Assembly: GCA_026394775.1 (NCBI GenBank)
Contig: JAPLZY010000018.1
Span: forward strand, 1 to 34,868
Source of the DNA: Candidatus Zambryskiibacteriota bacterium
GTDB taxonomy: Bacteria > Patescibacteriota > Minisyncoccia > Phycocordibacterales > DATDWN01
Reading direction: 5' to 3'
DNA length: 34,868 bases
Below, one piece after another: positions 1 through 34,868 of this stretch. The notes under the pieces are model-generated. The model was not told the origin of the DNA. It saw only the letters and a list, made by a program, of their open reading frames with translations, and searched no databases. Positions within the stretch are counted from its first letter, which is position 1. The number at the start of each line of letters is the position of its first letter. A program made the translations under genes and the position numbers.

Positions 1-94
1 TTGTGCCGATGTCGGTCAGGCTTGCGCCTGCCCGACACATCTTTTCAACACAGAATCTCTCTTCATCTGACAGGTGTTTCTTTTTGTTTGCCAT
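1..94 (-). pseudogene. IS30-like transposase N-terminus, cut by window edge
   Basis: Reverse complement reads MANKKKHLSDEERFCVEKMCRAGASLTDIGT, resembling an IS30-family N-terminal helix-turn-helix; runs off the window so completeness unknown. Confidence 0.55.
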
Positions 95-144
95 TGGGAT
101 CTAGTGTATCCAATGTTCGTATTTAAAGGTATGGGGAAGGTTTG

Positions 145-321
145 ATGAATATTCCTCGTTCATTGCTATTAATGATTCTGGCCGCTTTCGCTGTCCTTAT
201 GTGTAATGGGGTAACAGGGATATGGTTGAACACTCGTAGCATCCCTGGTGTGCTCTTCCTTGCTTCTGCTTCAATCGGAGCGCTTGCTCTGGGGGTGACC
301 GCAATTCGCCGCTTGAGCTAA
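145..321 (+). CDS. Small membrane protein (58 aa)
   Basis: ATG with upstream ggggaagg; MNIPRSLLLMILAAFAVLMCNGVTGIWLNTRSIPGVLFLASASIGALALGVTAIRRLS, two hydrophobic segments; absent from ORF track. Confidence 0.5.
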   Translation: MNIPRSLLLMILAAFAVLMCNGVTGIWLNTRSIPGVLFLASASIGALALGVTAIRRLS

Positions 322-431
322 CTTCAAAATCGTCCCACTGAGTCGCCTGACTCTGTTGGGCGATTTCTTTTATTTATTAATCATTAATCCTAAATCTTTA
401 ATCATCTCACATTCTGCGCTATACTATTTTC

Positions 432-1016
432 ATGAATTATCTCATCGTTGGTCTCGGAAACCCAGGCAAGGAATATGAAAACACACGGCACAATGCGGGA
501 GTGATGGTTTTGGAGCGGATCCGGGACATGTGGAGTTTTTCTGATTGGAGCAAAGATACAATGAGTAACTCACTGCTTTCAAAAGGCACGGTCGCCGATG
601 AGGTGATTACTTTCATGTTCCCTCAGACTTTTATGAATCTCTCAGGAACAGCAGTGACGCATTTTACTGACGCTGAATACAAAGAAAAGTTGGTGGTGAT
701 ATACGACGACTTGGACATTCCACTTGGTCAGATCAAAGTCTCCTATGACCGCTCTTCAGGGGGTCACAACGGTGTGCAATCTATTATTGATACTCTTGGT
801 TCTGCCGAATTTCTACGTGTGCGTATTGGTATCGGGCCACTCGAAGGTGATCTGCGGGCACATATCGGAGTACTCGATCGATTTACAGAAGAAGAAAAAA
901 AAGCGATTAAAGGCTTGGATAAAAAAGTGGCAGAAGTGCTAGAAGTTTTTTTCAAAGAAGAGAAATTTTCAAAGAAGAGAAAAAAAAGCAATGACGTTAG
1001 CAAATACAGGAATTGA
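432..1016 (+). CDS. pth: Peptidyl-tRNA hydrolase
   Basis: MNYLIVGLGNPGKEYENTRHNAG ... GGHNGVQSI ... RVRIGIG, Pth family motifs. Confidence 0.95.
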   Translation: MNYLIVGLGNPGKEYENTRHNAGVMVLERIRDMWSFSDWSKDTMSNSLLSKGTVADEVITFMFPQTFMNLSGTAVTHFTDAEYKEKLVVIYDDLDIPLGQIKVSYDRSSGGHNGVQSIIDTLGSAEFLRVRIGIGPLEGDLRAHIGVLDRFTEEEKKAIKGLDKKVAEVLEVFFKEEKFSKKRKKSNDVSKYRN

Positions 1017-1215
1017 GGTCAGAAATTAGAGAGTAAAAGTCTGATTTTTTCTAGCGTCTGATTTCTGAAATCTAACTTCTGCGGTTTATGTGGACTTTTG
1101 AATGTTTACAATGTATAGTTTTGAAAGGGAGGACTCCACTATGCGAGTCATTTTTTGTTTTTTCTTTGCGTCATTGTACGTATTTGGGTAGGAGACGCTG
1201 GTTGACGCGAGCACC

Positions 1216-1752
1216 GTGCTTGCGGAATACGAGGTATTGAAAGCAGATGTGTACGCTGCTAAAGCTGGAAATCTATCCATGAGTCCCACATGGCTCTTGG
1301 CTCTGGAAAAAAGACTTACCAAGTCTCTGCAAGACAAAACTGCTCTTGAGCGGCAACAAAACGAGGGAAGGGTTGAGCTTCGTGAGGTTCTTGTGAAGTT
1401 AGACCTCACGTCTCTTTTGAAAGATGTCATTGTTATTGTTCATTCCTTTCGTGTAACGGAGGGGATAAAGAGCTTAACCCCTAATGCTATAAACTCAAAA
1501 GTCGCCGAATATGCTTCAGAAATCGGACGATTTGAGCAGATCGGTTCTCTTGGAAACCATGACCTCCATCGGGTTGTTTTGATACGAGAGAATCTTAGTG
1601 TTTTTCAAGACGTAGTCCGGAGCGACCTCTTTCAGGATCGTGTCTGCGATGGAGTGAAGTCTTGTGAGGAGTGGATAGACAGGGCGAAGCAGGAGCTTCG
1701 GGACTTATCTGTCAGAGTGACCGACCTCAAAGTCAAACTAAAAATCGAATGA
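1216..1752 (+). CDS. Hypothetical protein; reading frame may originate at ATG 1141 with an in-frame TAG at 1189
   Basis: Long ORF followed by a strong terminator; the upstream in-frame ATG 1141 has a good RBS (gggagg). Confidence 0.5.
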   Translation: MLAEYEVLKADVYAAKAGNLSMSPTWLLALEKRLTKSLQDKTALERQQNEGRVELREVLVKLDLTSLLKDVIVIVHSFRVTEGIKSLTPNAINSKVAEYASEIGRFEQIGSLGNHDLHRVVLIRENLSVFQDVVRSDLFQDRVCDGVKSCEEWIDRAKQELRDLSVRVTDLKVKLKIE

Positions 1753-1767
1753 GGAAAACATTCCACA

Positions 1768-1808
1768 AGGGGTCCAGTTGCTACGAGCAGCTGGACGCCT
1801 TTTTTGTT
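1768..1808 (+). terminator. Rho-independent terminator
   Basis: gtccagttgct acg agcagctggac followed by gccTTTTTT. Confidence 0.85.
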
Positions 1809-1810
1809 AC

Positions 1811-1846
1811 AAAAATTCCCCTAGGGTGGCCTTAGGGGAATTTTTT
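1811..1846. terminator. Palindromic terminator, aattcccctaggg tgg ccttaggggaatt TTTT
   Basis: Near-perfect stem with T tract between two convergent genes. Confidence 0.75.
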
Positions 1847-1899
1847 CTTACTTTCCGCCTCATCGGCGGACTCGCCGGAGAGGCGAGCTATTCTGCCTT

Positions 1900-3027
1900 C
1901 TACTCTCCTTTTTTATTGGGATCAACGAAACTTAGAGTCATCTTCTGTTCCTTTGGATCAAAGAGAGTGATCTTAAATGTATATCGTTTGCCGAGTTCGA
2001 GTGCTTTGTGAAGTGCTTCTTCTGAACCAAATTCAGAGATATGCACGAGACCTGCAATACCTTCTTCAATCGATGCGAGTGCACCGTGCTTGTTGAATTT
2101 GATCACGACGGCCTCTACTACGTCATCTTTCTTGTATTTCTCCATCGCACCTGCCCATGGGTTTTCCTTGAGTGCTTTGATAGAAAGAGAGATCTTGCCG
2201 TCTTTAATTTCAATAATCTTTACTTTTATCTTTTCACCAACACGGAAGAGGAGCTTTGGGTTTTCTACGAGTGCCCAGTCGATTTCTGAAATATGCACCA
2301 AACCTTCCAAACCATCTTCGATCTTGATAAAGACACCAAAGTCCACCATACCAGTAACTTCACCCAAGACTACGTCACCGAGCTGGTATTTACCGATAAT
2401 ATGATCTTTGTTTTTCTCTGTTGGGTTTTTCTCTGAGAAGATAAGCTTACCTTCTTTTGGAGATGCACCGATAATAGCAACCGCTATCTTTGTACCAATG
2501 AGTTTTTTAAGCTCAGAAAGTATAGCGTCTTTGTCTCCGTCTGCTACACGTGGGTAGTGCTCTGTCTTAAGCTGAGAAGCAGGAAGGAAACCTGAGATAC
2601 CTTGCCATGCGAGGATAAGACCTCCTTTGTTTGCATCCTGAACAGGGATTTCGAAAACTTTTTTGTCCCGGATCGCGTCTTCTGCTTCACTCCAGATGAG
2701 TGCTTGTCGAGCCTCCTTAAGTGAAATCTCAAGGTAACCTTCTTTGTTTGAAATTGAAACTACTTTACCGGCTACTGTGTCGCCGATATTGATCTTCTTG
2801 ATAATATCTCGAGCGCTCATAAACTCGCGTCCAAAGATAATACCAGTACCAAATGGTGAGATGTCGATATAGAGTGCGTTTTTGTCTATACCGATCACTG
2901 TACCTTCTACGATGTCTTCTACTGAAGGGGGAGTAGCACTTTTTTCAAGAAAGGTATCCATGAGGGACACTTTCTTCACCACTTCTTCTTCGTTTCCGCC
3001 CACGTCTACTGTTTTTTCGTCTGTCAT
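1900..3027 (-). CDS. rpsA: S1 RNA-binding domain protein, ribosomal protein S1-like
   Basis: Several S1 repeats, e.g. GDVVLGEVTGMVDFGVFIKIEDGLEGLVHISEI. Confidence 0.9.
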   Translation of the reverse strand: MTDEKTVDVGGNEEEVVKKVSLMDTFLEKSATPPSVEDIVEGTVIGIDKNALYIDISPFGTGIIFGREFMSARDIIKKINIGDTVAGKVVSISNKEGYLEISLKEARQALIWSEAEDAIRDKKVFEIPVQDANKGGLILAWQGISGFLPASQLKTEHYPRVADGDKDAILSELKKLIGTKIAVAIIGASPKEGKLIFSEKNPTEKNKDHIIGKYQLGDVVLGEVTGMVDFGVFIKIEDGLEGLVHISEIDWALVENPKLLFRVGEKIKVKIIEIKDGKISLSIKALKENPWAGAMEKYKKDDVVEAVVIKFNKHGALASIEEGIAGLVHISEFGSEEALHKALELGKRYTFKITLFDPKEQKMTLSFVDPNKKGE

Positions 3028-3209
3028 TGTATGTGTAAATGGAGAGGAGGCTCCCTACTTTTGCCCGAGGCTCTAAAAGTGGGGAGTTTAACTCCCTTTC
3101 GACTCCGTGTAATTCCTAATTGAATTAACCTGCTTAGTATACAGAAAAATGCTTGTTTTGCAATGGTTTTTGGGGGTCATACAAGAGGGGTATTTTTCAA
3201 AAAAAGTAC

Positions 3210-3238
3210 TTGACAAAATATTATATATAAGGTATGAT
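3210..3238 (+). promoter_or_regulatory. Sigma70-type promoter
   Basis: TTGACA - 17 bp - TATGAT. Confidence 0.75.
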
Positions 3239-3294
3239 ATATGAGTAGTTCTTTAACCATAGCCGGCGGGCTTTAAACGCTAGGAGGTGATCTT

Positions 3295-3618
3295 ATGATC
3301 ATCAATTTGACCCCACACACGATCAATGTCCGCCTCGCGGACGGGAGCGAGTTGGCTTTTGTGCCAACCGCTCCGGCGGCACGGGTTGCCACCACCAGGG
3401 AGGTGGTGGGGGAGGTGAACGGCATCCCAATTTGCCGGACCACATACGGGCAGGTCGAGAACCTGCCCGAGCAGAAGGAGGGGACGATGTATGTCGTCTC
3501 CCTCCTCGTTCTCCAAGTCGCGCCAGAGCGGCGCGACTTGGTCGCCCCGGACTCCGGTCCGAGCGCAATCCGGGAAGGGGGTCAAGTCAAAGCCGTCACC
3601 GGCTTTGTGACCCTCTAA
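3295..3618 (+). CDS. Small accessory/phage-type hypothetical protein in a hairpin-dense GC-rich ORF
   Basis: taggaggtgatctt RBS before ATG; MIINLTPHTINVRLADGSELAF...; promoter upstream. Confidence 0.75.
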   Translation: MIINLTPHTINVRLADGSELAFVPTAPAARVATTREVVGEVNGIPICRTTYGQVENLPEQKEGTMYVVSLLVLQVAPERRDLVAPDSGPSAIREGGQVKAVTGFVTL

Positions 3619-3762
3619 CTGTTCATTGAGGGAGTTTACGTCTTTACGACGCAGGGCTCCCTCCCTTTTTCCAGACTGGGATACTGTGTATCGTTGTCTG
3701 AAAATTGGTTCTTTAAAATTGTCGTGTATCTACTTGCGACTATGTAAACAAAAGTAGGTTGG

Positions 3763-4392
3763 GTGGACTGCCCCATTACAATGTCCAAAAATGCCTTGGA
3801 GGGCAAAATGTTTAAAATTTTTCCGGTAAGTCAAGAAGTGAAGATTTTAACCCTGAAAGGGGTTGATGTCTCGACGGGAAGGGTGTTTCTCTCCACCAAG
3901 GAGCAAATGCTCCTTGGTGTCAAGATTGGATTTTTTCAGAGAGTTTTTGGTGGTGATCGGGGGAGGTGGTACGGTGCCTCCTTCGACGGAGGCAGTATCA
4001 TCCTCCGGACCGAGGAGACCACCCTCGGGTTCGTATTGGGGGAGGGTAAGTTGATTCAGCTTCCCCCTATGACCGTTAGTGGCCAGTACGGCCACAGTGG
4101 CTGCCTCACCGTGGCAGAGGGGGGCGAGTGGGTCCCCTTTCAGAGGACGGTCACCTCTGAGGTGATGACTTTCCAGGAGGCTGAGAAAAAGCTCTCTGCT
4201 TATCAGGCGGAGAGTGCCCCGAGGATTCCTTCCTGGGTGGACATTAGCGATGGACACCACCTCCTCCAGGGAGGAGGTGCGATTTCTTCCGAAAGGAAGG
4301 AGCAATATCTTAAAGACTGCTTCGCAGTCTTTAAGAAAAAAAAGCCTGGATGGGGCATACAGCCCATGGAGGATCCTTACGGTCAATCGTAA
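3763..4392 (+). CDS. Hypothetical protein in a hairpin-dense ORF (start may be 3781)
   Basis: 209-codon open frame; GTG start at 3763 or ATG at 3781; dense perfect inverted repeats; a long antisense ORF also exists. Confidence 0.5.
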   Translation: MDCPITMSKNALEGKMFKIFPVSQEVKILTLKGVDVSTGRVFLSTKEQMLLGVKIGFFQRVFGGDRGRWYGASFDGGSIILRTEETTLGFVLGEGKLIQLPPMTVSGQYGHSGCLTVAEGGEWVPFQRTVTSEVMTFQEAEKKLSAYQAESAPRIPSWVDISDGHHLLQGGGAISSERKEQYLKDCFAVFKKKKPGWGIQPMEDPYGQS

Positions 4393-4518
4393 GGACAAGA
4401 GGTATTTGCGGGGGCCTACGGGTCCCTGCTTTTTTATACCACAAGGGCACTTCTATTTTACTAACATCGATTACGATGAAGTAAAATAAGTCGTACAAAA
4501 ATACTATTGTGATATTAT

Positions 4519-5010
4519 ATGAGCACTATGAGTATTGAGGGAGCACCACAACAAGAAAAAATTAAAATAGATATTGATACTGTGCCCCTTAGGGGCAACG
4601 ATGAGGACCTCGAATCAATGAAGAGTGTGATCAATACTCTTCGACAGCAAATCAATGATGAATGGAAGTACGAGAGACTACTCTTTGCGTTCGGTGGCTC
4701 ATTGAATACTAACTATACAGGGGAGTTTTTTGTTGCACGAAGTGGAGAGGAAATCGCTGGTGTTGCTGTTGCGTCTATTGATGGGGAAAAAGGTGAACTT
4801 AAGGCAATTTTTGTACCAGAGGATTTTAGAAATAAAGGTATCGGTCAAACACTCACTGAAGAAACAATGCGTTATTTACTTGCACACGGTGTTAGTAAAA
4901 TCAATGCAAGTGTTACTTCTCCTGGTGCATTGCGTATTATTGAAGGGTTGAAAGAAAGGTATCCTGGCCTGATTGAATTTGTGTATCATGGAGACTATTT
5001 TTCGCACTAA
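4519..5010 (+). CDS. GNAT family N-acetyltransferase
   Basis: GEEIAGVAVASIDGEKGELKAIFVPEDFRNKGIGQTLTEETMRYL, acetyl-CoA binding motif. Confidence 0.85.
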   Translation: MSTMSIEGAPQQEKIKIDIDTVPLRGNDEDLESMKSVINTLRQQINDEWKYERLLFAFGGSLNTNYTGEFFVARSGEEIAGVAVASIDGEKGELKAIFVPEDFRNKGIGQTLTEETMRYLLAHGVSKINASVTSPGALRIIEGLKERYPGLIEFVYHGDYFSH

Positions 5011-5019
5011 AAATACCCC

Positions 5020-5048
5020 TTGACATTGAGTCTCAAGTAGTGTTATAT
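5020..5048 (+). promoter_or_regulatory. Sigma70-type promoter
   Basis: TTGACA - 17 bp - TTATAT. Confidence 0.65.
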
Positions 5049-5067
5049 TGGGAGTAGGAGACCTCGT

Positions 5068-5643
5068 ATGGACATCTTTGACTTGCCTCTTTTGGGGGCT
5101 GTAATTGCAGTTTTTTTAGCAATTTGGGGGTGGGTGAAAGCCCACCTTATTTCAGAAGAGCTCAGGGAAGTTGGGCAAGAAAGTGCCCAAAAGGAGTTCA
5201 ATTTAAGACACGAGCTTGAAGAAGCTCGAAACCGAATTTCCTACCTCGAAAGAGAGATAGCTAGCTCTATCCAATCGGTGACAGGAGTAGATCAGGTGGA
5301 AAGGGAGTTTAAAATACTCCACGGCTTATTAGTTCAAGAGGGAAACTGGTATGCCAAGTTGTCTGTGACCCTTGGGAATGAATTGGGTATGCTGATCTTG
5401 CGTCATGGTGCCGAGGGCTGTGAGATTGCAAAACTCAAAGTCTATTTGTCGGTTCCTCGTCAGGAAGTTTTCTGTATGATTAGTGTCATACAGTTTGAAA
5501 GAAACACTGCGTCGGAGGATACAAGTATCAAACCGATCTCTGAAGCGTTTGAGTTTATTCGTAGGGAAGTTCTCAGTAAGCTTTCTCGTCGAAACATGAG
5601 TCGGGTGCTGCATGCAAATGCCCAGCATCACATAGTTCACTAG
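5068..5643 (+). CDS. Hypothetical protein with N-terminal TM helix and coiled coil
   Basis: gtaggag RBS, promoter and terminator flank; hydrophobic N-terminus LPLLGAVIAVFLAIWGWV. Confidence 0.7.
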   Translation: MDIFDLPLLGAVIAVFLAIWGWVKAHLISEELREVGQESAQKEFNLRHELEEARNRISYLEREIASSIQSVTGVDQVEREFKILHGLLVQEGNWYAKLSVTLGNELGMLILRHGAEGCEIAKLKVYLSVPRQEVFCMISVIQFERNTASEDTSIKPISEAFEFIRREVLSKLSRRNMSRVLHANAQHHIVH

Positions 5644-5648
5644 CCTAA

Positions 5649-5682
5649 CAGCCCGCGGTTTCGACCGCGGGTGTGTTTTTTT
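5649..5682 (+). terminator. Rho-independent terminator
   Basis: cccgcggtttcgaccgcggg then T tract. Confidence 0.85.
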
Positions 5683-5710
5683 TATAAAAATAATTTGGTA
5701 TACTACCCAC

Positions 5711-6352
5711 ATGATTATCACATACCACGGCGTAGATTTTATTAAAGTACAGTTTGGGGACACGGTCCTTGCGGTCAATCCTGTTTCAAAAGACTCGAGC
5801 ATAAAGAGTTCTCGGTTTGGAGCCGATATCACTCTTATTTCTTCAAAAGACGCAGAGCACAATGGGTCCGATGTTACTTCACGTGGAGACAAAGCTTCTT
5901 TTGTGATCGATGGTCCGGGAGAATATGAAGTATCAGGAATCTTCATTAAAGGCTTCCTCTCAAAAACTCAATACGGAGAAGGAGTGGACCATATCAATAC
6001 TATATATACTGTAGCGATGGAGGGTATGAACCTTTGCTTCCTTGGTGCTTTTTCTGAAGACACTATTCCAATGACTGCAAAAGGTGCAAATGAAAGTATC
6101 GATATTCTTTTTGTTCCTGTGGGAGGAGACGGAGTGCTCGACCCTGCGCTTGCGCAGAAGATTGCGGTGCAGTTTGAACCAAAAATCATTATCCCGACTC
6201 ACTGGGAAGGTGTAGGAAAGAAAGATGCTCTCAAAATCTTTTTGAAAGAAGCGGGGGCTGAGGGGGTGAAGGCTGTGGATAAATTGACGATTAAACGAAA
6301 GGATATTGAAGCAAAAGAATCAGAAGTGGTAGTACTTGCTTCGTCTAATTAA
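5711..6352 (+). CDS. MBL-fold / UlaG-like metallohydrolase
   Basis: MIITYHGVDFIKVQFGDTVLAVNPV...; MBL-like layout with atypical metal motif. Confidence 0.7.
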   Translation: MIITYHGVDFIKVQFGDTVLAVNPVSKDSSIKSSRFGADITLISSKDAEHNGSDVTSRGDKASFVIDGPGEYEVSGIFIKGFLSKTQYGEGVDHINTIYTVAMEGMNLCFLGAFSEDTIPMTAKGANESIDILFVPVGGDGVLDPALAQKIAVQFEPKIIIPTHWEGVGKKDALKIFLKEAGAEGVKAVDKLTIKRKDIEAKESEVVVLASSN

Positions 6353-6468
6353 TCTCTACTTATCATAACTTTTTTGGAACACGCATAAAATCGTTGGTAC
6401 GATTTTTGCTCCCTCTCAGCTACCCGCTTCCGAGAGTTTCCAAAAAAGTTACAATAAGCAGAGATTAA
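6349..6468. repeat. Imperfect 31-bp inverted repeat flanking two inner hairpins
   Basis: ttaatctctacttatcataacttttttggaa / ttccaaaaaagttacaataagcagagattaa; inner aaaatcg ttggta cgatttt and ctctc...gagag. Confidence 0.8.
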
Positions 6469-6499
6469 GCAGTAGCAATCTTTTTAGTTTTTACATACG

Positions 6500-6799
6500 A
6501 TGTTCCATTTACTAGAAAAATTACGATCTCAGTCAAAAGCCCAGCGCAATTTTATTTCGTTTGTGCTTGCTTTGTTGTTTACGGGTTCTATTTTTATATT
6601 TTGGCTTTTGAGTGGTGATGTGACAAAAGAAAATCAGCAAGTTGAAAAAAACATCACAGCCAACACTCCTTCGGATTCGCTCGTCAAAAATATGCGAGAC
6701 TTGTGGGGAGGTGTTGTGGGTGCGACGAATGATTTTAAGGAGGGTGTGAAGCGTGTGGATTTTTCTTCTACGGTTGAATATGACAACACACAACAGTAA
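6500..6799 (+). CDS. Small single-TM protein
   Basis: ORF with hydrophobic segment FISFVLALLFTGSIFIFWLL. Confidence 0.65.
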   Translation: MFHLLEKLRSQSKAQRNFISFVLALLFTGSIFIFWLLSGDVTKENQQVEKNITANTPSDSLVKNMRDLWGGVVGATNDFKEGVKRVDFSSTVEYDNTQQ

Positions 6800-6865
6800 A
6801 ATTACTTAAGCTCTCCAATTAATTGGCGAGCTACTCTATTTTTGGTATACTACTTTTAATAATTT

Positions 6866-9334
6866 ATGGCAAAGAAAAAAGATACAGAAATACCTGAGGT
6901 CCTTGTGGAAGAACGTCAAAATGTAGTGGCTCGAGAGATCACCACAGAAATGCGTGAGTCTTTTATCGACTATGCCATGTCGGTGATCACTGACCGAGCT
7001 CTGCCAAACGTAAGAGACGGACTTAAGCCAGTACACCGACGTATTCTTTACGCTATGAACTCCATGGGACTGACCGCAGGAGCAAAGTCTCGAAAGTCTG
7101 CAGCAGTGGTGGGAGAGGTGCTCGGAAACTATCACCCGCACGGAGACGTGGCGGTGTATGACTCTATGGTGGGTATGGCTCAGGACTTTAAAATGCGATA
7201 TCCGCATATTATTGGTCAAGGAAACTTTGGTTCAATCGACGGAGACTCAGCTGCGGCGATGCGATATACCGAAGCAAAAATGTCTAAATTTGCATCTGAA
7301 ATGATGCGAGATATTGAAAAAGAGACCGTAAATTTTGTACCCAACTATGACGGTACAAAAAAAGAACCGTCTGTACTTCCAACATCAGTACCGAACCTGT
7401 TGCTCAACGGAACACTCGGTATTGCAGTGGGAATGGCGACCAATATTCCGCCACACAACCTCAATGAACTCATTGATGCTGTACTTCATCTTGTAGACAA
7501 CACAGACGCAACCACCGAAGACTTGCTCGCTTTTGTAAAAGGACCAGATTTTCCAACAGGAGGTGTGGCATTCAACCAAAAAGACATCGCTCATGCATAC
7601 GCTACTGGAAAAGGAGGTGTGGTAGTGCGTGGAGTAGCTGAGATTACAGAAAACAAAGCAGGGCAGTTTCAGATTATTGTTACCTCTATTCCGTATCGTG
7701 TAAACAAATCAGACCTATTGATTAAGATTGCAGACTTGTGGAGAGAAAAGAAAATAGAGGGTATCAAGGCAGTGCGAGACGAGTCTGCAAAAGATATTCG
7801 TATTGTAATCGAGCTAAAAGGTGGGTCACATCCACAAAATGTTTTAAATCTTCTCTATAAACACACACAACTCGAAGATACATTTCACTTTAACATGGTG
7901 GCGTTGGTAGACGGTATTCCACAGACTCTTTCTTTGAAAGGTATTTTGCAAGAATTTGTTTCTCATCGTAAGGAAGTGATCCGACGACGTACTGAATATG
8001 ACTTGAAAAAGGCTCTGGAGAGAGAGCATATTTTGCTTGGTTTGAAGATCGCGCTCGACCATATCGACGAAATCATTAAACTCATCCGAGCTTCAAAAGA
8101 CGTACCGACTGCACATGCCGAGCTTATGAAAAAGTTTAAGTTTTCAGCAATCCAGGCTTCTGCTATCCTTGAAATGAAGCTTTCACGTCTTGCAGGTCTT
8201 GAACGGAAAAAAATAGAAGAAGAACTCAAGGCAATCCAGGATCTCATCGCATCTCTTAAGGCTATTTTGGCAAATCCAAAAAAGATTTTGGCAATCATTA
8301 AAGATGAAATGGCTGAAATCAGAGAAAAATTTGGAGACGAGCGACGCACTCGGATCATGAAAGGAGGAGTACAGGTGCTTTCTGTTGAAGATTTGATCCC
8401 TGATGAAGAAAATGCGCTCGTGCTCACATCGGGTGGGTATATCAAGCGCACCAACCCAGACGAATTCCGTCAGCAGAAAAGAGGGGGAGTGGGAGTGGTG
8501 GATCTTGATACAAAAGACGAGGATTTTGTGACTACACTTTTGATCACCTCTACTCATTCAGATCTTTTGTTCTTTACTAATAAAGGAAAGGCGTATCAGA
8601 CAAAAATGTACGATATTCCAGAAGGTCGCCGTGCAACACGAGGAAAGTCAGTGATGAATTTCCTTCCGCTTATTGATGGTGAAAAGATCACTTCTATTTT
8701 GCCCATGCCAAAAGAACTCAAAAAGTCGAGTGGAGCATTGCTCATGGTTACCAAACAAGGTATAGCAAAGAAAGTGAGTGCAGCGAGTTTCCAGGATGTG
8801 CGTATTTCAGGGATTATCGCTATCAAGCTCGATAGTGGAGATGAATTGATCTCAGCGTCTTTGAGCAACCCAGGTGACAGTGCTATTGTGGTCACTTCAA
8901 AAGGTCAGTCAATACGTTTCTTTGATAAGGATATCAGGGAGATGGGACGTACTGCTATGGGTGTACGTGCAATGAAGCTTGGTAAAGGGGACGCGGTGAT
9001 CGCTGCTCATATTATTGGAAAAGACGCCGATGACACCACACTTATGGTTATTTCAGCCAATGGATACGGCAAACGAACAGATATCGACGAATACAAGATA
9101 CAAAACAGAGGTGGCTCAGGTATCAAGACTGCAAACGTGACTCCAAAAACTGGTGATATTATCGCAGCGCAAGTCTTTACAAAAGAAACAGCGGAGATAG
9201 TGGCTATGTCGAAGAAAAGTCAGGTGATCCGCACTGATGCAAATGAAATCCCGGTACTTGGACGTCAGACTCAGGGGGTACGAATTATGAAGTTGAGAGA
9301 AGGAGATAGTATTGCGTCGTTGATTTGCTTATAA
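6866..9334 (+). CDS. gyrA: DNA gyrase subunit A
   Basis: [20 protein letters not shown] ... [12 protein letters not shown] ... C-terminal GyrA repeats. Confidence 0.97.
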
Positions 9335-9368
9335 ACAACAAATCCCACTTAGGGATTTTTTGTTTATA
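9333..9368 (+). terminator. Rho-independent terminator
   Basis: aaatccc actta gggatttttt. Confidence 0.7.
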
Positions 9369-9409
9369 ACTTTATATGCAAAATTTTCTACCCGTTATAT
9401 ACTATAAGT

Positions 9410-9826
9410 ATGAAAAAATCTCTTGAAAAAAATCCAAAAACTACAGACGAAAAGATAGATTATATTATTAGTCTTATTGGTACTTTAGCAACTAAAGATG
9501 AGCTTAACGAGCTTAATGGAAAAGTTGATAGTGTAACAAAAAATACAGATAAAAAAATCGATCAAGTTATCAGTCTTATAGGTACTTTAGCAACCAAAGA
9601 TGAGCTTAATAGTCTTGCAATAATGACGGCTAATAGTTTTGCTCATCAAGATAAAGAATTGGCTGTTATTAAAGATCGCGTCACTACTCTCGAAGAAGTC
9701 GTAAAAAATACTCGTCAGGATGTTTTAAATATCGGAGATAAGTTTGTTTCCAGAGTTGAATTTGATTCTCATTTGGTTCAGTTTGGTCGTCTTGATAAAA
9801 AGTTTAACGAGCACATGTCTCAATAG
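9410..9826 (+). CDS. Coiled-coil protein with internal duplication
   Basis: SLIGTLATKDELN occurs twice. Confidence 0.75.
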   Translation: MKKSLEKNPKTTDEKIDYIISLIGTLATKDELNELNGKVDSVTKNTDKKIDQVISLIGTLATKDELNSLAIMTANSFAHQDKELAVIKDRVTTLEEVVKNTRQDVLNIGDKFVSRVEFDSHLVQFGRLDKKFNEHMSQ

Positions 9827-9836
9827 ATCTTTCTAT

Positions 9837-10370
9837 ATGTTTGCTTTCTCAGATCCTAAAAAAAATATAGACCAGTGTGGCATTCAAGCAGGCATGGTTA
9901 TTGCTGACTTTGGTGCTGGCTCTGGTTTTTATACTATTGAAGCGGCAAAAGCGCTCGGCTCTACGGGGCAAGTGTATGCAGTAGATGCGCAAAAAGATTT
10001 ATTGACTCGGTTGAAAAATACTGCAAACAAAGAAGGTCTCTATAATGTCGAAGTGATATGGGGGGATTTGGAAAAAGCAGGAGGTACGCATATCAAGGAC
10101 AATTCAATCGACCTGATATTAATCTGCAATGTCATGTTTCAGCTTGCGGACAAGAAAGCTGTGGCAACAGAGATCAGACGCGTGCTTGCTTCGGGAGGTC
10201 GGGTACTTTTGGTGGATTGGAGCGACTCGTTTGGGGGTATTGGTCCTTCGAGAGGTCATGTATTTTCGAAAGTCGATGCAGAGCATATCTTTGAAGGGGC
10301 TGGTTTTTCAAAAGACCGAGAGATACAAGCAGGCTCGCACCACTATGGGTTTCTCTATAAGAAATTATAA
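9837..10370 (+). CDS. Class I SAM-dependent methyltransferase
   Basis: GMVIADFGAGSGFYTIEAAKALGSTGQVYAVDAQ, SAM motif I; start trimmed from ORF 9744. Confidence 0.85.
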   Translation: MFAFSDPKKNIDQCGIQAGMVIADFGAGSGFYTIEAAKALGSTGQVYAVDAQKDLLTRLKNTANKEGLYNVEVIWGDLEKAGGTHIKDNSIDLILICNVMFQLADKKAVATEIRRVLASGGRVLLVDWSDSFGGIGPSRGHVFSKVDAEHIFEGAGFSKDREIQAGSHHYGFLYKKL

Positions 10371-10375
10371 AACAT

Positions 10376-11662
10376 ATGAGTCCATTTAAAATGATATTGT
10401 TGGGAGTTTTTGGTTTCGGTGCTCTGGTGGGAGTGGTGGTATTTGCGACCTATCGAGGTGGCAGTAGTCAGGCTACAGGACCTGTGGTTGTCTGGGGCTT
10501 TTTGCCCGAAAACTCTATGAACCTGTATGCAAAAGAAATGGGTTTTGAACAGAATAAACAGTTTAGTTTTGTGTATGTAGAAAAAGACCCGCAGACATTT
10601 GAGTCAGATTTTGTAAAAGCTCTCGCTGACGGACAGAGTCCTGACATTGTGATTATGCGAGAAGACATGCTCGCTCTACAAAAAAGTCGACTCCTTGTTA
10701 TACCCTACACAAGCTACAAAGAAAGAGATTTTAAAAATAGTTTTGTAGAATCGACCGAGTTTTTGTTGAGCGATACGGGGCTCTATGGTTTGCCACTGTA
10801 TGCAGACCCGCTTGTCATGTACTGGAACCGCACACTCTATACCAACGCTTCTCTTTCAGTTGCTCCAAAATACTGGGATGAGTTTCTGACCTTACCAAAC
10901 AAGCTCACCAAAAAAGACAACACCGGTACAGTAACACAGAGCGCGATTGCTCTTGGTGAATGGAAAAATATTACTCATGCTAAAGAAATACTCGCAAACC
11001 TGCTTCTTCAAGGGGGGACAAGTATTGTAAGTACATTGCGTAACGGCGAAAGCTACAGCACCCTCATGTTTGAGAGTAACCAGGTTTCTCCTGCATACAA
11101 TGTACTCAATTTCTATACTCAATTTGCAAACCCAGTGACCGCACAGTACTCTTGGAACCGCTCACTCCCTTCATCTCAAAACCAGTTTATACTCGGAGAC
11201 CTCGCAAGCTATCTCGGACTTGCTTCAGAGGTTTCTGTCTTGCGTGCCAAAAATCCAAATTTAAATTTTGACATTGCGCTTTCACCTCAGCCACGGCAGT
11301 CTGAAAAGACCCTAGTGTTTAGTCACGTCTACAGTCTGGTAATACCAAAACAAGCTAAAAATGTAGCGGGTGCATTTCAAGTTATATCTCTCCTTGCGAG
11401 TGAAGCGGGTGCAAAAGTGCTCGAAAGCTATACCAACCTTCCACCGGTTCGAAGAGGGCTTCTTTCCGACACACCGTCTGACCCATACAAAGCAGTGTTC
11501 TATCAAAGTGCTATCCAGTCTACTACATGGCCTGACCCAGACCGAAAAGAGACCAATACCATTTTTCAAAATATGATAGAATCTATTACATCAGGTCGTC
11601 TTCGTATTACCGACGCATTGAGACGAGCAGATGAAGAGGTGAAGGTCTTGCTACCAAAATAA
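10376..11662 (+). CDS. Extracellular solute-binding protein (ABC transporter)
   Basis: N-terminal TM/signal; DIVIMREDMLAL, YGLPLYADPLVMYWNRTLY typical of family 1 SBPs. Confidence 0.85.
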   Translation: MSPFKMILLGVFGFGALVGVVVFATYRGGSSQATGPVVVWGFLPENSMNLYAKEMGFEQNKQFSFVYVEKDPQTFESDFVKALADGQSPDIVIMREDMLALQKSRLLVIPYTSYKERDFKNSFVESTEFLLSDTGLYGLPLYADPLVMYWNRTLYTNASLSVAPKYWDEFLTLPNKLTKKDNTGTVTQSAIALGEWKNITHAKEILANLLLQGGTSIVSTLRNGESYSTLMFESNQVSPAYNVLNFYTQFANPVTAQYSWNRSLPSSQNQFILGDLASYLGLASEVSVLRAKNPNLNFDIALSPQPRQSEKTLVFSHVYSLVIPKQAKNVAGAFQVISLLASEAGAKVLESYTNLPPVRRGLLSDTPSDPYKAVFYQSAIQSTTWPDPDRKETNTIFQNMIESITSGRLRITDALRRADEEVKVLLPK

Positions 11663-11663
11663 C

Positions 11664-12089
11664 ATGAAGCGCATATCCACTTTTATTTTTTCAATACTTC
11701 TTCTTTCTCCTCTTTTTCTTGCACCTATTTCTGCTTTTGCAGTGCCAACAGACGGGCAGTCGCTCGGGCTTTTCCCATGTACGGGAGTGAAGGACGATGA
11801 CCCAGCGTCCAAAGAATGTACCTTTAATGATCTTATAAAGCTCGCAGACAAGATTATCAACGCACTTTTTGTCATTGTGCTTCTCATTTCTCCTATCCTG
11901 ATAGCCAAAGCAGGGTATCATTATGTAATGTCAGGCAACAACCCTGGGGAACGGAAAAAAGCCAACAGTCAGCTTTTAAATTTGGTGATTGGCCTTGTCA
12001 TTATTGCAGGCGCGTATGTAGTGGTAAAATTAGTGCTCGATGTGTTGATCGGTCAGACAACTATTAGTCGTAGTAATATGCCTTTTTAA
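11664..12089 (+). CDS. VirB2/TrbC-like two-TM pilin-type protein 1
   Basis: Signal peptide, then two TM segments around GYHYVMSGNNPGERKKANSQLLNLVIGLVII. Confidence 0.7.
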   Translation: MKRISTFIFSILLLSPLFLAPISAFAVPTDGQSLGLFPCTGVKDDDPASKECTFNDLIKLADKIINALFVIVLLISPILIAKAGYHYVMSGNNPGERKKANSQLLNLVIGLVIIAGAYVVVKLVLDVLIGQTTISRSNMPF

Positions 12090-12090
12090 T

Positions 12091-12540
12091 ATGAAAAAAT
12101 TTTTGAGTGTATTGGTTTTGAGTTTATTTATTATGCCGGTTTTTGTTTTTGCTGAGGATACAGTAGGAAATCCCCCTCAAGTACCAAGTGTACCTACAGA
12201 TACCGTTGGAAATCCAAGGCCTGGTAACGATAATCAAAATGGAAACCCAAACACAATAACATATAAAATAACCAACCCTCTCAGGGCAGGTGTAGGAGAC
12301 AACCTCACATCTATTGTTGAGGCTATCATGAGTGGTATTGTTATGCCCATCGCCTCTGTCCTCGTCGTCCTTGCCATTCTCTATTCAGGCTTTCAGTTTG
12401 TAGTAGCTCAAGGCAACCCAGCAGAGCTTCAAAAAGCTCGCTCAGGTCTCTTGTGGGTCCTCATTGGCTCTGCAATACTGCTGGGAGCATATGGTATCTC
12501 CACAGCACTTAAAGCTACCATTGAACAAATCACCCTCTGA
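12091..12540 (+). CDS. VirB2/TrbC-like two-TM pilin-type protein 2
   Basis: SVLVVLAILYSGFQFVVAQGNPAELQKARSGLLWVLIGSAILLGAYGI. Confidence 0.75.
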   Translation: MKKFLSVLVLSLFIMPVFVFAEDTVGNPPQVPSVPTDTVGNPRPGNDNQNGNPNTITYKITNPLRAGVGDNLTSIVEAIMSGIVMPIASVLVVLAILYSGFQFVVAQGNPAELQKARSGLLWVLIGSAILLGAYGISTALKATIEQITL

Positions 12541-12544
12541 TACC

Positions 12545-12925
12545 ATGAAAACAAAAATATTCTTTTTTTCTTTTCTTTTTCTTTGCCCCCTTCTCGCTTC
12601 AGCGTTTGGTTTCCCAAACCTGAAAGCATTTTCAGTAGAAGTAGGAGAGGTGCTCAAAATAGTATTAAATATTGCGATCGCTCTCGCATTTATTGCCTTC
12701 TTCTGGGGAGTGGCAAAGTTTATTCTTGCTGCAGGAGATGCTAAAGCGATCACAGATGGCAAACAGTTTATGATCTACGCAGTCTTTGCGTTGTTTGCAC
12801 TCGTTTCTATAAACGGCATCCTTATTTTCGCCCGGAGTCAGTTTGGATTTGGAAATACATTACCCACAACTACAGATTTTTTACCAAATGATAGTGTTGA
12901 TAGTAGAGTTATTCCTGAACCTTAA
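12545..12925 (+). CDS. VirB2/TrbC-like two-TM pilin-type protein 3
   Basis: Start trimmed to MKTKIFFFSF; FFWGVAKFILAAGDAKAITDGKQFMIYAVFALFALVSINGI. Confidence 0.7.
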   Translation: MKTKIFFFSFLFLCPLLASAFGFPNLKAFSVEVGEVLKIVLNIAIALAFIAFFWGVAKFILAAGDAKAITDGKQFMIYAVFALFALVSINGILIFARSQFGFGNTLPTTTDFLPNDSVDSRVIPEP

Positions 12926-12938
12926 TTTATTTTATATT

Positions 12939-13376
12939 ATGAACACAATACAAAAAAATTTCCTTTACCTCAGTCTCGCATTACTTGCAGTTTCTCCACA
13001 GGTGTCTTTTGCTGCATTTGAAAGAATAAAAACTCTACTCAGAGACTTCAAATCCCTCCTCGACCTCGTGGTCCCTATAGTCTTTGCACTTGCACTTATT
13101 TTCTTCTTTTACGGTATTGCTCAGTTTATCAGAAGCGCTGGAGACACCAAGACTCTCGAGTCAGGCAAGAACAAAATGATCTGGGGGATAGTAGGGCTTT
13201 TTGTCATGATCTCTATTTGGGGCATTATCAAATACCTTGGAGATTCTCTCGGTATTGAGACAAACATAAGAAATGGTGCACCGACAAGAACAGTTCCTGC
13301 GGTTGACCCTGCAAATGTAAGTCCAGGTTGCCGTACAAACCCAGACGGTACGAGGGTATGTTCGTGGGAATTGTAA
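12939..13376 (+). CDS. VirB2/TrbC-like two-TM pilin-type protein 4
   Basis: Start trimmed to MNTIQKNF; FFYGIAQFIRSAGDTKTLESGKNKMIWGIVGLFVMISIWGI. Confidence 0.7.
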   Translation: MNTIQKNFLYLSLALLAVSPQVSFAAFERIKTLLRDFKSLLDLVVPIVFALALIFFFYGIAQFIRSAGDTKTLESGKNKMIWGIVGLFVMISIWGIIKYLGDSLGIETNIRNGAPTRTVPAVDPANVSPGCRTNPDGTRVCSWEL

Positions 13377-13482
13377 ATAATCACACCTTTTATCCACAAC
13401 ACCCTTGAATTTATCCCCATACCCTTGTATTATAGAGAGTATAGGTAATTAGTTAGTTTATTAATAAGTTAAACATATAGTT

Positions 13483-13848
13483 ATGAATAAAATTATTTAC
13501 GGTGCGATGTCTTTGTTTCCAGTACTTGCACTTGCACAAAACAATGCAGCAGGAAGTCTGGGAAAAGTTGAAGAGCTTGTACGAGCAGCAGGAAGAATCT
13601 TACAGCTTCTAATTCCAATGGCATTTGCCCTTGCTATTATTTACTTCTTCTACGGTGTAGCAAAATACATCGGCAATGCAAGTGACCCAAAGTCAAAAGA
13701 TGAAGGAAAGAGTATTATGATTGGCGGTATTATTGGTATTGCTGTTATGGCTTCAGTGTACGGTCTTGTAGCTTACCTCCAAAATTCAATAGGTATTACA
13801 AACAACCCTACCACCATCACAGTTCCTACTGTTACCATTACACCTTAA
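13483..13848 (+). CDS. VirB2/TrbC-like two-TM pilin-type protein 5
   Basis: FFYGVAKYIGNASDPKSKDEGKSIMIGGIIGIAVMASVYGL. Confidence 0.7.
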   Translation: MNKIIYGAMSLFPVLALAQNNAAGSLGKVEELVRAAGRILQLLIPMAFALAIIYFFYGVAKYIGNASDPKSKDEGKSIMIGGIIGIAVMASVYGLVAYLQNSIGITNNPTTITVPTVTITP

Positions 13849-13877
13849 GTTTGAGGTAAATAATCGGTTAGATATTC

Positions 13878-14162
13878 ATGAATGATGCTATTACAATCGT
13901 ACCTTTCCTTAGAAAAGTAAGTATATTTATACTTAACCCAATCATTTTTATCCTTTTTGTTGTTGCGTCTATATATTTTGCATGGGGAGTGTTTACTCTC
14001 ATCACGGCAGATGGCACAAAACGAAAAGAGGGGAAAGATGTGGTGGTGTGGGGATTGGTCGGTATGTTTATTATGTTCTCTACATACGGGATCATAGGAC
14101 TCATACTTGACACGTTTGGAATAGAAAAATCAACGGTACCGTACATAAATACGAGACTTTAA
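13878..14162 (+). CDS. VirB2/TrbC-like two-TM pilin-type protein 6
   Basis: YFAWGVFTLITADGTKRKEGKDVVVWGLVGMFIMFSTYGI; no obvious signal peptide. Confidence 0.65.
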   Translation: MNDAITIVPFLRKVSIFILNPIIFILFVVASIYFAWGVFTLITADGTKRKEGKDVVVWGLVGMFIMFSTYGIIGLILDTFGIEKSTVPYINTRL

Positions 14163-14165
14163 AAA

Positions 14166-14200
14166 GAAAAACACCGAAGCGAAAGCCTCGGTGTTTTTTT
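14166..14200 (+). terminator. Rho-independent terminator
   Basis: aacaccga...tcggtgttttttt. Confidence 0.8.
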
Positions 14201-14217
14201 GTATAAAATTATATAAA

Positions 14218-14256
14218 AGAAAACACGCGCTCCACCCGGTAAGGTGTGCGCGTGTA
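14218..14256 (-). terminator. Terminator of the 14287 gene
   Basis: Minus strand acacgcgcacacc ttac cgggtggagcgcgtgt then ttttctttt. Confidence 0.75.
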
Positions 14257-14286
14257 TAAAGAACATCCAGATACCGCTTGAGAAAC

Positions 14287-15444
14287 TCAGGGTACTGGCC
14301 AAAATTCCATTGTAATTCTGACGACAGTTTTGTCGCCATCAATGGATTGAAATTCCATCAGCTTTACTGATCCCCAATGGTTATCCACTTTAGGGTCAAA
14401 TATTACTTCCCTCTTGCCGTCAATTCTTACTTTGACTTTTTTTATCTTGTCAAACCGAGCGCCTCTCGTGAGGGCTGGTATTTTGATTACTGGTGACCAG
14501 ACATCTTTATGTGCTACCACAACAATGGTGATAGGCTTATATACTTGTCCAGAGACGATAGGGAACCAATGGTCAATCCCTTTGTCGTCGTATAAGAATT
14601 TTGCAAATGCAATGTTACCTTCAAACGTATCAATGTCGACCCCTTTTTCTTTGATAAGGTCTTTGTGAATGTGTCTGTTGATTTGCATTATTCCCGTGTC
14701 GTCAGGGTTCTCTTTACCCCTGAGAACCTTGGTTGGATTCTTTGGGTCCATTTGGTTAAACCGTGACTCCCGGCAGGCGAGGGCAAAGAGGACAGGGTAG
14801 TCCTTCAAAGCTTTAATCGCCTTTTCTTTGTCTGGCCCATGCTGAGGATCATCCTCGATACACGGTTTTTTTTCGATGGTTACTATTGGTTTGGTTGTTG
14901 TTGTTGTTGAGTTTAATAAACCCTTTGCTTTAGCCTCGACGTCCCATCCACCGATATGAATGATGAACGCTATGAGGATTAATATGCCTACAATCTTACC
15001 GATTTTATTTTTCACACTTAAGCTTAATGCTGCCATGCTGTAGAATAAAACCGCCCACCAGCTACACATGTTCTCCCACCAAAAATCTGGGAAGAATTTG
15101 TATATGATGAGGTTCACCATCCCGGCGTATACAATGGTCTGCATGAAAGGATTATTCACCCAATATGTTTTCCAGTATTCACCAAGACCGTACTTCTCCC
15201 ACACAAGTATCCCGACAACTAGGATCCCAAGGTAGAGGACGATTCGGAATATTAATTCCATGGTCGTCATGTCTTGAGATTGTTTGGTTGGTTCTGTTGA
15301 GTTTGTTGGCTGCACAGGGGTTGTTTTGCTTGTGACAACCTCTTTTTTTTGAGCACTGCTTGTGGTAAAAGCTGTGCTTGCAAAGTATCCTACTAAGATA
15401 GCAAGTAGGAGCGCGATACTTCCAATAATAATTTTTTTTCGCAA
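14287..15444 (-). CDS. Multi-TM protein with lysozyme/lytic transglycosylase-like domain
   Basis: ALACRESRFNQMDPKNPTKVLRGKENPDDTGIMQINRHIH. Confidence 0.7.
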   Translation of the reverse strand: MRKKIIIGSIALLLAILVGYFASTAFTTSSAQKKEVVTSKTTPVQPTNSTEPTKQSQDMTTMELIFRIVLYLGILVVGILVWEKYGLGEYWKTYWVNNPFMQTIVYAGMVNLIIYKFFPDFWWENMCSWWAVLFYSMAALSLSVKNKIGKIVGILILIAFIIHIGGWDVEAKAKGLLNSTTTTTKPIVTIEKKPCIEDDPQHGPDKEKAIKALKDYPVLFALACRESRFNQMDPKNPTKVLRGKENPDDTGIMQINRHIHKDLIKEKGVDIDTFEGNIAFAKFLYDDKGIDHWFPIVSGQVYKPITIVVVAHKDVWSPVIKIPALTRGARFDKIKKVKVRIDGKREVIFDPKVDNHWGSVKLMEFQSIDGDKTVVRITMEFWPVP

Positions 15445-15456
15445 TTTCCTTCTCCT

Positions 15457-16548
15457 TTAGTACCGAGGTTTCTCTGCGGGGATCGTTGTTTGCTTACCAG
15501 GTGCGTAGACAGTTAAGCTTGCAAGTTTTGCGACTCTAGTTGCCTCTGCGATTGCTGTTGCAGATTGTGCTGCAACATCAGGACTAACCCCGAGCTCTTT
15601 TAAGCCTGTAACTGTTGCTATAACATCTGCAACAGATGATATCGCCAACAGTTTGTTGGCTTCATTAGTTGCTGTTGCGGTGATGACCTTGGCCTCACCT
15701 TCTTTCTTAGCTTTATTTATGGCAGCGTTGCCTTCAATCTCCGTTTTCTTTTCAAGCTCCAACAGTCGTTGCGTTTCTTTGTCTGACGAATCGAACAAAG
15801 AAATAGATGCACCTGTGATGGCAATGCCGGTTTCCCGGATTAAATTTTCATTAATCGTCTTAACCACATAATCAGAAAATGTTCCACCGAGTTGTTTATT
15901 GACTAGCTCGAACTCCTGTGTCGTCATTTTTTGGCAAAACTCGTTTGTAGCGGTCCTAAGGTAGGACTCGATAAGCTCAAAAAACTTTGCGTTCTGTGTA
16001 AACACAGCACGATAGGGGTTTTTGACTTCGAAATTACCTAGTACACGAATGTTTCCACGTAGCATGCCTCTGAACTCAACGTTAGGAACCAATACTGAGC
16101 GTGGGAATGTGCGTCGGAGTTCAGTCACCCTGCGCTCAACGCCAGGGGTGATCCACTCATTAGGAGAGCTTTCTGCTGTTGCATCCGGATTCTCCTTACT
16201 GACAATGAGCGTAAAGCTGTGTTTGTGGCGCAGAAATCTTGGACCTATAAAATAGGTTCCATTGATTTTCCGCATAATTCGGTCGAGAACCCCCCATTCT
16301 GGGGTACCTACGACAATATCACCGACTTCGTTTAGTCTATGACCTGCGATGTCGGGGATGGTTCTAACGTGTTTTCCGTTGCCACTCGCCACGAACATAA
16401 TGTGTTCAGATTGCAAAGTGGCAAAAAAATTATGTTCTTCGGTTGAAATGTTTCTTGTTGTGCCGCTAGATGTCGGTTCCGGTTTGTTTTTCAAAACAAG
16501 AGCGATGATACCAGCGAGCAATAATCCTGACAGGATAACTATATCCAT
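15457..16548 (-). CDS. SPFH/Band 7 domain protein
   Basis: N-terminal TM; NENLIRETGIAITGASISLFDSSDKETQRLLELEKKTEIEGNAAINKAKKEGEAKV. Confidence 0.7.
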   Translation of the reverse strand: MDIVILSGLLLAGIIALVLKNKPEPTSSGTTRNISTEEHNFFATLQSEHIMFVASGNGKHVRTIPDIAGHRLNEVGDIVVGTPEWGVLDRIMRKINGTYFIGPRFLRHKHSFTLIVSKENPDATAESSPNEWITPGVERRVTELRRTFPRSVLVPNVEFRGMLRGNIRVLGNFEVKNPYRAVFTQNAKFFELIESYLRTATNEFCQKMTTQEFELVNKQLGGTFSDYVVKTINENLIRETGIAITGASISLFDSSDKETQRLLELEKKTEIEGNAAINKAKKEGEAKVITATATNEANKLLAISSVADVIATVTGLKELGVSPDVAAQSATAIAEATRVAKLASLTVYAPGKQTTIPAEKPRY

Positions 16549-16632
16549 TTTTTATTCTCCTAAATTTAGTTGTCAACGTGCGATCAGTACGTGCCAATAG
16601 GGGACTAAAGTCGCCCGTTGACTTTCTCAATA

Positions 16633-16660
16633 ATTATACCACTTTGATATAATTTGTCAA
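16633..16660 (-). promoter_or_regulatory. Sigma70-type promoter of the SPFH operon
   Basis: Minus strand TTGACA - 16 bp - TATAAT. Confidence 0.75.
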
Positions 16661-16768
16661 TGTTTAGGGCCACTAAAATATGGCTCTGTATAGTCCTAAA
16701 AAAACAAAAATATAATACTTTGACAGATTCTAAAATATCAAAAAGAAGGACTTTTGGTTTGAATATGA

Positions 16769-16797
16769 AATCCCCTAGGGCCACCCTAGGGGATTTC
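16769..16797 (-). terminator. Palindromic terminator downstream of the tRNA cluster
   Basis: aaatcccctaggg(cca)ccctaggggattt, 13-bp perfect stem; near-identical core to the 1811 terminator. Confidence 0.6.
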
Positions 16798-16856
16798 TGG
16801 TGTTTTCAATTAAAATTTTAAAACAAAAAACAGCGTGAGCTGTTTTTTGAATATTG

Positions 16857-16938
16857 TGGGCGAGGGGAGACTTGAACTCCCACGGGTTTCCCCACCAGTT
16901 CCTAAGACTGGCGCGTTTACCAATTACGCCACTCGCCC
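16857..16938 (-). tRNA. tRNA-Leu(UAG)
   Basis: gggcgag...ctcgccca acceptor, CTTAGGA anticodon loop, long variable arm, T-loop ttcaagt. Confidence 0.9.
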
Positions 16939-16993
16939 AATGTTTTGTCAAGTGCTTATTGTCTTGTGTGCGAAAATTATTTATAATTCTCTG

Positions 16994-17066
16994 TGCGCCC
17001 GGTTGGACTTGAACCAACCACCTTGCCCTTAAGAGGGGCCTGCTCTACCGGATGAGCTACGAGCGC
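16994..17066 (-). tRNA. tRNA-Lys(CUU)
   Basis: gcgctcg/cgggcgc acceptor, CTCTTAA loop, gttgg ttcaagt ccaac T-arm. Confidence 0.88.
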
Positions 17067-17123
17067 AATTGAATATAACTTTATATTTATAGCATATAAG
17101 TTAGATAATTTCTATACCTTCTA

Positions 17124-17864
17124 TTATCTACCATTTAGGTGCCAACCTACCTTAGAAGGATACACATCATTATTCTTAATGTAACCTCGTCTTTTGAGAG
17201 CCTTCCATTTTTCAAATTTCTTTTTCTTTCTAGTGAGAAAAAGTGAGGAATCATCTTTATATATAAAGTCAAAAAACTTCTTACTATCATCAACATAGAG
17301 ATCAATCGAATACTTAATTACTCCATTTTTTGGTTTATCCTCGTGGAGTTTCTTTAGTGGGATATCTAATGCTTTACATAATTTAATATTTAAATCATTT
17401 ATGAAAGGCAGGCTCACACAAACAAAACCCGTTTTTATTTGCCAAGTGCCATTAACTTTATATAAATATACAGTGCCATCTCCATCAAAAAAACCGCGAA
17501 CAAAATCAGCGAAATAATCATCAGTAATTATGAGAGGTTGGAGAGTATGAGTTTTCTTCGGATGAATACCTAAATCCATCAAATCATTGCAAATAGTAGT
17601 GTTTCTAACTTGAATTTGATAAGCAACTCCTCCAGTTTTAGTTCCATTAAATTTTGACGAGATTTTGTACTCTGACTCAAGAACCTCCCTTATTTTCACG
17701 AGATGAGACTTGTCTTTTGAAGTTATGTTAAAGATGAATGAATCTTTCCTGTCCTTAGAAGAATGAATACATCCATCAGCAGCGACATATCCAAGAACAT
17801 AAGCCATATTAGGACTCCATGTTTTGAAAAAATCCTGATTGATATATTTTCTAACTCTTTTCAT
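17124..17864 (-). CDS. LAGLIDADG homing endonuclease-like protein
   Basis: AYVLGYVAADGCIH and DFVRGFFDGDGTVY, two LAGLIDADG-type motifs; start trimmed to MKRVRK. Confidence 0.85.
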   Translation of the reverse strand: MKRVRKYINQDFFKTWSPNMAYVLGYVAADGCIHSSKDRKDSFIFNITSKDKSHLVKIREVLESEYKISSKFNGTKTGGVAYQIQVRNTTICNDLMDLGIHPKKTHTLQPLIITDDYFADFVRGFFDGDGTVYLYKVNGTWQIKTGFVCVSLPFINDLNIKLCKALDIPLKKLHEDKPKNGVIKYSIDLYVDDSKKFFDFIYKDDSSLFLTRKKKKFEKWKALKRRGYIKNNDVYPSKVGWHLNGR

Positions 17865-17870
17865 TATTTG

Positions 17871-17952
17871 TGCCGCGGGTGGGACTCGAACCCACATTCC
17901 TTGCGGAACACGATCTTAAGTCGTGCGCGTAGACCAATTTCGCCACCGCGGC
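17871..17952 (-). tRNA. tRNA-Leu(UAA)
   Basis: gccgcgg/ccgcggc acceptor, CTTAAGA loop, long variable arm. Confidence 0.92.
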
Positions 17953-17969
17953 ATCTATATAAAAACAGG

Positions 17970-18041
17970 AGGTGCAGGCGGGAATCGAACCCGCGCATGT
18001 TGATTTTGCAGATCAATGTGTTGCCTCTTCACCACTGCACC
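17970..18041 (-). tRNA. tRNA-Cys(GCA)
   Basis: ggtgcag/ctgcacc acceptor, CTGCAAA loop, gcggg ttcgatt cccgc T-arm, discriminator U. Confidence 0.88.
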
Positions 18042-18075
18042 ATTGGCACCTAAAAATAGTGCACCAGTGTTTATG

Positions 18076-18402
18076 TTAGCCTTGATTTGAAAGCTCGTCA
18101 ATTCGCTGGCGGTTTTTTTCGCCGAGATCTATTTCAAAATCGATGTGGGGGATACGAGGGATGCGAGATTTGTCACGGATGAACTGCTTAAACTCACTTC
18201 GCTTTCGTTTAGCAAATTCGAGGGCTGTCTTTTCGTAGCTTTCAGGAAATGCCGTAAAGAAAATAGTGGCAAGTTTTTTGTCACCTGAAAGTCTGACATC
18301 GGTTACGGTCAACAAAGACGCACCATTGCCTCCTTGTTCTAGAAACCGTGCTCCCAATGCTTTAAGTTCGTCTCGAAGACGTTCTGTACGTACGCTTGTC
18401 AT
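18076..18402 (-). CDS. rbfA: Ribosome-binding factor A
   Basis: RTERLRDELKALGARFL ... VRLSGDKKLATIFFTAF ... RIPHIDFEID. Confidence 0.85.
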   Translation of the reverse strand: MTSVRTERLRDELKALGARFLEQGGNGASLLTVTDVRLSGDKKLATIFFTAFPESYEKTALEFAKRKRSEFKQFIRDKSRIPRIPHIDFEIDLGEKNRQRIDELSNQG

Positions 18403-18403
18403 G

Positions 18404-19966
18404 TTAGTGTTGTGAGATTACAAAAGTTTGTAAACGATCGCCCTGGACTATTTCAATCTTTGCTTCTATGAGTGCCCCACACTCTTTGCCGGAAGCAACC
18501 TCTTCCGACTTTACTTTTTGTGCTTGGAGTTCACGGATTTTACCAACACCAATCTCTGCATCTCGTCGCATGATTTTCACCGCTGAGCCGTTTTTAATAC
18601 TACCTGTTTCCACGAGTCCTCCGAGAATTTGCTTGTCTTTCACTTTACTAAATATTTTAAGTACTTTGAGTGTTCCAGTCACTTCCTCGACGTCAATCGA
18701 AGGAGTTTCTGCGGTGAGTTTTGTTTCGAGCCATTCTGAAAGTTTGTAGATAATATCGAAGGTATGGATCTCAATACCGTTTCGTTCGGCAATCGCTTTT
18801 GCAAGCGCATCTACTTTTGTGGTAAAGCCGATCACGAGTGCCTTGTCGCCCCCACTTGCTACTTTCAAATCACTTTCAGAAATAGTGCCGATACCAGAGT
18901 GAATGATCTTTGTGTGAATACGGTCGGTGTCGAGTTTTTTGATCTGAGCGATGACCGCTTCGAGGCTTCCACCAGCATCTGCTTTGACGATGATAGGGAA
19001 CACGCGACCTGTAAAAGATGCGTCTTCTGTTGTTGAAGACCGGAGTGTTTCGTTTTGACTTGTATAGAGCGCTGCCTCTTTTTTATCTGCACACACAAGA
19101 AAAGAATCTCCAACAAGAGGCAAGCTGTCCCAACCAATCACTTTGAGTGCCTGGCCGGCAAAGGCTTTTTGTATCGGTGAGCCTGTGAAGTCTTCTACGA
19201 TACGCAAAGGTGCAGCACTAGTACCTGATGCAATGTACATGCCTTTTTCGAGCACTCCCTCGGTGATAATGCAGGTAGCACTAATACCTTTTTTTACATC
19301 GAGATTACTTTCCAAGATAAAGCCAGTTGCAGGCTTGCTTGCGTCGTATGTAAGACCTTCGAGGTCGGCGACCAGTGAGATCATATCTAAAAGATCGGGC
19401 ACACCTTCACCTGTTTTAGCTGAAAGCGGTATTGCTGAGACAGTGCCACCGTAGCCTTCTACGTATATTTCATTTTCAGCGAGAGAAAGTTTGGCACGCT
19501 CTATGTTTGCTTCAGGTTTGTCTATTTTAGTAATAGCGATGATGTAAGGTGTCTTTGAAGCAAGGATTGATTTTAATGCCTCGAATGTTTGAGGTTTGAC
19601 TCCGTCTTCTGCAGAAACAACGAGGATGACAATATCTGCAACATGCGCACCTCGCTTTCGGATACCAGAAAACGCTTCGTGTCCAGGTGTGTCGAGAAAT
19701 GTAATTTTCTGTAATTTTCCGTCTGAAGTTTTGTGCTCTACTTCGTATGCAGAGATGTGCTGAGTGATACCACCAGCTTCCCTAAGCTCAGGCAACGCCT
19801 GAGCCGGGCTAGCCTGGGTGTTACCAGACGCCTTAAGGCGATCATCTGCTACTGCAGATGATTTAGCCTTGACTACTTTGTTTCTGATGTACGACAATAG
19901 CGTCGACTTTCCGTGGTCGATGTGGCCCATGATCGCTATTACTGGTATCTTAATGTGATTTTTCAT
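18404..19966 (-). CDS. infB: Translation initiation factor IF-2 (short form) with palindromic insert
   Basis: [40 protein letters not shown]; start trimmed to [20 protein letters not shown]. Confidence 0.95.
19781..19867 (-). repeat. In-frame palindromic coding insert in infB
   Basis: Coding strand GCTAAATCATCTGC...CTTAGG, 87 bp; perfect hairpins atcatctgc tact gcagatgat and gctcaggc aac gcctgagc. Confidence 0.75.
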
Positions 19967-19980
19967 ATAGCAGGATTTGT

Positions 19981-20084
19981 ATATTTGGCAAATTTCGTTG
20001 TTGGACGTCGGTAATTTGATTCTCATCGTACATTAGTACGCCTCAAATCAAATTCCTAGTCCGCCTAGAACTTTGCTCAAATCT
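19981..20084 (-). promoter_or_regulatory. Structured leader element, copy 1 (upstream of infB)
   Basis: Aligns with 21960-22064 in reverse orientation; stem aatttgatt/aatcaaatt and inner cgtac taat gtacg. Confidence 0.8.
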
Positions 20085-20101
20085 TCAAATCGGTGATTAA
20101 A

Positions 20102-20575
20102 TTACCGACCTTTAAGAGTTGATTGAGATTTTGAAATCACAGACTGTTCTTCTTCCGTGAGTTCAAATGTACTTTCAAATTTCTTTATAGGTTTTGAAAA
20201 AACACTGACGCGTTCTCTTGAATACAAGCTTGAGATTACAACACCATCTCCTTTTTCACTGACGAATGCTGTTGCGAAACTTTGGTTTCCACCTTCGCCA
20301 CTGCCTTTAAATGGATTGAACCGAACACTCTCTACAGACTGAACACTTCGAGAGAGTCGATCTTCTACATTAGAAAAATAGTTTAGAGAATCTTTTTTAA
20401 ATGCGTGTAAGTGCTCAATATCTTTTTTAGCACTCACAAGCGAGTCTTCAAGAGAACGAGAATCTTTTCCTATGAGCAATTTGTTTATTCGCATCTCCAG
20501 ACGGACGATCCATCCTATGAGCATCACTCCAAGAGCGATAAGTATGTATATAAGGAGGGTCGGGTCAATGTGCAT
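20102..20575 (-). CDS. DUF4446 family protein
   Basis: N-terminal TM; VRFNPFKGSGEGGNQSFATAFVSEKGDGVVISSLYSRERVSVFSKPI. Confidence 0.85.
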   Translation of the reverse strand: MHIDPTLLIYILIALGVMLIGWIVRLEMRINKLLIGKDSRSLEDSLVSAKKDIEHLHAFKKDSLNYFSNVEDRLSRSVQSVESVRFNPFKGSGEGGNQSFATAFVSEKGDGVVISSLYSRERVSVFSKPIKKFESTFELTEEEQSVISKSQSTLKGR

Positions 20576-20671
20576 CTCGTGATTATACAGTATTTTATAA
20601 ATTTTGCAAAAAATGCTACTGTAAGAGTACTTATGGGTATATTCAATTTTTTAACACAAATAAAGCTAAAA

Positions 20672-21919
20672 ATGAAGAAAACCAGACATGTGGGGAAAGG
20701 ACGTGTTTTTCTCGACCATGCATCTTCGACACCTATACGAAGAGAGGTGCTTGATACGATGCGTTCATATGAGGATGGCAATTTTCCCCTAAACTCCGCT
20801 GGAAGCGGAGTCGGGCGAACATTTACTAATGTAAATGTTTTAGCCAATCCAAGCGCACTGTATGCTGAGGCTCGAAAAGCAAAAGAGTTTTTGATTTCTG
20901 CACGCAAGGATGTGGCACGAGCTTTAAATACAAGTGCGGGGCAGATTGTTTTTACGAGCGGAGGAACAGAAGCCAACAACCTCGCCCTTTTAGGTGTGTT
21001 TGAAAAAGCTCGGCAAAACGGTATTACTCGTCCGCATATTATTTCTCTTGCCACTGAACATCCTGCTATTCGTGAAGTTTTGAAAGAGATTGAAAGACGA
21101 GGGGGAGATGTAACACTTGTCCCACCACTTTCTGATGGACGAGTGAATATAAAAAACATTGAAGAGGCACTTACTCCACACACTGTCCTTGTATCGGTTA
21201 TGTATGTAAACAATGAAATCGGTGTAGTACAACCTATCCGTGATATTGCACAACTACTTAAATTAAAAAATAAGGACCGTGCACATAAGATATATTTTCA
21301 TACCGATGCGTGCCAAGTGCCGCTGTGGTATGGACTCGACATGTCTACACTCGGGGTTGACCTGCTTTCTCTCGATGGATTAAAGATAGGGGGGCCGAGA
21401 GGTATTGGCTGTCTTTATGTAAAAGGTAGTACAGAAATCTCTCCGATCATGTGGGGTGGGGGACAAGAAAACTCTCTACGGTCGGGTACTGAGCCGGTCT
21501 CGCTCTGTCTTGGTTTTGCATGTGCACTTACTTTAGCAAAAGCGGAACGAAAAGAAGTGAGTGATCGAGTGAAAACACTCAGAGATAGTTTGTGGGAAAA
21601 AATTCAAAAAGAATTTCCGGAGGCGACATTAAACGGCTCATATGAATATCGCGCACCAAACAATCTGAATGTATGTTTTAAGGGTGTCGATGCGGAGTAT
21701 CTGACTGTCGCTCTCGATACATACGGAGTGTGCGTGTCATATTCTTCTTCGTGTCGTACTCTGAAAGAAGATTCAACTTCATATGTAGTAGAGGCTCTGT
21801 CGCAAGAATGTAAAGGTTCAAGTATTAGGTTTACGCTTGGGATCGATACAACACAAGAAGATGTTGCTTTTGCTGTGAAAGCACTTAAAAAAGCTGTTAT
21901 ACAAGCGACACTTATTTAG
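20672..21919 (+). CDS. Cysteine desulfurase (NifS/IscS family) with palindromic insert
   Basis: FLDHASSTPIRREV, TSGGTEANNLALLG, ATEHPAIREVLK, HTDACQ, SLDGLKIGGPRGIGCLYVK. Confidence 0.92.
   Translation: MKKTRHVGKGRVFLDHASSTPIRREVLDTMRSYEDGNFPLNSAGSGVGRTFTNVNVLANPSALYAEARKAKEFLISARKDVARALNTSAGQIVFTSGGTEANNLALLGVFEKARQNGITRPHIISLATEHPAIREVLKEIERRGGDVTLVPPLSDGRVNIKNIEEALTPHTVLVSVMYVNNEIGVVQPIRDIAQLLKLKNKDRAHKIYFHTDACQVPLWYGLDMSTLGVDLLSLDGLKIGGPRGIGCLYVKGSTEISPIMWGGGQENSLRSGTEPVSLCLGFACALTLAKAERKEVSDRVKTLRDSLWEKIQKEFPEATLNGSYEYRAPNNLNVCFKGVDAEYLTVALDTYGVCVSYSSSCRTLKEDSTSYVVEALSQECKGSSIRFTLGIDTTQEDVAFAVKALKKAVIQATLI
20786..20845 (+). repeat. In-frame palindromic coding insert in cysteine desulfurase gene
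   Basis: cccctaaac[tccgct gga agcgga]gtcgggcgaac[atttac taat gtaaat]gttttagcc. Confidence 0.75.
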
Positions 21920-21959
21920 ATTGTTTGGTATAACTCTTGTGCTATAATTTAGGAATTAC

Positions 21960-22064
21960 AGATTTGAGCAAAGTTCGAGAAGGACAAGGAATTTGATTGG
22001 AGACGTACTTGCTGTACGGTGACAATCAAATTGCCGTAGTCCGACAAAGAAATTTGCCAAATAT
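21960..22064 (+). promoter_or_regulatory. Structured leader element, copy 2 (upstream of 22074 CDS)
   Basis: agatttgagcaaagttc...aatttgattggagacgtacttgctgtacggtgacaatcaaatt...gaaatttgccaaatat. Confidence 0.8.
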
Positions 22065-22073
22065 GGAATTACT

Positions 22074-22904
22074 ATGGAAGAACTCAATAAAAATCAAATG
22101 GTCTTGCTGGTACTCCTGGTGTCTTTCGTGACCTCTATTGGTACAGGCATCATTACCGTCTCTTTGCTTATGGAAGCGCCTGTTGAAGTGACCAATACGA
22201 TCAATCGCGTGGTAGAAAGAACTATAGAAACAGTGGGGCCGGTCCAGACTATCATCACTGGAGGGACAAAAGAAACTCAAATCAAGACGGTTGTAGTCAA
22301 AGAAGAAGACCAAGTGATCGGTGCTATTGAAAAAAATATAAAAAGCGTTGTGCGTATTCGAGAGAGAAACAAGAGTGTGGAGGTGGATAATTTATACGGT
22401 CTCGGTGTCGTGGTTTCAAAAGAGGGAATAATTGCGACTGACAAGAAAAATATTTCTGAAGTGATGCAGTATGTGGCAGTGATGTCTGACGGTACGGTAA
22501 TACCTCTTGTTGCTATCTTTGCTGATAAAAAGTCAGATATCGGATACTTTAAAGCAAAACCTGCAGAGGCATATACGTTTACGCCAATTACTTTTGCAGG
22601 GAGTGATGTAAAGCTCGGGCAGAGCGTGGTGGTCCTCGGAGGAAACACAACAAATGCATTGTCTGTAGGACGAGTTACTCTTGTCACAATAAAAGACCCA
22701 GATCCTGTGGCAGCCAAATTTGTTTCTTCATTTACAGCAGATGTTGGTCCTGTGGATTCTGTATACGGTGGCCCAGTATTTTCACTTTCAGGCGAACTCC
22801 TTGGACTTTCCATTTCAGCTTTCTCATCTTCAAAAATTTATATTCCCGCAGCGTTTGTAAAAAGAGAGGCACTTTTGTTAGAAGCACCGAAAAATTCTAT
22901 TTAA
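22074..22904 (+). CDS. HtrA/DegP-like trypsin-fold protein, probably inactive
   Basis: SVVRIRERN..GLGVVVSKEGIIATDKKNI..SDIGYFKAKP..DSVYGGPVFSLSGELLGLSIS; catalytic His and Ser positions replaced. Confidence 0.75.
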   Translation: MEELNKNQMVLLVLLVSFVTSIGTGIITVSLLMEAPVEVTNTINRVVERTIETVGPVQTIITGGTKETQIKTVVVKEEDQVIGAIEKNIKSVVRIRERNKSVEVDNLYGLGVVVSKEGIIATDKKNISEVMQYVAVMSDGTVIPLVAIFADKKSDIGYFKAKPAEAYTFTPITFAGSDVKLGQSVVVLGGNTTNALSVGRVTLVTIKDPDPVAAKFVSSFTADVGPVDSVYGGPVFSLSGELLGLSISAFSSSKIYIPAAFVKREALLLEAPKNSI

Positions 22905-23053
22905 TCTATAATATTGAATTTCCGTCCAGGAAAAATTATGTTTTTCTGCCTTCTTGACCTCAGTAATCCAAGAAGATATAGTTAACATGTTAAGTGTTTG
23001 AATTTATTCGTAACTATTCGTAGACTCGTATTATTCGTATATTCGTATCTTAT

Positions 23054-25729
23054 ATGCCTCCATTCAATCATTTCACAACAAAAGCAAAAGAAGCGATCCG
23101 CAAAGCTCATGAGCTCGCTATTGAACGTGGCCAAAATCACGTAAACCCACTCCATCTCCTTACAGCGCTTATTCTTCAAGACGAAAGCGTAGTTACTTCT
23201 ATACTCGATAAGCTCGAAGTCGATACTATATTGCTCACTGACTCACTTATCGATGAGATTGAGGGAGTAGACGGTGGTCAGACTATCTCACCGTCATATC
23301 AAGTGTATCTCACACCAGAGCTCGCACAGCTCATCGAACTGTCAGCAAAAGTAGCACTGGATTTAAAAGATGAGTTTGTTTCCACAGAACATCTTTTTAT
23401 TTCTGCACTCGAAAGTCCTGGTCCTGCTCGTGACCTGCTTTCTAAATTCAAACTTACTAAAAATCAGGTACTTGAAGTGCTCGAAGATTTGCGTACTGGA
23501 GATAATGAAGATGCGCCTGCAACGAAAAAATTTAAAGCGCTTTCAAAATACACACGAAGTCTCACCAAGCTGGCTCAAGCTAACAAGCTCGACCCCGTGA
23601 TCGGTCGTGATGAAGAGATTTCTCGCGTCATTCAGATTCTTTCTCGTCGAACAAAAAACAATCCTATTCTTATCGGAGAAGCGGGGGTGGGGAAGACTGC
23701 TATTGCCGAAGGTTTGGCTGTCCGAATGCTTCAAGGAGACGTGCCTGAGTCATTGAAAGACAAAGAACTTGTATCACTCGATCTTGGACTTTTGATTGCG
23801 GGTACAAAATACAGAGGTGAGTTTGAAGAACGACTTAAAAATATTTTGAAAGAAATAGAGCGTTCAGATGGAAAGATTATTCTCTTCATTGACGAAATAC
23901 ACACACTCGTGGGAGCGGGTGCTGCCGAAGGTTCAATGGACGCATCAAATATGCTCAAGCCCGCGCTTGCTCGTGGAGAGTTGCGTGCTATTGGAGCAAC
24001 CACACTTCGCGAATATCAAAAATATATTGAAAAAGACCCAGCGCTTACACGTCGTTTTCAGCCTGTACAAGTGAGTGAGCCGTCAATTCCGGATGCGATT
24101 ACAATCATGCGAGGACTCAAAGAAAAATATGAGCTCTATCACGGAGTGCGTATCACCGACGAAGCTATTGTTGCTTCGGTGCATCTTTCTTCTCGTTACA
24201 TCACAGACCGATTTCTTCCTGACAAAGCAGTGGACCTGATCGACGAGTCGGCAGCGTATCTAAAAATCGCTCTTGAAAATATGCCGGTTGTGTTACAGGA
24301 AGCGCATTCAAAGACTATTAAACTAGAAATTGAACGAGAAGCACTCAGAAAAGAAGTGGATGTAAAATCAAAAAACAGACTCAAAGAGATTGAACAAGAA
24401 CTCGCTGACTTAAAAGAAAAGACAGGAGAGATTGAGCTTAAATGGAAAAACGAAAAAGAAACCGTGTCTGGTATCAAAGAGCTTAAAAAAGAACTCGAAG
24501 ACTTGAGACAACAAGCAGATGGGGCAGAAGCGAGGGCAGACCTCTCAAGAGCTGCAGAGATACACTATGGCCTCATTCCTGAAGCTGAGAAAGAGCTTGA
24601 TATGAAAAGTAAGCGTCTCAAGAAACTTCAAAGTTCTCGGAGAATTTTGAAAGAAGAGATTACGGAAAATGATATTGCAATGATTGTGTCTAAGTGGACA
24701 GGTATCCCTGTTTCCCGAATGCTTGAAGAAGAGGCAGAAAAGTTGGTGCGCATGGAAGAAGTATTGAAACGACGCATTGTTGGTCAAAGTGAAGCGGTAC
24801 AAAAGATTTCAGATACGATCAAGCGTTCACGAGCGGGTATTGCTGACCCAAATCGACCAATCGGTTCGTTTCTTTTCCTTGGCCCTACAGGTGTAGGTAA
24901 GACAGAGCTCACCAAAGGTCTGGCTGAGTTTATGTTTGACGACGACAAAGCACTAATCCGTGTTGATATGTCTGAGTTTATGGAAAAACATAGTGTGTCA
25001 AAGCTTGTGGGGGCTCCTCCAGGCTATGTCGGACATGAAGAAGGAGGGACTTTGACTGAAATGGTGCGTCATCGACCATATGCAGTAATACTTTTCGATG
25101 AGATTGAAAAAGCACATCCAGAAGTGTTTAACATCTTGCTTCAGGTTTTGGACAATGGAAAACTGACCGATGCAAAAGGGCGTTCTGTAAACTTTAGAAA
25201 TACGGTGATTATTTTGACTTCAAATATTGGAGCTCAGTATATAGACCGTATGCAAAAACTCGGCTTTGCGTCTGACCCATCTGAAAAAGCAGACTACAAC
25301 GATGCAAAAGCAAAGATAAATGATGCACTTAAAGACTACTTTAGACCAGAATTCCTCAACCGTTTGGATGAAATCATTACATTTGATATTTTGAGCAAAG
25401 AAGCGATCCGAGAGATTGTTGGTATTCAGGTTGGCATTGTGACCAAACGACTTGCTGAAAAAGAAATTCGTCTCGAGCTTACGCCCGATGTATACACACT
25501 TTTGGCAGAAGAAGGGTATAACCCTCAGTACGGCGCACGTCCGCTCAAGCGCCTGATTCAGCAGAAGATCCTAAATCCAATTGCTGCTCTCATGATCAGC
25601 AAGGGGATTGTAAAAGGAGGATCTATCTCGGTGGGCCTCAAAAACAAAGAATTTATGTTTGATGTGAAAAAGCCTCGGAAAGCCTCACTCTCAGAGAGCT
25701 TCGTGGTGAGTGATGGTCTAATTGTTTAA
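23054..25729 (+). CDS. clpB: ClpB-type AAA+ chaperone (Clp/Hsp100)
   Basis: Clp-N repeats, two Walker A sites ([18 protein letters not shown]), shortened M-domain with [17 protein letters not shown]. Confidence 0.9.
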
Positions 25730-25743
25730 ACAAGCTAAAAAAT

Positions 25744-25770
25744 CCCCTGAACCTGGTTCAGGGTTTTTTT
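25744..25770 (+). terminator. Rho-independent terminator
   Basis: ccctgaac ctg gttcaggg then T tract. Confidence 0.85.
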
Positions 25771-25820
25771 ATGCTTTTACTCGAGATAAAAATATGTTAG
25801 AGTCTTAATTGTGAGTATAT

Positions 25821-25903
25821 GCGTCGGTACTCAAGTGGTCAACGAGGGGAGACTGTAAATCTCCTGACCTTGGTCTTCGAAGGTTCGAATCCTTCCCGGC
25901 GCA
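25821..25903 (+). tRNA. tRNA-Tyr(GUA)
   Basis: gcgtcgg/ccggcgc acceptor, CTGTAAA loop, gaagg ttcgaat ccttc T-arm. Confidence 0.93.
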
Positions 25904-26096
25904 CAAAAAGAAAAAACTCCTTATGGGAGTTTTTTCTTTTTGTCGTACGGGAGTAAAGGCGTGTTACGCCTTTACGTAAGGATTCGAAAAGCGGAGCGGG
26001 CACCTAGTCAGCAGACTAGGTCGCGAGCTGCGGACACGAGCAAAATTTTCGACGGAAAATTTTGACTCGCGGAAGAATCCTTCCCGGCGCACAAAA
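25904..26096 (+). repeat. tRNA-linked inverted/direct repeat element, locus A
   Basis: Terminator; degenerate RC of acceptor; 10-bp hairpin 25953-25975; RC of T-arm 25978-25988; core hairpins; 22-bp direct copy of tRNA 3' end 26075-26096. Confidence 0.85.
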
Positions 26097-26149
26097 GAAC
26101 TGCTGAAGAGTGGTTTTTTAAAAAATCTAAACTTTGCTACAATATACCA

Positions 26150-26626
26150 ATGAATAACTACGCATTCATTGATGCTCAAAATGTTCACCTCTCGATCAGA
26201 TCTCAGGGATGGAGTATTGATTGGAAAAGATTCCGTGTATACCTCCAAGAACATTACAATATTACAACTGCCTATCTTTTTCTGGGTTATATTGAAGGAA
26301 ATAACAGCTTGTACGAGAAACTTCAAAAGGCAGGTTTTATTTGTATTTGGAAGCCAGTTTTAAAATATAAAGATGGAACAATAAAAGGTAATGTTGATGC
26401 TGAGATGGTTTTACATACAATGATTCAATTTCCAAATTTTGACAAAGCTCTGATTGTAACTGGTGACGGCGATTTCTATTGTCTTGTCCAATATTTGTTG
26501 CAGCAGAACAAACTTAAAACAGTGTTAGTACCTGATCGAAATAAGTGTTCCGCACTTCTTAAGAAATTTGCCAAGAAAAATATAGCTTTTATGAACGATC
26601 TGAAAAACAAAGTAGGTTTTAGATAA
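26150..26626 (+). CDS. NYN domain (LabA/DUF88-like) putative RNase
   Basis: NNYAFIDAQNVHLSIRSQGWSIDWKRFR ... KGNVDAEMVLHTM ... ALIVTGDGDFYCLVQYLLQQNK. Confidence 0.88.
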   Translation: MNNYAFIDAQNVHLSIRSQGWSIDWKRFRVYLQEHYNITTAYLFLGYIEGNNSLYEKLQKAGFICIWKPVLKYKDGTIKGNVDAEMVLHTMIQFPNFDKALIVTGDGDFYCLVQYLLQQNKLKTVLVPDRNKCSALLKKFAKKNIAFMNDLKNKVGFR

Positions 26627-26627
26627 A

Positions 26628-26665
26628 AAAGGACCCTTGCAGGACGGGCCTGCAAGGGGACTTTT
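26628..26665 (+). terminator. Likely terminator
   Basis: ccttgcagg acggg cctgcaagg with flanking pairs; short T run. Confidence 0.55.
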
Positions 26666-26727
26666 CGTGGTGATGTGTATATCATACGCCCTTAATTATT
26701 AATGTCAAATTTAAATTTTACACACTT

Positions 26728-27381
26728 ATGAAACTCCTTCTTACTTCTGCTGGGCTCACAAACGCTTCAATATCTGATGCATTATTCGAACTGGTCGGTA
26801 AAAAGCCAGAAGATACCTCACTTGTTTTTGTTCCAACAGCTTCTAATAAAGAAGCGGGAGACAAAATTTGGTTGATTGATGATTTGATAAATTTAAAAAA
26901 ACAAAATTTTAAATCAATTGATATTGCTGATATTTCTGCTGTGGATAGAGATATTTGGTTACCTAAGTTTGAACAAGTCGATGTTCTGTATTTTGAAGGA
27001 GGTGATGAATATTATCTTATGAAATGGATGCGTCTTTCGGGACTCGATACTCTTTTACCTGAACTTTTGAAGACTCGAGTGTACGTGGGTGTGAGTGCCG
27101 GAAGCATGGTGACAGGGAAAGATTTAGCGTCTGAGATTTACGCAGTAGTTTATGAAGAAGAATTAAAAAAAGAAATCATAAAAGGTCTTGGTTTTGTGGA
27201 GTTTTATATTATGCCGCACCTCAACTCAGACTACTTTACTAAAGTGAGAGAAGAAAATATCATGGAGGCTGTAAAAGAAATTAAAGATAAAGTGTATGCT
27301 CTGGACGATCAGTCTGCTCTCAAGGTGCTCGATGGTAACATGGAAGTGGTAAGTGAAGGGCAATATTTAGTATTTAACTAA
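26728..27381 (+). CDS. Peptidase S51 / peptidase E-like protein
   Basis: VLYFEGGDEYYLMKWM ... VYVGVSAGSMVTG ... DDQSALKV. Confidence 0.85.
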   Translation: MKLLLTSAGLTNASISDALFELVGKKPEDTSLVFVPTASNKEAGDKIWLIDDLINLKKQNFKSIDIADISAVDRDIWLPKFEQVDVLYFEGGDEYYLMKWMRLSGLDTLLPELLKTRVYVGVSAGSMVTGKDLASEIYAVVYEEELKKEIIKGLGFVEFYIMPHLNSDYFTKVREENIMEAVKEIKDKVYALDDQSALKVLDGNMEVVSEGQYLVFN

Positions 27382-27382
27382 T

Positions 27383-27797
27383 AAAAAAGTCGCCAGAAAC
27401 TGGCGACAGGGGGAGTGTGAGTAGAGTAGAGAATGGCATAATATACGATTCGCATAAGAACAAAATAATCTTATTCTTACTATCCCTTCGTATATTGATA
27501 ATTTAGGATTTGTGTCCCAGCCTATGCATAACATAGCTTCGTCTCGGTTCGACACTATGGGCTGGTCTGCCCGAGGGTTTCTTGTCCCTTGTTGCGTAGT
27601 AGACCTATTCCCGCACTAAAGAGATAGGTTGGAGTAACCTACAACTCTAATGCTCAATTCGAGTGGCCTCTCGCAACATCCTAAATTCTCATCTCCTGTA
27701 CTCACACGCCTCATCACTGAGGTCTTTTTAGAATCAGGCTGCTCATTGCAGACTTACTCATGCAATGAGATGTTCGCGACCGGCGCGTACAAGACTC
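27383..27797 (-). ncRNA. Structured ~415-nt RNA of unknown family
   Basis: Minus-strand promoter TTGACA-17-TATAAG (27805-27833), terminator gtcgccag ttt ctggcgac TTTTTT, long-range helices. Confidence 0.65.
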
Positions 27798-27804
27798 TTG
27801 TTTA

Positions 27805-27833
27805 CTTATACACTATTTTAAACTAAATGTCAA
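27805..27833 (-). promoter_or_regulatory. Promoter of the 27383-27797 ncRNA
   Basis: TTGACA, 17-bp spacer, TATAAG on minus strand. Confidence 0.75.
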
Positions 27834-27884
27834 AAAGAATCATAAGGTCAAGCTTTTTCTTTACCTTTTTGGTATAGTGTCCTC

Positions 27885-29078
27885 ATGAAAGACAAAGAAA
27901 TCTCACGACTTTTAGGGCTTGAAAAAGCTCGGCAGAAAAAAGTAATCAATCTCATTGCGTCTGAAAATTATGTTTCTTCAGATGTGCGGTTTACGTTGGC
28001 TTCTGAGTTTGTAAACAAGTATGCAGAAGGCTATCCCGGTAAAAGATACTATGGAGGTAATGAATATGTAGATGAACTTGAAACACTCTGCATGAACCGA
28101 GCACGAAGTGTGTTTGGACTATCAGAAAGCGAATGGGGAGTAAATGTACAGGCACTCTCAGGTTCGCCTGCAAACGTGGCAGTGTATACCGCGCTTGTGC
28201 CGTATAGAGAAAAGATAATGGGGCTTTCTCTGGATCATGGTGGACATCTTACTCATGGACACGCTGTCTCTGTAACGGGAAAGTGGTGGAAGCAAATACC
28301 TTTTTTCGTAGACCTAGTCACAGAGAGACTTCATTATGAGGCTATCAGGCAGATCGCTCTGAAAGAAAAACCGGCGTTGATAGTGGTTGGTTTTACTGCA
28401 TACTCTCGGGTTGTCGATTGGAAAAAAATACGTGAAATTGCAACAGAAGTCGGAGCTCTGATGCATGTCGACATGTCGCATCTAGCAGGGCTCGTAGCAG
28501 GCGGTGTGTATCCGAGTCCTTTTGCATATGCTGATACGGTTATGACAACCACCCACAAGACTCTCCGAGGTCCTCGCAGCGCCCTTATCTTTTCACGAAA
28601 AGATGAAAGAAAATTAAATGAAAAAATAGATAAAGCAGTGTTCCCAGGGCTTCAAGGTGGTCCGCATATAAACCAGATCGCAGCTGTGGCTGTGGCCCTC
28701 CAGGAGGCCCTGGAGCCTTTTTTTAAATCGTATGCTAAACAAGTGATCCGTAATGCAGAAATACTTGCAAAAGAGCTCTCTTCTCTCGGGTGGCGTATCG
28801 TATCGGGAGGCACGGACAGTCATCTTTTTTTGTTGGATACCTGGCGTGAAGGTAAAGGTATTTCTGGTGGAGAGGCAAGTGATGTGCTCGAAAAAGCGGG
28901 GATTATTGTAAACAAAAACACTATACCGGGGGATACCCGAAGTCCGAAAGATCCGTCGGGAATACGAATAGGGGCTGCGGCGGAAACGACTCGGGGAAAA
29001 AAAGAGAAAGATATGAAGATAATTGCTCGAAAGATAGATGAGGCGCTGAAGAAGGCTATGGCAAGCAAAAACGCTTAG
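27885..29078 (+). CDS. glyA: Serine hydroxymethyltransferase
   Basis: INLIASENYVS ... EGYPGKRYYGG ... TTTHKTLRGPRSALI. Confidence 0.97.
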   Translation: MKDKEISRLLGLEKARQKKVINLIASENYVSSDVRFTLASEFVNKYAEGYPGKRYYGGNEYVDELETLCMNRARSVFGLSESEWGVNVQALSGSPANVAVYTALVPYREKIMGLSLDHGGHLTHGHAVSVTGKWWKQIPFFVDLVTERLHYEAIRQIALKEKPALIVVGFTAYSRVVDWKKIREIATEVGALMHVDMSHLAGLVAGGVYPSPFAYADTVMTTTHKTLRGPRSALIFSRKDERKLNEKIDKAVFPGLQGGPHINQIAAVAVALQEALEPFFKSYAKQVIRNAEILAKELSSLGWRIVSGGTDSHLFLLDTWREGKGISGGEASDVLEKAGIIVNKNTIPGDTRSPKDPSGIRIGAAAETTRGKKEKDMKIIARKIDEALKKAMASKNA

Positions 29079-29128
29079 GATTTGCCTTTTTTGCCCTTTT
29101 TATGCTACCATAGGGGCTACTTAAATAT

Positions 29129-29284
29129 ATGTCACAAGATCGATTAATCCCACTTCGAAATAAAGAGACCGACGAGGTATACTGGACTTCTAAAAACAAG
29201 AAGCTTGTAGAACGCAAAATCGAGCTCAAGAAATACAGTAAAAAGCTTCGGAAACGAATAACTTTCAAAGAGACTAAGAAATAA
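29129..29284 (+). CDS. rpmG: Ribosomal protein L33-like
   Basis: MSQDRLIPLRNKETDEVYWTSKNKKLVERKIELKKYSKKLRKRITFKETKK; absent from ORF track. Confidence 0.8.
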   Translation: MSQDRLIPLRNKETDEVYWTSKNKKLVERKIELKKYSKKLRKRITFKETKK

Positions 29285-29295
29285 TTTCTAACAAA

Positions 29296-29321
29296 AATTC
29301 GCCAAAAGGGCGTTTTTTTGT
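29296..29321 (+). terminator. Rho-independent terminator
   Basis: cgcc aaaa gggcg then T7. Confidence 0.7.
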
Positions 29322-29337
29322 TACTCTATTTATTATC

Positions 29338-29408
29338 GGGTGGTTAGTTAAGTGGTATAACAGCGCACTCCAAACGCGCTATTGGGGGTTCGATTCCTCC
29401 ACCGCCCG
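29338..29408 (+). tRNA. tRNA-Trp(CCA)
   Basis: gggtggt/accgccc acceptor, CTCCAAA loop, discriminator G. Confidence 0.9.
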
Positions 29409-29410
29409 CA

Positions 29411-29561
29411 GTAAGGTGAGTAAAAGCCTGTTAGGCTTTTACATGAGGAATCGAAAGACGGAGCGGGCACCTAGTCAGCAGACTAGGTCGCGAGTCCGGG
29501 TAGGGAAAATTTTTGAGTGTCGACGAAAAAATTATTCCTTACCGATTCTTCCATCTCCCCC
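29411..29561 (+). repeat. tRNA-linked inverted/direct repeat element, locus B
   Basis: 10-bp hairpin 29420-29442, RC of T-arm gaggaatcga 29445-29454, core shared with locus A, degenerate direct copy 29544-29561. Confidence 0.75.
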
Positions 29562-29580
29562 AAATAACATGTAAACCAAC

Positions 29581-29949
29581 ATGGAATCTAAATCAGCAAA
29601 AAGAGATAACGAACCGCTCTGGGAATATTGTAAAAATGAAGCGGTCATGAAAATGGGTAAATTTTCGGCCCGTGCTATGCAGTATGCGGTAAAAATATAT
29701 AAGGAACGTGGTGGCGGATATATAGGAGAAAAGTCTTCCAAAAATAGTCTCGTAAAATGGACAAAAGAAGATTGGGGATATACAGGTAAGCCTGGAGAAA
29801 GTCGTTATTTACCTAAAAAAGCACGAGGACATTTAACTGTTGGTGAAAAGATTGCGACAAATCGAGCAAAAAATAAAGGAACAAAAGAGGGTAAACAGTG
29901 GGTCAAACAGCCAGAACGTATTGCAAAAAAGACAGCTAAAGACAGCTAA
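29581..29949 (+). CDS. DUF5872-like hypothetical protein
   Basis: WEYCKNEAVMKMGKFSARAMQYAVKIYKERGGGYIG...; resemblance from memory. Confidence 0.55.
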   Translation: MESKSAKRDNEPLWEYCKNEAVMKMGKFSARAMQYAVKIYKERGGGYIGEKSSKNSLVKWTKEDWGYTGKPGESRYLPKKARGHLTVGEKIATNRAKNKGTKEGKQWVKQPERIAKKTAKDS

Positions 29950-30017
29950 AGATAGGTTGAAGTAATAAATTAAAAAACAAATCCGCCTCCCTCGGATTGT
30001 TTCCGTGGTGGCGGGGG

Positions 30018-30125
30018 TTAGGTTAGCTCTTCTTTCTTGGCTTTTTCATCACAGAACTCACAAGTGTGTTCTGTGGTAACGACAAAGCCTTGTCCGCACT
30101 CTTTACATACTTCTGGGTAGGGCAT
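30018..30125 (-). CDS. Small zinc-ribbon-like protein (35 aa)
   Basis: MPYPEVCKECGQGFVVTTEHTCEFCDEKAKKEELT, CxxC...CxxC; absent from ORF track. Confidence 0.55.
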   Translation of the reverse strand: MPYPEVCKECGQGFVVTTEHTCEFCDEKAKKEELT

Positions 30126-30171
30126 CTAAATACAATTTAAACACATATATATACTTTAATACAAGTCATGA

Positions 30172-31434
30172 CTAGACCAGTATCTTCTCCATTTTCAGCC
30201 CTCGGGATCCTTTTAAAAGAAATGTAAAACCTGAAAAATTTTGCTGGTCAAACCAGATTTTCGCTTCATCGCTCGTTTCAAACCATTTAAAATCACCGGA
30301 GATATCAGCTAGTGCTTTTTTAAAAAAAATGCCGATGAATATGCGAGTCGTAAGGGGAGCGCTGAGTACATATTCAACTATTTTTTTATGCTCGTCGTCC
30401 GCATACTCTCCAAGCTCTAGCATGTCGCCCAGAATAACTCCTTTTTGAGAAGCTGCAGAAGTTAGAAAACTATCAAGAGAAAGCTTCATACTTGTCGGGT
30501 TTGCGTTGTAGCAATCGACAATGAAATCAATATTATCTTTTTGAATAAATTGTGAGCGTCGTGAACTTGGAGCGTAGTTGCATACTGCATCGAGTGCATC
30601 TTCTTTCTTCACACCAAAATACTGTCCGATCGATACGGCCAGTTCGACATTTTCTAGGTTGTAGTTTCCGATCATTTGAGTGGTGTATTTTTTGTCGTCA
30701 TACGAAAAAGAAAGGAATGTTCCTGGCACAGTGGCAAGAGTATATTCAGGGTACAAAATTCGTTCAATTCCTGTAGAGTCTTCAATCAAGTCAGGATGAT
30801 TTTTGTGCACAAAAGTCTTTGCATTATTTTCCTTTGCCCAGTCGTAAATCTCTTTGTTGGCAAGTCGACTTCCGAGAGGTGAGCCAAAGCCTTCGAGGTG
30901 GTCCATGCCGTTGTTGGTCACCACTACATGAGTTGGGTTTAATATTTCTAAAAGATCGAGGTGTTCTTTCGGATGGTTTGCTCCTATTTCAAAAATTCCT
31001 ATTTCTGTATCTTGAGGCATTGAAAAAAGAGTGAGAGGTACGCCAATATGGTTATTGAGACTTCCTTCTGTGGCGTGCACTTTGTACTTACTTTTAAGCG
31101 CTTCTTTGAGTAGTTCTTTACTTGTGGTTTTTCCGTTTGATCCACCGAGTGCTATAAGAGGAATATTAAAAAGTGCACGATATGCAGTCGAAGCTTTCTG
31201 TAGGGCCGTAAGTACACTGTCCACTACATATACATGTTCGCCCGCTTTGCTTTTGTTTTCTGTAACCACTGCAACAGCACCTTTCGCTAAGGCATCCTCG
31301 ATAAAAGCGCTCCCATCAAAGTTCTCACCAGTTAATGCAAAATAGACAGATCCTGCAACATCTTTGCGAGTGTCTGTTGAGATACTGTAATTATTTCCCT
31401 CAAGTTCTTTGAGTATAATGTCTATAGTATTCAT
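30172..31434 (-). CDS. murF: UDP-N-acetylmuramoyl-tripeptide--D-alanyl-D-alanine ligase
   Basis: STDTRKDVAGSVYFALTGENFDGSAF ... GGSNGKTTSKELL ... CYNANPTSMKLSL. Confidence 0.9.
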   Translation of the reverse strand: MNTIDIILKELEGNNYSISTDTRKDVAGSVYFALTGENFDGSAFIEDALAKGAVAVVTENKSKAGEHVYVVDSVLTALQKASTAYRALFNIPLIALGGSNGKTTSKELLKEALKSKYKVHATEGSLNNHIGVPLTLFSMPQDTEIGIFEIGANHPKEHLDLLEILNPTHVVVTNNGMDHLEGFGSPLGSRLANKEIYDWAKENNAKTFVHKNHPDLIEDSTGIERILYPEYTLATVPGTFLSFSYDDKKYTTQMIGNYNLENVELAVSIGQYFGVKKEDALDAVCNYAPSSRRSQFIQKDNIDFIVDCYNANPTSMKLSLDSFLTSAASQKGVILGDMLELGEYADDEHKKIVEYVLSAPLTTRIFIGIFFKKALADISGDFKWFETSDEAKIWFDQQNFSGFTFLLKGSRGLKMEKILV

Positions 31435-32111
31435 AAGGTATTTTTTTCAGCAGCAGCTTTATCCTCAAAAGAGTTTATTGGAAGCCATTTTTGCATCACT
31501 ACCGCTGTAATAGGAAAAATGTCTTTTTGTGCGAGTAGTGTTTGGGGTAAACCGTATTCTCCGTCGCGAAGCTGTACCGCAGGAGCATCAAAGATGTGCG
31601 TATCCACTACATATGAGCCTGTTGCAACAAATGACCCGTTTACTTTTTCGATGTCATTTTGAGGATAAAAACCTTCGATATTTCCCATAGGGTCAATATG
31701 AATACTGTGATACCCAGGCATGAGCCTTTTTTGTAGACCGAAAGCTCTAGAATGAACGAGATGTATTTCTAGTTCTTTTTTATCATAAATATCATCGCCA
31801 TTGAGTACAAGAAATTTCTCTCCCGGATAAAGCAGGTCTTTGGCTGAGAGTAATGCACCAAAAGTGCCACGCATGCTTATTTGATCAACATAAGAAACTT
31901 TTCTGTTCTGAAAAAAATCTCCCACATGTGCTTTGATTTTCTCTTTGAGATGTTCTACAACAATAATCACTTCATCGATTTCATCGGGAAGGGAAGTAAA
32001 AAGACGGTCTATGATCGGTAGGTTGTTGATGGGAATAAGTGGTTTGGGGATAGTGTGGGTCAGTGGCTGCAGACGATTACCTTTTCCACCGGCAAGTATA
32101 ATAGCTTTCAT
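31431..32111 (-). CDS. Sugar-1-phosphate nucleotidyltransferase
   Basis: MKAIILAGGKGNRLQPLTHTIPKPLIPI. Confidence 0.92.
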   Translation of the reverse strand: MKAIILAGGKGNRLQPLTHTIPKPLIPINNLPIIDRLFTSLPDEIDEVIIVVEHLKEKIKAHVGDFFQNRKVSYVDQISMRGTFGALLSAKDLLYPGEKFLVLNGDDIYDKKELEIHLVHSRAFGLQKRLMPGYHSIHIDPMGNIEGFYPQNDIEKVNGSFVATGSYVVDTHIFDAPAVQLRDGEYGLPQTLLAQKDIFPITAVVMQKWLPINSFEDKAAAEKNTL

Positions 32112-32174
32112 CTCCTTATCGTATTTGTTTCTTGTATTTTTGGCAAGGAAAAAGGGAGCTCTGACGAGCTCCCG

Positions 32175-32651
32175 CTAGATTGTAAGAACACCAAGAGCTC
32201 CTGCGTCAAATACAATGGGTTCGTAAAGGTATCTCTCAACTACCGGTGTATCTAAGCCCTGCAAGCACATCATGTGCATGATAATCATACGCAGATATCC
32301 GGTTCCAAATTTATCTTTTTTGTGAAGGCAGAAGATTTCTTCAAAGCTCATAAATCGAGCATCAGATATCTCGCCAGGTAGATTTATCGCCAAGTTACCT
32401 TTAAAATTAAAGGTCTTATAGAGGTTGACTGATTCTTTGTTTCTCCTGGTACATATAGCGATCAGAGTTAACTGATTTTTATCTAGCTCAAGATCTGTTT
32501 CTTCTCTTGTCTCGCGTATAACTGCGTCAACAGGTTCTTCCTCTGCCTCAATCCCACCTCCAGGAAGTCCCCAGAGTCTTGATCCATAGTTGTGAAGTAC
32601 AACTAGTGTGTTTTCGTAAGGATCTTGAATAACTGCGTTTGCTCCATTCAT
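32175..32651 (-). CDS. NUDIX hydrolase
   Basis: GGGIEAEEEPVDAVIRETREETDL, Nudix box. Confidence 0.9.
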   Translation of the reverse strand: MNGANAVIQDPYENTLVVLHNYGSRLWGLPGGGIEAEEEPVDAVIRETREETDLELDKNQLTLIAICTRRNKESVNLYKTFNFKGNLAINLPGEISDARFMSFEEIFCLHKKDKFGTGYLRMIIMHMMCLQGLDTPVVERYLYEPIVFDAGALGVLTI

Positions 32652-32693
32652 TGCACTCTCCTTATTTCACCTTAGCATATGTCATAAAGAGAA

Positions 32694-33653
32694 TCAAAAT
32701 AGTTTTTGTTTCAGGTGTTTTTTTATTGTTGCTTTCTTTTCCCCATCAAACCATTCAATCCTCTTATCTCTTTTAAACCACTGCATCTGCCGGCGGGCGT
32801 ACTGTACGTTTCCAAGTTCTATTTGTTCAGCCAATTCTTTTTTAGAAATCTTCTTTTGTAAATACAAAGCGAGGTATCGATATTCGAGCCCGAGTGCTTC
32901 CATGCGTTTGTATGAGAGGCCGCTTGCGTGCAGTCTTTGTGCTTCTGCAAGCATTCCTTTTTTCATACGTGAGAGGAGGCGGGCGTGTATTTTTTCTCGC
33001 AATATTTCAGGTAGTAAAGTAAGTCCGATTTGAATAAATTCATATTGGCTTTTCACTTTTTTTACTTTTGGTACGGTACCAAGTGTTTGAGCAATCTCAA
33101 TAGCACGGATCAGTCGAACTGGATTTTTCGCATCAATATTTTTTGCACGTTTTGGATCGAGTTTTTTAAGCATTAGGAAAAGCTCGTCGGTACTTTTCAA
33201 AGAAAGCTTTTTTCGTAGTTTCAGGTCTGCAGGGACGTCAGGTAAGGTAATGTTGTCGACGATAGATTGAATGTAAAAACCAGTTCCTCCACAAATGATA
33301 GGAAGTTTTCCTCGAGAGAGTATGTCTTTGATTGCAGCTTCAGTATACTTTTTCCAGAGCTCAACACTAAAGACTTTTTTAGGATTCATCACGTCGAGCA
33401 GATGATGAGGAACACCCCGCATTTCTTTTTTTGTAATTTTCCCTGTACCAATATCAAGTCCTGTGTAGACTTGTCGTGAATCAGCAGAAATAACCTCGCC
33501 TAAAACAGGCGATTTTGAAGTAGATTCGCCTGTTCGGCCGAACGTGGGAATACCACGTTTTAGGCCCGTTATGCTGAGAGCTATTTCAACTGCTAGATCG
33601 GACTTACCGACTGCAGTGGGACCGAGGATCACTAAAACTTTTGGTTTAGACAT
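32694..33653 (-). CDS. miaA: tRNA dimethylallyltransferase with palindromic insert
   Basis: VILGPTAVGKSDLAVEIA ... ISADSRQVYTGLDIGTGK ... GGTGFYIQS. Confidence 0.94.
   Translation of the reverse strand: MSKPKVLVILGPTAVGKSDLAVEIALSITGLKRGIPTFGRTGESTSKSPVLGEVISADSRQVYTGLDIGTGKITKKEMRGVPHHLLDVMNPKKVFSVELWKKYTEAAIKDILSRGKLPIICGGTGFYIQSIVDNITLPDVPADLKLRKKLSLKSTDELFLMLKKLDPKRAKNIDAKNPVRLIRAIEIAQTLGTVPKVKKVKSQYEFIQIGLTLLPEILREKIHARLLSRMKKGMLAEAQRLHASGLSYKRMEALGLEYRYLALYLQKKISKKELAEQIELGNVQYARRQMQWFKRDKRIEWFDGEKKATIKKHLKQKLF
33498..33565 (-). repeat. In-frame palindromic coding insert in miaA
   Basis: gcctaaaac ... gttttaggc termini with inner hairpins aacaggcga/tcgcctgtt and aacgtgg/ccacgtt around cggccg. 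Confidence 0.8.
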
Positions 33654-33860
33654 TTGAGTGTAAAAAAACCATTCATGTGCAGGGTCCGGTGAGGCGTTCG
33701 CGTGTCACTACTTGCCACCCTGCACATAAACGGCTAGCGATCCGTTTGTTTCAAGGCATGCCATCCCTGACGGAAGTCAATTAACGAGTGTTTATCGACA
33801 TGTGCCCATATTAGTCCAAAATTGATTTTTTGTCTAAATTACAGTATTGTTTTGTGTATT

Positions 33861-33942
33861 GCCGAGGTGATGAAATTGGTAACCATGCAGCACTCAAAAT
33901 GCTGTGTCGCAAGACTTGAGGGTTCGAGTCCCTCCCTCGGCA
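33861..33942 (+). tRNA. tRNA-Leu(CAA)
   Basis: gccgagg/cctcggc acceptor, CTCAAAA loop, long variable arm. Confidence 0.93.
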
Positions 33943-34157
33943 CAAATTAAAAGATCCCTTCGGGGATTTTTTTATTTGTGCTGAGGAGCAATGCAAAGCA
34001 TTGCGTGAGGGACTCGAACGGATTATCGGTTTACGAGCACAGCAGTGCTTGTCGATAATCCGGTGACCAGAAATTTTTAATTCGACGGAATTGAAAATTT
34101 CGAGGTCGAGACTCCCTCCCTCGGCACAAATTAAAAGATCCCTTCGGGGATTTTTTT
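33943..34157 (+). repeat. tRNA-linked inverted/direct repeat element, locus C
   Basis: Terminator, RC acceptor atttgtgctgagg, hairpin gcaatgc aaa gcattgc, RC T-arm gagggactcgaac, core hairpins, 45-bp direct repeat 33929-33973 = 34113-34157. Confidence 0.9.
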
Positions 34158-34190
34158 CGTGTAAGGAAGTGGTGGTATAATTAAACGATA

Positions 34191-34730
34191 ATGCAAAGAA
34201 TTGTCAGTACTGACAAAAAACTCCGTGCGTATATTATAGGCCTCGCTTTAGATAACGGTAATCTTTCCAATTCTAATGGAAGAGCAGTAAGGTTAAGAAT
34301 TACGTGTGATAAAAAATATCCTGAGCTTTATCTTCATGTTCAGGAGTCATTAAAAAAACTTCTACCTAACAATATTGTTTCCTTAGTGGATCGTCCTAAT
34401 GAGGGGTGTCTTGATGTAAGTTGTTACTCCAATTCGCTAGAAGATATCTTAGGTTGGAAAGCAAAGGGTGGTTCAAAGTACAATCAGGATGTAAAAATTC
34501 CCAACTGGATTCTGGAAGATCAAGATTTTACTAAAGAATGTTTAAGAGGATTGGTTCAAACAGACGGGTGTATATACACAGATAGGGGATATTTAATGGT
34601 AAATATTACAAGTTCAATTACTCCTCTTGCAGAAAATATTATCACTGCAATTAAAAAACATTGGTTATAAACCTACTGTATGTAAGATACAAGAAAGAGA
34701 AAAAGAAAGACATGCCATTCGAATTTCTAA
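34191..34730 (+). pseudogene. LAGLIDADG homing endonuclease-like gene, frameshifted and truncated by an IS
   Basis: AYIIGLALDNGNLS and CLRGLVQTDGCIY; ORF ends 34670 but +1 frame continues KNIGYKPTVCKIQEREKERHAIRISK up to IS end at 34731. Confidence 0.7.
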
Positions 34731-34868
34731 GAGCCTGTTCACAATCTTTTTGATATAATACCCAGCATACTAGCCCTTTAATATATGAGGTATGCGAAAA
34801 ACATATCCGAGTGATATCACTCGGGAGCAATTTGAAACAATACGACCGATACTGGAATTAGTCAGGAA
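34731..34868 (+). mobile_element. IS5-family insertion sequence, left end; transposase start at 34792 (partial)
   Basis: MRKTYPSDITREQFETIRPILELVR at 34792; left end gagcctgttcacaatctttttg preceded by ctaa. Confidence 0.75.

Follow-up and report, generated by a model that had tools for sequence, protein, structure and literature searches.

The window, the whole 34,868-nt stretch of Candidatus Zambryskiibacteriota DNA that was analysed, contains three tRNA genes, for tRNA-Tyr(GUA), tRNA-Trp(CCA) and tRNA-Leu(CAA), that are followed by elements A, B and C, respectively (Table 1). A sequence-only reading of the window had proposed a common architecture behind these tRNAs, and all three elements lie where it had placed them, with their parts in the same order: the tRNA; a terminator (A and C only); an inverted copy of the acceptor strand (acc'); a hairpin (hp0), located at about the acceptor/T-stem boundary within the inverted copy; an arm (T'); a core of two hairpins (hp1 and hp2); and a direct copy of the tRNA from position 57 (X). 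T' is 11 nt long, lies directly 5' of the core, and is the reverse complement of positions 54–64 of the local tRNA. Elements A, B and C are one family.

Table 1. Parts of elements A, B and C and their host tRNA genes (positions in the window)
Element	Feature	Position	Strand	Basis or remark
A	tRNA-Tyr(GUA), host	25821..25904	+	ARAGORN; Rfam RF00005
A	terminator-like hairpin between tRNA-Tyr and element, AAAAACTCC ttat GGGAGTTTTTT	25905..25941	+	sequence, whole-transcript fold
A	acc', inverted tRNA-Tyr acceptor 3' strand, imperfect	25942..25952	+	sequence, fold
A	hp0, perfect stem, GTT loop	25953..25975	+	
A	T', reverse complement of tRNA-Tyr T-loop/T-stem	25977..25988	+	
A	core, hp1 (AGCA loop) and hp2 (CGACGG loop)	25989..26072	+	R2 match
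A	X, direct copy of tRNA-Tyr 57–73 plus one trailer base	26075..26092	+	
B	tRNA-Trp(CCA), host	29338..29409	+	ARAGORN, Rfam; tRNA–element gap without terminator
B	acc', short remnant	29413..29420	+	sequence, fold
B	hp0	29420..29442	+	fold
B	T', GAGGAATCGAA, reverse complement of tRNA-Trp TTCGATTCCTC	29445..29455	+	
B	core, hp1 and hp2	29459..29540	+	R1 26.1 bits; R2 59.9 bits
B	X, direct copy of the 3' part of tRNA-Trp, decayed	29543..29561	+	
C	tRNA-Leu(CAA), host	33861..33943	+	ARAGORN, Rfam
C	terminator-like hairpin 3' of tRNA-Leu	33944..33974	+	sequence
C	acc', inverted tRNA-Leu acceptor 3' strand, with mismatches	33975..33986	+	
C	hp0	33988..34004	+	fold
C	T', GAGGGACTCGAA, perfect reverse complement of tRNA-Leu TTCGAGTCCCTC	34007..34018	+	
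C	core, hp1, linker and hp2	34019..34105	+	member of model R1
C	X, direct copy of tRNA-Leu from 57, 2-nt 'AC' inserted in T-loop part	34108..34127	+	
C	second tRNA-Leu terminator copy	34128..34158	+	

The arms differ in their state of preservation. The direct tRNA copy that the earlier reading described is exact in A (18/18 identical to tRNA-Tyr), decayed in B and interrupted in C; the inverted acceptor copy is present in A and C and short in B, as had been said, but mismatches occur in it even in C, a pristine copy in which T' is perfect. T' is likewise perfect in B despite the decayed X. In C, X and the terminator behind it form a 48-nt direct repeat of the tRNA-side copy, and element C looks like a recent insertion. 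The terminator palindrome of A runs on into the acceptor 3' strand and acc'.

Core structure and the wider family

The elements fold far more stably than their dinucleotide shuffles (z = -7.5 for A, -6.1 for B and -11.6 for C), and none of 200 shuffles matches the stability of A, B or C. The hp1 of core C consists of 10 bp, a 4-nt 5' bulge (GTTT), 8 bp and an AGCA loop, and its hp2 of 14 bp and a GACG loop. The AGCA loop noted at the outset in A, B and C is not universal, the hp1 loop across the family being mostly A(G/C/A)(C/T)A; hp2 loops are CGACGG, UGACGA and relatives, that is, a GNCG-like tetraloop. All 34 modelled pairs (34/34) covary, with 756 double-changed cells versus 221 in shuffles and a covariation score of 0.80 versus 0.20. 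Moreover, G·U pairs exceed A·C pairs five to one (106 versus 21), which identifies the folded strand as the tRNA-sense strand. A kissing interaction between the hp0 loop (often CTGC) and the hp1 loop (AGCA) was considered and rejected, as the two loops are not associated across copies.

Structure-based covariance models were built from the core alone, with the arms excluded (R1, then R2, trained on the R1 matches). These models gathered 129 distinct copies, so that the shared core of the three original elements proved to define a wider family, and 91 of the 129 have a same-strand tRNA no more than 100 nt upstream, with none on the opposite strand; the chance expectation for such a position is approximately 0.3% per core match. 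Other copies follow tmRNA genes, follow tRNAs with group I introns, or stand in tandem after an earlier copy, and tandem arrays of elements occur. The elements at tmRNA and group-I-intron tRNA hosts bear the same kind of arms. Core A matches R2 with 49.6 bits (E 5.7e-9) and was absent from the R1 matches that trained this model; the genome that carries A, B and C has 15 model matches. A scan of the phylum yielded 13 further core matches, 10 of them behind a tRNA; among these 10, T' matches at 9–10 of 10 positions in seven and at 8 of 10 in one, and the other two are an acceptor-tip element and an element without a full T'. The acceptor-tip element represents a second insertion geometry, in which the arms are located at the acceptor tip rather than the T-loop. 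A second type of core exists as well, flanked by similar arms.

The family lies outside those in Rfam. A search of positions 25000–34868 at E<=1 returned only tRNA matches and two far sub-threshold miRNA matches, and across the scanned loci Rfam matched tmRNA, tRNA and group I introns only, with none at the elements. We found no described family of matching layout in the open-licence literature, and we know of no named family with such a layout.

Arm fidelity and distribution among loci

The specificity of the arms for the local tRNA, first noted in the window, extends to the family. Over positions 54–63, T' matches the local tRNA at 94–100% per position, unusual T-loops included, and is perfect in 63 of 72 copies. 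At positions 61–63, T' has four mismatches in 216 and X has 27 in 204 (Fisher p = 6.5e-6). X and the acceptor arm have diverged while T' keeps matching; X contains a 2-nt bulge in many copies, and in many it has decayed with T' and the core retained. At some loci (e.g. L051), T' is mismatched to the present tRNA. Compensatory change between T' and X was rejected as an explanation that could by itself account for the arms. No more than a handful of cells agree with it (e.g. L016 and L002), which indicates that T' tracks the tRNA rather than X. Quasi-palindrome correction is likewise disfavoured as the source of T' fidelity because acc' matches less faithfully than T' although it lies closer to the centre of the hairpin. 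Lower acc' fidelity could also stem from selection against pairing of acc' with the tRNA.

At orthologous tRNA loci (Leu, Trp and Tyr), the element may be present, decayed or absent, or its core may have been exchanged. Similar cores, in turn, are found behind different tRNAs with arms that fit each host: cores that are 94% identical follow tRNA-Ala and tRNA-Lys in one genome, and cores that are 91% identical follow Tyr and Val tRNAs in two genomes. The closest core in another genome has the same tRNA host in 12 of 104 cases (4.3% expected by chance). At 55 of 90 loci, a T-run, probably a terminator, intervenes between tRNA and core, which makes it uncertain that the element is transcribed. 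An exact-pattern search of viral contigs gave no match and hence no sign of phage carriage.

A proposed mobile element and its rivals

Presence and absence at orthologous sites, together with a similar unit at non-homologous sites, are properties of mobile elements. We therefore lean, on balance, towards an undescribed family of gene-less mobile elements of approximately 150–230 nt at the 3' domain of Patescibacteria tRNA and tmRNA genes. The T-loop-targeted mobile element suggested by the sequence-only reading gains support from the ortholog comparison, the replacement of cores and the sharing of cores among tRNAs; T-loop targeting is only part of the picture, given the acceptor-tip geometry and the second core type. 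None of the three outcomes that would have counted against the sequence-only reading arose when they were looked for: core matches proved to be tRNA-associated, arms fit the local tRNA at other loci too, and Rfam gave no match. The folded form of such an element would be single-stranded and of tRNA sense. On insertion, the target would be broken and the core joined to each of its two strands, which yields X'-core-X; a second joining, located at the downstream hairpin or close to it, would reconnect the core with an intact copy of the tRNA. Both arms would in this way be rewritten from the target. Since X starts at tRNA position 57, 3' of the core, the upstream tRNA stays whole. The element, as RNA or as single-stranded DNA, may keep T' because this short guide directs it to the T-loop of the tRNA. 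In both geometries, as judged by eye from examples, the breakpoint appears to be offset by 3 nt from the end of T' that faces the core. The catalyst would act in trans or be the element RNA itself. A caveat concerns hp0, which lies inside the region expected to be copied from the target and which a simple strand-copy model fails to explain; retention of T' could also reflect a cellular function rather than mobility. A more specific version, to which we assign a rather low probability, is an RNA-guided homing element: a gene-less RNA of approximately 100 nt whose 11-nt 5' guide, T', reads the T-arm of tRNA genes and which inserts via a host or other enzyme or by its own catalysis, with the guide rewritten by each new target.

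A cellular role could take the form of an RNA switch that acts in cis, or of antisense control over the upstream tRNA: T' in read-through transcripts would be able to invade the T-arm, the core would act as sensor, and the distal X would compete as a purposely weaker partner of T'. The holding of T' to the tRNA, the weaker and often bulged X, the tRNA sense of the folded strand and the invariable location of elements on the tRNA strand are all consistent with such control, as is the predicted minimum free energy fold of the whole transcripts of A, B and C, which pairs T' with the tRNA and the distal X with the tRNA 5' acceptor strand. We nevertheless regard this explanation as unlikely: the elements are not conserved at orthologous tRNAs, their hosts comprise any tRNA and tmRNA, several core types and tandem arrays exist, a T-run precedes the element at most loci, and X has decayed in many copies with T' and core persisting. 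Two of these grounds weaken the decoy switch of the sequence-only reading, namely the decay of X alongside a T' that still fits the tRNA and the lack of conservation of the element among orthologous tRNAs, although the pairing of X' with the upstream tRNA in the predicted fold accords with it. The elements might instead be by-products of replication, in which the nascent strand folds back at the palindromic T-arm or terminator, copies X into X', switches via TCGAA microhomology to the core of another element, and returns. That X, terminator and X' form a near-continuous palindrome, that the direct repeat in C extends through the terminator, that the T-loop TTCGAA is itself palindromic and that our searches found no common partner gene would all fit, but the strong covariation of the core and its G–U asymmetry indicate selection on a folded single strand, specific core families are common to several genera, and the better preservation of T' than of acc' and X is unexpected of a neutral by-product. 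We consider this origin quite improbable, and give as little credence to its corollary that there is no dedicated machinery and that cores persist as good template-switch sites. Finally, integrases that target tRNAs usually have as their attB a direct repeat running from the T-loop to the 3' end of the tRNA, and the tRNA-side and distal X could be the attL and attR scars of integrated elements that target the T-arm by means of a tyrosine recombinase. The unit does begin inside the tRNA and restore it; yet neither integrase nor cargo lies between the repeats, the tRNA-specific inverted arm T' is left unexplained, the direct repeat in C runs through the terminator, and similar cores behind different tRNAs are disallowed by a fixed att core, making this origin very improbable indeed.

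If mobility is borne out, a large group of minimal bacteria has, at its tRNA and tmRNA genes, unrecognised gene-less mini-elements that rewrite their own targeting arm with each move. This would bear on the origin of repeats in streamlined genomes, on the reason why insertions concentrate at tRNA 3' ends, and on whether guide-plus-scaffold RNAs exist beyond the known CRISPR, OMEGA, group I/II and bridge-RNA systems. If T' instead regulates the tRNA, the elements would represent a novel type of RNA switch linked to tRNAs; on either reading, a working covariance model and specific loci are in hand.

Partner genes and known systems

Examination of genes neighbouring the elements for a common partner gave only ordinary syntenic genes. 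One large cluster of neighbouring genes mixes in ORFs translated from the elements themselves. Among 17 family genomes, reverse transcriptase (RVT_1) was detected in 10 and not in G005, G002, G006, G007, G012, G015 and G016, all of which carry elements; Y1 transposase genes were detected in 12 and not in G005, G002 and G008 (98% completeness), with 13, 4 and 17 copies, respectively. The nearly complete G005 and G002 thus lack detectable genes of both kinds. The TnpB model matched none of the 17 (versus matches in six control genomes), and neither did the IscB model, a weak result, as this model was silent in every control genome too and IscB absence is therefore less certain. Reverse transcriptase, Y1 transposase, IscB and TnpB were accordingly rejected as movers, since none tracks the elements across genomes, and a retroelement (group II intron, retron or DGR) was rejected because several copy-bearing genomes are without reverse transcriptase.

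Several known systems resemble the family in part. The Rickettsia and Wolbachia palindromic elements (RPE/WPE) are also short, gene-less hairpin repeats that spread in reduced genomes, but RPEs (RPE-1 to RPE-8) are described as being of fixed sequence, best known inside genes and found in another host lineage, whereas the present elements sit at the tRNA/tmRNA 3' domain with arms that fit each host tRNA. REP/BIME sequences (RAYT, Y1 transposases) are small single-strand hairpins presumably moved in trans; they lack tRNA targeting and target-derived arms, and some genomes rich in the present elements have no Y1. Integron attC sites, which are characterised by an integron integrase and by R/L boxes (RYYYAAC / GTTRRRY), share a fold conserved over sequence, bulged helix bases and recombination as a folded single strand; the present elements differ in lacking a cassette gene and in having a host-specific inverted tRNA arm. 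The IscB omegaRNA/HEARO and other 5'-guide RNAs likewise place a 5' guide, drawn from the insertion site, before a scaffold, and the offset of 3 nt between the apparent breakpoint and the end of the guide that faces the scaffold is a further resemblance. However, no nuclease gene adjoins the elements, and the 17 genomes gave no IscB or TnpB match (the IscB control being silent). A guide of the IscB/TnpB kind matches its flank over approximately 16–20 nt; T' matches the host tRNA over 11 nt, with differences in length and biochemistry. The T-box riboswitch is also a cis RNA that reads tRNA, but the present elements lie 3' of tRNA genes and pair with the T-arm, not with the anticodon or NCCA end. 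Group I introns in tRNA genes, too, are tRNA-tied RNAs with a short exon-complementary guide; in contrast to these, the element lies outside the tRNA coding part, and no splicing is needed for a whole tRNA. Group I intron models (P3–P7 core) had no match on the scanned elements and did detect the neighbouring tRNA introns; some host tRNAs also contain a group I intron.

Elements A to C in the window

The sequence-only reading held that the tRNA genes for Tyr, Trp and Leu(CAA) are each trailed by one architecture, and this common build is seen in all three cases in the window, which is part of the 753-kb genome G000 (Patescibacteria). Elements A, B and C (see table) consist, in order, of a terminator-like hairpin (A and C only), an inverted acceptor arm (acc′), a hairpin (hp0), an inverted T-arm (T′), the two core hairpins hp1 and hp2, and a direct tRNA copy (X). 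Here, acc′ is an imperfect reverse complement of the acceptor 3′ strand, T′ is the reverse complement of the T-loop and T-stem, and X begins at tRNA position 57; the folding z-scores are −7.5 (A), −6.1 (B) and −11.6 (C). In C, the direct repeat of 48 nt includes the terminator; a recent duplication of the target, running from position 57 to the end of the terminator, would be expected to leave such a repeat. We regard the element family as new: an Rfam search over A–C returned no family match, no described family matching the elements was found in the literature searched (open-licence papers only), and we know of none of this kind.

Features of the window
Feature	Start	End	Relation
tRNA-Tyr	25821		element A 3′ on same strand
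Region rich in short inverted repeats	27400	27850	between S51 peptidase gene and SHMT gene
tRNA-Trp	29338		element B 3′ on same strand
tRNA-Leu(CAA)	33861		element C 3′ on same strand
LAGLIDADG-like ORF	34191	34670	immediately 3′ of C

The LAGLIDADG-like ORF has a Pfam E-value of 7.8e-4, under the curated cut-off, and apparently the same ORF directly follows tRNA-Leu(CAA) in a relative (L133 of G003), with no element between. The region with many short inverted repeats spans about 430 nt, has neither a long ORF nor an Rfam match at E ≤ 1, and could be a divergent structured RNA.

Distribution and linkage to tRNA genes

With element C as a BLAST query, more G000 copies were found behind tRNA-Ser(ACT) and tRNA-Ala, along with one close to tRNA-Phe, on the other strand. 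The latter (C2, locus L004) has a well-kept core and a T′ that fits a tRNA not found on that contig; it is possibly an orphan left by rearrangement.

A covariance model of the 87-nt core built from four copies (R1, with T′ and X left out) had matches in 16 of the 41 genomes searched. A second model (R2), trained on 78 hits, located copies in each of the 17 family genomes, in 100/247 genomes of the order (counted by bit score, with a sample of loci read) and, at a stricter threshold with coarser first-look filters, in 9/380 genomes across the phylum; the R1 and phylum counts include G000. Covariance-model E-values are rough, and the genomes compared are draft metagenome-assembled genomes.

The linkage to tRNAs holds when the core is searched in Patescibacteria: 91 of 129 distinct copies start ≤100 nt 3′ of a same-strand tRNA (~0.3% expected by chance), and none does so relative to a tRNA on the opposite strand. 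Among the remaining copies, several occupy the second or third place in a tandem array (L039, L109, L121) or lie at contig ends. Two others follow tmRNA genes (L063, L129), the T′ of L129 fitting the tmRNA T-loop, and four more lie downstream of tRNAs that ARAGORN missed because of apparent group I introns (L050, L119, L085 and, by reading, L098). The phylum scan added 13 hits, ten of them behind tRNAs, including in other orders and families; T′ matched at 9–10/10 positions in seven of these ten and at 8/10 in one, the other two being an acceptor-tip element and one without a full T′.

Arms and core

That the arms are specific to the local tRNA is borne out elsewhere. Where the arms follow the T-loop geometry (72 elements), agreement between T′ and the host tRNA is 94–100% per position over 54–63, falling to 81% at 64 and 51% at 65, and T′ is perfect over 54–63 in 63 of the elements; a few elements with a non-matching T′ (e.g. 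L051) stand outside this set. Unusual T-loops are also fitted: TGCAATTCCC (L119), GTCAGCACCC (L098) and, in the tmRNA of L129, TTCAATTCCC. X (61–72) matches at 78–94% and acc′ at 72–90%. At 61–63, mismatches number 4/216 in T′ versus 27/204 in X (p = 6.5e-6), a contrast tilted somewhat toward T′ by best-match placement with unequal minimum scores. A TCG-to-GAG change recurs inside T′ (L013, L027, L111, L150), as if it were a second accepted version of that part of the loop.

In a second geometry (L113, L116, L121, L131), the arms lie at the acceptor tip and trailer; in both, judged by eye from examples, the start of X lies 3 nt in from the end of the inverted arm. Another core type, unrelated to the first, carries similar arms (L012, L018 and L134, the last at a tRNA-Leu of G002) and comprises a stem ACCTGT../..ACAGGTGTAC, a hairpin with a TGTAA loop, and X.

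The fold of the main core is under selection. Double changes occur in all 34 pairs of the 78-row alignment, and 92.7% of cells pair versus 59% in shuffles and 39–47% with slid partners, margins that are large even though fitting the alignment to the model somewhat favours structure. Given the excess of G·U over A·C (106 vs 21), the functional strand is the one with the sense of the tRNA, whether it acts as RNA or as single-stranded DNA.

Probable mobility, a possible switch, and a proposed mechanism

The elements had been read as either mobile or an RNA switch. Orthologous loci favour the former. At tRNA-Leu(CAA), G000 has an element, G001 (UBA910) an hp2 remnant and G002 (Parcubacteria bacterium C7867-006) a different core, and G003 and G009 (the latter Candidatus Zambryskibacteria RIFOXYD1_FULL_40_13) have none; the three names rest on matching contigs. 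The tRNA-Trp element of G000 is absent from G002, G003 and G009; at tRNA-Tyr, G000 and G001 differ in core type, G003 keeps a remnant, and G002 and G009 have none. The closest core in another genome lies behind the same tRNA in only 12/104 cases versus 4.3% by chance, a weak vertical signal atop much exchange. A switch or intron-like role may still be entertained because, in the minimum-free-energy folds of the whole transcripts of A, B and C alike, T′ is paired to the upstream tRNA and the distal X to the 5′ end of that tRNA; however, during transcription the tRNA is the first to fold, and 55/90 loci have a T-run ahead of the core.

For a mobile element, the simplest picture is a break in the T-loop of the tRNA, at which the core would be joined to both strands to give X′-core-X; this product would then be linked, at the downstream hairpin or close to it, with an intact copy of the tRNA. 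Such strand joining leaves hp0, which sits within the copied arm, unaccounted for. That T′ is retained suggests that it and the core together go on reading the tRNA, either as a guide or as an antisense. The distribution of candidate enzymes does not follow that of the elements: among the 17 family genomes, RVT_1 is present in ten, Y1 in twelve and IscB/TnpB in none, and G005 and G002, which carry 13 and 4 copies, lack both reverse transcriptase and Y1. At a tRNA-Gly locus (L104), the element is followed by a 70-nt perfect direct repeat comprising X, the hairpin, acc′ and half of hp0 and ending near the hp0 loop; this arrangement resembles the outcome of template switching or truncation.
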